Source: Granulicella sp. 5B5 (GTDB taxonomy: Bacteria; Acidobacteriota; Terriglobia; Terriglobales; Acidobacteriaceae). From it: a stretch of DNA of 64,000 nucleotides. Under the pieces are notes generated by a model. That model did no database searches, was not told the origin of the DNA, and worked only from the letters and a program-made list of their open reading frames with translations. Both the position numbers and the translations under genes were made by a program. Positions 1 to 64,000 of the stretch are shown here, in pieces (within the stretch, counting starts at the first letter, position 1; every line of letters begins with the position of its first letter). Location: the NCBI RefSeq assembly GCF_014083945.1, contig NZ_CP046444.1:3472001-3536000 (forward strand), read 5' to 3'.

Positions 1-54
1 CCGAAAGACCCACCGACGCGATATTGTGTCTGTGCGCTGGGCTGTCTATTGTCT

Positions 55-1185
55 TTAGGCTAATCCCGTCGTTGTCCCTCGAGGATTTTTCGCTCCATCG
101 TCTAGAATATTTTTGGTACTGCGCCTCCTACCTGAGGACGTAAGCAAGTGTCGAGGTGGAGCAGTCGACTCGCGGACCATGAGCTCTGGCTCAAAGAGAA
201 TGGACTCGGGATAGTCGCTCTGTGGCGACTCGATGCGGCGGAGAAGAGTTTCAACGGCGGTTTCCGCCATCCTTCGCAGCGGTTGACGGACAGTTGTAAG
301 GCGAGGCGTCTGATATGCCGCACTTGAAATGTCGTCAAAACCGATGACCGAGATATCGTCGGGACATCGCAGTCCGCAGTCGACAATTGCACGGATGGCC
401 CCAATTGCGGCGTGGTCGTTGAAACAGAAGATGGCCGTGAGATCGCGAGTGCGCAGGAGCAGATCGCGAATGATTGGGTATCCGAGTTCAGGAGACCAGA
501 GATTCGCCTCGAGGTAGATACAAAGCTCTGGATAGATGGTCAAACCGATCCGCCGGGCCATGTTCATGATGCCCTCCCAACGCGCACCCGCGTCGAGGGC
601 GTATTTCGGGCCTTTCATGAAGGCTATCCGTCGATGACCCAAGTCGTAAAGATGCTTTAGTGCAAGCATCGCTGCCAAATCGTGATCCATCACAATATTC
701 GTATTGCCTTTGAGTTTTTTGTGCCCGGAGATGGTTACGACCGGAACACGGAGTTCTTCATTCAGTGAGCTGTTAACCAACAGGTAGCCCTCAACAGAAC
801 GTTTCGCAAGCAAGCGCGGATACTCCTCAATCAGATCTGGCTTGCACTGGTGACTAACGACGAAGTGTAGATAGCCGGACTGCAGGAGGCGCTCTTCAAT
901 CCCGTTCATCAGCATCGTGAAATACCCCTCACTGAACTCGGGCACGATGACCCCTACCGTAAAACTCTGACGCATACGCAATGACCGTGCGATCGGACTG
1001 GGGCTATAGTCCAATCGCTTGGCAGCCTCGAGCACTCGATGGCGGGTGGCCGCAGAGATAGCGGCGACCCCGGGAGCATTGTTCATCACCAGAGAGATGG
1101 TCGCCGGTGAGAGGCCTAGATACTCGGCCAGCACCTTCAGGTTGACCGGTCTCGGCTCGACGGGAGTGGTTTTCTTGATTGTCAT
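55..1185 (-). CDS. LacI-family transcriptional regulator
   Basis: Sugar-responsive repressor of the LacI/GalR family, 376 aa, the usual length. The N-terminal helix-turn-helix and hinge are at about residues 14-65 (LAEYLGLSPATISLVMNN), followed by a periplasmic-binding-protein-like effector domain to about residue 345 (VGVIVPEF near the start, GFDDISSAAYQTPRLTTV near the end). It is divergent from a GH3 and a GH31 glycosidase, so it most likely represses them and responds to an oligosaccharide they release (inference from position). A 20-bp palindrome lies 7 bp upstream of the start codon and suggests autoregulation. The ligand cannot be read from sequence. Confidence 0.93.
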   Translation of the reverse strand: MTIKKTTPVEPRPVNLKVLAEYLGLSPATISLVMNNAPGVAAISAATRHRVLEAAKRLDYSPSPIARSLRMRQSFTVGVIVPEFSEGYFTMLMNGIEERLLQSGYLHFVVSHQCKPDLIEEYPRLLAKRSVEGYLLVNSSLNEELRVPVVTISGHKKLKGNTNIVMDHDLAAMLALKHLYDLGHRRIAFMKGPKYALDAGARWEGIMNMARRIGLTIYPELCIYLEANLWSPELGYPIIRDLLLRTRDLTAIFCFNDHAAIGAIRAIVDCGLRCPDDISVIGFDDISSAAYQTPRLTTVRQPLRRMAETAVETLLRRIESPQSDYPESILFEPELMVRESTAPPRHLLTSSGRRRSTKNILDDGAKNPRGTTTGLA

Positions 1186-1191
1186 GCTCTA

Positions 1192-1211
1192 GCAACGTTC
1201 TAGCACGTTGC
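1192..1211. promoter_or_regulatory. Probable LacI-family operator (20-bp palindrome)
   Basis: Perfect inverted repeat GCAACGT-TCTAGC-ACGTTGC immediately upstream of the regulator start, the size and even symmetry expected of a LacI-family site. The half-site CGTTGCG recurs at 1206-1212, 1360-1366 and 1381-1387; the last two are 21 bp apart, about two helical turns, in front of the GH3 gene. This supports one protein controlling both divergent transcripts. The rest of the 1212-1497 gap shows no gene. Binding is inferred. Confidence 0.55.
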
Positions 1212-1497
1212 GGCCTCGTTCATGACGGGGTTTTCGACAAAGTCCGTCACTGAGGATAGAGGCTGAGCAGAGCGGTGTTTGCACCAACTACTATTTCAAG
1301 TGAGTGCGGACGCCGCTGAGGCTGAATTAGGGCGCTGCATTCGGAGGTTTGGTCAATCACGTTGCGAGCCTGATATAGTTCGTTGCGTGAACTGAGGCGC
1401 AGTTTAGCTAAATCGATTCATATAGGGACTTATCTCCATGTGAAGCGTTGGTACCCGACTGCGTGTATCCACAACTGGCTTGAGAGGACATCGTTCT

Positions 1498-3723
1498 ATG
1501 AAGATTCAACGCTATATCTGCACCACCTGCATCTGCACTGTTTTGACTATCGTTACCCCGGTAATTTGGGCTGGCCAATCCGGTGGCGCAGTAAAGACAC
1601 CGGCACCGCAGCCGTGGGCAGATAAGTCATTGAGCCCTGACAAGCGGGCGGATCTGATGGTGCACGCAATGACGTTGGACGAGAAAATTCAGCTTGTTCA
1701 CGGGGACGGCTGGGGCGTATTGCGGGCCGGCGCACAAGTAGCGCCGGGGCATAACGGAGGAGCCGGGTTTGTGCCAGGAATCCCGCGCCTCGGACTGCCA
1801 GACATCAACCTGGCGGACTCGGCTGTGGGAGTGAGGATGGCAGCGCGGGAGAGCCGCTACGCGACTCTGCTGCCTTCGGTGATCGGAATGGCTTCGAGCT
1901 GGGACCCTGACGCTGCCCGGCTGTATGGCTCGGTGATCGGCCGCGAGCTGCGTGCACAGGGATACAACATGTCGATCGGCGGTGGCATGGATCTGATTCG
2001 GGAGCCCCGGAACGGACGCAACTTTGAGTATGCCAGCGAGGACCCAATCCTCTCCGGGATCATGGTGGGTGAACTTGCCAGCGGTGTGCAGGACAATCAC
2101 ATCATGGGCGACATCAAGCACTATGCCCTAAATGACCAGGAGACTGGCCGCAACTCACTCAATGCAGGGCTGAATGAGCGTGCGATGCAGGAGACGGATT
2201 TACTCTCCTTCAAGATCGGCATTGCACTGGCCAAACCCGCGGGCGCGATGTGCTCGTATAACCGAGTTAACGGCGACTATGCGTGTGAGAACAAGTACCT
2301 TCTCGACGATGTACTTAAGCACGATTGGGGCTTCAAGGGATTTGTGGTCTCCGACTGGGAGGCTACGCACAGTACGGTAAAGGCGGCTCTGGCTGGGCTC
2401 GATATGGAGCAGCCGGGGATTGAATACTTCGGCAAGGACCTGAAGCAGGCGGTGCTTGATGGCAAGGTGCCACAGGCGCGGCTGGATGACATGGTGCATC
2501 GGATTGTGCGGAGCATGTTCGCTGCCGGCGTGATCGACGATCCTCCTGTACGGAGCGTCGTTGATCCATTCCGCGGTCGAGATGACGCCGAGCATATCGA
2601 AGAAGAGGGCCTCGTTCTCTTGAAAAACGACCATATTCTCCCGCTTGCCGGTGGCGAGGTGAAGAGCATTGCGGTGATCGGCGACCATGCAGATACTGGT
2701 GTACTCTCCGGTGGTGGGTCGGCACAGGTGGATGCGCCGGGAGGGCGGCCAGGTGGGTCGGTGTGGGGGCAGCCGGTGTACTTCCCTTCATCGCCGCTGA
2801 AGTATGTGAAGGTTCACGCGGGAACCGCTGCGCATGTGACCTTCGATCCGGGGACCGATCCGGCACAGGCAGCGAAGGTCGCGGCTGGAGCGCAGGTGGC
2901 AATCGTGTTCGTGACGCAGTGGATGAGCGAGGGGCAGGATGCTGCAACGCTCAGCTTACCGCATGACCAGGATGTGCTGGTGAAGGCTGTCGCGGCGGCG
3001 AACCCGAATACTGTTGTGGTGCTGGAGACGGGCGGCCCCGTCGATATGCCGTGGGCGTCCAGCGTGAGGGGGATCATCGAGTCGTGGTATCCGGGGATCG
3101 GCGGCGCGCAGGCGATCGCCAATGTGCTGTTCGGAACGGTGAACCCTTCTGGCAAGCTGTCAGTGACGTTCGCGGCCAGCGATGACCAGTTGCCGCATCC
3201 GCATGTAACGGGGCTCGTGGAGCATACCGTCAACAACCGGCTGAAGGCGGACCAGCGCGGACGTCAGCCGCATGACTTTCCGGTGGACTACAACGTGGAA
3301 GGCATGATGGTGGGTTATAAGTGGTTTCAGGTGAAGGACGAGAAGCCGTTGTTTCCATTCGGCTATGGGTTGAGCTATACGACGTTCGACTACTCGGGGT
3401 TGAAGGTTGACCGTGAGGCAAAAGAGGTCAGCTTCGAGGTGAAGAACACAGGCAGCCGCGATGGTGATGAGATCGCGGAGGTGTATGTGACGCTGCCGAA
3501 GAGCGCGGGGGAGCCGTTCCGCAAACTGGCTGGATGGAAGCGTATCGCTGTGGCTGCCGGCACTTCGCAGACAGTCACGGTGCCGATCGATCCCTTGTAT
3601 CTGTCGATCTTCGATGTGAAGGACCATGCGTGGAAGCAGGTGCCGGGTGAGTATCACTTTGAGGTGGGTGGCTCGTCGGCGGATCTGCCACTGCATGAGA
3701 ATGTGATGGTAAGCGCGAAGTAA
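1498..3723 (+). CDS. Secreted glycoside hydrolase family 3 (beta-glucosidase/beta-xylosidase type)
   Basis: 741 aa from the ATG that follows GAGAGGA at the usual spacing; a TTG 18 bp upstream is less likely. A signal peptide (MKIQRYIC then a hydrophobic stretch to about residue 25) implies export. The GH3 N-terminal barrel spans about 40-300 with KHYALNDQET and the nucleophile Asp286 in VVSDWEATH; the GH3 C-terminal domain (about 340-570) and a fibronectin-III-like domain (about 630-710) follow. It removes beta-linked glucose or xylose from oligosaccharide ends. It sits 11 bp upstream of a GH31 gene, so the two are co-transcribed. The exact sugar is not determinable. Confidence 0.92.
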   Translation: MKIQRYICTTCICTVLTIVTPVIWAGQSGGAVKTPAPQPWADKSLSPDKRADLMVHAMTLDEKIQLVHGDGWGVLRAGAQVAPGHNGGAGFVPGIPRLGLPDINLADSAVGVRMAARESRYATLLPSVIGMASSWDPDAARLYGSVIGRELRAQGYNMSIGGGMDLIREPRNGRNFEYASEDPILSGIMVGELASGVQDNHIMGDIKHYALNDQETGRNSLNAGLNERAMQETDLLSFKIGIALAKPAGAMCSYNRVNGDYACENKYLLDDVLKHDWGFKGFVVSDWEATHSTVKAALAGLDMEQPGIEYFGKDLKQAVLDGKVPQARLDDMVHRIVRSMFAAGVIDDPPVRSVVDPFRGRDDAEHIEEEGLVLLKNDHILPLAGGEVKSIAVIGDHADTGVLSGGGSAQVDAPGGRPGGSVWGQPVYFPSSPLKYVKVHAGTAAHVTFDPGTDPAQAAKVAAGAQVAIVFVTQWMSEGQDAATLSLPHDQDVLVKAVAAANPNTVVVLETGGPVDMPWASSVRGIIESWYPGIGGAQAIANVLFGTVNPSGKLSVTFAASDDQLPHPHVTGLVEHTVNNRLKADQRGRQPHDFPVDYNVEGMMVGYKWFQVKDEKPLFPFGYGLSYTTFDYSGLKVDREAKEVSFEVKNTGSRDGDEIAEVYVTLPKSAGEPFRKLAGWKRIAVAAGTSQTVTVPIDPLYLSIFDVKDHAWKQVPGEYHFEVGGSSADLPLHENVMVSAK

Positions 3724-3734
3724 GAGGGAGACCG

Positions 3735-6098
3735 ATGCGACAACTTCTGTACGCCTGCGCTGCAGCCCTATTGATGACAGGTGTCTGCGCGCAGGCGCAG
3801 CAACTGACGCTGACGCGCGGCGAGGTGACGGTTTCGGTTGAGGGCTATGCGACGAATATTGCACGCGTGACGCTGAGTTTGGATCGGCAGCGTGCGCTTG
3901 CTGGTCCCGGTTATGGGATCACAGCCAAGGCGGATGGCAATGGTTGGAGCGCAGCGTCGGACGAGAGTGGCGATACGCTGCGGTCGTCGCAGATGGTGGT
4001 GCATGTTGCGCCGCAGGGCAAGCCGTACAAACCGACGGGGACCGCGGCTGATATTGCGAAGTTCTTCGGTGGGTCGACGCCTTGGGTGGGGTTGAAGGTG
4101 TCGACGCCGGACGGGAAGACGCTGGTGGATATGCAGGGTTGGGAGATGTCGGTACCGAACTACAAGGACGGTGACCATGACATCCTCTACGACAGGCGGC
4201 CGACGGATGATCCGTTCTATCGGGTTGGGGCGACGTTTGTGGCGCCGAAGGATGAGCACTACTACGGGCTGGGGCAGAACCAGCTGGGGTTTATGGACCG
4301 GAGCGGGCATGTGGTGCGGTGTGCGCATGACTACGATGCTCCGGGCGGGCAGAGTGTGTGCGTGCCGTTCGTGGTGACCAACAAGGGCTATGGCATTGTG
4401 TGGGACAACCCGTCGCGGACGACGGTGGCGTTTGCCATCGGGGACCAGACGAAGTGGACCTCCGATGTTGGGCAGCGCGTGTCGTTCTTCGTTATTGCGG
4501 GCAAGACCTATGATGAGATCTACGAGGGCTACCGCAAGCTGACGGGCGATGTGCCGATGCTGCCGAAGTCAGCGTATGGATACATCCAGTGCAAGCAGCG
4601 GTACACGTCGCAGGCGGAGTTGATGGCCGTGGCCAAAGGCTATCGTGAGCGGCATCTGCCGATCGACGACCTGGTGATCGACTGGTTCAGCTATACCAAG
4701 ATGGGGCAGATGGACATGGACCCGGCGAAGTGGCCTGATCCGGTGGCGATGAACCGCGAACTCCATGCGATGAACTATCACGTGATGATCAGTGTGTGGC
4801 CGCGGTTTGTGCCGGAAGACCGTTACTACTCGACGCTGTTAAAGAATGGATGGTTTGAGCACCTGGCCGATGGGACGCCGACGAATGGCTTGCCGTATGA
4901 CCGCGCGGGCTCGGACATTGATACGACTAACCCTGAGGCCGCGAAGTGGTACTGGAGCGTGATCAAGGAGAACTATGTTGCCAAGGGCTTCGATGCGTTC
5001 TGGGCCGATGAGACGGAGCCTGACCTGCCACCGAATGGGAGCTACTTCCACATTGGGCCGGGGACGGAGTTCTTCAATGTGTATCCGCTGTTCCATACGG
5101 CTGCGTTTTACAACGGGATGCGCAAGGACATGGATGAACGGGCGCTGATTCTGGCGCGCGACAGCTATCTTGGCGCACAGCACAATGGAACGATTTTTTG
5201 GTCGAGTGACATTGCGCCGACGTGGGATGTGCTGCGGCGGCAGGTGCCGACGGGGATCAACTTCGTGGCTTCGGGGATGCCGTACTGGAGCACTGATATT
5301 GGCGGCTGGCAGTATCTGCCGAAGGTGCATAAGGCAGAGCGGCCGGTGCTGATCGACCCATCGGACGCACGGGCAGAGGTCGGCGGCTATGACGACTACC
5401 CGGAACTGTATGTGAGGTGGTTCGAGTATGGTGCGTTCCAGCCAAACTTCCGGTCGCACGGAAGCCGGCCGGAGAACGAGGTGTGGTCTTATGGCAAGCA
5501 GGCGGAGCCGATCCTGGAGAAGTATCTGCGGCTGCGGTATCAGTTGATGCCTTATCTCTACTCGCTGGGCTGGAGTGCGCATGAGACGGGAGCACCGTTT
5601 ATGCGTGGACTGTTCATGGACTTTGGCGACGATCCGGAAACGGCGAACATTGGCGATGAGTATATGTTCGGGCCGGCGCTGCTGGTGGCTCCGGTGACGG
5701 AGCAGGGGATGACCTCGCGCAGCGTGTATCTGCCTGCTGGGACGGACTGGTACAACTACTGGACCAACGAGCGCCTGCACGGCGGGCAACGCATTACGGT
5801 GAATGCGCCGATCGATACGATACCGCTATTCGTGCGGGCTGGGTCGATTCTGCCGCTGGGAACCGCCGTGGAGAGCACGAATGAGGTGCAGAAGATTGCG
5901 GCGGTGAAGGTCTATCCGGGAGCGGATGGCGATTTTGATCTGTATCGCGACGATGGGAAGACCTATGCGTATGAGCATGGGGCCTATACCGTTGTGCATC
6001 TGCATTGGGACGATGTGGCGAGAAAGCTGACGCATCGCGGTGGCGATGTGGGGTTCGCCGGTGGAGCGGAGAAGGTTGAGGTGGTGGAGGCGCAGTAG
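3735..6098 (+). CDS. Secreted glycoside hydrolase family 31 (alpha-xylosidase/alpha-glucosidase)
   Basis: 787 aa with an N-terminal signal peptide (MRQLLYACAAALLMTG, cleavage near AQAQ). The GH31 catalytic barrel occupies about residues 270-610: nucleophile Asp425 in FWADETEPD and acid/base Asp492 in FWSSDIAP. An N-terminal beta-sandwich and C-terminal sandwich domains flank it, the usual GH31 architecture. The FWADETEPD variant is more typical of alpha-xylosidase-like subgroups than of starch-degrading ones. Paired with a GH3 beta-glycosidase and a LacI regulator, it suggests xyloglucan oligosaccharide breakdown (inference). The start follows GAGGGAGA by 5 nt. Confidence 0.92.
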   Translation: MRQLLYACAAALLMTGVCAQAQQLTLTRGEVTVSVEGYATNIARVTLSLDRQRALAGPGYGITAKADGNGWSAASDESGDTLRSSQMVVHVAPQGKPYKPTGTAADIAKFFGGSTPWVGLKVSTPDGKTLVDMQGWEMSVPNYKDGDHDILYDRRPTDDPFYRVGATFVAPKDEHYYGLGQNQLGFMDRSGHVVRCAHDYDAPGGQSVCVPFVVTNKGYGIVWDNPSRTTVAFAIGDQTKWTSDVGQRVSFFVIAGKTYDEIYEGYRKLTGDVPMLPKSAYGYIQCKQRYTSQAELMAVAKGYRERHLPIDDLVIDWFSYTKMGQMDMDPAKWPDPVAMNRELHAMNYHVMISVWPRFVPEDRYYSTLLKNGWFEHLADGTPTNGLPYDRAGSDIDTTNPEAAKWYWSVIKENYVAKGFDAFWADETEPDLPPNGSYFHIGPGTEFFNVYPLFHTAAFYNGMRKDMDERALILARDSYLGAQHNGTIFWSSDIAPTWDVLRRQVPTGINFVASGMPYWSTDIGGWQYLPKVHKAERPVLIDPSDARAEVGGYDDYPELYVRWFEYGAFQPNFRSHGSRPENEVWSYGKQAEPILEKYLRLRYQLMPYLYSLGWSAHETGAPFMRGLFMDFGDDPETANIGDEYMFGPALLVAPVTEQGMTSRSVYLPAGTDWYNYWTNERLHGGQRITVNAPIDTIPLFVRAGSILPLGTAVESTNEVQKIAAVKVYPGADGDFDLYRDDGKTYAYEHGAYTVVHLHWDDVARKLTHRGGDVGFAGGAEKVEVVEAQ

Positions 6099-6141
6099 GT
6101 GATACCCCCTCCCCCCTCCCTATGTAGCGGAGGTATTCATT

Positions 6142-6188
6142 AGAATCAGCGACTTACGGGGTGATCCCGGGGGTAAGTGACTGATTCT
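6142..6188. repeat. Intergenic stem-loop with two-part arms (REP-like)
   Basis: Inverted repeat: AGAATCAG (6142-6149) pairs with CTGATTCT (6181-6188), and ACTTAC (6152-6157) with GTAAGT (6173-6178), separated by a 2-nt internal mismatch. It lies just after the GH31 stop in a 321-bp gap that otherwise holds only a C-rich tract (6104-6120) and no gene. There is no T-run, so it is not a classic terminator, though it may protect or end the GH3-GH31 transcript. Confidence 0.6.
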
Positions 6189-6419
6189 GTATATGCTTAC
6201 GGGTATGATATGGAAAAGATTGGGGTTAGCGCGAAGTTTTGTGGCGGGATGGTTTTCGCGTTCGGTTGCGAGTTTCGGGTTTAGAGTTTCGAGTTTTTCT
6301 TTGCCTACTTCCAGTATAGAAGGTTGAGGCGGGGAAAGTGTTTTTGGTTTCTGGCGGTTAGTGCCTTGGATTGAGGTGGTTAGCGGTCGGCGAGGCCATC
6401 GAAGGCTTGACAGCGCGAT

Positions 6420-7646
6420 TTAGTGTGACGGCAGGTGGGCGTTGAACTGCTTGATGACGATGTCGTTCGGCTGGCTGCCGGCGGGGAGCAGGGTGAAGAG
6501 GGTAGGGCCGTTCTTGTCCTGCATGCGGATGACGGAGACGTCGGCGGAGCCGGCGTCGGTGACCAGCAGCAGGTGCTCGTCGGTGGAGAAGGCGAGGGCG
6601 TCCGGGCGGGCGCCGGTGTGGACGCTGGCCTCGGCGCGGCCGTCGTCGATGGAGTACATGGTGGCAGACTCGGAGCCGAAGTCGGAGACCCAGAGGCTGG
6701 AGTTGTCGCGGCTGATGACGGCGCTGGCGGGCTTGTTGCCGACGATGTAGGTGCCGAGGACCTCGTTGGTCCAGGTGGAGATCTCGGAGATGCTGTCGGA
6801 GTCGAAGTTGGTGGAGAAGACCTCGCCACCGTCCGGCTTTACGACGAGATGCGTGGGGGTCTTGCCGACGTCGAGCAGGGTGAGCAGCTGGTCGTGCTGC
6901 AGGGAGGCGTCCTGCTTGCCGCGCCAGGAGTCGGGGTCGGCGGCGAGCCAGACGGCCATGACGCTGTGGCCGCCGGAGCAGGTGACGAAGGCCTTGGAGG
7001 AGTCTGGGATGATGGCGACGTCGGTGGCGCCGGGACAGCCGGAGAAGGCGTCGCGGAAGGTGAGCGGGTGCGCGTCGTCCTTCGGGTTGATGGAGTAGAC
7101 GGAGAGGCTGCCGGCGATACGGTTGCTGACGACGAGGGAGCGGTTGTCCGGCGCGACGCGGACGACTCCGGGGGCCTCGCCGGTGGCGGCGACGCCGATC
7201 TCGCGGCGCTGGTCGAGGTCGATGACGGAGACTGTGTTGGAGCCGGAGTTGGCGACGTAGGCGCGTTTGCCGTCGGGCGCGACGGCGATGGAGTAGGGCG
7301 TGCGATGGACGCCGATGGTGTGGACGACGGTGTTGGTCTCGGCGTCGATGACGGTGATGGAGTCGGAGCCGGCGTTGGCGACGTAGACCTCGTTGCGGAC
7401 GGGGTTGACGGCCATGCCGCTGGGGTCGCGGCCGACCTGCAGCACGCGGTCGCGGCGCAGGTAGACGAGGTCGAGCACGGTGACGGTGTTGTTCGCGCCA
7501 TCGGAGACGTAGGCGAACTCATGATAGCTGGCCGGGTAGACAGGGAAGCGGTAGCGGTTGCAGCCGCCGAGGAGAATAGGTAGCGCCAGTGCTGCGAGCG
7601 CGAGGAGTCGGGGCCGTTCGAGAAGAGGTTGGGGAAGTGAAAGCAC
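6420..7646 (-). CDS. YVTN/YncE-type beta-propeller lipoprotein
   Basis: 408 aa. The N-terminus is a lipoprotein signal with lipobox LGGC (Cys29). The remainder is repeated beta-propeller blades with the signatures VYVANAGSDSITVID, AYVANSGSNTVSVIDL and related copies about 40-45 residues apart, the YVTN family hallmark. Such proteins are surface or periplasmic binding scaffolds; the ligand is unknown. The opposite strand stays open for about 380 codons because of the strong codon bias, but that frame has no recognisable domain. The start is close to several alternative in-frame codons; this one preserves the signal peptide. Confidence 0.85.
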   Translation of the reverse strand: MLSLPQPLLERPRLLALAALALPILLGGCNRYRFPVYPASYHEFAYVSDGANNTVTVLDLVYLRRDRVLQVGRDPSGMAVNPVRNEVYVANAGSDSITVIDAETNTVVHTIGVHRTPYSIAVAPDGKRAYVANSGSNTVSVIDLDQRREIGVAATGEAPGVVRVAPDNRSLVVSNRIAGSLSVYSINPKDDAHPLTFRDAFSGCPGATDVAIIPDSSKAFVTCSGGHSVMAVWLAADPDSWRGKQDASLQHDQLLTLLDVGKTPTHLVVKPDGGEVFSTNFDSDSISEISTWTNEVLGTYIVGNKPASAVISRDNSSLWVSDFGSESATMYSIDDGRAEASVHTGARPDALAFSTDEHLLLVTDAGSADVSVIRMQDKNGPTLFTLLPAGSQPNDIVIKQFNAHLPSH

Positions 7647-7732
7647 GCTTAATGGAGTGTAGGGAGGAACGGCGGTGGGTGCAACGTGGAGGGGATATCG
7701 TTCAGCCGGGGTCCGAAGATTCGCGCCCTCCG

Positions 7733-7802
7733 GGGCTGAAGCCCCAAGTCTTCTAATAGGTGCTAACGGGCTGGCTGAAGCCCGTCCCCTTCAAAGCAGG
7801 GT
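7733..7802. repeat. Dispersed GGCTGAAGCC-type repeat
   Basis: A perfect palindrome GGGGCTGAAGCCCC (7733-7746) and a second related core (about 7769-7784) followed by GTCCCCTTCAAAGC. The core plus CCCCTTCAAA is shared with repeats at 9013-9080 and 35255-35322. It occupies the 321-bp gap between ccmD and the propeller lipoprotein; no gene is visible there. Confidence 0.65.
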
Positions 7803-7830
7803 TGTGGATGAGCTGGCATTGCGGTAGAGA

Positions 7831-7888
7831 AGCGGGTCTCTCCGCTACGCAGGACGGTGGAGCTGTCCTACTCCGGTCGAGATGACAC
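7831..7888 (-). repeat. Dispersed TGTCATCTCGACCG repeat (minus orientation)
   Basis: On the minus strand this reads TGTCATCTCGACCGGAG, a 20-nt insert that can itself form a hairpin (AGGAC/GTCCT arms), then GCGTAGCGGAGAGACC. Both ends match the element at 23488-23528, which has a shorter middle. It is an intergenic repeat family of unknown function. Confidence 0.65.
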
Positions 7889-7967
7889 TTCTGGGGTGGG
7901 GCTGGAAAGGCAACAGCAAACGCAGATTCCCTCCGGGAATGACAAACAAAAGGTGGAGGATGTGCGC

Positions 7968-8087
7968 TTAGGGCTTGGTCTTGCGCCACTGTACGAGCAA
8001 CCAGAGCCCGTAGCCGAATTGGAGTGTCCAGACGGCGAGGTAGGCGAAGACGAGGTGGCGCTGCGAGAGGGTGTGGAAGGGGATCAT
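7968..8087 (-). CDS. ccmD: CcmD-like haem exporter accessory protein
   Basis: 39-aa single-span membrane protein (one helix, FAYLAVWTLQFGYGLWLLV, then a basic tail QWRKTKP). The start codon overlaps the ccmC stop in an ATGA junction, so translation is coupled. CcmD proteins are small, poorly conserved, one-helix partners that release holo-CcmE from the CcmABC complex. Assignment rests on size, topology and position directly after ccmC. Confidence 0.72.
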   Translation of the reverse strand: MIPFHTLSQRHLVFAYLAVWTLQFGYGLWLLVQWRKTKP

Positions 8088-8851
8088 CGCCCAGCCTCCT
8101 GGTGAAAGTGCGTGCCGGTGGCGAGGTCGCTTTCGAGGTAGCCGAGAGCGCGGGCAGCAGCGATGCGCTGGCGGCGGCGCTCGACGACGTAGCGAACACC
8201 GAGGATGAGCGCGCCCCACATGGCCCAGGCGGCGAGGTTCCAGAGCACGGCGGCGTACATGCTGGGGTCGATGCCGGAGTCCGCGCCGCCGCCGAAGACG
8301 GGGGCGGGATGCTGGGTGCGCCACCAGCGGATGGACATGTAGCAGATGGGGATGTCCGCGGCGGCGAAGACGGCCAGCGCGGCGGAGATGATGGCCGTCT
8401 GGCCGGGGGCGGCGAAGCGGCGGACCAGCAGGTAGCTGACGTAGGAGAGCCAGAGGAGCAGGTAGGTGGTGAGGCGGGCGTCCCACGTCCACCAGATGCC
8501 CCATGCGGCGCGGCCCCAGAGCATGCCGGTGGCGAGGCCGACGCTGGCGTAGAGCACGGTCAGCTCGGCGGAGGCGACAGCGAAGGCGTCGGCTGCGTTG
8601 GCGCGCTCGATGTTGCGCGGCCGCCAGTAGAGGTAGAGCAGCGAGGCGCCGAGATTGAGGTACGGAAAGACGAAGCTGAGGATGGTGTGCGGAAAGTGGT
8701 AGAAGAAGACGCGATAGAGGTTGCCCATCGTGGCTTCGGTGGGCGCGGTCATCGCGACATAGAAGCCGTAGGCCATCACGGCGAAGGTCAGCACCAACCA
8801 GGTGCGGCCAAGGATTCCGGCGAATCCGCTGCTCTTGTGCGTGTCAGTCAC
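8084..8851 (-). CDS. ccmC: Haem exporter protein CcmC
   Basis: 255 aa with six predicted membrane helices. The family's tryptophan-rich WWD haem-handling motif is present (WGIWWTWDARLT), and conserved His residues flank it (FFYHFPH and the late MSIRWWRTQH loop). CcmC delivers haem to the chaperone CcmE during c-type cytochrome maturation. It follows ccmB after a 225-bp gap containing a dispersed repeat and overlaps ccmD by 4 nt. Confidence 0.93.
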   Translation of the reverse strand: MTDTHKSSGFAGILGRTWLVLTFAVMAYGFYVAMTAPTEATMGNLYRVFFYHFPHTILSFVFPYLNLGASLLYLYWRPRNIERANAADAFAVASAELTVLYASVGLATGMLWGRAAWGIWWTWDARLTTYLLLWLSYVSYLLVRRFAAPGQTAIISAALAVFAAADIPICYMSIRWWRTQHPAPVFGGGADSGIDPSMYAAVLWNLAAWAMWGALILGVRYVVERRRQRIAAARALGYLESDLATGTHFHQEAGR

Positions 8852-9012
8852 AGCTTTATTTTAGCGCTTTGGGGTAAGGAAGCTGGGCGTTATTCGGCGG
8901 TGAAAGTGTGGGGGAGGCTGGGGTTCGTCACCCCACTCATCCCGCGATGAAGCTGCGGTATGAATGGGGCACCCTGAGGGCATTCCCTCCGCGGCTAAAG
9001 CCACACTGATTT

Positions 9013-9080
9013 CGGGAGCTTTACGGTGGGACTGAAGTCCCGCCCCTTCAAAGCAAGATGCTTGTTCAGAGCCTCCCTAA
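9013..9080. repeat. Dispersed 68-bp repeat, copy 1
   Basis: Matches 35255-35322 without gaps at about 58 of 68 positions. It contains the perfect palindrome GGGACTGAAGTCCC (9028-9041) followed by GCCCCTTCAAA. A related GGCTAAAGCC half-unit lies just upstream near 8991. The repeat's last bases overlap the ccmB stop codon, so it abuts the end of the coding region between ccmB and ccmC. Confidence 0.75.
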
Positions 9081-9757
9081 TCGCCGCCGAGGACGGTGTC
9101 GAAGAGCAGCACGCAGACGGTGGTGAAGACGACAGCGTAGGCGACGAGGACCTTGATCCAGAGCGTGGGTTCAAACTGGCCGGTGAGCACCGCCGTGGTC
9201 GCCTGGATGAGGCCCAGCAGCGCCGGCATGGAGATGGGCAGCAGCACGAGCGGCAGGAGCGACTCGCGGTTGCGTGTGCGGAGGCTGAGCACGGCGAAGA
9301 ACGTGCCGTTGACGACTAAAGCCCATGTGCCCAATGGGAGGATGATGAGGAGCTTCCAGGTTTCGCCCAGCGGATGCAGGTTGTAGAAGAGGGTGAAGAC
9401 GGGCGCGAGCACCAGCTCGACGAGCATGACGAAGAGGAAGTTGGCGAGCGCCTTGCCGACGAAGAGCGCGGAGGCGGGTGCGGGCGAGAGACGGTGCGCG
9501 TCGAGGACGTGGTTGTTCAGCTCGCGCGCCCAGCTCTGGTTCAGTGCGGTCATCGCGGAGAAGAGCACGGCCACGCCGAGGAGGCCGCCACTGATCTGGC
9601 GCGCGATGGTGGGGTAGGAGGTGGGGTCGAAGGCCATCGCAAAGACGACGACAACGAGCAGTGCGAAGAAGAGCATGCCGTTGAGCGAGTCCTTGGTGCG
9701 CCATTCGAGGCGGAGGTCTTTGCGGAGGTGTGCCCAGACGATGCGGGAGTAGCTCAT
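9077..9757 (-). CDS. ccmB: Haem exporter permease CcmB
   Basis: 226 aa, six predicted membrane helices, the permease partner of CcmA. The N-terminal cytoplasmic segment LRKDLRLEWRTKDSLNGMLFF and the NQSWARELNNH region are typical of CcmB. It forms the CcmABCD complex used for cytochrome c maturation. The start overlaps the ybaK stop by 4 nt (ATGA). Downstream the operon continues to ccmC across a repeat-bearing gap. Confidence 0.92.
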   Translation of the reverse strand: MSYSRIVWAHLRKDLRLEWRTKDSLNGMLFFALLVVVVFAMAFDPTSYPTIARQISGGLLGVAVLFSAMTALNQSWARELNNHVLDAHRLSPAPASALFVGKALANFLFVMLVELVLAPVFTLFYNLHPLGETWKLLIILPLGTWALVVNGTFFAVLSLRTRNRESLLPLVLLPISMPALLGLIQATTAVLTGQFEPTLWIKVLVAYAVVFTTVCVLLFDTVLGGD

Positions 9758-10263
9758 GCGTGCGACTCCGTGTGCACGGTCTTGGTGAGGTCGGCGAGTG
9801 TGGCCTCGGTGGCTCTTAGGTAATCCGCGGGCGCGATGAGGATCTGCAGGCCGCGCTGGCCGGCAGAGATGGAGATGGTGTCGAAGAGCTCGATGGTCTC
9901 GTCGGCGAAGGCAGGGAAGGGCTTCTTTGCGGCGAGCACGGTGACGCCGCCGCGGATGTAGCCGGTGAGCGGCTCGACGTCCTTGAGCGAGGCGAGCTCG
10001 ACTTTGCGGATGCCTGCGGCGGTGGCGAGTTTTTTCAGATCAAGTTCGGAGTCGCCGGGGACGACGGCGAAGAGATGGTCATTGTCGCTGGTTTTGGTGA
10101 CGAGGGTTTTGAAGACCTGCTCGGGTGGCATGCCGATTTTTTTTGCGACGCTGATGGCGGTGAGGTCGTCGGGGTCGACCTCGTAGGCGCGAAGCTCGTA
10201 GGGGATGCCGAGGGCATCGAGCAGGCGTGCGGCGTTGGTTTTGCTGGGGGCCTTGGCGCTCAT
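9754..10263 (-). CDS. ybaK: YbaK/EbsC-family Cys-tRNA(Pro) deacylase
   Basis: 169 aa, full length for the family. YbaK proteins hydrolyse cysteine mis-attached to tRNA-Pro in the cytoplasm. Recognisable features are the N-terminal LLDALGIPYELRAYEVDP, the catalytic-lysine region EQVFKTLVTK and the late GGVTVLAAKKPFPAF and SAGQRGLQILIAP segments. The gene lies between ccmA and ccmB with 4-nt ATGA overlaps on both sides, so it is translated as part of the ccm operon although no functional tie is established. Confidence 0.9.
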   Translation of the reverse strand: MSAKAPSKTNAARLLDALGIPYELRAYEVDPDDLTAISVAKKIGMPPEQVFKTLVTKTSDNDHLFAVVPGDSELDLKKLATAAGIRKVELASLKDVEPLTGYIRGGVTVLAAKKPFPAFADETIELFDTISISAGQRGLQILIAPADYLRATEATLADLTKTVHTESHA

Positions 10264-11000
10264 GAGGTGGCCTCCACGGCGGTGTCGCCCTGGATGGACG
10301 CGATGCGGCCAGCGCTGAGTGTGATGGTGGTGCGCGCGAGCGGGCGGGCGAGCTCGGCCTGATGCGTGGTCATCAGCAGCGTGCGGTAGGTGCCGTCGGC
10401 GCCGGGCTGCGAGAGGTAGGCGAGGAGGCGTTCGACCATGCTGTGTGCGGAGCCGACGTCGAGGTTGGAGAACGGCTCGTCGAGTAGGAGGAGTGGTGGT
10501 GCGGCCATGAGCACGCGGGCGAGCGAGGCGCGCTGGCGCATGCCTTGCGAGTACTCACTGACGCGGCGCGTGAGGTTGGGCTCGAGGCCGACGTCGAGCA
10601 GAGCGTTGGCGGCCACGGACTCGAGCTCTGTGCGTGTGCTGCCGAAGCCGTGCAGCTGCGCGAAGTAGGTGAGGTTCTCCATGCCGGTGAGCTCGTCGTA
10701 GAGCATGGGCGCGTGGCCCATGGTGCCGATGCGGCCGCGCTGTTGCTGCGGGTGCGTGCCGAAGACGGTGAGGCGTCCGTAGGTGGGGTTGGTGAGGCCG
10801 GAGACGAGTTTGAGCACGGTCGATTTGCCTGCGCCGTTTTCGCCAAGGAGCACGACGCTGCTGCCCGTGGGCAGGGCGAGCGAGACCTCGCGCAGAGCGA
10901 CGAAGCTGCCGTAGAGGCGTGAGACGCGCTCCAGGCGCACCGCTGCAGGGCCTGTGCTGGCAGGGCGGGTTGTCTCTTCGCGGATCGGGATCACGTTCAT
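10260..11000 (-). CDS. ccmA: Haem exporter ATP-binding protein CcmA
   Basis: 246 aa from the ATG reading MNVIPIREE; a frame extension of 26 codons upstream looks non-coding. ABC ATPase with Walker A GENGAGKS, signature SQGMRQRASLARVL, Walker B LLLLDEPFSNLD and a switch His in LMTTHQAE. It powers the CcmAB part of the system that loads haem on CcmE. It is the first gene of ccmA-ybaK-ccmB-ccmC-ccmD. It could be mistaken for another small ABC ATPase, but the ccmB/C/D neighbours settle it. Confidence 0.9.
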   Translation of the reverse strand: MNVIPIREETTRPASTGPAAVRLERVSRLYGSFVALREVSLALPTGSSVVLLGENGAGKSTVLKLVSGLTNPTYGRLTVFGTHPQQQRGRIGTMGHAPMLYDELTGMENLTYFAQLHGFGSTRTELESVAANALLDVGLEPNLTRRVSEYSQGMRQRASLARVLMAAPPLLLLDEPFSNLDVGSAHSMVERLLAYLSQPGADGTYRTLLMTTHQAELARPLARTTITLSAGRIASIQGDTAVEATS

Positions 11001-11128
11001 GCGGCTCTCTGCGAGTATAGTGGCCGCGTGCCTGTGCCATGGGTGTCGCTGCGGCTGTGGAACGGTGACTTGCATCACAAGGCAGGTGGTGCTAACGTTT
11101 ATCTATTCCTCTCGCTACGGCGAGTCGG

Positions 11129-11234
11129 ATTTCATGCAGAGTGGTTGAGGGACGAGCCCTGTGACGCCACGACAACCGGACAGAACACAGTACCGGTGTC
11201 AACTCTCTCCTGGATGTTGCAGGGTACATGAGAT
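11129..11234 (+). ncRNA. SAM-I riboswitch (S-box leader)
   Basis: Every core helix of the SAM-I aptamer is visible. P1 pairs ATTTCATG (11129-11136) with CATGAGAT (11227-11234). P2 is built on GTGG/CCAC and GGGAC-GAGCCC. The kink-turn and pseudoknot region reads GTGACGCCACGACAACC. P3 pairs ACCGG (11175-11179) with CCGGT (11193-11197), then GTGTCAACTC. P4 pairs CCTG (11209-11212) with CAGG (11220-11223). SAM-I aptamers turn off methionine and SAM genes when SAM is high. It leads a threonine-synthase-like gene and a sulfur carrier. Confidence 0.9.
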
Positions 11235-11281
11235 TCAGTGGAAGCAGCGCTATACCTCAGGCCGCACCCACGTGACTCTCC

Positions 11282-11346
11282 GTACTCCGAACCCCCAGAC
11301 AAAGAGATAAACGTCACCCGCGCAGGACCCCTTGGCCATCGGAGTG
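11282..11346 (+). promoter_or_regulatory. Putative riboswitch expression platform hiding the Shine-Dalgarno
   Basis: ACTCCGA (11284-11290) is complementary to TCGGAGT (11339-11345), which includes the GGAG before the ATG at 11352. A competing pairing exists between GTAC-AT-GAG on the P1 3' side (11224-11232) and CTC-TCC-GTAC (11276-11285). This suggests translational control: SAM keeps P1 formed, leaving the downstream strand free to cover the ribosome site. No U-run terminator is seen. The model is inferred. Confidence 0.45.
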
Positions 11347-11351
11347 GAACG

Positions 11352-12704
11352 ATGGAAGTGTCCGGTACGGTGTCTCCCTGTCAGACGAAGTATGAGCTGC
11401 GCTGCAACGAGTGCGGCAAGAGCTTTGGCAACCGCCCGCTTTCGGCGTGCGATGACTGTCTGGCGCCGCTCGAGGTTCACTATGACCTGGAGAGCGTGCG
11501 CGGACGGTTTACGCGCGAGACCGTCGCCGCGGGCCCTGCGAACATCTGGCGCTACAAGGCGCTGCTGCCCATCCCTGAAGGCTATGAGCCGGACCTGCCG
11601 GTGGGCTTTACGCCGCTGGTGCGCGCGAAGAACCTGGGCAAGCGCATCGGTGCAACAAACCTGTATGTGAAGAACGATTCGGTGTGCTTCCCGACGCTGA
11701 GCTTCAAGGACCGTGTGGTGTCCGTGGCGCTGGCGAATGCGCAGGCGTTTGGGTTTACGACGGTCGGCTGCTCTTCGACGGGCAACCTGGCGAACTCGGT
11801 GGCAGCGCAGGCGGCGCGGCTGGGCATCAAGGCGACGATCCTGGTGCCGGCTGATCTTGAGGCGGCGAAGATCCTGAACACGCAGGTGTATGGCGCGCGG
11901 CTGGTGCGCATCGACGGCAACTACGACCACGTGAACCGGCTGTGTACGCAGATTGCTGACGAGTACAACTGGGGCTTTGTGAATGTGAATCTGCGGCCGT
12001 ACTACGCGGAAGGGTCAAAGACTGTTGGCTACGAGATTGCGGAGCAGCTTGGCTGGAAACTGCCAGACAATGTGGTGTGCCCGATGGCCGGCGGCTCACT
12101 GATTCGGAAGATCCGCAAGGCGTTCAAGGAGCTGATCGAGCTCGGCCTGGTTGAGCCGAAGGAGGTGCGCTTCTTTGGTGCGCAGGCTACGGGCTGCTCG
12201 CCGATCTCGCAAGCGGTGAAGAACGGTTGGGACTACATTGAGCCGCAGCGGCCGAACACGATCGCGCGTTCGCTCGCCATCGGCAACCCTGCTGACGGGC
12301 CTGCCGCCGCGAAGATGATTCGCGAGACGGGCGGTTGGGCCGAGGATGTTTCGGATGTCGAGATCGTTGCGGGCATCCAGGAACTGGCTGAGACTGAGGG
12401 CATTTTTACCGAGACTGCTGGCGGTGTAACGACTGCGGTGACCGCGCGGCTGTATGCGCATGGCCGTATCTCGCAGGATGAGACGACCGTGGTGTGCATC
12501 ACCGGCAATGGTCTGAAGACCACCGATGCGCTCGAAGGCCGCTTTGCTGCCGAGCCCGCGGTGAAGCCGAAGCTCGCGGCGTTTGATGAGTATCTGCGTT
12601 CGGTGGACAGCTCGCTGGTGAGCGCCAACGCAACAGAAGAAGGCGAGCTGGTGAGCTTCGATGCAGAAGGCGTCGAGCTTACGCTCGTGGGAGGAGTGCA
12701 GTAG
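11352..12704 (+). CDS. thrC: Threonine-synthase-family PLP enzyme (ThrC, or MetM-type O-phosphohomoserine sulfhydrylase)
   Basis: 450 aa from an ATG preceded by GGAGTGGA. Fold-type II PLP enzyme: an N-terminal zinc-ribbon-like segment (Cys18, Cys21, Cys33, Cys36), the PLP lysine Lys119 in TLSFKDRV, and the phosphate-binding loop SSTGNLANSVAA. By homology it converts O-phosphohomoserine to threonine. However, it is preceded by a SAM-I riboswitch and followed with 1-nt overlap by a CysO-like sulfur carrier. That context better fits the MetM reaction, O-phosphohomoserine plus carrier thiocarboxylate giving homocysteine. Family membership is certain; which reaction it performs is inference. Confidence 0.88.
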   Translation: MEVSGTVSPCQTKYELRCNECGKSFGNRPLSACDDCLAPLEVHYDLESVRGRFTRETVAAGPANIWRYKALLPIPEGYEPDLPVGFTPLVRAKNLGKRIGATNLYVKNDSVCFPTLSFKDRVVSVALANAQAFGFTTVGCSSTGNLANSVAAQAARLGIKATILVPADLEAAKILNTQVYGARLVRIDGNYDHVNRLCTQIADEYNWGFVNVNLRPYYAEGSKTVGYEIAEQLGWKLPDNVVCPMAGGSLIRKIRKAFKELIELGLVEPKEVRFFGAQATGCSPISQAVKNGWDYIEPQRPNTIARSLAIGNPADGPAAAKMIRETGGWAEDVSDVEIVAGIQELAETEGIFTETAGGVTTAVTARLYAHGRISQDETTVVCITGNGLKTTDALEGRFAAEPAVKPKLAAFDEYLRSVDSSLVSANATEEGELVSFDAEGVELTLVGGVQ

Positions 12705-12997
12705 TGTCCGTGAAAGTTGTTTTACCCACCGCATTGGCGCGTCATACCGATGGCCAGAAGATCTTTGCATCGGAAGCCACAAACCTGCCGGGGTTGCTGG
12801 CTGAGGTCGATACGAAGTTTCCTGCACTCTCGCAGAACATCAAGGATGAACAGGGCAAGCTGCGCCGCTTCATCAATGTCTACATCAACGATGAGGACAT
12901 CCGCTTTCTCGGCGGCGATGCGCATCAGTTTGAAGATGGTGACGAGGTCATGCTGATCCCGTCTATCGCCGGCGGGTGCTTCGCGGACGGCGATTAG
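12704..12997 (+). CDS. CysO/MoaD-ThiS-like sulfur carrier protein (possible MetO)
   Basis: 97 aa ubiquitin-like sulfur carrier starting with a GTG that overlaps the upstream TAG by one base. It resembles mycobacterial CysO closely through RRFINVYINDEDIRFLGG and DGDEVMLIPSIAGG. Such proteins are adenylated and thiocarboxylated on a terminal Gly-Gly. Here the diglycine (90-91) is followed by CFADGD, so a protease would have to trim six residues first, or the carrier works differently. It is co-translated with the threonine-synthase-like enzyme, its likely client. ThiS of thiamine synthesis is less likely: it is shorter and no thi genes adjoin. Confidence 0.82.
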   Translation: MSVKVVLPTALARHTDGQKIFASEATNLPGLLAEVDTKFPALSQNIKDEQGKLRRFINVYINDEDIRFLGGDAHQFEDGDEVMLIPSIAGGCFADGD

Positions 12998-13097
12998 CGC
13001 TGCGCGTGAAGAACCTTTGCTGCAATGGCTTGATCGTAGACGGGTGAAGGACGAGCTGTTGCGGTGCAGAGGAAGAGCACAGCGCGGCTTTGCATGT

Positions 13098-14297
13098 TCA
13101 ATAACGAATGTTTGCGATGCGACGAGCTGCCTCTGCCAACTCTTCGTCCTTCTTCGCAAAACAGAAACGCAGCAGGTCTTCGCCGCGGTTTACGCCGCTG
13201 GCATCGCTGCCGAAGAATGCGGAACCAGCCACTGCCGCAACGCCGGTGTCCTGCAATAACCGGCGCGCGCGTTCGCGACCATTGTTGCCGGGAATGTTCT
13301 TCGTCTGCGCCAGCACATAGTAGGCACCGGCCGGCACGGATGGCTGCAGGCCTGCGGTGCGCAGAGCGTTACACAGCACGTCGCGCTTGCGCTGATGATC
13401 GGCGGCCACGCCGGTGTAGAAGCTCTCCGGCAGCGCCAGCAGGCCCGCTGCCGCGCCGTGCTGCAGCGGCGACGGCGCACACACGTAGACCAGGTCGTGG
13501 AAGTAACTGATCGCCGGCATCCAGCGCTCGCTGGCTGCCAGGTAGCCGAGCCGCCAGCCTGTGACGGAGAAGGTCTTCGAGAAGCCGGAGATGGTGATGG
13601 TGCGCTCGGCCATGCCGGGCAACGTGGCGAGGCTATGATGCGTGACGCCGTCGTAGACGAAGTACTCGTACATCTCGTCGGTGATGACGAAGAGATCGTG
13701 CTCGATCGCGATCTCCGCAAGCGCTGTGAGTTCAGTGAGCGTGAAGACCTTGCCGGAAGGGTTCGACGGCGAGTTGAGGATGATGGCGCGCGTTCGTGGT
13801 GTGATCGCTGCGCGCAGCCGCTCCGGGTCGAAGGTCCAATCCGGTGCGTCGAGTGGCACGATCACGGGCGTTACACGCTGCGAGCGCAACGTGCTGGCGT
13901 GGTAGCCGTAGAACGGCTCGAACATGATGCACTCGTCGCCGGCATTGAGCAGCGCCATCACCGTGGCCTGCATCGCGCCTGTGGCGCCGCTGGTGACGAG
14001 GACCTGCGTTTCAGGGTTGACCTGCAGGCGGTTGAAGCTTGCCAGCTTCTGCGCGATGCCCTCGCGCAGTATCTCGATGCCTTCGGCACGGGTGTAGATG
14101 TTGTGCCCGGCGTGCATCGCTGCGACCGCCGCTTCAACCACTGCGTGGGGTGGGTCGGTGTCGCATACGCCTTGCGCGAGGTTAATGCCGTTGACAGCGG
14201 AGCAGGCCACGCTCATGGCGCGAATCTCGGATTGCACCTGGTTTGGCGCAAGGTCACTTAGGCGAAGATTGTTCTCGGCGGCGATGGAGATCGGCAT
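13098..14297 (-). CDS. PLP-dependent aminotransferase, class I/II
   Basis: 399 aa, fold-type I aminotransferase. The PLP lysine is Lys241 in SGFSKTFSVTGWRLGY; the cofactor-binding NSPSNPSGKVFT and DEMYEYFVYDG segments are present. Closest in feel to the aspartate/methionine aminotransferase subgroup (substrate not determinable). It lies tail-to-tail with the riboswitch-controlled thrC-carrier pair, which is suggestive of methionine or 2-oxo acid metabolism but is not evidence of co-regulation. Confidence 0.85.
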   Translation of the reverse strand: MPISIAAENNLRLSDLAPNQVQSEIRAMSVACSAVNGINLAQGVCDTDPPHAVVEAAVAAMHAGHNIYTRAEGIEILREGIAQKLASFNRLQVNPETQVLVTSGATGAMQATVMALLNAGDECIMFEPFYGYHASTLRSQRVTPVIVPLDAPDWTFDPERLRAAITPRTRAIILNSPSNPSGKVFTLTELTALAEIAIEHDLFVITDEMYEYFVYDGVTHHSLATLPGMAERTITISGFSKTFSVTGWRLGYLAASERWMPAISYFHDLVYVCAPSPLQHGAAAGLLALPESFYTGVAADHQRKRDVLCNALRTAGLQPSVPAGAYYVLAQTKNIPGNNGRERARRLLQDTGVAAVAGSAFFGSDASGVNRGEDLLRFCFAKKDEELAEAARRIANIRY

Positions 14298-14311
14298 ATT
14301 GAAACGATAAC

Positions 14312-14336
14312 GGAAGCGGCTGGTTTCAGCGCTTCC
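14312..14336 (-). terminator. Possible terminator hairpin
   Basis: GGAAGC (14312-14317) pairs with GCTTCC (14331-14336), and GCTG (14319-14322) with CAGC (14327-14330), with one bulged G and a four-base loop. It follows the DUF3309 gene on the minus strand and precedes the aminotransferase start. There is no strong T-run, so termination is uncertain. Confidence 0.4.
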
Positions 14337-14378
14337 AATCGTATGCCGGAGCCGCGACTATCCCGATGGAAAGCAGGC

Positions 14379-14531
14379 TTAGACGATCCGCAATAGCCAC
14401 AAGATCAGGAAGATCAGCAGGATAGTGCCGAGCGTGCCGCTGGGGAAGTAGCCCCAGTTCCGCGAATAGGAGTACCGCGGGAATGACCCAAGCAGCAAGA
14501 GAAGAATGATGATGACCACAATGAGTTCCAC
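14379..14531 (-). CDS. DUF3309-family small membrane protein
   Basis: 50 aa from a GTG preceded by GGAGG; the reading frame extends upstream but without a ribosome site. Two hydrophobic helices flank a conserved turn (PRYSYSRNWGYFPSG), the pattern of DUF3309 proteins (PT-WPYSR-WGYGPSG). Function unknown; members are common in soil proteobacteria and acidobacteria, often near stress genes. It is divergent from another tiny membrane protein. Confidence 0.75.
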   Translation of the reverse strand: MELIVVIIILLLLLGSFPRYSYSRNWGYFPSGTLGTILLIFLILWLLRIV

Positions 14532-14707
14532 GAGCGCCTCCAGTGAATCGGCTATCGGCAACGAGAGAGGTAGATGCCGATTGGCAGCGCTCTGTTATCC
14601 GGGGGCGTGCGGATAGATTTTGCCTGGAGCGTACAACGCGGCAGCCCACGCTGGCCTCTCATTTCATTGCTTCATGCCGTATTGAATCCTCACGATTGGG
14701 TGCCGTC

Positions 14708-14854
14708 ATGTTTCTATTGCTTGCTCTTGTGCTGGTCGTCATCTGGGCTACAAGCTTCTTCGTGTTTCACGTCACTGGCTTCCTGATTCATCTGCTCATC
14801 GTCTTCGCCGTGATCTCGCTCATTATGCATCTTGTTCGCGGCCGCAGCGCTTAG
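14708..14854 (+). CDS. Lmo0937/DUF5670-family small membrane protein
   Basis: 48 aa, two hydrophobic segments with a short basic end (MHLVRGRSA). The pattern W-x-FFVFHVTGFLIHLLIVFA matches the Lmo0937/DUF5670 small membrane family, whose function is unknown. It is a monocistronic unit ending at a strong hairpin shared with lon. Confidence 0.72.
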   Translation: MFLLLALVLVVIWATSFFVFHVTGFLIHLLIVFAVISLIMHLVRGRSA

Positions 14855-14860
14855 CGGCAA

Positions 14861-14895
14861 CACAAAGGCCGAGCCCCATGGGCCCGGCCTTTGTG
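14861..14895. terminator. Bidirectional terminator between DUF5670 gene and lon
   Basis: Strong hairpin with arms CACAAAGGCCG and CGGCCTTTGTG plus inner GCCC/GGGC. It lies between two convergent genes, so it likely serves both strands. Confidence 0.75.
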
Positions 14896-14913
14896 CATCA
14901 GGTTGATACTGAG

Positions 14914-17340
<2,427 letters not shown>

Positions 17341-17457
17341 AACTCTCCCATGTTAGACGCGTGTTGCAGCCGAACGATGCGCGCCCGGCGTTTGAACGAA
17401 ATTGTACCCGCAATGAGGGCAGGGAATTGCAGTGCGATGACAGTGTTTTGCGCGCAA

Positions 17458-17485
17458 CGAAAAACGGACAGCCGAAGCTGCCCGT
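17458..17485 (-). terminator. Rho-independent terminator of clpX
   Basis: On the minus strand ACGGGCAGC-TTCG-GCTGTCCGT followed by TTTTT: a nine-base stem with one G-U pair, an ultrastable UUCG loop and a U-run, 26 bp after the clpX stop. Confidence 0.88.
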
Positions 17486-17510
17486 CTCTGTTGACTTATC
17501 TGCAAACCCG

Positions 17511-18794
17511 CTAGCCGGCTTTTTCCAGTACCACCGGCAGCGTGATGTCGCGGTTCTTCACCATCTCTTCGGTGATCACCAGCTCCTTTACCTTTTTGTT
17601 GCCGGGGATGTGGTACATCAGGTCGAGCATCAGTTCTTCGAGGATCATACGCAGACCACGCGCGCCAACCCGGCGCTGCAGGGCCTCGCGGGCGATCTCC
17701 CGGGCCGCATCGTCGGTCCAGATCACCTTTACACCTTCGTACTCGAACAGGCGCGCATACTGCTTCAGCAGAGCGTTGCGGGGCCGCGTAAGGATGTCGA
17801 TCAGTGCAGCCTCATCCAGCTCGTCAAGGATTCCCAGTACGGGCAGACGCCCGATAAACTCCGGAATCAGGCCGTACTTCAGCAGGTCCTGGGGCTCTGC
17901 CTGGCGCAGCAGCTCCGTGTCGCGCTGTGCGCGGATCGGGGTCACCACATCGTCCTCGGCAACCTCGCCGATGGCTTTGAAACCAAGAGCTTTCTTGCCG
18001 ACGCGACGGCCGATGACCTTCTCCAGGCCGACAAATGCGCCGCCGCAGATGAACAGAATGTTCGTCGTATCGACGATCGTGAACTCCTGGTGCGGGTGCT
18101 TGCGTCCGCCCTGCGGCGGAACGTTGGCGACCGTGCCTTCGAGCAGCTTCAGCAGCGCCTGCTGCACGCCCTCGCCGCTCACGTCGCGGGTGATGGATGG
18201 GTTCTCGTCCTTGCGGCCGATCTTGTCGATCTCGTCGATGTAGATGATGCCGGATTGTGCGCGGGCCACGTCGCCCTCGGCGGCCTGAAGCAGCTTCAGG
18301 ATGATGTTTTCCACATCCTCGCCGACATAGCCGGCCTCGGTCAGGGTGGTCGCATCCACAATCGCGAACGGCACATCGAGCATCTTGGCGAGCGTTTGCG
18401 CCAGCAGCGTCTTGCCGGAGCCCGTGGGGCCGACCAGCAGGATGTTCGACTTCTGCAGCTCCACGTCGTTACCGCGGGTGCGGTTCATCTGGATGCGCTT
18501 GTAGTGGTTGTACACCGCGACGGCAAGCTTCTTCTTGGTCTGGTCCTGGCCGATGACGTACTCATCCAGAAACGCCTTGACTTCAGCGGGTTTGGGCAGA
18601 TGCGCGGGGGCCGCGCCCGGTTGCGAGTCGCCCTTGTCGTCTTCGAGGATCGAGTTGCACACTGCGACACACTCGTCGCAGATGTAGGCACGGGGATAGT
18701 CCGACGGTGAGGAGATCAGCTTCGCAACTGCATCCTGGGATTTATGGCAAAACGAGCAGCGGAGTGATTCTTCCGGGCCCCTGGAGGTCTTCAT
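17511..18794 (-). CDS. clpX: ClpXP protease ATPase subunit ClpX
   Basis: 427 aa from the ATG ([10 protein letters not shown]) that follows AAAGGAG; an upstream in-frame GTG contains that ribosome site and is rejected. An N-terminal four-Cys zinc-binding domain ([15 protein letters not shown]), Walker [12 protein letters not shown], Walker [11 protein letters not shown] and the sensor-2 region [11 protein letters not shown] identify ClpX. It unfolds tagged proteins and feeds them to ClpP. Unusually, clpX is separated from clpP by a gene on the opposite strand, so it must be transcribed independently. Confidence 0.97.
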
Positions 18795-18952
18795 AGACAG
18801 GGTGAACTCCTTTGTGGGCACTGACGCAGCAATGCACCGAGTCAGACACGTTCATCAGTTTACACCCACGTCACAACCGCGGGGATGTACCAAAGTAATA
18901 CGTGCTGCCCAACTGGGTTCCGGTGGCAGCGAAGGTACAAAACTGCACCTCG

Positions 18953-19558
18953 ATGCAGCGATGCACAATCCAATCTGCAGGAGCCCCCCAAGCCTTGGTC
19001 CTTTCTACCCATCTGGAAGCCGCCGATCTGAAGGAAGCTGAGCGCCTTGCGCGCTACTCCTACTACCGGGTGCTGCGCTTGCTGCAGGAGAAGGACCTTT
19101 GGCTGATTGCAGCTGCCGCCGCGGTGCTCACGGTGACCAACCTGCTGAAGCGCACGCATGTGCTGTGGGGCGAGGTCGTGTTGCTTTATCTGATTGCGCT
19201 GTTTCTGTACGGCGTCAGGCATCTGTGGGTCGGCTATCGCCTGCGTGCGAAGGCTGAGAAGATGAACAGCGAGCCACTCAGCGTGGAGTTGACCTCGGCT
19301 GGCGTGCGCTTTCTTCGGGCGGGCGCGCCGCCACGTATAGCGCCCTGGGAGACCTATCTCGATGCCAGGGCAGGGGAGCGTGTGCTGCTGCTCTACTTCC
19401 AGCCGAAGAACGCCGGGTCGTACGCACGCAGAAAATACTTCATCATCCCGCTGCTGCAGTTGCGGCCCGACGAGCGAATCGAGCTGCTGCTGCAGGTGCC
19501 AGAGAAGATCCGCGGTGAGAGCGTTCAGCGTGTCCTCTCTACCTGGCGCTCGGGGTAA
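18953..19558 (+). CDS. YcxB-like membrane protein
   Basis: 201 aa with two adjacent membrane helices (LWLIAAAAAVLTVTNLL and VVLLYLIALFLYGV) and a C-terminal cytoplasmic domain. The tail pattern (APWETYLDA, VLLLYFQPKNA, YFIIPLLQL) matches the YcxB-like C-terminal domain: a tryptophan-containing strand, then a strand ending in 'iP'. Function unknown. It is on the strand opposite to the clp genes, between clpX and clpP. The start is uncertain: an ATG is used here, and an earlier start is possible. Confidence 0.65.
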   Translation: MQRCTIQSAGAPQALVLSTHLEAADLKEAERLARYSYYRVLRLLQEKDLWLIAAAAAVLTVTNLLKRTHVLWGEVVLLYLIALFLYGVRHLWVGYRLRAKAEKMNSEPLSVELTSAGVRFLRAGAPPRIAPWETYLDARAGERVLLLYFQPKNAGSYARRKYFIIPLLQLRPDERIELLLQVPEKIRGESVQRVLSTWRSG

Positions 19559-19571
19559 AGCGCAAAAGAAG

Positions 19572-19596
19572 AAGGCCCGGCGCAGGGCCGGACCTT
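19572..19596. terminator. Bidirectional terminator
   Basis: A ten-pair hairpin with one mismatch (AAGGCCCGGC against GCCGGACCTT) between the convergent YcxB-like gene and clpP. An A-rich flank on the left gives a U-run on the minus-strand transcript. Confidence 0.75.
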
Positions 19597-19615
19597 CGGT
19601 TGCCTCCCGTCTCGC

Positions 19616-20206
19616 TTAGGTGCGCGGGCGGTCGATGATGTCGTCGATGATGCCGTACTCCTTGGCCTGCGGAGCAGTCATGATGAAGTCGCGTTCCACA
19701 TCGCGCTCGATGCGGTCCAGCGGCTGGCCTGTGTTTTGCGCCATCAATTTGTTGGTGAGCTCACGAATACGCAGGATCTCGCGCGCGTGGATGTCGATGT
19801 CCGTTGCCTGGCCTTGCAGCCCGCCCATGGACGGCTGGTGGATCAGGATGCGCGAGTTGGGCAGCGTGAACCGCTTGCCCTTCTTGCCGGCCATCAGCAG
19901 GAACGCGCCCATGGATGCCGCCTGCCCGAGGCAGAACGTCACCACATCGTTCTTGATGTACTGCATCGTGTCGTAGATCGCCAGGCCGGCGGAGATCGAG
20001 CCACCCGGCGAGTTGATGTAGAGCTGGATGTCCTTCTCCGGGTCCTCGCCGGAGAGGAAGAGCAACTGCGCGATGATCAGGTTCGCGACGTTGTCGTCGA
20101 TCGGCGTTCCCAAAAAGATGATGTTGTCGCGGAGCAGGCGGCTGTAGATGTCATACGAGCGCTCACCGCGGCTCGTCTGCTCCAGCACCATCGGTATCAG
20201 TCCCAT
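19616..20206 (-). CDS. clpP: ATP-dependent Clp protease proteolytic subunit ClpP
   Basis: 196 aa. The catalytic triad is readable: Ser98 in GQAASMGA, His123 in ILIHQPS and Asp173 in RDVERDF. It forms the double-heptamer chamber for ClpX and, here also, the ClpC encoded 9.5 kb away. The propeptide is very short, as usual outside enterobacteria. It lies downstream of tig with a 155-bp gap containing a hairpin. Confidence 0.97.
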
Positions 20207-20301
20207 TGGCTCTCTCTTTCTTTGCGTGTTGCGTGTGAAGGGCCTAAATCGAGGGCCAAAACTTGTTTCTCAATCCTTGACCCTAGAGGTAAGGATTAGC
20301 T

Positions 20302-20340
20302 GCGTGCCCGTGCTGGAAACAATCCTACAACCGGGCACGC
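20302..20340 (-). terminator. Stem-loop between tig and clpP
   Basis: Perfect nine-base arms GCGTGCCCG (20302-20310) and CGGGCACGC (20332-20340) around a 21-nt loop, directly downstream of the tig stop. It has no U-run. It could attenuate or process the tig-clpP transcript rather than end it. Confidence 0.5.
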
Positions 20341-20361
20341 CGCTTTACGCGGTGGGTACTG

Positions 20362-21771
20362 TTAACCAGCCAGCCGCTCGTAGAGGGCCGCGCTGGTCTT
20401 CTCGCGACGGATCTGCTCGCGCATGCGCCCCAGCGAGCCGTCATCCTTCATCCGCTTGTATAGCTGCTCCATCGGCTCGCGCGCCTGGATCGAGAGCATC
20501 AGCAGCTCGCGCTCGAACTCCTCGTCGCTGACCTCGATCTTCTCCTGCTCGGCGATCCTGTCCAGCAGCATCGAGACCTTTACCTCGTTCACGGCCTGGT
20601 CGCGCTGCGCCTCGCGCAGACGGCCAAAGTCCAGCTGCCGCATCGCATCGGAGCTCATGCCCTGCTGCGCCAGCGCACGCAGACCACGCTCCAGCCGGGC
20701 GTCGACCTGCTGCTGCACAAACGTCTCGGGCACCGGGAAGTTGTACTTCGCGACCAGCTCATCCAGCATCTTGTCGCGCGCCTGTGACTTCAGCGCATCG
20801 GCCTTGCGGGCCGAGACGCGCTCGCGCAGCTTGGCCTCAAAGTCGTCCCAGCTTTCGTAGTTGCCGAGCTGCTTGGCGAACTCCTCGTCGCGCTCCGGGT
20901 AGCTCTTGCTCTTGATCGCCTTCACCGTCACGTCGTAGGCCACGGTGCGGCCCGAGAGCCGCGCATCGCCGAACTCGGCCGGATAGGTGGCCTCGAACTT
21001 CAGCTCCTGGCCCACCTTGGCGCCTCGCAGGGCCTCGTTGAACGCCTGCAGCGTGTTCTTGCCGCCGACTTCGATCAGCACATCCTCGCCGGTGATCGGC
21101 TGCTCCGCGGGCTTCTCAAGGCCCTCTTCGCCGACCGTCTGCACCAGTGCCTGCAACTCGCCCTTGAAGCCGATCTCGGCCCAGTCGCCATCGCGCAGCG
21201 GACGGTCCTCGTCCACCGGCTCCACGGTTGCGTGGTGGTCGAGCACGTTGTTCAGCTCGGCCTCGTACTCCTCGCTGGTCAGCGCGGTGTCCGGCTTCTC
21301 GGCGGTCACGGTGTCGTAGCCGGCGATGTCGATGACCGGCATCACCTCGAAGGTCGCCGTAAACTTCAGCGGCAGGCCTTCGGCCAGCGTCAGCTCGCTC
21401 AACTGGGGCTCACTCACCGGCTGCAGGTTCTGCTCGCTCAGGGCGCTACGGAACTTCTCGCTCACCAGCGACTCCAACACCTCCTGCCGCAGCTCGCGCG
21501 CGAACTTGCTCTTGACGAGCGACGGCGGCACCTTGCCCGCGCGGAAGCCCGGGATGCGCGCCAGCTTCGTGTAGCGCTTGGTCGTCTGCTGGAACGCTTT
21601 GTCGACCTCTTCTACGGGTGCCTCCACACTGATCGAGCGGGTCAGCTCGGCGTTCAGCGTGGGCGCGTGGTGGTGGTGCTCGTGGTCATGACCGGCGTGA
21701 TCGTGGTCGTGGGTGTGCTCGGCGGTCGCCGCCGCGGTCTCTTGCGTCGTCTCTTCAACAGTCTCTGACAA
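20362..21771 (-). CDS. tig: Trigger factor with histidine-rich N-terminal extension
   Basis: 469 aa from a TTG preceded by GGAAGG at 7 nt. Ribosome-associated chaperone and prolyl isomerase: ribosome-binding loop PGFRAGKVPP, an FKBP-like domain at about 205-290 (RPLRDGDWAEIGFKG, GRTVAYDVTVKAIK) and a C-terminal chaperone domain. The oddity is an extension of about 40 residues before the usual start (LNAELTRSISVEAP), with ten His in residues 19-35 mixed with Asp/Glu, a likely Ni or Zn binder. Promoter and a structured leader are visible upstream. First gene of tig-clpP. Confidence 0.95.
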   Translation of the reverse strand: MSETVEETTQETAAATAEHTHDHDHAGHDHEHHHHAPTLNAELTRSISVEAPVEEVDKAFQQTTKRYTKLARIPGFRAGKVPPSLVKSKFARELRQEVLESLVSEKFRSALSEQNLQPVSEPQLSELTLAEGLPLKFTATFEVMPVIDIAGYDTVTAEKPDTALTSEEYEAELNNVLDHHATVEPVDEDRPLRDGDWAEIGFKGELQALVQTVGEEGLEKPAEQPITGEDVLIEVGGKNTLQAFNEALRGAKVGQELKFEATYPAEFGDARLSGRTVAYDVTVKAIKSKSYPERDEEFAKQLGNYESWDDFEAKLRERVSARKADALKSQARDKMLDELVAKYNFPVPETFVQQQVDARLERGLRALAQQGMSSDAMRQLDFGRLREAQRDQAVNEVKVSMLLDRIAEQEKIEVSDEEFERELLMLSIQAREPMEQLYKRMKDDGSLGRMREQIRREKTSAALYERLAG

Positions 21772-21823
21772 TGTGTTGCCTTCCAAAGTGCCTACCAAAA
21801 GGCCGGGGGGCGGGTGGGAATTT

Positions 21824-21884
21824 GCGCCGATGCAACCAGTTAAAGGGCGCCCTCCGGGTATAGAGGGCCAGCCAGCATCGGCGC
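21824..21884 (-). promoter_or_regulatory. Structured 5' leader of tig
   Basis: Perfect outer arms GCGCCGATGC (21824-21833) and GCATCGGCGC (21875-21884) enclose an inner hairpin GCCCTC (21849-21854)/GAGGGC (21863-21868). Lying between the tig promoter and the TTG start, it would be the first folded element in the roughly 120-nt leader. Role unknown; it may be a thermosensor-like or stabilising structure (speculative). Confidence 0.5.
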
Positions 21885-21897
21885 TGCGCCAACCCTA

Positions 21898-21926
21898 AGA
21901 ATACGAGGCCGTGCCGCAGGGGTCAA
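21898..21926 (-). promoter_or_regulatory. Sigma-70-type promoter of tig
   Basis: On the minus strand TTGACC (21921-21926), a 17-bp spacer, then TATTCT (21898-21903): close to consensus with ideal spacing. Predicted transcript start is near 21891. Confidence 0.65.
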
Positions 21927-22001
21927 ACCTCGGCCCGCGGGTCGCATTTCTCCCCAAATCCGCAGATTCAGTCCGCTATCCGGTCTGACTGCTTTTCGTC
22001 C

Positions 22002-22031
22002 TTGTCATCGTTCTCAGTTGGGTGCCATAAT
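22002..22031 (+). promoter_or_regulatory. Possible sigma-70 promoter for the Gfo/DUF6807 pair
   Basis: TTGTCA (22002-22007), an 18-bp spacer and CATAAT (22026-22031), about 70 bp before the oxidoreductase start. Consistent with a housekeeping promoter, unverified. Confidence 0.45.
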
Positions 22032-22105
22032 TCCCCGCTTAGAAATTGTTTCAACTTCTAGTTTTCTGCTACCCACGCAACGCCAACCCTTTACGGAGAC
22101 CAATT

Positions 22106-23473
22106 ATGGCACCTGAAGAAACCACCCGCCGCGACTTCCTTAAGACCACCAGCGCCGCCCTGGCTGCCACGGCTGTGCCTGTGGCCTCCAGCGTATGGAC
22201 GGCCAAGAGCTACGCCGCCATCCCCGGCGCCAACGACCGCGTCCGAACCGCCGTTGTCGGCTGCGGTGACCGCATGAAGCAGGCCCTCATCCCTGCCTTC
22301 TCCGACCATGCCAAGGAGCTCAACTTCGAGTTCGTCGCTGTCTGCGACATCTGGAACCACCGCCGCGACGAGGGTGCCGAGTACATCAAGAAGGTCTCCG
22401 GCTTCACCGTAGAGCCTGTCCGCAACACCGACGAGCTCTACGCCCGCAAGGATGTCGATGCCTGCCTCATCGCCACCGCCGACTTCCAGCATGCGCGTTG
22501 CGGCATCGAGGCCGTGAATGCGGGTCGTGACGCCTATGTTGAAAAGCCGACTGCGCATCGCATGGACGACGCCCGCAACTTTCGCGCCGCCGTCCACAAG
22601 ACCGGCCGCATCGTGCAGGTCGGCACGCAGCGCCGCAGCACGCCCAGCTATATGAAGGCCGCCGAGTATATCCAGTCCGGCAAGTTCGGCGACATCGTGA
22701 TGGTGGAGATGAGCTGGAACGTGAACCAGCCCGGCCGCTGGCGCCGCCCCGACGTTGTGCCGCTGCTGAAGGAGCAGGACACCGACTGGCACCGCTACTG
22801 CATGGGCGTCATCAAGGACAACTTCGACGCCCGCAAATATCTCGAGTTCCGTCTCTTCTGGCCGTACTCGTCGGGCATCCCCGACCAGTGGCTCGTCCAT
22901 CAGATCGACACGGTGCACTGGTTCACCGGGCTTCCTCATCCGCGTTCGTGCGTCGCCAACGGCGGTATCTACCTGTGGAAGGATGGCCGCACCAACTGGG
23001 ACACCATGACCTCGGTCTTCGACTACGGCCCGATCGACGATCTCTCGAAGGGCTTCCAGGTGCAGTACACCTCGCGCTTTACCAACTCCGCGGGCGGCGT
23101 CAAGGAGCTTTACTACTCCAACGGCGGCATGATCGACATGGACAAGCAGACTGTCACCGACACGGGCGGCCTGACCCAGAAGTTTGCCGACCAGATGAAC
23201 ATGAAGGCGAACCTGCTGCCCAGCATGTCGCTCGGCGCCGACAAGATTGCCACGGACGCGAACACCGGCAAGGGTGATCCGCAGACCGGCGCCAACATGC
23301 GGAACTGGATGGAGTGCGTCCGCAGCCGCAAGACGCCCAACGCCAGCATTGAGGCCGGCTACGCCCACTCGATCGCGCTGTGCATGAACGTGGCCGCGAT
23401 CCAGACCGGCCAGAAGGTCACCTTCGACGACAAGACGCAGCAGGTAATGGTAGGAGGCAAGGTCTATGCCTAG
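22106..23473 (+). CDS. Tat-exported Gfo/Idh/MocA-family oxidoreductase
   Basis: 455 aa from the ATG after ACGGAG. A twin-arginine signal (TTRRDFLKTTSAALAA) implies export of the folded, cofactor-loaded protein. The Rossmann part (about 45-170; RTAVVGCGDRMK, VCDIW, YVEKPTAHRMDDARNF) carries the EKP-type motif of the family, followed by the alpha/beta substrate domain. Substrate probably a sugar or glycoside derivative, not determinable. It overlaps the next gene by 8 nt, forming a two-gene operon. Confidence 0.9.
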   Translation: MAPEETTRRDFLKTTSAALAATAVPVASSVWTAKSYAAIPGANDRVRTAVVGCGDRMKQALIPAFSDHAKELNFEFVAVCDIWNHRRDEGAEYIKKVSGFTVEPVRNTDELYARKDVDACLIATADFQHARCGIEAVNAGRDAYVEKPTAHRMDDARNFRAAVHKTGRIVQVGTQRRSTPSYMKAAEYIQSGKFGDIVMVEMSWNVNQPGRWRRPDVVPLLKEQDTDWHRYCMGVIKDNFDARKYLEFRLFWPYSSGIPDQWLVHQIDTVHWFTGLPHPRSCVANGGIYLWKDGRTNWDTMTSVFDYGPIDDLSKGFQVQYTSRFTNSAGGVKELYYSNGGMIDMDKQTVTDTGGLTQKFADQMNMKANLLPSMSLGADKIATDANTGKGDPQTGANMRNWMECVRSRKTPNASIEAGYAHSIALCMNVAAIQTGQKVTFDDKTQQVMVGGKVYA

Positions 23474-24566
23474 CCCTGCTTATGATGTGTCATCTCGACC
23501 GAAGCGCAGCGGAGTGGAGAGACCTGCTTGCTTGCTTGTGGTGGTGACCATGCTCATGGCCGCCACCGCGTTCGCGCAGAAGGGCGTCCAGGTAAAAACC
23601 GACGACGCCAACCGCCGCGTCGACATCACCATCGACGGCCAACTTTTCACCAGCTACCTGTGGCCGGATACCTCCGATCCCAAGGCGCTCAAAAAGCCCG
23701 TCCTCTTTCCGTTGATGGACTCCGACGGCGTGACGGTGACGCGTGGCTATCCGTTGGCACCGCGTCCGCACGAACGCGTTGACCACCCGCACCACGCCGG
23801 ACTGTGGTTCAACTACGGCAACGCGAATGGCTTCGACTTCTGGAATAACTCGGACGCCATCAAGCCCGCGCAGCGCGACAAGATGGGCACCATCTACGAG
23901 GACAAGATCGTCTCCACAAAGTCCGGTGCCAGCCGCGGCGAGCTCGTTGCGACCTCGCACTGGACGACCGGCAAAGGCGATCGCATCCTCGATCAGACCA
24001 CGCGCTACGTCTTCTCCGGAGGCAAGGGCAAGCGCACCGTGGACATGATCATCACGCTGAAGGCGCTTGAAGACGTCACCTTCAACGACGACAAAGAGGG
24101 CGTGCTCGGCATGCGCGTCGCCAGTTGGCTTGAGTCGCCGGAAGAGAAATCCGGCATCTTCATGGATGCAGCAGGCCGTCCCACGCAGACTGCCGGCGCC
24201 AGCCCCGATGCCACCGGTGTCTATCTCACCAGCGAAGGCGTCGAAGGCCCGAAGGTATGGGCCACGCGTGGCCGTTGGTGCACGCTGACGGGACACAACC
24301 CCGCAGGCCACACCGACAGCATCGCGATCCTCGACCACCCCGGCAACCCTGGCTACCCGACCTACTGGCACGCGCGCGGCTACGGCCTCTTCGCCGCCAA
24401 TCCGCTGGGCCGCAGCATCTTCGACCCCAAGCAGCCGCCCTTCCAATACACCATCAAGAAGGGTGACAGCACCACCTTCCGCTATCGCATCGAGATCTAC
24501 GACCACGCCACCACTCCGGCAGAGATCAACCATGATGCGGATGTCTTCGCTGCAGAGAAGCACTAG
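23466..24566 (+). CDS. DUF6807 (PmoA-family) secreted protein
   Basis: 366 aa. Recognised by the DUF6807 pattern PHERVDHPHHAGLWFNYGNANG, with His-rich putative metal or substrate residues, and the later FDPKQPPFQYTIKKGD. Often annotated 'PmoA family' although it is unrelated to methane monooxygenase. An N-terminal signal peptide (LLVVVTMLMAATAFAQ) is preceded by SSRPKRSGVERP, which is the translation of a dispersed intergenic repeat. Start options are the ATG overlapping the upstream gene or a GTG seven codons later. Neighbouring Gfo/Idh/MocA enzymes are common partners, suggesting exported carbohydrate modification. Confidence 0.82.
   Translation: MPSPAYDVSSRPKRSGVERPACLLVVVTMLMAATAFAQKGVQVKTDDANRRVDITIDGQLFTSYLWPDTSDPKALKKPVLFPLMDSDGVTVTRGYPLAPRPHERVDHPHHAGLWFNYGNANGFDFWNNSDAIKPAQRDKMGTIYEDKIVSTKSGASRGELVATSHWTTGKGDRILDQTTRYVFSGGKGKRTVDMIITLKALEDVTFNDDKEGVLGMRVASWLESPEEKSGIFMDAAGRPTQTAGASPDATGVYLTSEGVEGPKVWATRGRWCTLTGHNPAGHTDSIAILDHPGNPGYPTYWHARGYGLFAANPLGRSIFDPKQPPFQYTIKKGDSTTFRYRIEIYDHATTPAEINHDADVFAAEKH
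23488..23528 (+). repeat. Dispersed TGTCATCTCGACCG repeat inside a coding region
   Basis: TGTCATCTCGACCGAAGC then GCAGCGGAGTGGAGAGACC; its ends match the minus-strand copy at 7831-7888. It lies at the start of the DUF6807 gene and encodes the basic n-region of its signal peptide. Confidence 0.65.
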
Positions 24567-24580
24567 GCGGTCTCAAACAG

Positions 24581-24615
24581 CAACGCCCGCAGACGATGTT
24601 TGTCTGCGGGCGTTG
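24581..24615. terminator. Bidirectional terminator
   Basis: Perfect 14-base arms (CAACGCCCGCAGAC and its complement) with a 7-nt loop, between convergent DUF6807 and DsrE-like genes. Confidence 0.85.
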
Positions 24616-24630
24616 CCGTGTCAGCGGTAT

Positions 24631-25074
24631 TTATCGTCCGCCCTTGATATACACCCAGCCCTGCTCCTGCTTCGTCACCACTTCCACAATGCCCGAGGGC
24701 ACAGAGCCCATGCCCGGCAGCAGGTCCTTCAGCTCCAGCTTGTGCGCGCGCATCGAGTTCTGGCACGCCACAAACTTCACGCCCTCCGCCTGCAGCTTTG
24801 CGATGTCGGCGGCCACGCTGGAGTCTGCTTTCACCATATTGATGCCGCCGGCAAATGCGACGACCTCTACCTCCACCGTATCCGGCTTCAATCCCGCGAT
24901 CAGGTTGCGCGTATTGCCCAGCGCAATCTGCCAGTCCATCTCGTCGCCGGAGCTCACAGCCATTAACACGCGGTGCGTCTTGCCCGTCGCGCTCTGCGCC
25001 TGCATCTTCGTCAGGCCGCCAAGGCCCATCATCAACACCGCACACAATGCCAGCAGTACACTTCGTCTCTTCAT
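24631..25074 (-). CDS. Secreted DsrE/DsrF-like protein
   Basis: 147 aa with a signal peptide (MKRRSVLLALCAVLMMGLGG, end near MQAQS). The fold pattern HRVLMAVSSGD, VEVVAFAGGINMV, GVKFVACQNSMRA and GMGSVPSGIVEVV matches the DsrE-like family (COG1416). The Cys in FVACQNSM is the position used for sulfur relay in family members. It follows a TsdA-like cytochrome by 43 nt on the same strand, hinting at periplasmic sulfur chemistry. Specific role unknown. Confidence 0.82.
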   Translation of the reverse strand: MKRRSVLLALCAVLMMGLGGLTKMQAQSATGKTHRVLMAVSSGDEMDWQIALGNTRNLIAGLKPDTVEVEVVAFAGGINMVKADSSVAADIAKLQAEGVKFVACQNSMRAHKLELKDLLPGMGSVPSGIVEVVTKQEQGWVYIKGGR

Positions 25075-25117
25075 CGCTCTCCTCGATCAGCCTGGTTTAG
25101 GACATCCTACATCCGCT

Positions 25118-25954
25118 TCAGTATTTGTCATACGCATGGTTGAACTTTGGCCGCGGCTGCATGTGAACGAACGCGGCCACATCCGTTGCCTCTTGCGCGC
25201 TCAGGGTGCCTTTGCGGTTCTGTGGCATGTTGTACTGCACAAACGCGGCCATCTTCGGAATGGTGCCCATGCCCGCGCCATCATTGAACGACTCCGGTCC
25301 CCACAGCGGAGGAAACGGCCTGCGGGTTCCTTCACCATGGTCGCCGTGGCAGCCCGCGCACTGTGCTGCATAGATCTCTGCGCCATGCTTCGGATCGGGC
25401 GTTAGCTTGGGCAGCGGCTCCAGCCCGCGCCCAATGAACTTTGCCTGCGCACGATGCGGCTCTGAGAGCCAGCCGATGTACGCCTTCAGCGCCTGCATCT
25501 CATGGCTGCTGTCCGGCAGTGGCATGCCGTTCTCGCTGCGCGTCATGCACTCGTCGATGCGGTCGTTCAGCGTGATCTTGCGCTGTGCTCGCTGGCTGAA
25601 CTTCGGATACGCCTGCATCGTCCCCACCATCGGCGCCGAGTACGGCGCGATGCCTCCCTCCACATGGCAGCTCGCACACGCAATCCGCGCCTTTGCATAT
25701 TGCGAGCCGTACACAGGAGTCTCGTTGAACAGCTCGCTGCCGTACTCCACCAGTCGCAACTCCTTCGGGCTCAGCGAATCCATCGACCCGACACGCCAGG
25801 CGCGGCTCGTCGGGCCATCGCCAAACGCGCGTCCCAGCCACGCTCCACTCACCCACCCAAGGCTTCGCGGTCCCATTCGCAAGCCCAGCATCACCACGCC
25901 TGCATACAGGGCGAGCGTCAGCGCAGCAACGACAATGGTCAGCCAGCGTCTCAT
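25118..25954 (-). CDS. Dihaem c-type cytochrome, TsdA-like (thiosulfate dehydrogenase family)
   Basis: 278 aa from MRRWLTIVV; upstream frame is non-coding. One N-terminal membrane helix (5-25) anchors two periplasmic c-haem domains: CASCH (Cys93-His97) and CAGCH (about 200). The segment between, TLNDRIDECMTRSENGMPLP with HEMQALKAYIGWLS, is the signature region of TsdA, which joins two thiosulfates to tetrathionate. Cys136, 39 residues after the first haem His, sits about where TsdA has an unusual Cys haem ligand (inference). It precedes a DsrE-like gene. Other dihaem cytochromes remain possible. Confidence 0.82.
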   Translation of the reverse strand: MRRWLTIVVAALTLALYAGVVMLGLRMGPRSLGWVSGAWLGRAFGDGPTSRAWRVGSMDSLSPKELRLVEYGSELFNETPVYGSQYAKARIACASCHVEGGIAPYSAPMVGTMQAYPKFSQRAQRKITLNDRIDECMTRSENGMPLPDSSHEMQALKAYIGWLSEPHRAQAKFIGRGLEPLPKLTPDPKHGAEIYAAQCAGCHGDHGEGTRRPFPPLWGPESFNDGAGMGTIPKMAAFVQYNMPQNRKGTLSAQEATDVAAFVHMQPRPKFNHAYDKY

Positions 25955-26059
25955 CGTGGGCAGGGAAGGACATCCCCATTCTAACCAGTCGCCTAACAGG
26001 CGGCTTGCGACCCTGCACCGCAACCGATACTCTTCACCTGAGGTCAAGGAGACGCAAGC

Positions 26060-26590
26060 ATGCACCGGATCATCCATCGCAGCGTAGCCGTCGTTCTATG
26101 CCTCTGCGGGGCCGTTGCGGGCGGCCAGTCCACCGTGCCTGGCAACACCGGCTCGCGCGTCATCCCGTCGGACGCGCAGAGCGCCCTCGACTTCCAGAAC
26201 GCCAAGCGGCACGATGTCGGCGCACCTCCGCTGCAGTGGTCGGTGCAACTCGCAGGCGTGGCGCAGAGCTGGGCCAACCACCTCGCCGCCGACGAGAACT
26301 GCCGGCTCGTCCACACCACCGGCGGACACTACGGCGAAAACCTCTTCGGCGGCGCTGGCCGCCCTTACACCGCGCTCGATGCCGCGCAGGACTGGTATAG
26401 CGAGATCGCCCAGTTCCACTATGGCGTGCTCACCGGCAGCAACTGGTCCGCCACAGGCCACTACACGCAGATGGTCTGGCGCTCCACCACCAGCGTCGGC
26501 ATGGGCCGCGCCACCTGCCCTAACGGGTGGATCGTCATCGTCGCTGAGTACGATCCCCCCGGCAACTACATCGGCCAGAAGCCCTACTAG
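26060..26590 (+). CDS. Secreted CAP-domain (SCP/PR-1-like) protein
   Basis: 176 aa with a signal peptide (residues 1-22). CAP domain at about 40-170: FQNAKRHDVGAPPLQWS, HTTGGHYGENLF with the conserved His and Glu, and the carboxyl signature GHYTQMVWRSTTSVGMG. Bacterial CAP proteins are extracellular and mostly of unknown activity. Single gene, divergent from the cytochrome gene. Confidence 0.92.
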   Translation: MHRIIHRSVAVVLCLCGAVAGGQSTVPGNTGSRVIPSDAQSALDFQNAKRHDVGAPPLQWSVQLAGVAQSWANHLAADENCRLVHTTGGHYGENLFGGAGRPYTALDAAQDWYSEIAQFHYGVLTGSNWSATGHYTQMVWRSTTSVGMGRATCPNGWIVIVAEYDPPGNYIGQKPY

Positions 26591-26996
26591 CGTCTGGACC
26601 ATGGAGGGAAGCCGTTGCAACCTCCCCAGTAACACCCATAACTACATGAGGGGCGGCAGGCGGCTGCGGATAACCAAATTAGCCAGCCCATAAGGTCAGC
26701 ACCCTGATCCTGGGTGAATGCTCTGAGACAAGCTCCGGAACCCGGGACACATCGTCCTCTAAACAGAGCCTTTGCGTCTATTCGCTATCGAACATTCGAC
26801 TTACATCAATGGAATCTTGAGCGTCACCCACCACTATGTCCGCTGTGGTGCATACGAAACGTCAGCTTAGGCGTAACGTCATAGCAATTCGGTGTGCGAA
26901 GCCGGGTTTCTATCAAGTGCGCTACAGACCGTCTTCATGCGGCAACCTTGCGACGGGTAGAGGGAGCAGTGAGCTCTCGTTGATGTCCCGCGAAAG
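26591..26996. other. Gene-free 400-bp region upstream of a Crp/Fnr gene
   Basis: Lower G+C than its surroundings, with no convincing coding frame, RNA fold or repeat that I can support. It must contain the promoter of the Crp/Fnr-type gene. Confidence 0.6.
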
Positions 26997-27704
26997 TTGA
27001 GCGACTTGGAAACCAACCGGCTTCTTGCTTCACTCACCACACAATCCCGCGATCTCATCCGGGCCCACTGCACTCTGTTATCCGCTCCTGTTCGCACGCA
27101 ACTCTACGCGCCAGAGCAGAGGCCTCCGTATGCCTATTTCGTCACCTCCGGCATCGTCTCTGTCATTGCCACCACCCTATCCGGCAATACGGCAGAGGTC
27201 GGCTTCATCGGGAATGAGGGGTTGGTGGGAAGCATTCATCTCCTCGGTTCCGGCATCGTCTCCACGGGGGCCTCCATGCAGCTTGAAGGCTCCGTCCTGC
27301 GTATCCCGTTTCAGGAGATGAAAGACCTCTTTCGTTCTTCGGAGGAGATTCGCGACCGCGTGCTTGAGTTCGTCCAGGAGCAGTTCCTTACCCTCAGCCA
27401 CATCGCCGTATGCAACCGGCTCCACTCTGCTGAAGAACGGCTCGCCCGCTGGTTGCTCATGGCCCAGGACCGTACCCAGTCCAATGTGCTCAACTTCACG
27501 CAGGAGCTGATCGGCATGATGCTGGGCTCGCGCAGAACGACGGTCAGCTTGGTCGCCAGCGGACTTCAACGCAAAGGTCTCATTCAGTACTCCCGCGGCA
27601 GGGTCAAGATCCTGGACCGCAAAGCCCTTGAGGCTGCTGCCTGCGACTGTTATCCGATCATCCGCAACCTCAATGTGAACCTCTACCGCAAAGGCCGCCG
27701 CTAG
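26997..27704 (+). CDS. Crp/Fnr-family transcriptional regulator
   Basis: 235 aa. An N-terminal cyclic-nucleotide-binding-like barrel (about 25-130; YFVTSGIVSVIATT, GNTAEVGFIGNEGLVG) is followed by a C-terminal winged helix (about 150-220; TQELIGMMLGSRRTTVSLVASGLQRKGLI). No Cys cluster for an Fe-S centre, so not FNR itself; the effector is unknown. The only start in range is TTG, since an in-phase ATG is lacking. The next gene follows 44 bp later. Confidence 0.88.
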   Translation: MSDLETNRLLASLTTQSRDLIRAHCTLLSAPVRTQLYAPEQRPPYAYFVTSGIVSVIATTLSGNTAEVGFIGNEGLVGSIHLLGSGIVSTGASMQLEGSVLRIPFQEMKDLFRSSEEIRDRVLEFVQEQFLTLSHIAVCNRLHSAEERLARWLLMAQDRTQSNVLNFTQELIGMMLGSRRTTVSLVASGLQRKGLIQYSRGRVKILDRKALEAAACDCYPIIRNLNVNLYRKGRR

Positions 27705-27748
27705 TACTCACCTCTGCCCGCTATCATCGGCATAGGAGCAGAATCGCT

Positions 27749-28456
27749 TTGGCCAGCCGTACATCGCCCGCAATACTTTCCGTCCTCGACCAGGTCTGTC
27801 ACGACATCGCCGTCTGCACCCGCTGCGAACGCCTGCGCGTTTATGGCGAAAATATCGGCCGCGTGAAGCGCCGCATGTATCGCGACCAGGAGTACTGGGC
27901 CAAACCCGTTCCCGGCTTTGGAGACCCCAACGCGCGTATCCACGTGCTCGGGCTAGCACCGGGCGCACACGGAGCCAACCGCACCGGCCGCCCCTTCACC
28001 GGTGATGCCTCGGGGGACTTCATGTACGACGTCCTCCATGAGCTTGGCCTCGCGACCAAGCCGAAGGCCATCAGCCGCGACGACGGCCTCAAGCTCCGCA
28101 AGCTCTGGATCTCGTCGGTCGTCCGCTGCGCCCCGCCCGGCGATAAGCCGGCCCCACAGGAGATCCGCAACTGCGCTCCGCATCTCACTGCGGAGATCGC
28201 CGAGCTGAAGAAGGTGCGCGTCGTCGTCTGCCTCGGCAAGATCGCCTGGGACGGCTTCCTCGCCCACCTGCTCGCGCAGGGTGTCATCGAGCGGCGCTCA
28301 GCCTACACCTTCTCACACGGCGCCGAGTACACGCTGCCCAACGGCCTCAAGCTGCTCGGCTGCTACCATCCCTCGCTGCGCAACACGAACACCGGCCGCC
28401 TTAACCGCCCCATGTTCGCGAAGGTCTTCGTCCGCGCACTGGAGCTTGCGTTCTGA
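27749..28456 (+). CDS. Family-5 uracil-DNA glycosylase (UDGb-like)
   Basis: 235 aa. Family-5 motif GLAPGAHGANRTGRPFTGD and the downstream CYHPSLRNTNTGR, with an Fe-S-type CTRC pair (Cys23, Cys26) and further Cys in VVRCAPP and IRNCAP that complete the four ligands. These enzymes excise uracil and some deaminated purines from DNA. The start is a TTG just before ASRTSPAIL. Same strand as the Crp-type gene. Confidence 0.87.
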   Translation: MASRTSPAILSVLDQVCHDIAVCTRCERLRVYGENIGRVKRRMYRDQEYWAKPVPGFGDPNARIHVLGLAPGAHGANRTGRPFTGDASGDFMYDVLHELGLATKPKAISRDDGLKLRKLWISSVVRCAPPGDKPAPQEIRNCAPHLTAEIAELKKVRVVVCLGKIAWDGFLAHLLAQGVIERRSAYTFSHGAEYTLPNGLKLLGCYHPSLRNTNTGRLNRPMFAKVFVRALELAF

Positions 28457-28544
28457 AGCGGGCGCACTTGACACGGACGATAGAATAAAAACAGGGAACA
28501 GGCGCGGCTACACCGCTGTCGACGCAGGTTTTCTTGTCCATGAA

Positions 28545-28631
28545 GGCGGGATCAGACCTTTGCAAGTCCGGCGACAAGCCGCCTTCTTTGAAGACTTTGG
28601 ATCGAAAAGTATGGGAGGGGAGGGGTGGGGG
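28545..28631 (-). repeat. Dispersed C-rich repeat, copy 1 (minus orientation)
   Basis: On the minus strand it opens CCCCCACCCCTCCCCTCCC, then a ...TACTTTT-GAT-CAAAGTCTT segment; 38 of its first 41 bases match 35035-35075. Homology resumes at GGACTTG..AAGGTC..ATCCC-GCC, so the unit is about 88 bp. It lies between the uracil-glycosylase and YtxH genes. Confidence 0.75.
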
Positions 28632-28720
28632 TGTCACACTCCAATATGACTTTGTTGCATGAAACAGGAAACCTGATGCCATGCAGTTGAGTCCTATGCA
28701 AGTAGCTAGGAGGCTTACAC

Positions 28721-29026
28721 ATGCGTAGCAGACACTTCTTTTTTGCCCTTGGGGTTGGTGCAGCGGTCGGTGGTGTTTTGGCGCTGCTCTACGCTCCGCA
28801 GACCGGCGCCACGACGCGCAAGAAGCTGAAGCGGAACTTCGAAGACCTCGGCGATACGCTCGAAGACGCAGCCGAGTATCTGAAGGACCAGGCCGAACGC
28901 CTCGGCAAGGAAGCCGAACGCTTTATCGAGGCCAGCAAGGACCAGTTCGAGGACGTCGTTGATGCCGCCAACGGTGTCGTCAAGAGCGCCACCAAGGCAA
29001 CCCGGTCGGTCTCCAAACTCATCTAG
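28721..29026 (+). CDS. YtxH-domain small membrane protein
   Basis: 101 aa. One N-terminal helix with the YtxH signature (FFALGVGAAVGGVLALLYAPQTG) and a C-terminal amphipathic, coiled-coil-like tail rich in Lys/Glu/Asp. Stress-associated family of unknown mechanism. RBS AGGAGG lies 10 nt upstream. Ends at a strong terminator. Confidence 0.85.
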   Translation: MRSRHFFFALGVGAAVGGVLALLYAPQTGATTRKKLKRNFEDLGDTLEDAAEYLKDQAERLGKEAERFIEASKDQFEDVVDAANGVVKSATKATRSVSKLI

Positions 29027-29071
29027 AGTTACAGAACCTGACGTAAAAGGGTTCGCAGGTCTTCCAAGAAA

Positions 29072-29104
29072 AACCCGCAGCTTCGGCTGCGGGTTCCTTT
29101 TTTG
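29072..29104 (+). terminator. Rho-independent terminator of ytxH
   Basis: AACCCGCAGC-TTCG-GCTGCGGGTT followed by CCTTTTTTG: ten perfect pairs, a UUCG loop and a U-run. Confidence 0.92.
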
Positions 29105-29107
29105 CCG

Positions 29108-29608
29108 CTACGGCTCCGGTGGCCCGACTGTGATCACAAAGTAGGTGCACTGCGTATCGCCCGCGTTCTTGACGTAGTGCAGATCGCCTGCGCAGCAGAT
29201 GCCGACATCGCCTGCCCGCATGGTGCGGATCACGCCGTTGGTCATCAGCTCGCAGATGCCCTCTTTGACGCACCATATCTCGCTGTGCAGGTGCTTTCCT
29301 ACGGGCTCATGCACGGCGCCCGGTTGCTGCACCGACTCATGCATCTCCAGCCGGATGTTGCCCGCGGTCAGCATCCCGGCCAGATACGCGAATGACTCAT
29401 GCCCATTCGAGCCGTGGCCTTTGCCCGGTGTGTAGACTCCGGAGACGATGGTAGGCAACTGGCCCTTGCTGGCGCCAAACCCCGGCGTCGGCTCACCCTT
29501 CACGGGATGGTCAGCATCCCCGGCGGCTTGACTCAGGGCGCTCTCCGGCAGCAACGCAGTGGCCGCGAGCAGGGAGGGGAGCAGGGTGGCAAACGAACGA
29601 CGATCCAT
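29108..29608 (-). CDS. Secreted cupin-domain protein
   Basis: 166 aa. Begins MDRRSFATLLPSLLAATALL, a possible twin-arginine signal. Cupin motif 1 (HEPVGKHLHSEIWCVKEG) and motif 2 (GDVGICCAGDLHYVKN) supply metal-binding His/Glu residues. Substrate unknown. A terminator hairpin of clpC lies just upstream of its start, so it has its own promoter. Confidence 0.82.
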   Translation of the reverse strand: MDRRSFATLLPSLLAATALLPESALSQAAGDADHPVKGEPTPGFGASKGQLPTIVSGVYTPGKGHGSNGHESFAYLAGMLTAGNIRLEMHESVQQPGAVHEPVGKHLHSEIWCVKEGICELMTNGVIRTMRAGDVGICCAGDLHYVKNAGDTQCTYFVITVGPPEP

Positions 29609-29630
29609 TCAGAAATGTCCTCCGGTAAAA

Positions 29631-29663
29631 CGATACGCCCAGCCTGTCAGGCTGGGCGTATCG
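29631..29663 (-). terminator. Terminator hairpin downstream of clpC
   Basis: Perfect 15-base arms (CGATACGCCCAGCCT and complement) with a 3-nt loop, 23 bp after the clpC stop. Confidence 0.8.
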
Positions 29664-29685
29664 GCTGTGAATTCCGTTCCGGATG

Positions 29686-32163
29686 TCAGACCGTTGTCAG
29701 TGCCAGACCCGCCGCCTTCTCCTCGCCTTCGGCCGCAACCGGGCGATAGTAGAGCTGGTTGCTCTCCAGATACACCTCGAGGAACGCAGGCCGCTCGGCG
29801 ATCAGCCCAGCGATGAGCGCCTCGGAGAGTGGGTCCTCGATGTACTTCTGCAAAGCCCTGCGCAGCGGCCGTGCTCCGTAACTGCGGTCTGTGAGCGTCT
29901 TATCCAGTATCCAGCGCTGCGCATCGTCGCGGACGGAGATCGTGATCGCCTTGTGCACCAGGTTGGTGTTCAACTGCTGCACCAGCAGGTCCATGATCTG
30001 CATCAGGTCGGAGTCGGAGAGTGACGTGAAGACGATCACTTCATCGAGACGGTTGAGGAACTCGGGGTTGAAGGTGCGCTTCACCTCGCTCATCACCATC
30101 TCCTGCATCTTCTCGAGCACGACCTCATCCTTGCTCGATTGGAAGCCGAGGCCCTCGCGCTTCATCAGGTGCTTGGCGCCGATGTTCGAGGTCATGATGA
30201 TGATCGTGTTCTTGAAGTCGACCGTGTTGCCGAGACCGTCGGTTAGCTGGCCGTCTTCAAATACCTGCAGCAGCAGGTTGAAGACGTCCGGATGAGCTTT
30301 CTCGACCTCGTCCAGCAATACGACGGAGTACGGAGACCGCTTCACGCGTTCCGTGAGCTGGCCGCCTTCTTCGTAGCCGACGTAGCCCGGAGGCGAACCG
30401 ATCAGCTTCGAGACCGAGTGCTTCTCCATGAACTCCGACATATCGAAGCGGATGAGCGACTTCTCCGAGCCGAAGAGGAACTGCGCCAGCGTACGCGCCA
30501 TCTCCGTCTTGCCGACACCTGTTGGCCCAAGGAACAGGAAGCTGCCGATCGGGCGCGCTGGGTTCTTGAGGCCTGCGCGCGAACGACGGATCGCACGAGC
30601 AAGAGCAGAGATCGCCTTGTCCTGCGCGATGACCCGTTTGTGGAGTTCTTCCTCCACGCGCAACAGCTTCTGTGTCTCTTCTTCCTTGATGGAAGTGATC
30701 GGGACACCCGTCCAGCGGCTGACGACGTCTTCGATGTCCTCGCGCGTGACGATGCCCGAACTCGACTCGTCGAGGTGGTACTTGTCGCGCAGCACGCGAA
30801 GGTTCTCGCGCTCCTTGCGCTCCTCGTCGGAGTAGAAGCGCGCCTTCTCGAACTCGTGGTTCGCGATGGCGTTCTCCATACGGTGCACGATGAACTTGAT
30901 GCGCTTCTGTACCTCGGTCAACTCTTCAGGCAGCGTGGTCTGACGCAGCTTTACGCGAGCGCCGGCCTCGTCGATTAGATCGATGGCCTTGTCCGGCAGG
31001 AAGCGGTCCGGGATGTAACGGTTGGAGTGCGAGACCGAGAAGGTGATCGCGTCGTCGGTGTAGCTGACGGCGTGGAACTTCTCGTACTTCTCGCGGATAC
31101 CCATGATGATCTTGATGGCATCCTCTTCGTTTGGCGGAGGAACCTTTACGGCCTGGAAGCGTCGTTCGAGCGAGCGGTCCTTCTCGATGGACTTGCGATA
31201 CTCCGCAGGGGTGGTGGCTCCGATGCACTGGATCTCGCCACGGCTCAGCGCCGGCTTGAGGATGTTTGCCGCATCGAGTGAACCTTCCGCTGAGCCAGCG
31301 CCAACCAGGGTGTGCAGCTCGTCGATGAAGACGATGCAGTTCTGGTTTTCCATCAGCTCTTTCATGATGGTCTTGAGGCGCTCTTCGAACTGGCCGCGGT
31401 ATTTGGTTCCCGCGACGATCAGCGAGAGGTCCAGCGAGAGAACACGCTTGTCGGCGAGGAAGCTCGGTACTTCGCCGTCGGCGATCTTTTGCGCGAGGCC
31501 TTCGACGATGGCTGTTTTGCCGACACCGGGTTCGCCGATGAGGACAGGGTTGTTCTTGGTGCGGCGGCAGAGGATCTGGATGACACGTTCGACCTCGAAG
31601 TCGCGGCCGACCAGCGGATCGAGTTGCTGGTCGCTCGCGGCCTGCGTCAGGTCGCGGCTGAACTCGGCCAGCATGGACTGCTCCTGCTGGTTGCCGCCGC
31701 GCTGCTTGCTGCCGCTTTGCGCGGCCGGCTTCTCCTGCGTGGTGCGCTGCAACTCCTCGCGGATGGCCGTGAGGCGCAAGCCGCGCTCGGTGAGGATCTC
31801 CGCTGCGAAGCACTTCTCTTCGCGCAGCAGGCCGAGCAGAAGGTGTTCTGTGCCGATGTGTTTGTGGCTCAGCCTCTCAGCTTCTTCGGCTGCGTAGGCT
31901 AGCACGCGCTTGCACTCGTTGGAGAGCGGAAGATCGACCGAGGTCGATACCTTCTCGCGCACCGTGGTGTGCTGTTCAATCTGTTTGCGGATGGATTCGA
32001 CCGAGGCGTGCGAGCGCAGAAAGCGATTGGTGAGTGCTTTATCTTCGCGCAGCAGGCCCAGCAAGAGATGTTCGGTTTCGATGTATGGTGAGCCGAACTG
32101 GCTCGCCTCGTAGCGCGCGAAGAAAATCACGCGCCGCGCCTTTTCTGTGTAGCGTTCGAACAT
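29686..32163 (-). CDS. clpC: ATP-dependent Clp protease ATP-binding subunit ClpC
   Basis: 825 aa starting at [15 protein letters not shown] after GGGGG; the frame extends 30 codons further but lacks family similarity. Two N-terminal Clp repeats ([13 protein letters not shown] and [13 protein letters not shown]), first AAA+ module (GEPGVGKTA), a UVR-like middle helix pair ([16 protein letters not shown]) and second AAA+ module ([11 protein letters not shown]). It unfolds substrates for ClpP. No ctsR/mcsAB genes accompany it, unlike Firmicutes. Monocistronic. Confidence 0.95.
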
Positions 32164-32433
32164 GCTCCCCCTTCGAACCGTCGCCCCCGCGCTTTGGGGT
32201 ACTACCTGGGTTGCTACAAGGGCGCGGTCTGCGAATGACGATTGCGTGGCCACCGTCGCGGTCGGTTGCGGCGGAGAGGACTGAAAGCCCTGCCTGGGGC
32301 GCGTGCGGCTCTCAGTGAGTTACTAGACAGTTTATTCGCAGTAGCCCCCGAAAGAAAGGGCTGCGCACACTGACAACCGCCGAAACAGGCCTTTCTGTGG
32401 GAAACGCGTCAGAAATCGCCCGGTTTGTTGACC

Positions 32434-33138
32434 CTACGCAGAAACCAGCTGACCGTTCTTCAAACGCAGGGTCCTATCGCATCGTGCTGCGAACTCCAGG
32501 TTGTGGGTGACCAGCACGCTGGCGAGGTGGTTGTCGCGGTGCAACGTCTGCAGAAGCTCGAAGACGCGCTCGGCGGTGGCGCCGTCGAGGTCGCCGGTGG
32601 GTTCGTCCGCCAGCAGGAGTTTGGGCTTGGCGATGAGAGCGCGAGCGATGGATAGCCGTTGCTGCTCGCCGCCGGAGAGCTCGCCGGAGCGGTTGTCGGC
32701 GCGCTCGGCCAGGCCGACGCGGGCGAGCCAGGCGGCGGCTTCAGCCAGTGCGGTGGGTTTTGCTACTCCTTGCGCGAGCAGAGGCATTGCGACGTTCTCT
32801 ACCGCTGTGAACTCCGGTAGAAGGTAGTGGAACTGCCAGACGTAGCCCATCTTGCGGTTGCGGTAGGCTGCGGCTTCGCGCGGGGTGAGGTGTGTGACGT
32901 TGGTGCTGCCGCACCAGACTTCACCGGCGGTTGGCTTGTCGAGCGCGGCCAGCAAATGCAGCAGGGAGGACTTGCCTGCGCCGCTCTCGCCGACGATGGC
33001 GACCATCTCGCCTGCGGCGACCTCGAAGCTGAGGCTGCGGAAGAGCTGCAGCGCTGCGCCTCCGGCCTTCAGCGGCGCATAGGTCTTCTCCAGCGCGACC
33101 GCGCGCAGGACCGGAGGCTGTTGTGGGGTGGCTTGCAT
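32434..33138 (-). CDS. lolD: ABC transporter ATPase, LolD type
   Basis: 234 aa ABC ATPase of the MacB/LolD class: Walker A GESGAGKSS, Q-loop VWQFHYLLPEFTAVEN, signature LSGGEQQRLSIARAL, Walker B LLLADEPTGDLD and VTHN. With the LolC/E-type permease two genes upstream it forms a lipoprotein-release complex in the inner membrane. Its ATG overlaps the preceding gene's TGA by one base. Confidence 0.87.
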   Translation of the reverse strand: MQATPQQPPVLRAVALEKTYAPLKAGGAALQLFRSLSFEVAAGEMVAIVGESGAGKSSLLHLLAALDKPTAGEVWCGSTNVTHLTPREAAAYRNRKMGYVWQFHYLLPEFTAVENVAMPLLAQGVAKPTALAEAAAWLARVGLAERADNRSGELSGGEQQRLSIARALIAKPKLLLADEPTGDLDGATAERVFELLQTLHRDNHLASVLVTHNLEFAARCDRTLRLKNGQLVSA

Positions 33139-33626
33139 CAGGCGGTCGTCGTCTCAGTCTTCGTCTCTGCGGGAACGTGGCTCTTCGGCTCCTGCCATTC
33201 GGGCGCGAAGGCTACTCCGAGACGGTTCCAGGCGTTGATCTGGGCGATGGCGTGTGTGAGGTCAACGAGGTCCTTGTCCTGGAAGTACTCGTTCACAGCG
33301 GCGTATTCGGCATCCGAGGTCTCGTTGCCGTCGAGCTTCGTGAGGCGGTCGGTCCAGGCGAGTGCGGCGCGTTCGCGCGGGGTGAAGGCATCGGAGCTCT
33401 GCCAGTCGCGGGTCGCTTCGATGCGTGTCTGTGGCTCGTTGTGGTGCCTGAGGTCCGAGGTGTGCATGCCGATGCAGAAGTGGCAGCCGTTAACGATGGA
33501 TGCGCGCAGCTTCACATACTCCAGCAGTACCGGCTCGAGCTGCGTGTCGAGACGGAGCGTCTTGCCGAGGTTGAGCATCGCCTCGTAGGTCTTGGGCGAC
33601 AGTTTCGGATAGGACAGTCTTGCCAT
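33138..33626 (-). CDS. Carboxymuconolactone decarboxylase / AhpD-like protein
   Basis: 162 aa with the AhpD redox motif in VNGCHFCIGMHTSDL (Cys-x2-Cys-x3-His), the catalytic centre of alkylhydroperoxidase-like proteins. It sits inside the lolC-lolD operon, 60 bp after the permease and overlapping lolD. The C-terminus adds a short Thr-rich tail. Its partner in peroxide reduction is not in this window. Confidence 0.87.
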   Translation of the reverse strand: MARLSYPKLSPKTYEAMLNLGKTLRLDTQLEPVLLEYVKLRASIVNGCHFCIGMHTSDLRHHNEPQTRIEATRDWQSSDAFTPRERAALAWTDRLTKLDGNETSDAEYAAVNEYFQDKDLVDLTHAIAQINAWNRLGVAFAPEWQEPKSHVPAETKTETTTA

Positions 33627-33686
33627 GGTTACCTCCAGCGTATTCGATGATGGGACATAAACGCAGGACTGCGAGTTACGTGAGCG

Positions 33687-34973
33687 CTATTCGTACCGCA
33701 GAGCCTCGGCGGGAAGGACGCTCGCTGCCGAGCTCGATGGGTAGAGCGTGGCCAGCAGCGCCATGCCCAGGGAGACGGCCGCGACGACCAGCGCGTCCAC
33801 GATGCGCGGAGCGAAGGGCAGCGTGTCGATGGAGTAGACGCTCGCGTCCAGGTGGATGAAGTGGTAGTGCGAGCCGAGCACGCTGGCGACGTAGCCGATG
33901 ACGAGTCCGAGCAATGTTCCGATGGCGGAGATGAGCAGGCCTTGCAGCAGGAAGATGCGGCGTATCTGCTCGGCGCTGACGCCGAAGCTCATCATCACGG
34001 CGATGTCGCGGGTCTTCTCCATCACCATCATGGTGAGCGCGATGAGGATGTTGAGTGCGGCGACGACGACGATCAGCGCCAGCACGATGAAGGTGACAAC
34101 CTGTTCGAGCTTCATGGCGCGGAAGAGCTCGCGGTTCTGCTCCATCCAGTTGGTGGACTGGAAGCCGGGGCCTGCGGCCTGTTCGAGCGCCTTGCCGACC
34201 TCGCCTGCCTTGTAGAGGTCGTCGATGCGGAAGCTCATGACGCTGATGAGGTCAGGCTCGATGAAGAGCTTCTGCGCGTCGGCGAGGCGCATGAAGGCGT
34301 AGCTCGAGTCGTACTGGTAGAAGCCCGAGCTGAAGATGCCGGTGATTTGAAATCGCTGGTACTTGGGCACCAGGCCCAGGGGGGTGAGCTCGCCCTGCGG
34401 GCTGGTAACGAGGACCGAGTCACCGACCTGCGCGCCGAGTGTGCTGGCGAGGTCGCCGCCGATGACGATGGGCGGGATGGCGCCATCGCCCTCGCTGGCG
34501 GCGCCCTGCGGTACGAGCGGGGCGTAGGTGCCCTGGTGGACGCTCTGGAGCAGGTCGCCGACCTTGAGCTCGTCGGCGGGTACGATGCCCTTGATGAGGG
34601 CGCCGCCGGAGCGGGCGCCACGGGAGATGAGGACTTGTCCGTAGAGGCCGGGGGCGACGGCTTGCACGTGCGGGACGGTGGCGAGGCGGGCCATGAGGGG
34701 GCGCCAGTCGCGGATGCCGTCGCCGGCGACGCGGAGCAGCTCCACGTGGGCGGTCGCGCCGACGAGGCGGTCCTGCAGGTCGCGGCGCATGCCGTTGGTG
34801 ACGGCGAGGGCAATGATCAGGGCAGCGACTCCGGCGGCCACGCCGACGACCGAGATGGCCGTGACCAGGCCGACGACCTTGTGGCCGCGGGCTGTTCTTC
34901 CTTTGCCGCGGGCGCTGGTCTCGCGGCGGCGGGCGCGGAGGTAGCGCGCGGCCATGAAGAGTTCGAATCGCAT
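33687..34973 (-). CDS. LolC/LolE-type lipoprotein-releasing permease
   Basis: 428 aa. Starts MRFELFMAARYLRARR, the LolCE N-terminal pattern. Helix 1 (about 35-60) is followed by a large periplasmic MacB-like domain (about 65-280) and three C-terminal helices in the FtsX domain. A basic insert between the N-terminal motif and helix 1 (RRRETSARGKGRTARGHK) is longer than usual. It extracts lipoproteins from the inner membrane with LolD. First gene of the operon. Confidence 0.9.
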   Translation of the reverse strand: MRFELFMAARYLRARRRETSARGKGRTARGHKVVGLVTAISVVGVAAGVAALIIALAVTNGMRRDLQDRLVGATAHVELLRVAGDGIRDWRPLMARLATVPHVQAVAPGLYGQVLISRGARSGGALIKGIVPADELKVGDLLQSVHQGTYAPLVPQGAASEGDGAIPPIVIGGDLASTLGAQVGDSVLVTSPQGELTPLGLVPKYQRFQITGIFSSGFYQYDSSYAFMRLADAQKLFIEPDLISVMSFRIDDLYKAGEVGKALEQAAGPGFQSTNWMEQNRELFRAMKLEQVVTFIVLALIVVVAALNILIALTMMVMEKTRDIAVMMSFGVSAEQIRRIFLLQGLLISAIGTLLGLVIGYVASVLGSHYHFIHLDASVYSIDTLPFAPRIVDALVVAAVSLGMALLATLYPSSSAASVLPAEALRYE

Positions 34974-34991
34974 TCTGGTTTAACGGTACAG

Positions 34992-35024
34992 GACAGGGAG
35001 TAGGGAATCGGGAGTAGGGAATAG
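34992..35024. repeat. GAGTAGGGAAT microrepeat
   Basis: Two tandem units GGGAGTAGGGAAT(C/A) just upstream of the permease start. Similar phrases occur at 36718-36738 and 38037-38068. Within the 421-bp gap this is followed by two dispersed repeats and a terminator, and no gene. Confidence 0.5.
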
Positions 35025-35034
35025 ATTTGGGCTC

Positions 35035-35122
35035 CCCCCACCCCTCCCCTCCCGTACTTTTTGATTCAAAGTCTTGATTTGTTGCGGGTTGGGGGTGGAC
35101 TTGTGAAGGTCATATCCCCGCC
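35035..35122 (+). repeat. Dispersed C-rich repeat, copy 2
   Basis: Opens CCCCCACCCCTCCCCTCCC and ends GGACTTGTGAAGGTC..ATCCCCGCC, aligned over its ends with the copy at 28545-28631. Confidence 0.75.
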
Positions 35123-35254
35123 TGGGCTATGTGGGCGGTCAGGTCAGCAGACAGTGCTTGCCCTACTTCTATTCTAACGGATTCAGAGCCATGAATCGTT
35201 GATCCCATATCGTTTGGAATGAATGGTTTGCGCGATAAATGGCTTGACAGTCTC

Positions 35255-35322
35255 CGGGAGATTTATGCTGAGACTGAAGTCCCGCCCCTTCAAAACAGGA
35301 CACTTGTTCAGAGCTTCCGTAA
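35255..35322. repeat. Dispersed 68-bp repeat, copy 2
   Basis: Ungapped match to 9013-9080. The palindromic core is degraded on one side here (GAGACTGAAGTCCC). It follows the C-rich repeat within 135 bp. Confidence 0.75.
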
Positions 35323-35336
35323 CTGGAATGAACTCA

Positions 35337-35374
35337 ACACCAACGGCCGGACTATTGCGTCCGGCCGTTGGTGT
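35337..35374. terminator. Terminator hairpin downstream of the alcohol dehydrogenase
   Basis: Perfect 16-base arms (ACACCAACGGCCGGAC and complement) with a 6-nt loop, 20 bp after the dehydrogenase stop. Confidence 0.85.
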
Positions 35375-35394
35375 GGTGAGGCTCGCTGTCGCGT

Positions 35395-36402
35395 TTAGTT
35401 CTTGAGGACTGCGCGGTAGCGGACCTGGTTCTTCTTTACTTTGGCGATGGCCTGGTTGCAGTCCTTCATGGCGAAGCTCTCTGTGATGGCCTTGATGCCG
35501 TGGCGGGCGGCGATGTCGAGCATCTCGTGCAGGTCGCTGGGGCTGCCGGTGGGGCTGCCTGCGACGGCCTTCTGGCCTGCGAGCAGGCTGAACGCCGAGA
35601 TCTGTATGGGCGAGGGTGAAGCGCCAAGAACAACCAGCGTGCCCTTGGGACGCAGCGCGCCGATGAAGCCCTGGAAGTCCTGGTCGGCCGAGACGGTGGA
35701 AAGGATCAGGTCGAAGCTGCCTGCGACCTTCTTCAGGGCGCCGGTATCCCGTGTGTTGACAAAGTGATGCGCGCCGAGCGACTTGGCCTCTTCAGCCTTG
35801 TCGGCGCTTGTGGAAAAGGCTGTGACTTCGCTGCCGAAGGCGTGTGCAAACTGGACGCCCATGTGGCCGAGGCCGCCGATGCCGACCACGCCGACGCGTG
35901 AGGACGGACGGGCGAGCCAGTTGCGCAACGGGCTGTAGACGGTGATGCCGCCACAGAGCAGAGGAGCGACGTTTTCGCTTTCGAGTACTTCCGGGACCGG
36001 GACGGCGAAGCGTGCGTTGACACGGATGGAGCCCGCATAGCCTCCGTTGCGGCCTACGCAGGTGGGCTGTGCCTTGGCACAGAGATGTTCGTCGCCCTTG
36101 CGGCACCACTCGCAGATGCCGCAGCTATCGGCCTGCCAGCCGATGCCGACGCGGTCGCCGACCTTGCGGTCCTGCACGCCTGAGCCGACAGCGGTGATCT
36201 TGCCGACGATCTCGTGGCCCGGGATGAAGGGGTACTTGCTGATGCCCCAGTCGTTATCGATTAGGTGGACGTCGGAGTAACAGACGCCGCAGTGCGTGAT
36301 CTTGACCTCGACCTCGTTGGGCGGCAGCTCCTCGACCTTGTATTTGTATGCCGACAGTTCGGCCCCAGCCGCGTGCGCGGCCCATCCATGAATCTCTGAC
36401 AT
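35395..36402 (-). CDS. Zinc-dependent NAD(P) alcohol dehydrogenase (YahK/cinnamyl-type)
   Basis: 335 aa from MSEIHGWAAHAAG, preceded by AGGGGAA; the frame upstream is spurious. Catalytic zinc region CGVCYSDVHLIDNDWG and GHEIVG, the structural-zinc Cys cluster CGICEWCRKGDEHLC, and the dinucleotide fold VGVVGIGGLGHMG. It reduces aldehydes, probably with NADPH as in the YahK/AdhC group. Single-gene unit. Confidence 0.9.
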   Translation of the reverse strand: MSEIHGWAAHAAGAELSAYKYKVEELPPNEVEVKITHCGVCYSDVHLIDNDWGISKYPFIPGHEIVGKITAVGSGVQDRKVGDRVGIGWQADSCGICEWCRKGDEHLCAKAQPTCVGRNGGYAGSIRVNARFAVPVPEVLESENVAPLLCGGITVYSPLRNWLARPSSRVGVVGIGGLGHMGVQFAHAFGSEVTAFSTSADKAEEAKSLGAHHFVNTRDTGALKKVAGSFDLILSTVSADQDFQGFIGALRPKGTLVVLGASPSPIQISAFSLLAGQKAVAGSPTGSPSDLHEMLDIAARHGIKAITESFAMKDCNQAIAKVKKNQVRYRAVLKN

Positions 36403-36600
36403 TGAAGTAATTTCCCCTGTCGCTAACCCTCGCAAGTGTACTGAGGCCCGGGTGCGTACTTTAAGCTTACAACAGGAGAAACGAGGGAGGCAGGGGGTGG
36501 ATTGTCCCCCGCAAAATGCGGCAGGATACGCTGCAGCAGAGGTGGGTTTTTCCACTCAAAATTGATGCAGGAGTTCGGCGAGTTGTGCGATAATTTGGTT

Positions 36601-36697
36601 GCGCCACTGGTCGGGACGACCCCCACCGGTTGCATCCCTTGATAGGTGGCGCGATTTGAGAGCAAAGGGCTCGCTGGCACCCCCCGGCGGCCCTTTG
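36601..36697. other. Candidate structured RNA or DNA element in a 487-bp gap
   Basis: GCGCCAC (36601-36607) pairs with GTGGCGC (36646-36652); inside is hairpin GGTCG-GGA-CGACC (36609-36621). A second hairpin has arms CAAAGGGC (36663-36670) and GCCCTTTG (36690-36697), extended by an inner GC stem after one bulge. It matches no riboswitch consensus I know. It is about 190 bp upstream of the VWFA gene and 200 bp upstream of the divergent dehydrogenase. The remaining gap holds only a GGAGTAGGGG microrepeat. Confidence 0.4.
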
Positions 36698-36889
36698 TGC
36701 TTAACGACAGTGAGTCGGGAACAGGGAGTTGGGAGTAGGGGAGGTGGCCAATTGAGTATCCGTGACAGCGTGGATCGTTGGGGCGGAGTCGAGCCGGTAC
36801 ATCTGCGTTGAACCCCGCATCCGCGTGGTTGCGTCTATCGTGTTAAGCACAGAGCACGAGAGCAAGCAGGCCATGTTGGAGTTGCAGTT

Positions 36890-38029
36890 ATGTTGAAGCA
36901 TGGAATTCTTCCGTTGACGATGGCGTTGTCGCTGAGTGTGTGCGCATGGTCGCAGACGCCCACTCCTCAGACACCCGCACAAACGCCGACACAGACGACG
37001 AGTCCCGACGATGCCGGTCCGCAGGGAACCGGGCTGGGGCTGGACCTGCCGAAGAAGAAGGAAGAGGCGCCTCCGCCGCCCGCTCCTGCGGAGGACAAGA
37101 CGGCGAACCCGGGGGGTACGCCCTACTCGCTGCGCGTGGATGTGCCGATTGTGAACCTGGATGTGAGCGTGCTGCTGGATAAGAACCACCAGTTCGTGCC
37201 GGGGCTGAAGGAGAACAACTTCCTGGTGGTGGAGGACGGTGTGGAGCAGCAGGTGACGAGCGTGCGCACGACCAAGGTGCCGATCACCGCGGTGATGCTG
37301 CTGGAGTTCGCCTCGACCTCATGGCCGTTTCTGCAGGACATGGAGAACGCGTCGGCGAGCTTCTTCCGCACGCTGCAGCCGGACGATTACATCGCCGTCG
37401 AGACGTACGACATGCGCACGCACATCCTGTGCGACTTTACGAACAACAAGGACGTGATCCGCGAGGCGCTGCAGTCGATGGTGATCCCGGGCTTCAGCGA
37501 GACGAACGAGTTCGACGCGCTGTACGAGACGCTGGACCGGCTGAGCCGCGTGGAGGGGCGCAAGTACATCATCCTGGTCTCCTCAGGCCGCGACACGATG
37601 AGCCGGCTGACGCTGGACAAGATGCTGGCGAAGATCAAGGCGACGCCCGATGTGACGATCTTTACGATCAGCACGGGCGGCTTTGTGCGTGAGCTGCGCG
37701 GCGACAACGGTCTCCGTGGGATCAGCTACCTGCAGGCCGACAATGAGATGCAGACCTTCGCGAACATGACGGGCGGGATGCACTTCAAGCCGGTCTTCCA
37801 GGGCGAGCTGCCGGACATCTTCGGGCAGATTAATGAGAGCATCCGCAACCAATATGTGCTGACCTACAGGCCGACGAACAAGGCGAATGATGGCAGCTAT
37901 CGCAAGGTGAAGGTGTACCTGGTGGACAATGAAGGCAAGCCGCTGAGGATGCAGGATGAGAAGGGCAAGCCGGTGAAGTACTCGATTGTGGCGCGCGATG
38001 GGTATCGCGCGAAGCTGCCGGTGGAGTAG
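36890..38029 (+). CDS. VWFA-related protein, Acidobacterium type
   Basis: 379 aa secreted protein: signal peptide to about residue 22, a Pro/Thr/Gln-rich linker (23-70), then a von Willebrand A-like domain. The segment VNLDVSVLLDKNHQFVPGLKENNFLVVEDGVEQQV and the C-terminal IRNQYVLTYRPTNKANDGSYRKVKVYL are hallmarks of the acidobacterial VWFA family, found in many copies in these genomes. The metal-ion site is degenerate: LEFASTS replaces the usual DxSxS. Role unknown; perhaps adhesion or secretion. Confidence 0.9.
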   Translation: MLKHGILPLTMALSLSVCAWSQTPTPQTPAQTPTQTTSPDDAGPQGTGLGLDLPKKKEEAPPPPAPAEDKTANPGGTPYSLRVDVPIVNLDVSVLLDKNHQFVPGLKENNFLVVEDGVEQQVTSVRTTKVPITAVMLLEFASTSWPFLQDMENASASFFRTLQPDDYIAVETYDMRTHILCDFTNNKDVIREALQSMVIPGFSETNEFDALYETLDRLSRVEGRKYIILVSSGRDTMSRLTLDKMLAKIKATPDVTIFTISTGGFVRELRGDNGLRGISYLQADNEMQTFANMTGGMHFKPVFQGELPDIFGQINESIRNQYVLTYRPTNKANDGSYRKVKVYLVDNEGKPLRMQDEKGKPVKYSIVARDGYRAKLPVE

Positions 38030-38036
38030 CGGGCAG

Positions 38037-38068
38037 AGGAGTAGGGAATAGAGAGTAGAGAGTAGAGA
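38037..38068. repeat. GAGTAG microrepeat
   Basis: GAGTAGGGAATAGAG-AGTAGAG-AGTAGAG immediately after the VWFA stop; resembles 34992-35024. Confidence 0.45.
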
Positions 38069-38069
38069 A

Positions 38070-38103
38070 AACAAAGGCCACGGTTGATGACCGTGGCCTT
38101 GTT
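38070..38103. terminator. Bidirectional terminator
   Basis: Arms AACAAAGGCCACGGT / ACCGTGGCCTTGTT with a five-base loop, between convergent VWFA and DUF4149 genes. Confidence 0.85.
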
Positions 38104-38114
38104 CTGATATCCGG

Positions 38115-38636
38115 TTACTGTTCTTTGATTTTCCCTTGCATTGAGCTGAGTGCGAGCACGACAAGGCCGCAGAGCAGCACTGCGCCTTCAACCTTGGTGG
38201 AGACGTTGTGCAGGCGGTCGAAGTCGGCGTGGGCAGGGGCGTCCTTGGGGGTGGCGTCGACTTCGGCGCCGCTGTACTGGCTGGCGAGCTGCTGGCGGTC
38301 GCGCTCCATGGCAGGGATGACGCCGAGCTGTGAGTAGGCTGTGAGGCCCAGCATGATGACGACGAGGATGAGCTCGACGGCGCGGACCTTGGCGCGGTCT
38401 CCGAGTGCTAACAGCATCACGGTGAGCAGCAGGTAGAGGAAGCCTGCGTAGGTGCCGAGCGTGTGCAGCGCCAGCAACGTGCCGCGGACGACGATGCCCG
38501 CCTCATGCGTGCTGGGCAGGTTGCCGAAGGCCACCGCAGCCACCACGACGAAGAAGACTAGTGCCCCGACCCACAGCGCAATGCAGTACAGCCGAAGGAT
38601 GCGGGCGATGGTGGCTAGGGTCTTCTTCATCTTCAT
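38115..38636 (-). CDS. DUF4149-family membrane protein
   Basis: 173 aa, four predicted helices (RLYCIALWVGALVFFVVVAAVAFG; LHTLGTYAGFLYLLLTVMLLAL; ELILVVIMLGLTAYSQLGVIP; VEGAVLLCGLVVLAL). The pattern with LWVGALVFF and AYSQLGVIPAMERDR is DUF4149. Function unknown. Last gene of a three-gene minus-strand operon. Confidence 0.8.
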   Translation of the reverse strand: MKMKKTLATIARILRLYCIALWVGALVFFVVVAAVAFGNLPSTHEAGIVVRGTLLALHTLGTYAGFLYLLLTVMLLALGDRAKVRAVELILVVIMLGLTAYSQLGVIPAMERDRQQLASQYSGAEVDATPKDAPAHADFDRLHNVSTKVEGAVLLCGLVVLALSSMQGKIKEQ

Positions 38637-38668
38637 GGGAGTGGCTCCTTATGAGCAGGTACAGCAGG

Positions 38669-39946
38669 TCACGCGCTCTTCTTCAATGCGCGGGCGAGGA
38701 TGAGTTCGAGCGCCGACTTGGCCTGTGCGTAGTCGGCGTCGGAGATCTTGCCCTGCAGCTTGTCGGTTTCGAGGGAGAACATCTCCTCCTTGAGCACGGT
38801 GAGCAGCTGCGAGGCGTGGGCCTGTGGGGAACTGACGGGAGCTGGCGTTGCGGGAGTCCCGAGTGCAACGGCTCCGTCCGTAGCGGTAGGCTTCTTGAGC
38901 AGGAAGCCTGCGGCGATGGCCAGCAGCACGGCGAGACCGGAGAGAATCCACCACTTGTACTTACCCCACGGATCGCGGTTGTTGTTGGGGTCGAGTGGGT
39001 TGTCGAGGCCCTTGCCCGGCGCGGTCTCGTCGGTGGCGGGGGTGTCTGCGCCCTGTGCCTGCTGGCCGCTGGCGCTGCCCTGCGCGGTGTCCTGCGAGTC
39101 GCGCGGGAGCTCACCCCTGCCGGAGAGTGTGAAGCCCAGCGCGGAGCCGGGGGCGACGCTGCGGGCGACGAAGGTCTGCGCGTTCACATCGTCGTTCACC
39201 GGGCTGTAGGGCGAGCCGGAGGCAGGGGTGAAGGTCATCGCCTTGGGCATCATCACGGCGACGGTGTCAGTGGCGTTGGTCACGCGCGGGTCGATCTTGA
39301 ACGAGCCGCTGTAGGGGACGTGGTAGCTGACCTGGAAGCGGGTTTCGCCCGGGCGGATGGGGAAGAGGAAGGTGTACTTGCCCTTTTCAGCCAGCGGCAC
39401 CGGCGCGGCCTGCACGGGCATGCCGCCGGGAGCGAGCGCGGCGGAGCCTTCGACAACCGCGCCTTCGGGTAGGTAGAAGTCGAAGGGCTCGTTGGAGAAC
39501 TGCGTCATGGGCGGCTTGGAGTCGTTCTTGATGAAAAAGTTCTCCACGACTTTGAGGCTGCTGCCGGAGGGATCGGTCTGCAGGCGCATCACAACGGCCT
39601 CGGTGGAGACGCCCTTGACACTGGCGGCGGCGTTGTAGACGTCGACGTCAATGGTGCTGGTGCCGGGCTGCGCGGGCTGGAAGTAGTTGGCCTTGTCGTG
39701 CGTCACGCGGACGAGGTGCAGACCGTCGTCGGGGACTTCGAGGGTGTAGTGGCCGCGGGCGTCGGTGGTGGTGTGCGTGGACTCCTGCATGCCGGCGGCG
39801 AGACGGATGAGGGTGACGGTGTCGCCGCCAGAGGGCTTGCCGGTGGTCTTGTTGGTGACCGTGCCGGTGATGTTGGCCGCGGCAAAGGCGGGCACAGTGA
39901 GCGCGAGAAGGGCGAGCGGGCGGAGAGTCTTCAGGAGTGCTTGCAC
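38669..39946 (-). CDS. Carboxypeptidase-regulatory-like domain membrane protein
   Basis: 425 aa, GTG start. A signal peptide (to about residue 24) is followed by a transthyretin-like fold (ITGTVTNKTTGKPSGGDTV, TTTDARGHYTLEVPD), an extracytoplasmic beta-rich region, a Gln/Ala-rich linker and one membrane helix (WWILSGLAVLLAIAAGFLL). The cytoplasmic tail EEMFSLETDKLQGKISDADYAQAKSAL resembles SHOCT/CcmI-type segments, echoed in the upstream gene's product. Possibly part of cytochrome biogenesis or envelope assembly (inference). Confidence 0.75.
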   Translation of the reverse strand: MQALLKTLRPLALLALTVPAFAAANITGTVTNKTTGKPSGGDTVTLIRLAAGMQESTHTTTDARGHYTLEVPDDGLHLVRVTHDKANYFQPAQPGTSTIDVDVYNAAASVKGVSTEAVVMRLQTDPSGSSLKVVENFFIKNDSKPPMTQFSNEPFDFYLPEGAVVEGSAALAPGGMPVQAAPVPLAEKGKYTFLFPIRPGETRFQVSYHVPYSGSFKIDPRVTNATDTVAVMMPKAMTFTPASGSPYSPVNDDVNAQTFVARSVAPGSALGFTLSGRGELPRDSQDTAQGSASGQQAQGADTPATDETAPGKGLDNPLDPNNNRDPWGKYKWWILSGLAVLLAIAAGFLLKKPTATDGAVALGTPATPAPVSSPQAHASQLLTVLKEEMFSLETDKLQGKISDADYAQAKSALELILARALKKSA

Positions 39947-40001
39947 ACTTCAAGAATACTGCACGGGCTGTTGAGGGGCTTTGCGCGGCTGCCGATAAGC
40001 G

Positions 40002-40274
40002 CTACGCGCCGAGGGCGTCCATCTCGGAGACGACGCGGGCGGCCTCGTTTTCGAGCGATTCGCGCTGGCGGGCGTAGTCGTCCTCGGGGTACTTGCCGGC
40101 GCGGAACTCGAAGTTCAGGTCGCGAAGGTTTTCGTAGATCGCGTCCTTGCGCTCACGCAGGTAGTCCAGCCGGGTCTTTTCGGTGGGACGGGCCAGCTTC
40201 TGCTGCGGCCAGAGGATATAGGCAAAGCAGCCAAGGGTCAGTAGAGCGGGAGGCAAAATCGTCTGGAGATCCAT
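40002..40274 (-). CDS. CcmI/SHOCT-like small membrane protein
   Basis: 90 aa: one N-terminal helix (LPPALLTLGCFAYILWPQ), then a charged helical region YLRERKDAIYENLRDLNFEF followed by RAGKYPEDDYARQRESLE. This is the pattern at the N-terminus of CcmI-type cytochrome c maturation proteins, without a TPR domain. First gene of the operon with the carboxypeptidase-regulatory and DUF4149 proteins. Database annotation is likely 'hypothetical'. Confidence 0.62.
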   Translation of the reverse strand: MDLQTILPPALLTLGCFAYILWPQQKLARPTEKTRLDYLRERKDAIYENLRDLNFEFRAGKYPEDDYARQRESLENEAARVVSEMDALGA

Positions 40275-40498
40275 CGATCGGAGTTCCTCGGGAACAACTG
40301 GTCTTGAATAGGCGTAGCCGTGATCCGGTGAAGATTTGGGAAGCGCCTGGGGCGCAAACCGCGTCCAACGGACAAGGCTGTCAAACCGCCCCTATGATTG
40401 TAGCGAGGTTTGTTCCATATTTCACATACCTCTTCAGGGGCAGGGCGTTTTCTGCATAGACTGGTTTCGATTCAAGGGCGAGAACGAGGGAGGTTCGA

Positions 40499-41743
40499 TT
40501 GCTGCGGTCCGTTCGGGTTGGCTGGGTAAGTGATTGGAAAGGCTTGGTTTGCACGGTACTGGTGGCGCTGCTGGTAGGCGTTCCGGTGGCTGCCGAGGCG
40601 CAGGCGAACCAGCATACGGTGCCGCTCAATCTCGATCCCGAGGTCCGCCAGGGCTTCGACCACTTCTACAACCTGGACTACGACGGGGCCTACCGCATCT
40701 TTACCGACGTCGCGCAGAAGCACCCCAACGACCCGATGGCGTGGAACTACATCCTGTTCACGGTCATCTTCCGCGAGCTCTATCACCAGGATCTGCTGGA
40801 CACCACCTACTATGCGCACAACAGCTTTCTGGCGACTAAGCGCGATGTGAATGTGCTGCCGGCGACGCGGCAGGAGATCGAGAGCCTGACGAACAAGGTC
40901 GTCGGCATGACGGACGCGGTGCTCAGCAAAAACCCGAACGACAAGAACGCACTGTTTGAGCGTGGCTACGCGAAGGGGATGCACGGCGCGTTCGTTGTGC
41001 TGGCAGACCATGCCTACGCGATGGGGGCGCGGCAGGGCTACGCGGCGCGCAACGACAGCGAGGCGGTGCTGAAGCTCGACCCGCAGTACGCGGACGCTTA
41101 CATGGCGGTGGGCATCCAGCAGTTTGCGGTGGCGAGCCTGCCGACGTGGGTGCGGCTGATTGTGGGGATTATGGGCGTGGGCGGCAACCGCGAGAAGGGG
41201 CTGCAGATGTTGCGCTACTCGGCTGCGCATGGCGTGGTGACGAGTGTGGAGTCTCGCACGGCGCTGGGGCTGTTTCTGCGCCACGACGGCCGCTACGCCG
41301 AGGCGCTGGTGGTGGAGCGCGCGCTGGCGAAGGACTTTCCGCATGACTATCTGTTTCAGCTGGAGGTCGCGAACCTGACCAAGGACGAGGGCCAGGGGCT
41401 GCAGGCGATCGCGCTGTACAAGCAGGTGATTGCGGACGCGGAGAAGCCCGGCTACTTTGTGGACGTGCGGCTGCAGATGGCGTGGTTCGGGCTGGCGGAC
41501 ACGGAGCGCGGTTACAACATCCTGAAGGATGCGGCTTATGGCTACGAGCAGGCCGCCACGCAGCCCAACTGCAGCGACTGGCTGCGCAAGCGGGCGTGGC
41601 TCGCAGCCGGGCAGACGGAGGACCTGCTGCACGACCGCCAGAAGGCAATCGCGGACTACAGGCAGGTGCTAAAGCCCGGTGGCGACCAGACGCAGGCGGG
41701 GGCTGCGCGGGGGTATATCGAGAAGCCGTACACAGGCAAGTGA
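40499..41743 (+). CDS. Secreted TPR-like protein of unknown function
   Basis: 414 aa from a TTG with GGGAGG five bases upstream. A signal peptide with a late hydrophobic core (residues 15-33) precedes helical tetratricopeptide-like repeats: QGFDHFYNLDYDGAYRIFTD, EAVLKLDPQYADAYMAVGIQ, EALVVERALAKDFPHDY, AIADYRQVLKPGG. Probably a periplasmic or outer-membrane scaffold. I do not recognise a named family. It is alone between a divergent operon and pspC. Confidence 0.72.
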   Translation: MLRSVRVGWVSDWKGLVCTVLVALLVGVPVAAEAQANQHTVPLNLDPEVRQGFDHFYNLDYDGAYRIFTDVAQKHPNDPMAWNYILFTVIFRELYHQDLLDTTYYAHNSFLATKRDVNVLPATRQEIESLTNKVVGMTDAVLSKNPNDKNALFERGYAKGMHGAFVVLADHAYAMGARQGYAARNDSEAVLKLDPQYADAYMAVGIQQFAVASLPTWVRLIVGIMGVGGNREKGLQMLRYSAAHGVVTSVESRTALGLFLRHDGRYAEALVVERALAKDFPHDYLFQLEVANLTKDEGQGLQAIALYKQVIADAEKPGYFVDVRLQMAWFGLADTERGYNILKDAAYGYEQAATQPNCSDWLRKRAWLAAGQTEDLLHDRQKAIADYRQVLKPGGDQTQAGAARGYIEKPYTGK

Positions 41744-41821
41744 AACGGCTCGACAGGGATTCCTATCTGGAACCGTCCTCTATCGGTTTGCGTATCACTT
41801 CCTGTACTGAGGAGGTTCAAG

Positions 41822-42181
41822 ATGATCTGCTCCAACTGCAACAGTGAGATTCAACCGGGCGCGCGGTTCTGCAGCGCCTGTGGTGTGCGGCTGACGCCGG
41901 CGTGGGTTCCGCCCAGTGAGGCGGCGGCGCGCGAAGGGCTCTTTCGGCCGCGCAATGGCCGCATGGTCGGCGGCGTGTGCGCCGGTTTTGCGCAGCGTTA
42001 TGGACTGGATGTGACGCTGGTCCGCATCATTCTGGTGCTGGCGGTGGTCTTTGGCTGCGGCGCGCCGATTGTGGCGTACCTGATCGCGTGGGCTGTGATG
42101 CCGAACGAGCCGTTCTCGTTTACGACGCAACCGATTGTGACGCCGCCGCCGGTGGCGCCGACCGATCAGCCGCAGGTTTGA
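41822..42181 (+). CDS. Zinc-ribbon PspC-domain protein
   Basis: 119 aa. An N-terminal zinc ribbon (CSNCNSEIQPGARFCSACG) is fused to a PspC domain (MVGGVCAGFAQRYGLDVTLVRIILVLAVVFGCGAPIVAYLI), then a Pro-rich tail. PspC proteins respond to envelope stress at the inner membrane. RBS GAGGTT precedes the start. The ribbon plus PspC fusion is a common arrangement in environmental bacteria. Confidence 0.88.
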   Translation: MICSNCNSEIQPGARFCSACGVRLTPAWVPPSEAAAREGLFRPRNGRMVGGVCAGFAQRYGLDVTLVRIILVLAVVFGCGAPIVAYLIAWAVMPNEPFSFTTQPIVTPPPVAPTDQPQV

Positions 42182-42226
42182 GCGCTGCGGAGAACTTTGA
42201 AGGGGTGTGGCGGATAGAATGAATGG

Positions 42227-43510
42227 GTGAGTCCCAGTTCATCCCCACGCCCCTTTGTTTATGTGCAGGACCGCCTTGTGTGCTCCGGCGTCGACGTGAC
42301 CGCGCTGGCTGAGCAGTATGGCACGCCGCTGTATGTGTACTCGGCTGATGCCATCCGCGAGCGCGCGACGATGCTGCAGCAGGCCTTTGCCGCCGCTGCT
42401 CCCAGGCTGAATACGACGCTGTGCTATGCCGTGAAGGCGAACTCGTCGCTGGCGATTTTGAAGATGCTGGGCGAGGCCGGTTGTGGCTTCGATATTGTCT
42501 CCGGCGGTGAGTTGGAGCGCGTGAAGCGTGCCGCGCCGCAGTCCGTGGGCAAGGTGGTGTTTTCCGGTGTCGGCAAGCAGGCGTGGGAGATGGATGCCGC
42601 GCTACAGGCGGGTATCCTGCTCTTCAACGTGGAGAGCGAGGCCGAGCTCGAGCTGTTGAGCGAGCGTGCCGTGGCATTGAACAAGACCGCACGCATCGCG
42701 TTGCGCGTGAACCCCGATGTGTTCGCCGAGACGCATCCGTATATCTCCACTGGGTTGAGCGCGCACAAGTTTGGGATTGCGATTGCGCGGGCGCGGGCGG
42801 TGTATCAGCGTGCGGCGTCGTTGCCGGGGCTGAAGCCCGAGGGCGTCAGTGTGCACATCGGCTCGCAGATTCGTGCCGTCGAGCCCTTTGGGCAGGCGCT
42901 GGCGCGGGTGCGGTCGCTGGTGGAGGAACTGCGCAGCGATGGCATCGCCATCCACTATGTCGATGCGGGCGGCGGCTTCGGTATCGAATACGGCGAAGGC
43001 GCGTTCGATCCGGCGGCGAGTGTCGCGAGCTATGCGAAGGAGCTTGCGGCGGTGATGCAGGGGCTCGACGCACAGCTGCTGCTGGAGCCGGGGCGGTTTC
43101 TGGTGGCGCAGGCAGGGGCGCTGGTTACGCGCGTGCTCTATACCAAGCAGAACGGCGACAAGCATTTTGTGATTACCGATGCCGCGATGAACGATCTGAT
43201 TCGTCCGGCGCTGTACCAGGCGCACCATGAGATTTGGCCTGTCGTGAAGTCGGACCGCGCGCCGCAGAAGGCGGACATCGTCGGCCCGGTGTGCGAGTCG
43301 GGCGACTTCTTTGCGCGGGACCGGCTCCTGCCGGAACTTGAGGCAGGTGATTTAGCCGCTCTGCTCGATGCGGGCGCCTATGGCATGACGCTGGCCTCGC
43401 ACTACAACACGCGTGTACATCCGGCGGAGGTGCTGGTCGAAGGGGGCGCGGCACGTCTGGTGCGGCGGCGCGAGACGCTCGATGAGCTGATGGCGGCGGA
43501 GATCCTGTAG
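42227..43510 (+). CDS. lysA: Diaminopimelate decarboxylase
   Basis: 427 aa, GTG start. Last step of lysine synthesis: meso-diaminopimelate to lysine and CO2. Fold-type III PLP enzyme; the PLP lysine is Lys70 in CYAVKANSSLAIL. HKFGIAI, HIGSQI, the glycine-rich DAGGGFGIEYG, LEPGRFLVA and the catalytic-Cys motif CESGDFFARD are all in place. It follows the pspC-like gene after 45 bp with no terminator between. Confidence 0.95.
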   Translation: MSPSSSPRPFVYVQDRLVCSGVDVTALAEQYGTPLYVYSADAIRERATMLQQAFAAAAPRLNTTLCYAVKANSSLAILKMLGEAGCGFDIVSGGELERVKRAAPQSVGKVVFSGVGKQAWEMDAALQAGILLFNVESEAELELLSERAVALNKTARIALRVNPDVFAETHPYISTGLSAHKFGIAIARARAVYQRAASLPGLKPEGVSVHIGSQIRAVEPFGQALARVRSLVEELRSDGIAIHYVDAGGGFGIEYGEGAFDPAASVASYAKELAAVMQGLDAQLLLEPGRFLVAQAGALVTRVLYTKQNGDKHFVITDAAMNDLIRPALYQAHHEIWPVVKSDRAPQKADIVGPVCESGDFFARDRLLPELEAGDLAALLDAGAYGMTLASHYNTRVHPAEVLVEGGAARLVRRRETLDELMAAEIL

Positions 43511-43763
43511 AACAATTACCCGAGCTTTGCGGGATGAAAGCGGTTTGCACGGAGGGCGCAAACGCAGCCGAGGAACATGGCATCGTACTAAATGGCTGTT
43601 TGAGCGGGCCTGGAAGTGCGCTTCAGGCCTGACGCCACGGTACGACCGGGGGCCTCCTGGCTCGATGTATCAGGTCCATACAACAACCATCTACGCAACA
43701 CGCGAGGCACGATCCCATTTTTGTGGGTTGGTGGCCGGTCGCGGTCGAATGAAGGGGAATGTT

Positions 43764-44924
43764 ATGAAGGCATTGGTTTATCACGGACCGAAAAAGGTAA
43801 CGGTGGATACCGTTCCCGACGCCAAAATCGAGAAGATGACAGACGTTGTGATCAAGCTGACCACCACAAATATCTGCGGCTCCGATCTCCATATGTATGA
43901 AGGCCGCACAGACGTGAAGAAAGGCAAGGTACTTGGGCACGAAAATCTGGGCGAGGTGGTTGAGGCCGGCCAGGCCGTCGACAGTGTGAAGGTCGGCGAC
44001 AAGGTTGTGCTGCCATTCAACGTAGCGTGCGGATTCTGCGCCAACTGCGAGCGCGGGCTCACGGGCTACTGTCTTACCTGTGCCGATCCCTCGGTCATGC
44101 CGGGTATGGCTGGCGCTGCATATGGCTTTGCGGGCATGGGGCCATACAACGGTGGGCAGGCGGAGTATCTGCGGGTGCCGTATGCGGACTTCAACTGCCT
44201 GCATCTGCCCGAGGACGCGGACGAGAAGGAGAAGGACTATGTAATGCTGTCGGACATTTTTCCGACAGGCTGGCACTCGACGCGGCTGGCCGGTTTGGAG
44301 CCGGGGCAGTCGATCGTGATCTATGGTGCCGGGCCGGTCGGATTGATGGCAACGATGTCGGCGCGCATCCAGGGAGCGTCGCAGATCTTTGTGGTCGACG
44401 GTAAACCGGACCGGCTGGCGCTGGCAAAGAAACTGGGTGCCACCCCGATCGATACGCTGGAGGGCGATATCGGCGATCGGATTCGCGAGATGACCGGCGG
44501 GCTCGGCGCAGATTGCGGCGCGGAGTGCATTGGCTACCAGTGTCACAACGCGGACGGCAAGGAAGTGCCGAATCTGGTGATGAACTCGCTGGTGGATGCG
44601 GTGAAGGCGACAGGCCAGATCGGCGTCATTGGCGTATTCGTGCCAAAGGACCCCGGCGCGGAAGACAAGCTGGAGAAGAAGGGCCAGATAGCCTTCGACT
44701 TCGGCAAATTCTGGTTCAAGGGGCAGAAGATGGGCACCGGGCAATGCAATGTAAAAGCGTACAACCGGCGTCTGCGCGACCTGATTCATCATGGGCTGGC
44801 GAAGCCGTCGGTGATCATCTCGCATGAGCTGCCGCTGGAGCGCGCGCCGGAAGCGTACAAACACTTCGACAACCGGGACGAGGGCTGGACGAAGGTGATC
44901 CTGCACCCACACGCTGCGGCATAG
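43764..44924 (+). CDS. Zinc alcohol dehydrogenase, glutathione-independent formaldehyde dehydrogenase type
   Basis: 386 aa from [12 protein letters not shown], with AAGGGG upstream; the frame extends 79 codons further but lacks similarity. Medium-chain dehydrogenase: catalytic zinc Cys in [20 protein letters not shown], structural-zinc loop [16 protein letters not shown], dinucleotide fold [12 protein letters not shown], and the family's long insert ([21 protein letters not shown]). Likely oxidises formaldehyde or related aldehydes with tightly bound NAD. Confidence 0.88.
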
Positions 44925-45088
44925 AGCGACGTGGCAGAGGGCCGGTGGCGCAAGGTGACGCCGTCGGCCTTCGTGCTTTCCAGAGGGGCCTGCGTGCTAC
45001 ACTTTTACCCGATGCAGTTGTGCGACGGGTGCTGATTTCAGGCACTTTCCGCGATCTGCCGATTCCAAAGCAGCAGAGGTTTTACCCC

Positions 45089-45829
45089 ATGTCCGGCCAC
45101 TCAAAATGGGCAACAATTAAGCATAAGAAGGGCGCGCTGGACGCCAAGCGCGGCAAGATCTTTACTCGCCTGATCAAGGAAATCACCATTGCGGCCAAGG
45201 GCGGCGGTGGCGACCCGGACGGCAACCCGCGCCTGCGCACGGCCATCGCCGCAGCGAAGGCGGAGAACATGCCCGCGGACAACATCAAGCGCGCCATCCA
45301 GAAGGGCACCGGCGAGCTTGAGGGCGCGAGCTACGAAGAGATTCGCTATGAGGGCTACGGCCCCGGCGGTGTCGCGATCATCGTCGACGTTCTGACGGAC
45401 AACAAGAACCGCGCGGCGAGCGAAATCCGCCACGCGTTTTCGAAGCAGGGCGGCAATCTGGGAGCTCCTGGATCGGTGGCCCACATGTTCTCGAAGAAGG
45501 GCCTGATCGTGGTGGAGAAGAGCGCGGCCAGCGAGGACAAGCTGACCGAGATCGTGCTCGATGCCGGTGCCGAGGACCTGAGCGACGAGGGCGAGGTGTG
45601 GGAGATTACGACCGCGCCGAACGACTTCAACGCGGTGCTCGATGCCGTGAAGGCCGCGAAGATCGAGACGGTGCAGGCCGAGGTGACGATGATCGCCTCA
45701 ACCTACACCAAGCTGGAAGGCGCGCCGGCAGCACAGATGATGCGACTGCTGGATGCCATCGATGACCTCGACGACACGCAGAATGTGTACTCGAACTTCG
45801 ATATGGATGAGGCTTCGGTACCGGCGTAA
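45089..45829 (+). CDS. yebC: YebC/PmpR-family transcriptional regulator
   Basis: 246 aa starting [23 protein letters not shown], the invariant family N-terminus. DUF28 three-domain protein; recent work on the family points to ribosome-associated relief of polyproline stalling as well as DNA binding. Often located near ruvC, but no ruv genes are here. It ends at a perfect hairpin. Confidence 0.95.
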
Positions 45830-45858
45830 AGCAGATTCGAGATACTAGATTCGAGATG

Positions 45859-45887
45859 CGAAAGCCGCCATTCGATGGCGGCTTTCG
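45859..45887 (+). terminator. Terminator of yebC
   Basis: Perfect 13-base arms (CGAAAGCCGCCAT and complement) around loop TCG. Just upstream an AGATTCGAGAT motif occurs twice in tandem. Confidence 0.8.
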
Positions 45888-45905
45888 ATTGTGAGGAGAT
45901 GAAAG

Positions 45906-46643
45906 ATGCGGATGCTTTGGTTGGGCCTTGGTGTGTTGGCGATGACGGTGAGCGCGGCTGCGCAGCAGACGGCATCGCCCACTGTAGATTCGCACGCGCT
46001 CTCTCCGGTTGAGACTGCCTCGCAGTCGAAGTGGGACATCGGCGCGTTCTTCGAAGGTGGCCCCGGCCTCGAGCAGCGGACGGACTACTCGTTCCTGATG
46101 GCGGGCGTGCAGGCTGGCAAGATCCTTACGCCGGAGATCGGCCACGGCCCGCTCAAGGGCAACTTCGAGTACGCCATCCAGGTCATCCCCTACTGGCAGT
46201 CCTTCACGCCGAAGAGTCAGCGCCTGGTCGACTGCCCCGCGGGCGCGACCTCGGCCTCGCAGTGCTATGGCCCGGTCACCGCTGGCGGCACGTATCACGG
46301 TTTCAGCATCACACCGTTCGTCTTCCGCTGGAACTTCATGCACGGCCGCAGATTTATGCCGTGGGCGCAGGCCGCGGGCGGGTTGCTGTATACCACGCGC
46401 AAGTACCCCGGCACCGGCAACCTGGACTACACCGACCCCACGCAGACCGGCCCGGCGGCCGATACCAGCGTGTGGAACTTCCTGCCGCAGGGCGGAATCG
46501 GCGCGCATTATTTCGTGCGTCCTGACCGCTCGCTCGACTTTGGCATCAACGGCGTGCATCTATCCAGTGCGAGCCTCGGCGACAAGAACCCCGGCGTGAA
46601 TGTGAGCCTGCAGATGTCGGTGGGCTACACCTGGTGGAAGTAA
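45906..46643 (+). CDS. PagL/acyloxyacyl-hydrolase-like outer-membrane protein
   Basis: 245 aa with a signal peptide (MRMLWLGLGVLAMTVSAAAQ). Alternating strands end in an aromatic C-terminal residue region (SVGYTWWK), typical of a small beta-barrel. VHLSSASLGDKNPGVN resembles the His-x-Ser catalytic motif of PagL lipid A deacylases; KILTPEIGHGPLKGNFEYAIQVIPYWQ also fits. Activity on lipid A is inferred. Confidence 0.68.
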   Translation: MRMLWLGLGVLAMTVSAAAQQTASPTVDSHALSPVETASQSKWDIGAFFEGGPGLEQRTDYSFLMAGVQAGKILTPEIGHGPLKGNFEYAIQVIPYWQSFTPKSQRLVDCPAGATSASQCYGPVTAGGTYHGFSITPFVFRWNFMHGRRFMPWAQAAGGLLYTTRKYPGTGNLDYTDPTQTGPAADTSVWNFLPQGGIGAHYFVRPDRSLDFGINGVHLSSASLGDKNPGVNVSLQMSVGYTWWK

Positions 46644-46668
46644 GCAACAGGCAGCAGGAACGGAAGCA

Positions 46669-47625
46669 ATGAACGAGAACAGCACGAGCCAGCCGATTGT
46701 GGAGTGTGTCCCGAACTTCAGCGAAGGTGTCGACCGCGACAAGGTCGAGACCATCGTGCGGGCCATGCGCGTGGACGGCGTGCATCTGCTGGACTACTCG
46801 CTCGACGCCGACCATAACCGCTCGGTGGTCACCATCGCCGGCGCGCCGGAGGCCGTGGTCGAGGCAGCCGTGCGTGGCGCTGGCGCGGCGGCGAAGCTGA
46901 TCGACCTGACCCGCCAGAAGGGCGAGCATCCTCGTATCGGCGCGGCGGACGTGATTCCGTTTGTGCCGGTCAGCGGGCTCTCGCTGGTGCAGTGCGTGAT
47001 GCTGGCTCGGCAGGCGGGCAAGGAGATATGGAACCGCTTCGGCGTGCCGGTGTACTTCTATGAGGCGGCGGCGGCGCGGCCTGATCGCGTGAACCTGGAG
47101 GACGTGCGGCGCGGCCAGTTCGAGGGCCTGCTGCGGGACGCGGCGCGGGACACCGCCCGGCGCCCGGATGTCGGTGGGCCGGAGCCGCACTCGACCGCAG
47201 GGGCCAGCGCCGTCGGGGCGCGGACGTTTCTGATCGCCTACAACATCTATCTGGGGCCGCACACAGGGCTCAACCTGCCGGTCAGCCAGGCCGATGTAAG
47301 CCTTGCACGCACGATTGCGAAGGAGATTCGGGCATCCAGCGGGGGCCTGCTGGGCGTTAAGGCTATGGGAGTGCTGGTTAATGGCCGCCCGCAGGTCAGC
47401 ATGAATATCACCGACTTCACCCGGACCCCGGTGCCGAAGATCCACGCCGCGGTCGCCCAGATCGCCCATCGGCACGGGGTGGAGATCGGCGAAGGCGAGC
47501 TGATCGGGCTGATCCCGGAGCAGGCTTATGAGCCAGAAGCGGATTGGATACGTCAAATACCTCAGTTCGACCCGGAGGAGAAGGTTCTTGAACGCCGGCT
47601 GCGCCATCCACTGGCCTGGCCGTAG
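46669..47625 (+). CDS. ftcD: Glutamate formimidoyltransferase
   Basis: 318 aa, corresponding to the formiminotransferase part only (no cyclodeaminase). Recognised by IVECVPNFSEG, LDADHNRSVVT, HPRIGAADVIPFVPV and FLIAYNIYLGP. It transfers the formimino group of N-formiminoglutamate to tetrahydrofolate in histidine breakdown. No hut genes are adjacent. It lies 25 bp after the PagL-like gene on the same strand. Confidence 0.93.
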   Translation: MNENSTSQPIVECVPNFSEGVDRDKVETIVRAMRVDGVHLLDYSLDADHNRSVVTIAGAPEAVVEAAVRGAGAAAKLIDLTRQKGEHPRIGAADVIPFVPVSGLSLVQCVMLARQAGKEIWNRFGVPVYFYEAAAARPDRVNLEDVRRGQFEGLLRDAARDTARRPDVGGPEPHSTAGASAVGARTFLIAYNIYLGPHTGLNLPVSQADVSLARTIAKEIRASSGGLLGVKAMGVLVNGRPQVSMNITDFTRTPVPKIHAAVAQIAHRHGVEIGEGELIGLIPEQAYEPEADWIRQIPQFDPEEKVLERRLRHPLAWP

Positions 47626-47785
47626 GCTGTAATCCGGGATATAGCTGGCTGTAATACACTTCAGCGCAGGAAGAACCCCCAGCTGTAAATGCCCCTAAAG
47701 CGGTCTTTTATAGCTTGCGGGGCAGCATGAGATTCGGAAACAATGGTATCGGTGCGCTGGTGCGCGCCGTGCAGGAGCATACAAG

Positions 47786-48772
47786 GTGAAGACATTGAAG
47801 AGTTTGCAGCATCCACTAACGGCCCTGGCGATGGCAGTCCTGGTCTCCGCAACCTTTGCCTCCGCCGCCCACGCGGCGCAGCTGAGCATCGACGCTCGCA
47901 GCTCCATCCCGCGCGATGTGCAGCAGATCATCGTGGTCGACTACAAGGTGATGCAGAATTCACCGGCGGCCATGCAGTTGAAGGACCGGGTGCTGCCGCC
48001 TGAGCTGAAGCGGCTGGAGGGCGCGCTGAAGAGCAGCGGCCTGAAGGTGGACCAGGATGCCGACACGCTGGCGTTCGCGGCCTTCCGCTCCGGCACGGAC
48101 AAGAACGGCAATGCTGGCACGCGCATCCTGGGCGTGGCGCAGGGCCAGTTCGATACCTCGGCCATCATGGCGCACTTCGCCAAGGAGAAGACCAAGCCCG
48201 TCACGTACCGCCAGAACTCGATCTACCCGATGGGTTCGGCCGGCATGAGCATCGCCTTCCTGAACCAGACGACGATGATCTTCGGCGACCGCGACGCGGT
48301 GAAGGCGGCGCTCGACGCGCGCGATGGCCTGCAGCCGAACTTCCTGCAGAACAGCGAGATGATGAACAGCATGGCCGCGGTCGACTCCCGCGCGGTGTGG
48401 AGCCTGATGGACCAGGCGGGCACCCAGACCATGATGAAGAGCGTGCTGGGCGAAGCCTCACAACTGGCGGACTACGACACTGTCAAGGCCCGTTTCAAAA
48501 ATGCGCGCTACACCATGGACTTCTCCAACGGTGTGAAGTTTGAGATGGACGTTGTGACCTCCGACACCATCACGGCGGCCACGGCGGCGGCGCTGATGAA
48601 GGGCGTCGCGCTGATGAAGAAGACCAGCGGCTCGCCCCTCGAGAAGTCGGCCGTGGACGAAACGACGATCGACTCCAACGCGGGTACGCTGACGGTGAGC
48701 TACTCCTCGTCGGACACGCAGTTCGCCGGTCTGCTCACCTCACCGCTCTTCCAGCAGGTCGTCACCAAGTAA
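47786..48772 (+). CDS. Secreted protein of unknown function
   Basis: 328 aa, GTG start after CAGGAG. A signal peptide runs to about residue 30 (ATFASAAHAAQ). The rest alternates strands and helices in two apparent repeats; segments such as IIVVDYKVMQNSPAAMQLKDR and MIFGDRDAVKAALDARDGL recall a DUF3352-like or lipoprotein-like fold, but I cannot name a family. It is followed by a terminator and convergent to an anti-sigma gene. Confidence 0.7.
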   Translation: MKTLKSLQHPLTALAMAVLVSATFASAAHAAQLSIDARSSIPRDVQQIIVVDYKVMQNSPAAMQLKDRVLPPELKRLEGALKSSGLKVDQDADTLAFAAFRSGTDKNGNAGTRILGVAQGQFDTSAIMAHFAKEKTKPVTYRQNSIYPMGSAGMSIAFLNQTTMIFGDRDAVKAALDARDGLQPNFLQNSEMMNSMAAVDSRAVWSLMDQAGTQTMMKSVLGEASQLADYDTVKARFKNARYTMDFSNGVKFEMDVVTSDTITAATAAALMKGVALMKKTSGSPLEKSAVDETTIDSNAGTLTVSYSSSDTQFAGLLTSPLFQQVVTK

Positions 48773-48793
48773 TCGCAGCCTGTTCCCGAAACG

Positions 48794-48828
48794 AAGAAGA
48801 GGCGACCGATGAGGTCGCCTCTTCTTTT
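48794..48828 (+). terminator. Bidirectional terminator
   Basis: AAGAAGAGGCGACC paired with GGTCGCCTCTTCTT, then TTCC, between convergent genes. Confidence 0.85.
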
Positions 48829-48859
48829 CCATCTTGAAGTATTTGGCTGGAACGCCGCC

Positions 48860-49162
48860 TTACGAGTGCTGCTTGGCGGTCTGGTTCGCCGCCGGCGTTA
48901 CGCCCTTCAACTCGATTTCCGGGTACTTGCCCACAGCCCGACAGCGCTCCATCACCGCAGCCCGCAGGCGGCTGGACAACTCCTCGGGGAACTCATAGGC
49001 CTGGGCCCCGCGGTAGACGTCGATGGTTTTGCGCGTGGTGTCTACAACCACCTCGCAGTGGTGACACGTTCCGAGGTGCTCTTTCACCTCAGCCATCAGG
49101 CTGGGATCGATCTGCCCATCGAAGTAGTCGGTTAGTTTCGCCAGAAAATCTGTGCAGTTCAC
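48860..49162 (-). CDS. Zinc-finger anti-sigma factor (zf-HC2)
   Basis: 100 aa. Zinc-binding HLGTCHHCEVVVD (His-x3-Cys-x2-Cys) in an N-terminal anti-sigma domain. No membrane helix is predicted, so it is a soluble ZAS-type factor. It lies 37 bp after the ECF sigma gene, its presumed target. May sense oxidation or metal through the zinc site (inference). Confidence 0.85.
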   Translation of the reverse strand: MNCTDFLAKLTDYFDGQIDPSLMAEVKEHLGTCHHCEVVVDTTRKTIDVYRGAQAYEFPEELSSRLRAAVMERCRAVGKYPEIELKGVTPAANQTAKQHS

Positions 49163-49199
49163 TTCGGTTCCCTCATGGCTGCGTCGTACCCCAATCTTC

Positions 49200-49979
49200 C
49201 TATGACTTCGCCAGCTCTTTTGTCTGCCTAAAGTAACGGCTAAGGCGCTCGCGCAATTGGAGCCGCGCGCGCAACAACCGCGACTTGACGGCCGGAACGC
49301 TTAGCCCTAAGGCCTCGGCAGTCTCTTCCGTCGACAAGTTTTCGATGTCCCGTAACGTGAAAACGGTTCGAAAACCTGGGGGCAGACCTGCAATTGTCTT
49401 GCGCAGGATCTCGGCGAGCTCGGATTGCGAGTAATTCTGCTCCGGATTTGGCCGCCATTCGGCGAAATCGCGGGGGATAGAGCCCTCGTCGGTTTCGACG
49501 TCCTGGTCCATGGAGACGGTACGGGAGGTTTTGCGCTTACGCAGGCGCATCAGGCTCTCGTTGACCGCAATGCGGACCAGCCATGTGGAAAACTTGGAGT
49601 TGCCCTGGAACTGTTCGAGCTTCTGGAACGCCTTGAAGAACACATCCTGGGTGATGTCCTCGGCGTCCTCGCGGTTCTGGGTAATGTGCTGGGCGGTGCG
49701 GAAGATCTGGCGATCATACTGCTTCACCAGCTGCTCAAAGGCGGCTGTGTCACCAGCCTTGGCGCGTTCCACCAGCAATACGTCGGGGTGGACTTCGACG
49801 GGCTCGGCGGTTTCGTCAGGCGAGAGAACACCGTCCAGCTCGACATCCTGCAGGTCAACGGCCTCTGGATCGAGCGGATCGATTGCCGCCGGCAGGACGG
49901 CGGGGCCTTTGGCTCCGGCTCGCGGGGTACCGGGTTTTGTGATGGCAGAAGCAGGCGTTGCGGCCATAGTGGGCTCCAT
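49200..49979 (-). CDS. ECF RNA polymerase sigma factor, RpoE-like
   Basis: 259 aa. Sigma region 2 at about 85-150 (FEQLVKQYDRQIFRTAQHIT, DITQDVFFKAFQKL, FSTWLVRIAVNESL) and region 4 at about 195-250 (AGLPPGFRTVFTLRDIENLSTEE, SVPAVKSRLLRARLQLRE). An unusual acidic/Pro-Ala extension of about 70 residues precedes region 2. Co-transcribed with a zinc anti-sigma factor, it probably governs an envelope or oxidative stress response. The start could be four codons later (MAATPAS). Confidence 0.93.
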   Translation of the reverse strand: MEPTMAATPASAITKPGTPRAGAKGPAVLPAAIDPLDPEAVDLQDVELDGVLSPDETAEPVEVHPDVLLVERAKAGDTAAFEQLVKQYDRQIFRTAQHITQNREDAEDITQDVFFKAFQKLEQFQGNSKFSTWLVRIAVNESLMRLRKRKTSRTVSMDQDVETDEGSIPRDFAEWRPNPEQNYSQSELAEILRKTIAGLPPGFRTVFTLRDIENLSTEETAEALGLSVPAVKSRLLRARLQLRERLSRYFRQTKELAKS

Positions 49980-50147
49980 AAGCCAGTGTACTTGAGGTAC
50001 CGCCGTGCGTGCCAGTCGATTGCGCTCGTCCGTCCCGGAAGCCGGGTTGCCCGGCAGCAGTTACCTTGGTTGATTCTCCGTTTGCGATGGCACCGCGTCA
50101 TGAGCGGGCAGCCAGCCGTTAGAGTCAAAAGAGATGTGGAGCATGGA

Positions 50148-52508
50148 ATGAAACAAAGCAGTTTCCGGTGTGCCCTCCAGTGGCGGTGGATTGCGGGGAT
50201 CGCCTGCGGGGCGGCGGTCAGCCTCGCGTTTGCACAGAGTTCGAGCAGTACAGAAAAGCGGCACAAGAAAACAACTGCGGCGCACCACAGCACGCACGCG
50301 AGCGCCGAGAAGTCCCACAGCAAACGAGCCGAAGAGCACAGCACGAGCAGCCGGGAGCGTCGAGGGCACCACACACCTCTGCGCCGCGTCTCCATGCCGA
50401 AGCCTACGCATGAGAGCATCCGGCTGAGCCATGCCTTTGTGGCCTCGGCCACACTGCGCCCCATGGCCCAGCAGCTCATCACCTCGCGCAGCGCCGCGGC
50501 GTATGCGGGGGTAACGGCCTTTGCCGCCGAGCATCCGGGCGACGGCGCAGCGGCGGCCAACCTCGCGCTCGGCCACGCTTATCTGCTCGACAAGCGTTAC
50601 AGCGACGCCGAGTTGGCCTTCCATCGCGCGGCAGTGGGCGACGCCGCCCTGAGCGACTACGCCGACTACCTCGGCGCGCAGGCCGCCGTGCAGGGCAACC
50701 GCGCGCAGGACGCCGTACCCCTGTTGACGAAGTTCGCCGAGCGGCATCCCGGCAGCCTCTTTGACGATCAGGCGCCCGTGCTGCTCTCCAACGCCTACCT
50801 CGCGCAGAATGACCCGGCAAGCGCCCTGCGTGTGTTGCAAGCCGCTGGCACCGGCGCTGAGTCCAGTCACGTCGACTACCGGCTTGCGCTCGCCAAGACC
50901 TACCAGGCCGCCGGCAACACCACCAAGGCCGCCGACCTCTATCGCAATATCTATCTCGGCGATCCACTCTCGCCCGAGGCCGCCGTCGCGAAGACGCAGA
51001 TGCTCGCAATGAACACGCCGCTGACCGCCGCCGACCGCAAGCGCCATGCCGACGCCCTCTTCAACGCCAAGCAGTACGGCGAGGCCGCCGAGGAGTATCG
51101 TGCGCTGCAGAAGAACGATGCCGAGCTCAGCCAGGCCGACCGGGACGCGCTCGAGATCTACGTCGCGGTCTGCGACCTGCGGCTCAAGAAGCTGCGTCCC
51201 GGCGAAGTCGACCACCTGCCCGACACCGGCGACGACAGCGCCGCGCTGCGCATGTATCTGCGCGCGGAGCTGGCCCGCAGCGTCGGCAAGTACGACGAGC
51301 AGGACGCCATCGTGCAGCAGCTAATGCAGAGCTACCCGCACAGCCGCTGGTTGGAGGAGGCGCTCGACTCCGGCGGCAACATGTACCTCATCCAGCACAA
51401 CAACAGCCGTGCTATCGCCGACTACACCGCGCTGGTCGAAGGCTTTCCGCAGAGCATCTATGCGCCGAAAGACCACTGGCACGCGGCGTGGCTGAACTAT
51501 CGCGAACGCCGCTACCCCGAGGCAGCGCGGCTGATGGACGAGCAGATCGTCCGCTATCCACTCGGCAACGAGATCCCCGGCGCGCTCTACTGGCGCGGCC
51601 GTCTCTATGAGGACGTCGAGCACAACTTCAGCCAGGCGCTCAACTACTACAAGGCGCTCAGCGACGCCTATCCCAACAGCTACTACGCGCTCGAAGGCCG
51701 CAAGCGCATCGCCATCATCGGCACAAAGCCTGCAGTGGCGCCCGCGCCTGCGCTGGCTTCGGTGCGTGTGGTCGATGACCCGCACCTCACCGACGTACTG
51801 CCGGAGAACGATCCACATCTCATCAAGGCGCGGCTGCTCGCCAATGCCGCGCTCAACGAGTACATCCGCCCGGAGATCCAGCTCAGCGACACCTCCGCTT
51901 CGTGGGGAGCGCTGGCCGAGGCCCGCATCTACCAGAGTTTTGGCGAGGATGCTCGCGCTCTGCAGGCGATGAAGCGCGCCCACATCCCCTTCTTCTCGTT
52001 GACAGTGGACGATGTGCCGATGCCTTACTGGGAGATGGAGTTCCCGCGTCCCTACTGGACGCAGCTACGCACCGATGCCGAAGCCAATGGGCTCGACCCC
52101 TACCTCGTCGCGGCGCTCATCCGGCAGGAGTCCGAGTTCAATCCCGGTGCCGTCAGTCCCGCGAACGCCTGGGGCCTGATGCAACTGCTGCCCTCCACCG
52201 GCAAATCGCTGGCGCGCAAGGAGGGCATCCGCCACTTCTCGACCAGCCAGCTACTTGACCCCACCACGAACCTGCAGCTCGGCACCCGGGATCTGAAGAA
52301 CTCCATCGACAAGTACAGCGGCCAGATTGAGTACGCTCTCGCCGCCTACAACGCAGGCGACACACCCGTGCATAACTGGATCGCGCTCAACAACTACAAG
52401 GACATCCCCGAGTGGGTGGAGTCGATCCCGTACACCGAGACCCGCGAGTACGTGCAGAGCATTATGCGCAACCGCGAGATGTACCGCGCCATCTACTCCG
52501 GCCGGTAG
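50148..52508 (+). CDS. Soluble lytic murein transglycosylase (Slt-type)
   Basis: 786 aa from MKQSSFRCALQWRW, after GGAGCATGG; the frame runs open upstream for about 720 nt antisense to the sigma gene but that part is not coding. A signal peptide (to about residue 29), a His/Lys/Ser-rich linker, a long alpha-helical superhelix, then the C-terminal SLT domain (about 640-780) with the catalytic Glu in IRQESEFNPGAVSPANAWGL and AYNAGDTPVHNWI. It cleaves peptidoglycan to anhydromuropeptides in the periplasm. Confidence 0.92.
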   Translation: MKQSSFRCALQWRWIAGIACGAAVSLAFAQSSSSTEKRHKKTTAAHHSTHASAEKSHSKRAEEHSTSSRERRGHHTPLRRVSMPKPTHESIRLSHAFVASATLRPMAQQLITSRSAAAYAGVTAFAAEHPGDGAAAANLALGHAYLLDKRYSDAELAFHRAAVGDAALSDYADYLGAQAAVQGNRAQDAVPLLTKFAERHPGSLFDDQAPVLLSNAYLAQNDPASALRVLQAAGTGAESSHVDYRLALAKTYQAAGNTTKAADLYRNIYLGDPLSPEAAVAKTQMLAMNTPLTAADRKRHADALFNAKQYGEAAEEYRALQKNDAELSQADRDALEIYVAVCDLRLKKLRPGEVDHLPDTGDDSAALRMYLRAELARSVGKYDEQDAIVQQLMQSYPHSRWLEEALDSGGNMYLIQHNNSRAIADYTALVEGFPQSIYAPKDHWHAAWLNYRERRYPEAARLMDEQIVRYPLGNEIPGALYWRGRLYEDVEHNFSQALNYYKALSDAYPNSYYALEGRKRIAIIGTKPAVAPAPALASVRVVDDPHLTDVLPENDPHLIKARLLANAALNEYIRPEIQLSDTSASWGALAEARIYQSFGEDARALQAMKRAHIPFFSLTVDDVPMPYWEMEFPRPYWTQLRTDAEANGLDPYLVAALIRQESEFNPGAVSPANAWGLMQLLPSTGKSLARKEGIRHFSTSQLLDPTTNLQLGTRDLKNSIDKYSGQIEYALAAYNAGDTPVHNWIALNNYKDIPEWVESIPYTETREYVQSIMRNREMYRAIYSGR

Positions 52509-52510
52509 CG

Positions 52511-53767
52511 CTACTCGTGGCGCAGCGCTACCACCGGGTCCATGCGTGCGGCGCGCATGGCAGGTAGCAGCCCGCTGACGATGCCCACCAGCGACAGGAT
52601 CACGAATGACACGATCATCGTGCCGGTTGAGGCGCGCAGAATAATGTCGCCGTCATGGTTGGCCGTTTTGTACATCGCCGAGTACAGCGGCATCGGCGGA
52701 ATCAGATAGCCCGCGAAGTAGGCGACGATCATGCCCACAACGCCAGCGATCAACGTCAGCACCAGGCTCTCCAGCAGGAAGTGCAGCATGATGTCGCGCC
52801 GCCTGGCGCCCAGCGCCTTCATCAATCCGATCTCGCGCGTGCGCTCCGTCACGGAGACCAGCATGATGTTCATCACACCAACACCGCCTACCGCAAGCGT
52901 CATCGCGCCGATGATCCCCAGCAGCACCTGCAGCGCAATGGAGAACTGCACCATCGACTTCCCATCCTCGATCGTATCCCACGTGCTCACGGCCTTGTCG
53001 TCGCGCGGGTCGAAGTGGTGGCGCTGCGCCAGCACCGTGCGCACCGCCTGGATCGCCCGCAGGTGCAGCTCCGGCGACGAAGGCTGAAACACGATCATGT
53101 CCGGCGCGACCTGGTTGCGCAGCGTCCGCATCGTGTCGAACGGCACAAAGATGTTCTCGCTGTCCGGCCCGTTGTTGGATGAGTCCTGGATCTTGTTCCG
53201 CAGCACGCCAATCACCGTGAACGGCTGGCCCTCAATCTGCACGACCTCGCCCACCGGCGGATAGCCGTTGAAGAGCTTCTCCGCTGCGTGCGGCCCAAAG
53301 ATCACTACCTGCCGATGCTCGCTGAAGTCGGCGGCCTCGAAGTAGCGGCCATCCTCAACATCCAGCCGCCGCATACGGCCGTACGGCAGGTCGATGGCCT
53401 TGGCTGAGATGTTCACCGTCTTCGGCCCATACTTCACGCTGAATCCGTCATCCGTCTCTCGCGAGACAGCGCTGAGGAAGGGAAGCGCATCGCGCACTGC
53501 TTCGGCATCGCCTTCAATAAACTTTATCTTCTGGCCGGAGCGCTCGCCCCCCGCCTGCATCGACGTCTGCCCGCCCCACATCATCACCACGTTGTTGCCG
53601 ATACCCATGAACCCTTCGAGCACCGCATTGCCCACGCCGCGCCCGTAGCTGATCAGCAGCACCACCGTCACCAGCCCCCACATGATGCCGAGCATCGTCA
53701 GCACCGACCGCACGCGGTTGCGGTTCAGCGACTCGATCGACTCGGTAAACACCTCACGCACGTTCAT
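52511..53767 (-). CDS. MacB/FtsX-type ABC transporter permease
   Basis: 418 aa from the ATG (MNVREVFTESIES) two bases after the upstream stop, preceded by GAGGA. One N-terminal helix (VRSVLTMLGIMWGLVTVVLL), a MacB periplasmic core domain (about 50-270), then three C-terminal helices (LGIIGAMTLAVGGVGVMNIMLVSVTERTREIG; FLLESLVLTLIAGVVGMIVAY; MRAARMDPVVALRHE at the end). No ATPase domain is fused. Tandem with a homologue; probable part of a MacAB-like exporter. Confidence 0.9.
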   Translation of the reverse strand: MNVREVFTESIESLNRNRVRSVLTMLGIMWGLVTVVLLISYGRGVGNAVLEGFMGIGNNVVMMWGGQTSMQAGGERSGQKIKFIEGDAEAVRDALPFLSAVSRETDDGFSVKYGPKTVNISAKAIDLPYGRMRRLDVEDGRYFEAADFSEHRQVVIFGPHAAEKLFNGYPPVGEVVQIEGQPFTVIGVLRNKIQDSSNNGPDSENIFVPFDTMRTLRNQVAPDMIVFQPSSPELHLRAIQAVRTVLAQRHHFDPRDDKAVSTWDTIEDGKSMVQFSIALQVLLGIIGAMTLAVGGVGVMNIMLVSVTERTREIGLMKALGARRRDIMLHFLLESLVLTLIAGVVGMIVAYFAGYLIPPMPLYSAMYKTANHDGDIILRASTGTMIVSFVILSLVGIVSGLLPAMRAARMDPVVALRHE

Positions 53768-53769
53768 GG

Positions 53770-55044
53770 CTAATCGGTCCTCAGACATTCAATCGGTGTC
53801 ATCCCCGCAGCACGCAGCGCGGGATATGTACCGGCGGAGACCGTAATCACGCCCAGCGTTACCAGCGATGCGATGATCGCCGTCGCCGAGATCACCGGAT
53901 GCGGCACGAAGTCCGGCAGCGGCAGCATCCGGATCAGTACGCACACGCCCACACCGCAGACTAGTCCGGCCGCGCCGCTCACCAGTGTGATGATCGCGGA
54001 CTCCACCAGGAACTGCCGCCGTATGTCGCGCGCTGTGGCACCCAGCGCCTTGCGCACGCCAATCTCGCGTGTGCGTTCGGAGACCGCCACCAGCATGATG
54101 TTCATCACACCGATGCCGCCGAGCAGCAGCGTCAGCAGTGCGACGGCCGCGAAGAACAGCGTCATCACATGGAAGATGCGGTCGGTAAACTGTGCGCCCT
54201 CCAGCGTGTCCCACACCCACAACGCGTCCAGGTCATCCGGGTCGAAGTGGTGCCGTTCCGCGAGGATCTCGCGCACCTCACGCAGCGCCGCCACATGCTT
54301 TTCAGGCGAGACTGGTTGCACCACAATGTTGTTCACCGTGCCCACCGGCGCTGCCTGCGCATCCGGGCCCGTGCCTTTGAAGTCCGGCGGAAAGTCGCGC
54401 AGCATCGCGGAGAAGGGCACAAAAAGCTGCGTGTTGTCTGGCCCGGAGCCATAGCTGCCGTTCTGTTGCTTCTTGGCTAGTACGCCGATCACCGTGTACG
54501 GATACCCTTCAATCATCACCGGCTGCCCGATCGCAGGCTTGCCGGGAAAAAGCTGCCGAAAGCTTTCCGCTCCCAGAATAACGACGCGGTTCGCATTGGT
54601 CTCGTCGTCGTCGTTCATCAGGCGCCCCTGTTCCACCTTCAGCGAGCGGAAGTTCTGGTACTGCGGCCACACCCCCCGCACCGCGCGGCTTGAGGCGTTC
54701 CATTGGCTCACCTCGCTCACCGTGCGCCTAATCTCGGGAGAGACCGTCTTCACCAGATGAGCATCCTGCTGGATCGCCTCCGCGTCGCCGATGTTGAGTT
54801 GGATGTTCCGCCCCGACGCATAGCCACCCGAGGGCATCGCCGTCTTGCCGCCGAAGCAGATTGCGATGTCTGTGCCGATGGTTCTCAGCCGCTCATGCTG
54901 GTCGATCCCGAAGCCGATCCCCAGGCCCACCAGCAGGATCACCGACGTGATCCCCCACAGGATGCCGAACATGGTCAAAAAACTGCGGAGTTTGGACTCC
55001 CACAGTGCCGCCAGCGTTTGTCGAAAAATCTCAAGAATCGGCAT
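53770..55044 (-). CDS. MacB/FtsX-type ABC transporter permease (tandem copy)
   Basis: 424 aa from MPILEIFRQTLAALWESKLRSFLTMFG. Same layout as the downstream copy, with a periplasmic core about 50-280 and C-terminal FtsX helices ending LRAAGMTPIECLRTD. GGIGVMNIMLVAVSERTREIGVRKALGATARDI is the family signature. Upstream of the second permease by two bases; neither an ATPase nor a MacA-type fusion protein is in the neighbourhood. Confidence 0.9.
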   Translation of the reverse strand: MPILEIFRQTLAALWESKLRSFLTMFGILWGITSVILLVGLGIGFGIDQHERLRTIGTDIAICFGGKTAMPSGGYASGRNIQLNIGDAEAIQQDAHLVKTVSPEIRRTVSEVSQWNASSRAVRGVWPQYQNFRSLKVEQGRLMNDDDETNANRVVILGAESFRQLFPGKPAIGQPVMIEGYPYTVIGVLAKKQQNGSYGSGPDNTQLFVPFSAMLRDFPPDFKGTGPDAQAAPVGTVNNIVVQPVSPEKHVAALREVREILAERHHFDPDDLDALWVWDTLEGAQFTDRIFHVMTLFFAAVALLTLLLGGIGVMNIMLVAVSERTREIGVRKALGATARDIRRQFLVESAIITLVSGAAGLVCGVGVCVLIRMLPLPDFVPHPVISATAIIASLVTLGVITVSAGTYPALRAAGMTPIECLRTD

Positions 55045-55149
55045 GGTGATAAGGGGACTGCAAAGGCTGATACGCGCCGTGACGCCCACCGGTTCCCGCC
55101 TTAGGCGACTTTCAACGCCGCAGCACGGTACGATGGTGAGGCGGCCATC

Positions 55150-55238
55150 GCCCGGATGGTGGAATCGGCAGACACAGCGGACTTAAAATCCGCAGCTGCG
55201 AAAGCGGCGTGGGGGTTCAAGTCCCCCTCCGGGCACCA
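55150..55238 (+). tRNA. tRNA-Leu (anticodon UAA)
   Basis: Complete class II cloverleaf. The acceptor GCCCGGA pairs with TCCGGGC; anticodon stem GCGGA/TCCGC encloses loop CTTAAAA with anticodon TAA at 55184-55186. A long variable arm (AGCTGC-GAAA-GCGGCGT) and T-arm GGGGG-TTCAAGT-CCCCC follow. The CCA end is encoded. It reads UUA and UUG leucine codons. Confidence 0.96.
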
Positions 55239-55304
55239 TCGGCGGCTAACCTCAATGCGCTGAATCCCATCCTACAAACGACCCACCGCCACCGGAGGAC
55301 GCCG

Positions 55305-56561
55305 TTGCTCGCTCACATCCTGTTGTCCGCGATTGTGGGCCTCAGCATTCTGCTCATGCTCGTCCGCCCGCGCAACATCGCGGAGGTCTGGTGGGTCGGC
55401 GGCGGTGCATTTCTGCTGGTCGCTGTTCGACTCATCCCACTCTCGCTCGCCGGCCGCGCCATCGCGCAGGGTACCGACGTCTACCTCTTCCTCATCGGCA
55501 TGATGCTGCTCTCCGAACTTGCCCGCGAACAGGGCGTCTTCGACTGGATGTCATCGCATGCCGTTCGCAGCGCGGCCGGTTCCAGCACGCGCCTCTTCAC
55601 TCTCGTCTACGTCATCGGTGCGCTGGTCACCATCTTCATGTCGAATGACGCCACCGCCGTCGTTCTCACCCCCGCCATCCTCGCTGCCGTACGCAAGGCA
55701 AAAGTTGAGCCGTTGCCGCACCTCTTCGCCTGCGCGCTCATCGCGAACGCAGCCTCGTTTGTGCTGCCCATCTCCAATCCCGCCAACCTCGTCGTCTTCG
55801 ACGGCGCAATGCCTCCACTCGCGCGCTGGCTCGCGGGCTTCGCACTGCCGTCGCTGCTCTCCGTCGCCGTCACCTACACGGTCATGCGCATCCTCTTCCG
55901 CAAGCAATTGCGCGCTCCACTCGCAGGCTCGTCCAACAATGTCGAACTCAGCAGCAACGGCAAGCTCGTCCTCGTAGGCCTTGCCTTTATGGTCGCCGTG
56001 CTGCTCACAGCCTCCGCGATGGGCCGCGAACTCGGTCTGCCAACTTGCCTCGCCGCATTGGGAATCACTGCCGTCGTCTGCCTCCGCGCGCGCACCAACC
56101 CCCTCGCTCTGGCAAAGGAGATCAGCTGGACCACCCTCGCGCTCGTCGCCGGGCTCTTCGTCATGGTCAACGCGGTCGAGTCCATCGGGGCGCTCCGCTA
56201 TACGCAAGCGGCGCTGGCTTACGTGCAACACCTGCCCACGGCAGCCGGAGCGTACCTCACCGGCTTCGTCGTCGGCATCGCCAACAACCTCATCAACAAC
56301 CTGCCGCTCGGCCTTATTGCCTCGGGAACGCTTCATGCGTCGCGAGTTCAAGGCCTGCTAGCCAATGCGATTCTCATCGGCGTCGATCTCGGCCCGAACC
56401 TCTCCGTCACCGGCTCGCTTGCCACCATCCTCTGGCTGCTCGCTCTGCGCAAGGAGCACGTTGAGGTCAGCTTCGGTCAGTTCCTGAAAATCGGAATCGT
56501 GGCGATGCCCATCGCTCTGGCCGCAGCCTTAGCGGGTGCTGTGCTAGTGCACAGCTTTTAG
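55305..56561 (+). CDS. ArsB/NhaD-type membrane transporter
   Basis: 418 aa from a TTG with GGAGGAC seven bases upstream. About 11 membrane helices; DVYLFLIGMMLLSELAREQG, NDATAVVLTPAILA, ANAASFVLPISNPANLVVFDG and NNLINNLPLGLIASG are the ion-transporter signatures of ArsB-like arsenite efflux permeases. Without other ars genes the substrate (arsenite or an organic anion) is uncertain. Its stop overlaps that of the convergent next gene by 4 nt. Confidence 0.8.
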   Translation: MLAHILLSAIVGLSILLMLVRPRNIAEVWWVGGGAFLLVAVRLIPLSLAGRAIAQGTDVYLFLIGMMLLSELAREQGVFDWMSSHAVRSAAGSSTRLFTLVYVIGALVTIFMSNDATAVVLTPAILAAVRKAKVEPLPHLFACALIANAASFVLPISNPANLVVFDGAMPPLARWLAGFALPSLLSVAVTYTVMRILFRKQLRAPLAGSSNNVELSSNGKLVLVGLAFMVAVLLTASAMGRELGLPTCLAALGITAVVCLRARTNPLALAKEISWTTLALVAGLFVMVNAVESIGALRYTQAALAYVQHLPTAAGAYLTGFVVGIANNLINNLPLGLIASGTLHASRVQGLLANAILIGVDLGPNLSVTGSLATILWLLALRKEHVEVSFGQFLKIGIVAMPIALAAALAGAVLVHSF

Positions 56562-56902
56562 AACTTGTAAGGAAGGTTCTTCCAGAGCAGCGGTATGTAA
56601 TACGTCTCCAGGTACCACGACACGACGAACAGAAACGCCATAGCTCCCAGCGTCAGGAAGTAGATCCGCATCGGCAGCGTCCCCAGTATGGAGGGTAACG
56701 GCTCGGCCCCGCGACGCTCCGCCCACGCAAAGAACAGCCCGCTCACAAGGCAGCACGCCGCAGCCAGCGCAGCCCTGTCCATCGAAAGCAGCAGCCGGTC
56801 CTCCCAATGCGTGCCCGGCACAAAGAACGCGCTGAACAGCAACGGGAACAGCGACAGCAGGCTCACCATAAACGAGAACGGTTTGCCGAGTTCGACCAGC
56901 AC
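56558..56902 (-). CDS. Small membrane protein of unknown function
   Basis: 114 aa, three hydrophobic segments (FMVSLLSLFPLLFSAFFV; AALAAACCLVSGLFFAWA; IYFLTLGAMAFLFVVSWYL). No recognised domain. It ends inside the stop region of the convergent ArsB-like gene and begins 57 bp downstream of the citrate synthase stop. Confidence 0.6.
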   Translation of the reverse strand: MLVELGKPFSFMVSLLSLFPLLFSAFFVPGTHWEDRLLLSMDRAALAAACCLVSGLFFAWAERRGAEPLPSILGTLPMRIYFLTLGAMAFLFVVSWYLETYYIPLLWKNLPYKF

Positions 56903-56959
56903 CGCGGGCCTCCTGCGACGCCACTATCGTAACTCCAAACCTGTGCGGATGGCTCGAAA

Positions 56960-58126
56960 CTATGCGCTCGGCTTGGGCGGGTACGGCTTGGTCTGCGACG
57001 TCCGCTGCTCCATCGGCACATAGGGCGCAGGCCACGCCGGGCCCGTGTAGTCCGCGCGCGGGCGGATCAGCCGGTTGTCGTCGTGCTGCTCAATCACATG
57101 CGCGCACCAGCCCGCAATGCGGCTGATCGCGAAGATCGGCGTGAACAGGTCGATGTCGATGCCCAGCGTCGTGTACGTGCTCGCCGAGTAGAAATCGACG
57201 TTCGCGTTCAGCTTCTTCTCGTCCTTCACAAACAGTTCGATCTTGCGCGACATCTCATACCACTTCGGGTTCGCGTCCCTGCCCAGGTCTTCGGACATCT
57301 TGCGCAGGTGCGTCGCGCGCGGGTCTTCGGTGGTGTACACGCGGTGGCCGAACCCGGAGATCTTCACCTTGTTCGCCAGCATCGTGCGCACATGCTCCAC
57401 CGGGTCCTCGCCCGCCTTGTCGATGTCGTACAGCAGGTGCATCACAGCCTCGTTCGCACCGCCGTGCAGCGGCCCCTTCAGCGCACCGATCGCGCCGGTA
57501 ATGGCCGAGTGCATATCGCTCAGCGTCGCCGCGATCACGCGTGCTGCAAACGTGCTCGCATTCAGTTCGTGGTCCGCGTGCAGAATCAACGCTACATCGA
57601 GTGCCTTGGTCGCGGTCTCGGTCGGCAGCTCGCCGTTCAGCATCCACAGGAAGTTCCCTGCATGCGAGAGCGAGGTGTCGGGCTTCACAATCTCCTTGCC
57701 CTTGCGGATGCGGTCGAATACCGCCACGATCATCGCAATCTGCGCCGTCAGCCGGAAGCTCTTGCGCAGGTTGCCGGTGTGCAGCACGCTCTTCTCGTCC
57801 GGGTCGTAGATCGACAGCAGCGACACCGCTGTGCGCAGCACCTCCATCGGCGACGCGGTCTTCGGCACGTTCTCCAGGAACTCGATCACGTCATCCGGTA
57901 GCTGACGCGCCGCGGCCAGCTGATGGCTGAAGTCGTTTAGCTCGCCCGCCGTCGGCAACGCGCCGTTCCACAGCAGGTATGTCACCTCTTCAAAGCTGCT
58001 CTTTTCGGCCAGCTCGTGGATATCAATACCACGGTAGGACAGGATGCCCTTGGCGCCATCGATAAAGCAGATGGAGGATTCATTCGCGACGACGTCCTGC
58101 AAACCTTTGGGAGCGGAGGTAGACAT
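56960..58126 (-). CDS. Citrate synthase
   Basis: 388 aa from MSTSAPKG, with AAAGGAGAAC upstream. Type II-like short citrate synthase: catalytic His in LILHADHELNAST and GALKGPLHGGANEAV, HRVYTTEDPRA and the late Asp in VDFYSAS, together with RIAGWCAHVIEQ. Condenses acetyl-CoA and oxaloacetate; a 2-methylcitrate synthase of similar length cannot be excluded from sequence alone. Monocistronic. Confidence 0.92.
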   Translation of the reverse strand: MSTSAPKGLQDVVANESSICFIDGAKGILSYRGIDIHELAEKSSFEEVTYLLWNGALPTAGELNDFSHQLAAARQLPDDVIEFLENVPKTASPMEVLRTAVSLLSIYDPDEKSVLHTGNLRKSFRLTAQIAMIVAVFDRIRKGKEIVKPDTSLSHAGNFLWMLNGELPTETATKALDVALILHADHELNASTFAARVIAATLSDMHSAITGAIGALKGPLHGGANEAVMHLLYDIDKAGEDPVEHVRTMLANKVKISGFGHRVYTTEDPRATHLRKMSEDLGRDANPKWYEMSRKIELFVKDEKKLNANVDFYSASTYTTLGIDIDLFTPIFAISRIAGWCAHVIEQHDDNRLIRPRADYTGPAWPAPYVPMEQRTSQTKPYPPKPSA

Positions 58127-58224
58127 GCTGCGTTCTCCTTTAGAAATCAAATGTCGATTGATTATCGAATGTGGCTTCTGCGATTGTCATGTCAATCGCG
58201 CGAATATCGAAAACCCTGTGCGAT

Positions 58225-59217
58225 TCAGCTCGCACGAAACCGCTGCGGTGCAAATGCGTCGAGCGTCACAACAGGCTCTTTGCCCTCGATCAGGTCGGCC
58301 ACAATCTGTGCTGTCGCCGGCGCCAGCAGGATGCCGTTGCGAAAGTGTCCCGTCGCCCACAACACGTCGCCATCACGCCCAATTACCGGCAGCATGTCTG
58401 GCGTAGCGGGCCGCAGCCCAGCCCATGCCTCCACTATCGGCGCAGCCTGTTCATCGCTCAAAGCAGGCAGCAACTCTGCCGCCAGCGCACGCAACCGCTC
58501 CAGGTCGTCAGCATGCGTCGCTGTATCGAAGCCCGCATCTTCCACAGTCGCACCGATCACTGCTGTTCCGGCCTGCGGTCCTGCGGTGCGCGGCACCACG
58601 TACACGGCTTCGCTGCGGTGCACCTCACCGAGCGCGCGCAACTCCTCCGGCAGCGCAACCCGCAGCATCTGCCCCTTGCGCGGACTGACCGGCACACGCC
58701 CCTCCGGAGACAGTTTTCCAGCCCACGCACCCGCAGCCATGACTTTCGTCAGCCTTTTCAGGTTCGAGTCTTCCATGGGGCTTTCTTCGCGCAGATGGAC
58801 GTCCGCAGCACGCGTCGCAGCCAGCAAAGCAACCGCTAGTTGTCGCGGATCCAGCGACATCTCTTCCAGCCGCGTCCGGCTTCCGTCGATTCCATGCTGC
58901 ACCGCAATCCGCGTCTGGATCGGCACCGCTAACCCAGAGAGAGATTCAATCCGCGCCAGGAAGTCCGGATATAAATCCTTGCTGTACTTGGAGATATCGC
59001 GCAGCCCCGGCGGATTGTGCGGGTCCTCGGCAGCCAGCATCCCGGCTGCGGCCCACGACGCCTGCTCCATCGCCCGGCCCCGTTCAAACACCGTCGCCCG
59101 CACTCCGCGCCTCGCCAGCTCCAGCGCAATCGACAGTCCAATGATCCCGCCACCGGCGATCACAACAGGCTGCATGGAGATATCGGGGGGCAGGGCAGGG
59201 GTGGTACGGGCAGGCAT
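58225..59217 (-). CDS. thiO: FAD-dependent glycine oxidase (ThiO-like)
   Basis: 330 aa. The dinucleotide-binding fold is PVVIAGGGIIGLSIALELARRG, with ERGRAMEQASWAAAGMLA and the C-terminal WAGLRPATPDMLPVIGR and GHFRNGILLAPATAQ typical of ThiO. It oxidises glycine to iminoacetate for thiazole synthesis. No other thi gene is nearby. The start after GGAGG is used; an internal ATG at MQPVV would also give a working FAD fold. Confidence 0.85.
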   Translation of the reverse strand: MPARTTPALPPDISMQPVVIAGGGIIGLSIALELARRGVRATVFERGRAMEQASWAAAGMLAAEDPHNPPGLRDISKYSKDLYPDFLARIESLSGLAVPIQTRIAVQHGIDGSRTRLEEMSLDPRQLAVALLAATRAADVHLREESPMEDSNLKRLTKVMAAGAWAGKLSPEGRVPVSPRKGQMLRVALPEELRALGEVHRSEAVYVVPRTAGPQAGTAVIGATVEDAGFDTATHADDLERLRALAAELLPALSDEQAAPIVEAWAGLRPATPDMLPVIGRDGDVLWATGHFRNGILLAPATAQIVADLIEGKEPVVTLDAFAPQRFRAS

Positions 59218-59377
59218 GTGCCTCCATAGTAAGCCATTCTGTTGCTCTAAAAGCGAGGCAAAGCACCATGCGCGATTTTTCAACCAGACGCGTTTTCCCA
59301 GGCTACCGCCCGTACTACATTTAGTCCCTGAACGACCGATAAGTACATAGACACACGCACGTGAAAAAGAGCTGAGT

Positions 59378-59437
59378 AGACAGTAGTGGATAGACAAAAG
59401 GCCCGCATGCGCGGGCCTTCTTCTTTCACTACTGTCT
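59378..59437. repeat. Nested inverted repeat between thiO and next gene
   Basis: Inner hairpin AAGGCCCGC-ATGC-GCGGGCCTT (59398-59419, terminator-like) sits inside a second perfect arm pair AGACAGTAGTG (59378-59388) and CACTACTGTCT (59427-59437). The inner stem would end the minus-strand transcript of the gene at 59442-60011. Confidence 0.75.
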
Positions 59438-59441
59438 GCCT

Positions 59442-60011
59442 CTAAGGCAGCTTGATCGTCTGCGGGTTCTGGTTACGCAGGCTGATCGTCAGCACTGCCG
59501 ACTTCTTGTTGTGCCACGAAGCCTCGGTCATCCCCGGAAACAGCACCAGGACATTGCCCGTGCGTGTCTTGCCGGGGTCGATCTCATCGCCATCGTACAG
59601 TGGCGCGCCCAGGTAGCTGCCCAGTTTCGGGAATGTGCTCTCCAGCCGCCCGTAGTACTGCGGCGCCACGCCCGTCGCTTCTTCGGAGGTGCCGTCCGCG
59701 CTGGTTAGTGTCAGCGTCGTACCGGAGACGTACAGCGGCAGCCGCAGTTTGTCCGTCATGCTCACCGTCACCACCACATACAAATCGTCCTCTGCGCTGT
59801 TGGGGAGCCCCGCCACATGCACGCTGCTGTTGTTGGCAAACTCCGTATGGGGCGCGTAAAGATTCACGCGCTGCAGCTTCAGCTCCGCTGTTTTGCGAGG
59901 GTTCACTAGAAACACCACCACCGCGACAACGATCAGCACCAGAACGGAGATGATGATCGCGGGCATTACGCCGTGGTCAGGTTCAGGCACGAGCTTGAGA
60001 TCGTAGGCCAT
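59442..60011 (-). CDS. Single-span membrane protein of unknown function
   Basis: 189 aa: one N-terminal helix (PAIIISVLVLIVVAVVVFLV) and a beta-rich outer domain, with no recognised family. It lies 70 bp upstream (in transcription order, downstream) of polX on the same strand. A likely promoter-bearing gap separates them; I infer no function. Confidence 0.65.
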   Translation of the reverse strand: MAYDLKLVPEPDHGVMPAIIISVLVLIVVAVVVFLVNPRKTAELKLQRVNLYAPHTEFANNSSVHVAGLPNSAEDDLYVVVTVSMTDKLRLPLYVSGTTLTLTSADGTSEEATGVAPQYYGRLESTFPKLGSYLGAPLYDGDEIDPGKTRTGNVLVLFPGMTEASWHNKKSAVLTISLRNQNPQTIKLP

Positions 60012-60081
60012 GGCTTAGAGCATACCGTGGCCTAAGGTACTGCGGGACACAGAAACCGTGACGCAGTTTTCGAATTGCGCA

Positions 60082-61920
60082 TTACCGAAGGCGGCGCAGG
60101 CTGGCGACCAATTTCTCCACCGGCAGGGTGTTCAGCAGGTCTGCTGCCGTCAGCCAGGCCCTCTTCAGCTGCACTATCCCGAACTCAATCTGATCCAACC
60201 CCGCCACGGAGTGGGCGTCCGTGTTCACCACCAGCTTGCACCCCTGCTCCTGCGCCAGCCGCATATTCAGGTCGCTCAGGTCGGAGCGTGCCGGGGCCGC
60301 GTTGTGCTCCACCGCCACACCCAGCTTCGCCGCGGCGGGCAGCAACACGCTCAGGTCGATCTTGTACGGCTCGCGCTCCAGCACTTTGCGCCCCGTCGGG
60401 TGCCCCAGGATGTGTACCTGCGGGTTCTCCGCCGCGCGCATCACCCTCGCTGTCACCTCCTCGGCCGTCTGGTTGAACCCCGAGTGCACGCTCGCCACTA
60501 CGATATCCAGTTGCGCCAGCGTCTCGTCCTCCAGATCCAGCCTCCCATCCAGCAGGATGTCCACCTCCACCCCGGCGAGGATACGGAAGGGAACCGTCGG
60601 CTTCACCGGCTCCACAGCCTCACGAAGCTGCTGCTCATAGCGGGCCCACTGTGGCCCGCGCCCGGCGGCAAACTCCTCGGCCAGTTCCGCGCTCACCGCG
60701 CGGATGCGCTTCGCGTGCGCCAGCGCCCGCTTATCGTCCATGCCATTGGCCATCGCCAGCGCCTTCGAGTGGTCCGTGATCGCGATGTACTCCAGCCCCC
60801 GCGCAATCGCCCCTTCCGCCATCTCGCGGATCGAGTTCGACCCATCGCTCTCGGTCGTGTGCATATGCAGGTCGCCGCGAATGTCGGCGCGCTCGATCAG
60901 CTTCGGCAGAGTATGCGCCGCAGCAGCCTCAATCTCGCCACGGTTCTCCCGCATCTCCGGCGGAATGTACTCCAGCTCCAGCGCGTTATAGATCTCCGCC
61001 TCGGTCGCGGCGGCAACGATGGCGTTGTCCTCCAGCCGCAGCAGCGCATACTCGCTCAGCGTCATGCCGCGCTTGATCGCCCGCTGCCGCAGCGCCACGT
61101 TGTGCATCTTCGACCCCGTGAAGTACTGCAGCGCCGCCCCGTAGCTGGCTCGCGGCAGCAGCCGCACATCCACCTGCAGGTTGTTGCGCAGCGTAAAGCT
61201 CACCTTGTTCTGCCCCTTGGCTAGCAGCTTGTCGATCAGCGGCAACCCAGCCACATGTTCCACCGCAGCAGCCACCACCTCCGGCTCACACGCCGGCCCG
61301 GTCACCAGCAAGTCCAGGTCGCCACACGTCTCGCGTCCGCGCCGCAGAGACCCCGCCGGCGTAATCGTCTCAATCCCCTCAAACGCAAAGATCAGCCGGC
61401 TGATTCGCTCCGCAAACTCCTTTGCCACATCAATCCGAAACCGCGACGAGTTCTTCCGATAGTCCTCGATCCCCTTCAGCAGCTTGTCCGTAAACTTCTG
61501 CCCCATGCGCGGAAGCGGCAGCAGGCCGCCGCGCTTGGCCGCCTCTTCCAGCTCATCCAGGTTCGTTACCTGCAGAGCGCTATATACCAGCGCCACCGTC
61601 TTCGGGCCCATCCCCGGCAGCCGCAGCAGCTCCAGCATCGTTGCCCTGTACTTCGTCAGCAGCTCCTCACGCAGAGGCATCGTCCCCGTCGCCACCAGGT
61701 CGCGGATGTTCTGCGCCATCCCCTTGCCGATCCCCGGAATAGCCAGCAGTGCCTTCGGGTCGGCATCTGGCCCAGCCAGCGTCGCCAGTTGCGTCGTCTG
61801 CTGCTCCACTGCTTCGGCAGCCCGGCGGTAGCTCCGTATGCGAAACGCATCGCCCCCGTCGATCTCCAGCAGCGCGGCCGTCTCATCCAGCAGCCGTGCG
61901 ATCGTGATGTTTTCCATCAT
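60082..61920 (-). CDS. polX: DNA polymerase/3'-5' exonuclease PolX
   Basis: 612 aa. The N-terminal pol X core holds two helix-hairpin-helix elements (LLAIPGIGKGMAQNI, LLRLPGMGPKTVALVY) and the nucleotidyltransferase site GSLRRGRETCGDLDLLV. The C-terminal PHP domain (about 340-575) carries DLHMHTTESDG, AITDHSKALAM and NTDAHSV metal ligands for the exonuclease. Works in base-excision repair. Begins ATGATG. Confidence 0.95.
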   Translation of the reverse strand: MMENITIARLLDETAALLEIDGGDAFRIRSYRRAAEAVEQQTTQLATLAGPDADPKALLAIPGIGKGMAQNIRDLVATGTMPLREELLTKYRATMLELLRLPGMGPKTVALVYSALQVTNLDELEEAAKRGGLLPLPRMGQKFTDKLLKGIEDYRKNSSRFRIDVAKEFAERISRLIFAFEGIETITPAGSLRRGRETCGDLDLLVTGPACEPEVVAAAVEHVAGLPLIDKLLAKGQNKVSFTLRNNLQVDVRLLPRASYGAALQYFTGSKMHNVALRQRAIKRGMTLSEYALLRLEDNAIVAAATEAEIYNALELEYIPPEMRENRGEIEAAAAHTLPKLIERADIRGDLHMHTTESDGSNSIREMAEGAIARGLEYIAITDHSKALAMANGMDDKRALAHAKRIRAVSAELAEEFAAGRGPQWARYEQQLREAVEPVKPTVPFRILAGVEVDILLDGRLDLEDETLAQLDIVVASVHSGFNQTAEEVTARVMRAAENPQVHILGHPTGRKVLEREPYKIDLSVLLPAAAKLGVAVEHNAAPARSDLSDLNMRLAQEQGCKLVVNTDAHSVAGLDQIEFGIVQLKRAWLTAADLLNTLPVEKLVASLRRLR

Positions 61921-62093
61921 CGTTCCCTGTCTTTCCGATTCAAGCCTTCACGCCCCAAACGCGATTGTAGCCGCCGACCGTGTGCAGTCGACTTAAACAC
62001 AGAAGCCCCGCTCGCCTGGGCATCGTGCCACTCAGGCCTGCGGAGCTCCTCATCTTTTCGGATAATCTCGCTTTGCGCTTATCTCGCTTATCC

Positions 62094-62309
62094 TTAGACA
62101 GCCTTAGTTCGGGTTACCTGGTCTGCCTGCGGTCCTTTCGCTCCCTGGATGACGTCGAACTCCACCTCGTCGCCCTCCTTCAGGCTCTTGTATCCGTCCA
62201 ACTGGATGGAGCTGTAATGAACGAACACGTCTGGCCCGTCCTCACGCCCTAGGAATCCGTATCCCTTTGCGTTATTGAACCACTTCACTACGCCTTTGTA
62301 CTGTGCCAT
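62094..62309 (-). CDS. Cold-shock protein, CspA family
   Basis: 71 aa. RNA-binding beta-barrel with RNP1 [10 protein letters not shown] and RNP2 VFVHYS. Starts [16 protein letters not shown]. The start lacks a Shine-Dalgarno at normal distance: the nearest good one (AGGAGG, 62339-62344) is 29 nt away and belongs to a five-codon leader ORF. Confidence 0.95.
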
Positions 62310-62315
62310 GAGTCT

Positions 62316-62344
62316 TTATTCCCGTCCAGTCATCGTTGCCTCCT
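62316..62344 (-). promoter_or_regulatory. Five-codon leader ORF and Shine-Dalgarno before csp
   Basis: AGGAGG, five bases, then ATG-ACT-GGA-CGG-GAA-TAA (MTGRE), and the csp ATG six bases after the stop, in the same frame. Arranged as an upstream ORF that could set csp translation by reinitiation. The remaining leader (62345-62540) shows no other gene. Confidence 0.5.
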
Positions 62345-62540
62345 GTCTGAAGACGACAGAAGGTTAGACTTTTAAGACGCGCACAGCATCCGTTTAGCTG
62401 CTTTCATCCTGTTGAAAACACACCAAAACGAACAGTTCGGTGAACAAATGGGCCTAACCCTCTTTTATTTCAGTAAGTATTGATCCGGTGAACTGTCACA
62501 TTCCTGTCATCAAATAATCGGCACAAAACGCTCAATCTGC

Positions 62541-63206
62541 CTACGCAGGCAGCGCCTGCTTTGCCGCTCCTCCGTGCATCGACGCATACAGCAGAACCCC
62601 GATCAGCGTCTTCCCATCCTCGATCTTCCCGGCATGGATCATCGCCAGCACCTCAGACAGCGGCGTCATATGCAGCTCGATCTTCTCGTCGTCCTCAGGA
62701 GCCGCCTCCCCCAGCGTCAGGTCCGTCGCCAGCACGATGTTCATCGCCTCGCTCAGGAACCCTGGGCTCGCATAGTACTTCGTATGCAGCGACCACTTCT
62801 TCGCGCGGTAGCCTGTCTCTTCGATCAGCTCCCGCTTCGCCGCCGGGATCAGCTTCTCGCCCGGCTCAATGCGCCCCGCCGGCAGCTCCAGCAAAAACTT
62901 TCCCGCCGCATGACGATACTGCCGGATCAGCAGAATCCCCGGGTCCGCCGGGTTCGTCCTGTCGTCCACCGCAAGAATCACCGCCGACCCGTTGTGCCGG
63001 ATCACATCGCGCTTCAGCACCTTGCCGCCGCCACCCGGTTCTGTTACTTCATCCCGAGTCACCCAGAACACACGGCTCTTGAACACCGTCTTCGACGACA
63101 GCACCTTCGCCTTGCCGCTCAGCTTCACCGGGGCTGTGGTTGCAGCGGCCTTCTTCGCCGCACTCTTCTTCGCCATCTTTGCAGGAGACTTCTTCTTCGT
63201 AGCCAT
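62541..63206 (-). CDS. Nudix hydrolase (ADP-ribose pyrophosphatase type) with basic N-terminal tail
   Basis: 221 aa. Nudix box GRIEPGEKLIPAAKRELIEETGY-type (Glu pair and Gly present) at about 115-137 within an ADPRase-like fold (VILAVDDRT, LLIRQYRH). The first 33 residues (ATKKKSPAKMAKKSAAKKAA) are Lys/Ala/Pro-rich, like a histone-H1-type tail, unusual for a Nudix enzyme. Hydrolyses nucleotide diphosphate-X; ADP-ribose likely. Confidence 0.85.
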   Translation of the reverse strand: MATKKKSPAKMAKKSAAKKAAATTAPVKLSGKAKVLSSKTVFKSRVFWVTRDEVTEPGGGGKVLKRDVIRHNGSAVILAVDDRTNPADPGILLIRQYRHAAGKFLLELPAGRIEPGEKLIPAAKRELIEETGYRAKKWSLHTKYYASPGFLSEAMNIVLATDLTLGEAAPEDDEKIELHMTPLSEVLAMIHAGKIEDGKTLIGVLLYASMHGGAAKQALPA

Positions 63207-63328
63207 CTTCTTAACCTAGCAGCAAGCCATCCTCCGCGAATCCCTGCATCGCACTTCCCGCCCGCGCATCCAAACTCCTGTTGTCCGCAACGCACCTTTC
63301 ACTCCGGGATGAGAAACTGAATCCACCG

Positions 63329-64000
63329 ATGACACCTGAGTGCCACCCCATCTCGACGCTGCCCGACACCACGCCGCTCTTCCGCGACTTCGCCGGACCC
63401 TCAGTGTCCGTGCCCGCCGGGCTCCGCCGCTGGTACCCCGCCGACCCCTTCAGCATGGATTGGGCGCACGTCGCGCCCACACTCTCGCCCGAGCACCGCA
63501 ACCGCCTCGCCGACGCGCTCCTCCGCCAGACCGACCGCTTCGACGCCTCCGGCGCGGTCCTCGCCAACATCGAGCGCCTCAAGCACGGCGCCTCCGCCGT
63601 CGTCACCGGCCAGCAGGTCGGCCTCTTCGGCGGCCCGTTGCTCACGCTGCTCAAAGCCGCCACCGCCATCCGCAAGGCGCAGGACGCCACCCGCCTCACC
63701 GGCCGCGAGCACGTCCCCATCTTCTGGCTCGCCAGCGAAGACCACGATCTAGCCGAAGTCGACCAGGTCTCGCTCCTCAGCAAAACCGCCGTCGAAACCC
63801 TGCACCTCAACCTCGACGCCAGCAAGCCGCTCCCCGTCGGCGCGCGCGTCCTCGGCGACCGTGGCGACGAAGGCCACCATCGCCTCGCCGAAGAGCTGGA
63901 CAAGGCCTGCGAACTTCTCGGCTGGGCGCCCATCTGCGATCTCCTTCGCGAGTGTTACACCCCCGGCGCAACCCTCGCCTCCGCCTTCGGCCGTCTCATC
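63329..64000 (+). CDS. bshC: Bacillithiol biosynthesis cysteine-adding enzyme BshC (partial, runs off window)
   Basis: Open from ATG to the window end, 224 codons, about 40% of a normal BshC (about 540 aa). The signatures VVTGQQVGLFGGPLLTLLKA and IFWLASEDHDLAEV are diagnostic. BshC adds cysteine to glucosaminyl-malate, the last step of bacillithiol, the low-molecular-weight thiol used in place of glutathione. The longer minus-strand frame over the same DNA is a shadow. Confidence 0.93.
   Translation, partial: MTPECHPISTLPDTTPLFRDFAGPSVSVPAGLRRWYPADPFSMDWAHVAPTLSPEHRNRLADALLRQTDRFDASGAVLANIERLKHGASAVVTGQQVGLFGGPLLTLLKAATAIRKAQDATRLTGREHVPIFWLASEDHDLAEVDQVSLLSKTAVETLHLNLDASKPLPVGARVLGDRGDEGHHRLAEELDKACELLGWAPICDLLRECYTPGATLASAFGRLI

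Follow-up and report, generated by a model that had tools for sequence, protein, structure and literature searches.

In the Wolinella HcyS/HcyD/MetY system, the sulfur for homocysteine is borne by a carrier protein with JAMM processing, and the CysO adduct is likewise hydrolysed by a JAMM protease. Among the closest described systems is the MetM/MetO pair of Streptomyces albulus (Hasebe et al. 2024, AEM 90:e01247-24, as told in passages of PMC12172450). According to the same passages, a SAM riboswitch lies upstream in S. albulus and is absent in Microcystis; the Microcystis ThrC, called a MetM homologue by the authors, was a threonine synthase and deaminase, and methionine was not raised. Clusters of CysM, JAB, carrier and E1 genes, one of them acidobacterial, have been on record since 2006, and a Wolinella type of operon combines ThiS/MoaD, JAB, E1 and O-acetylhomoserine sulfhydrylase (both in passages of PMC1779556). 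A Granulicella proteome paper mentions a ThrC in passing (in a passage of PMC7315648). Among the best-ranked papers listed in our searches of an open-access library, no title or abstract dealt with a MetM/MetO pair in Acidobacteriota.

We analysed a 64,000-nucleotide stretch of the Granulicella sp. 5B5 genome (the window; C1:3472001-3536000 of genome contig C1). A sequence-only reading had proposed that a thrC-like gene and a sulfur-carrier gene in it, controlled by a SAM riboswitch, make homocysteine from O-phosphohomoserine. The MetM/MetO reading is well supported by the genomic evidence given below, and we consider it probable, with good confidence, that enzyme and carrier together form a homocysteine synthase system of the MetM/MetO type. 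MetM/MetO is an already described kind of system, which would show lineage-specific twists in this acidobacterium. The features are collected in Table 1.

Table 1. Features of the window and of the sulfur relay (C1, genome contig; other positions are those of the window)
Feature	Position	Strand	Basis or detail
SAM-I (S-box) riboswitch aptamer (predicted)	11129..11234	+	RF00162, 70.5 bits, E 1.8e-14 in window
Leader from aptamer to start codon, 117 bases	11235..11351	+	
MetM-like ThrC-family PLP enzyme, 450 aa	11352..12704	+	PALP 236 bits (Pfam); stop TAG 12702-12704
MetO-like ThiS/CysO-type sulfur carrier, 97 aa	12704..12997	+	ThiS 44.6 bits (Pfam); GTG 12704, stop 12995-12997
C-terminal tail CFADGD, past the diglycine	12977..12994	+	Carrier end ...PSIAGG-CFADGD
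JAMM protease gene	C1:1229164-1229679		The genome's one Prok-JAB match, C1:1229224-1229556
E1-rhodanese	C1:1231329-1232645		1.3 kb beyond the CysM/JAB/carrier cluster

The leader, the enzyme and the carrier

A full SAM-I aptamer ahead of the ThrC-family gene had been seen in the sequence-only reading, and the RF00162 score bears this out. As shown in Table 1, it exceeds the gathering score of 44.4 bits, which places the element in the SAM-I class with predicted SAM binding. This aptamer was the sole match when the whole one-contig genome (3,928,701 bases) was searched with RF00162. A riboswitch model built in-house (R1) was discarded and left unused because of its low information content.

The leader contains a possible anti-ribosome-site, ACTCCGA at 11284-11290 against TCGGAGT at 11339-11345. 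Among the 12 own-genus leaders compared, the seven-base match was confined to this leader, two others had a CTCCG version, and the remaining nine had other short matches or none, so that a conserved anti-ribosome-site hairpin across the genus was unsupported. No intrinsic terminator was found 3' of the aptamer in any of the 12 own-genus leaders, the window leader included. Of the 8 leaders from family f2, 6 do have such a terminator, and an off switch would fit these terminators. The fold stability of the leader showed no clear excess over shuffles (z -1.5).

The reading frame of the ThrC-family gene is open from GTG 11238 already; the start at ATG 11352 was favoured because of conservation and a GGAG ribosome site. 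The enzyme scored 284.4 bits with TIGR00260 (thrC), above the cut-off of 167.1, so an automatic annotation would likely read 'threonine synthase', and this score weakens the MetM/MetO reading. Pfam gave PALP only, with no Cys_Met_Meta_PP. The lysine of SFKDR, K119 (11706-11708), is presumably the PLP lysine, by family knowledge. At 11982-12023 the enzyme has NVNLRPYYAEGSKT where canonical ThrC has NSVNPYRLEGQKT; moreover, STGNL stands for STGNT and LSFKDRVV for GSFKDRGM. The canonical motif NSVNPxRxEGQKT, present in the genome's own canonical ThrC (L006) and in the solved structures 1uim and 2zsj, is absent from the window enzyme, with N213, R215 and Y218 in place of its S, N and R. In ThrC, the serine and the arginine of this motif contact the substrate phosphate. 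These three residues, L146 and others separate the window enzyme from seven ThrC sequences of the tree set.

The enzyme stop and the carrier start have exactly one base in common (12704), as the sequence-only reading had stated. Its description of the carrier as CysO-like agrees with the ThiS score and with a match to a chain of the solved structure 3dwg (E 2.7e-20), which we take to be mycobacterial CysO, but the six-residue tail past the diglycine had gone unmentioned. The resemblance to CysO would also suit a pair that makes another product from the carrier thiocarboxylate, e.g. cysteine from O-phosphoserine. This is highly improbable, given that a separate CysM/JAMM/CysO-type cluster exists in the genome, that the enzyme falls in the ThrC branch and not in the CysK/CysM branch, and that SAM control fits methionine. 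An aminotransferase gene (13098-14297) lies on the opposite strand, convergent with the pair.

Threonine and homocysteine genes of the genome

Eight PALP-family matches were found in the genome. They were sorted by eye, with NCBIfam models for the CysM-like protein, the three further ThrC-family proteins and the window enzyme, and were read as two threonine dehydratase-like, one TrpB-like, one CysM-like, the window enzyme and three further ThrC-family proteins. A second thrC, which the sequence-only reading had suggested looking for, was located among the last three: in one of them (match C1:214405-215418) NSVNPYRLEGQKT is retained, and thrB, the gene for homoserine kinase (C1:216738-217541, 238 bits, over cut-off), is some 1.1 kb away. 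Therefore, threonine need not depend on the window gene, which is probably not the cell's only threonine synthase. The separate canonical thrC near thrB, taken with the active-site motifs unlike those of ThrC, favours the MetM/MetO reading.

Both genes for the supply of O-phosphohomoserine are present, namely thrB and a homoserine dehydrogenase gene (Homoserine_dh, 199 bits at L029 13534-14811). No MetX-grade match was found in the genome, the best one reaching 107.6 bits against a cut-off of 500, and the search for MetA gave no match. The 107.6-bit relative was rejected as MetX, with 505 bits to PRK06489, another alpha/beta-hydrolase family; it has an apparent signal peptide, as read by eye. 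A tandem metB/metC-like pair lies at C1:823030-825347. Its first gene scored under every cystathionine gamma-synthase cut-off shown and has cystathionine gamma-lyases as best solved matches, and its second gene reached 475.5 bits with the cystathionine beta-lyase model TIGR01329 (cut-off, 487.5), the best solved match being the cystathionine beta-lyase 1ibj, presumably from Arabidopsis. Of the genes that the sequence-only reading had wished to see searched for (metX, metZ and metB), metX has no match of its grade, whereas a metB/metC-like pair is there; as MetA is lacking too, the canonical pathway is incomplete.

This pair weakens the MetM/MetO reading, because it could give homocysteine otherwise. 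It makes the main rival, since a plant-like route would be complete with a cystathionine gamma-synthase able to use O-phosphohomoserine. Homocysteine would then be made chiefly from O-phosphohomoserine and cysteine, and MetM/MetO would be an auxiliary or low-SAM route. Plants use O-phosphohomoserine for the cystathionine route (in a passage of PMC13257386), and the second gene comes close to the beta-lyase cut-off. However, no SAM-I match occurs at the pair, and the gamma-lyase likeness of the first gene is just as compatible with reverse transsulfuration or methionine breakdown. We thus regard it as unlikely that the metB/metC-like pair is the chief source of homocysteine.

Distribution among relatives and in other lineages

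In a set of 21 genomes, the own one included, enzyme orthologues of 59-92% identity (E 7e-151 or better) were found in 20, the single genome without one being a draft of 67% completeness. Upstream of the orthologue, all 20 loci have a SAM-I match that passes the gathering score, in two cases by about one bit, and a carrier follows just downstream at every locus. The MetM/MetO-like homocysteine proposal of the sequence-only reading draws support from this constant company of switch, enzyme and carrier, the more so because the SAM-I element is the sole match in its genome. True-looking MetX proteins (362-374 bits) occurred in 5 of the 21 genomes, all belonging to the own genus; in the three genomes read, metX directly follows a Cys_Met_Meta_PP gene that looked MetY-like by eye (Pfam on one). 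Four of the 21 genomes, again all of the own genus, hold both MetM and MetX. A clean exclusion between the two within the genus was therefore rejected, and the MetM/MetO reading is weakened by these four genomes.

We further surveyed 297 Acidobacteriota genomes. RF00162 was matched in 113 under stricter filters, which lose weak matches; the enzyme was found in 70 (E 1e-90 or better), MetX in 71 (E 1e-70 or better) and MetA in 24 (E 1e-20 or better). The 70 enzyme matches were not all taken as MetM, because 28 belong to a sister clade and 19 of those lie with hom, thrB or thrC. The carrier-linked clade is present in 42 of the 297 genomes, so the route may be common in Acidobacteriota. In the own family, the enzyme occurs in 24 of 31 genomes, and SAM-I lies directly upstream of it in 23 of the 24, one match per genome, as judged from the places of both matches. 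None of the seven enzyme-free genomes of the family has a SAM-I match. MetX was found in 1/24 enzyme-bearing versus 5/7 enzyme-free genomes of the family (Fisher p 7e-4, for genomes that are not independent) and MetA in 0/31, which favours the MetM/MetO reading. The contrast is weaker when counted by genus (own count), with MetX in 1/7 enzyme-bearing versus 3/4 enzyme-free genera. MetM, MetX, MetA and the switch are all missing from G132 and G230, two drafts with completeness ratings of 99-100%. Phylum-wide, MetX occurs in 4/42 genomes of the carrier-linked clade versus 67/255 others (p 0.018). Genomes without MetX and MetA look methionine-incomplete, and in the genome studied here the likely missing step would bear a threonine synthase label.

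A quick FastTree was built from 169 homologous loci, some possibly one species from two collections, and nine outgroup proteins; the named loci were taken from a single scan by two peptide patterns, as the best 80 among the matches listed. In the tree with these loci, clade A (141 tips, support 0.98) comprises the window enzyme, Terriglobia, cyanobacteria, Nitrospinae, Neomarinimicrobiota, an actinomycete and others, and clade B is its sister (28 tips, support 0.98). An adjacent carrier was found for 133/141 members of clade A versus 1/28 of clade B, with the named loci taken from the matches listed, and this difference favours the MetM/MetO reading. Carriers may have been missed where a contig stops next to the gene, or because the profile derives from Terriglobia sequences. 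Nineteen of the 28 clade B genes adjoin hom, thrB or thrC and lack an immediately preceding switch, while the other nine are directly preceded by a switch and have no such neighbour; in three of these switch-headed loci, read from family f62, an aspartokinase-like gene comes next. The altered active-site motif is common to both clades. The motif alone thus does not prove the reaction, and it was dropped as proof of homocysteine synthesis. A sister clade that shares the motifs, lies mostly by hom/thrB/thrC and is carrier-free in 27/28 cases weakens the MetM/MetO reading.

Nonomuraea gerenzanensis has the switch, an enzyme 55% identical to that of the window, and a carrier ending in GG. This order matches the S. 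albulus report in passages of PMC12172450 and favours the MetM/MetO reading. The Nonomuraea enzyme and a Microcystis novacekii homologue, 56% identical to the window enzyme, fall with the latter in the same clade (support 0.98). Among the matches listed, SAM-I was found at 13 of the 17 named acidobacterial loci scanned, and one of the four without it lies near the beginning of its contig. Of 16 other, mostly non-acidobacterial loci among the matches listed, two had SAM-I, from the actinomycete and a Desulfuromonadales bin, and none of the six cyanobacterial loci scanned did. The switch is thus not general to the enzyme family, which counts against the MetM/MetO reading.

These homologues bear on whether threonine synthesis from O-phosphohomoserine is the main activity of the enzyme, or one of its activities, with the carrier giving only a side activity and the SAM switch balancing the aspartate family. 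ThrC models score the enzyme above cut-off, and the neighbours of the 19 sister-clade genes point the same way. The M. aeruginosa enzyme, a MetM homologue reported as threonine synthase/deaminase in passages of PMC12172450, weakens the MetM/MetO reading too. That enzyme would presumably be the orthologue of the M. novacekii one. We nevertheless consider a threonine synthase quite unlikely, in view of the canonical ThrC near thrB in the same genome, the carriers adjoining clade A genes among the matches listed, and the SAM-I switch at all 20 orthologous loci.

The MetM/MetO reading is further favoured by two switch-headed runs of sulfur genes. In family f19 (G039, G148, G173 and G189), one run holds SAM-I, a ThiF-type E1, a cysteine-desulfurase-like class-V aminotransferase, the enzyme and a carrier ending exactly in GG, the Pfam basis being one E1 and one aminotransferase. 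In the Desulfuromonadales bin (L153), a 92-bit switch heads genes for a ThiS protein, a CysM-like protein, an E1 and the enzyme, and the run continues with a sulfite-reductase half, TusA and a carrier fused to a NIL domain. A NIL domain is likewise part of a protein for homocysteine synthesis in Methanosarcina and Desulfovibrio (in passages of PMC5764234).

The carrier tail, the proposed route and known systems

A tail of 1-17 residues past the carrier diglycine was found at 20/20 loci of the 21-genome set. With its six residues, the carrier of the window should need trimming, and the CFADGD tail is predicted to be cut off ahead of thiocarboxylation. The candidate for this trimming is the one Prok-JAB gene of the genome, whose cluster also holds genes for a CysM-like enzyme and for another carrier, tailed as well (...SIAGG-ADCLCCCL). 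An opposite-strand gene lies between this cluster and the E1-rhodanese gene. In a survey of 80 genomes, chosen by handle, JAB was present in 76 (75 over the family cut-off), and it was missing only from the four f19 genomes, which have untailed carriers. Among the 55 genomes with a scored carrier, a JAMM-family match was found in 42/42 with a tailed and 9/13 with an untailed carrier (Fisher p 0.002). Because all four misses come from a single family, we count the association as one event and did not keep it as a statistical law. The pattern fits a precursor opened by JAMM and rests on one lineage. It raises the question whether a bacterial sulfur carrier is stored as a tailed precursor that a single JAMM protease must open.

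From the genes, their order, conservation and co-occurrence, we infer as follows how the reactions run, that SAM is bound and in which direction the switch acts. Homoserine dehydrogenase and ThrB would supply O-phosphohomoserine. The JAMM protease would trim MetO to ...GG, and the E1-rhodanese would convert this end to a thiocarboxylate (Table 1). MetM would bind O-phosphohomoserine, expel phosphate and take the carrier sulfur to give homocysteine, perhaps first as a carrier adduct that is then hydrolysed by JAMM, as for CysO. The released homocysteine would be methylated, and plentiful SAM would make the leader shut the metM/metO unit off. One sulfur relay would thereby feed both the CysM/CysO-type cysteine system and methionine.

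We tentatively extend this scheme to the Acidobacteriaceae. MetM/MetO may there be the main assimilatory homocysteine route, with the carrier as an inactive tailed precursor and with one JAMM and one E1-rhodanese serving both cysteine and homocysteine; the f19-type family may run the same chemistry from a single SAM-switched E1/desulfurase/MetM/MetO unit without a detectable JAMM. If so, product release in that family must be JAMM-independent.

The pair resembles canonical ThrC in fold family, and probably in substrate too, but differs from it at NVNLRPYYAEGSKT and in the STGNL and LSFKDRVV motifs. It is like the Wolinella system in that a protein would carry the sulfur for homocysteine, with JAMM processing; the Wolinella enzyme, however, is MetY, of the Cys_Met_Meta_PP family, whereas a ThrC homologue is found here. 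A PLP enzyme with a CysO-like carrier, and a JAMM-family protein and an E1 in the genome, recall Mycobacterium CysM/CysO/Mec. Mycobacterium CysM belongs to the cysteine-synthase branch and uses O-phosphoserine (in a passage of PMC12910592), in contrast to the ThrC-branch enzyme of the window, and the genome studied here has its own CysM/CysO-type cluster elsewhere. There is also a likeness to S. albulus MetM/MetO as described in passages of PMC12172450: a ThrC-family enzyme, a sulfur carrier and a SAM riboswitch upstream are common to both, and the route from O-phosphohomoserine to homocysteine would be as well. In the actinomycete Nonomuraea, the carrier ends exactly in GG, whereas that of the window bears its six-residue tail.

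Sister-clade MetM-like genes

A gene with its best match to canonical ThrC was found, together with thrB, near the sister-clade MetM-like genes at loci L215, L217, L220, L230, and L238. No carrier was present beside these MetM-like genes, and they possibly use O-phosphohomoserine as well. SAM-I was located directly upstream of nine sister-clade genes, which were precisely those having no hom, thrB, or thrC neighbour (see the table). Among these nine, an adjacent carrier was observed at L226 only, and an aspartokinase-like gene came after L235, L239, and L241.

Gene runs and genomes with missing components

In family f19 (genomes G039, G148, G173, and G189), a SAM-I switch, E1, a cysteine desulfurase-like gene, MetM, and a carrier with a GG end were arranged in one run. 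These were the sole genomes among the 80 tested that gave zero Prok-JAB matches. Besides E1 and MetM, the SAM-switched run of a Desulfuromonadales bin (L153) encoded TusA, one half of a sulfite reductase, and a MetO-type carrier that was fused to a C-terminal NIL domain; in a Nitrospirae bin (L166), a stand-alone NIL protein was found with the same genes nearby. Two genomes of the window's own family (G132 and G230), which are drafts with a completeness rating of 99-100%, showed no match for MetM, MetX, MetA, or SAM-I at the thresholds used.

Features of the window and its genome

The class I/II aminotransferase convergent with the MetM/MetO-like pair may have a role in methionine salvage. Elsewhere in the genome (G000), the second carrier belongs to a CysM/JAMM cluster, and in the MoaD-like/MoaE fusion the MoaE part is preceded by ...VSGGADP. 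The window enzyme carries two N-terminal CxxC pairs, which likely form a zinc ribbon. The four cysteines were invariant across 14 aligned acidobacterial sequences, and the pairs were not intact in the Microcystis homologue as aligned.

Locations of the features described
Feature	Location	Strand	Detail
Class I/II aminotransferase	window 13098-14297	-	
CxxC pairs	window 11403-11459		C18, C21, C33, C36
Second carrier	G000 C1:1229748-1230044		tail ADCLCCCL past GG
MoaD-like/MoaE fusion	G000 C1:3206867-3207589		ThiS, 46 bits; MoaE, 127 bits
SAM switch heading run	L153 1631-1743		
Carrier-NIL fusion	L153 6627-7142		NIL, 51 bits
Stand-alone NIL protein	L166 7689-7931		
SAM-switched sister-clade genes	L223, L224, L226, L231, L232, L235, L237, L239, L241		
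Single-run loci of f19	L112-L115, L061, L065, L075, L079
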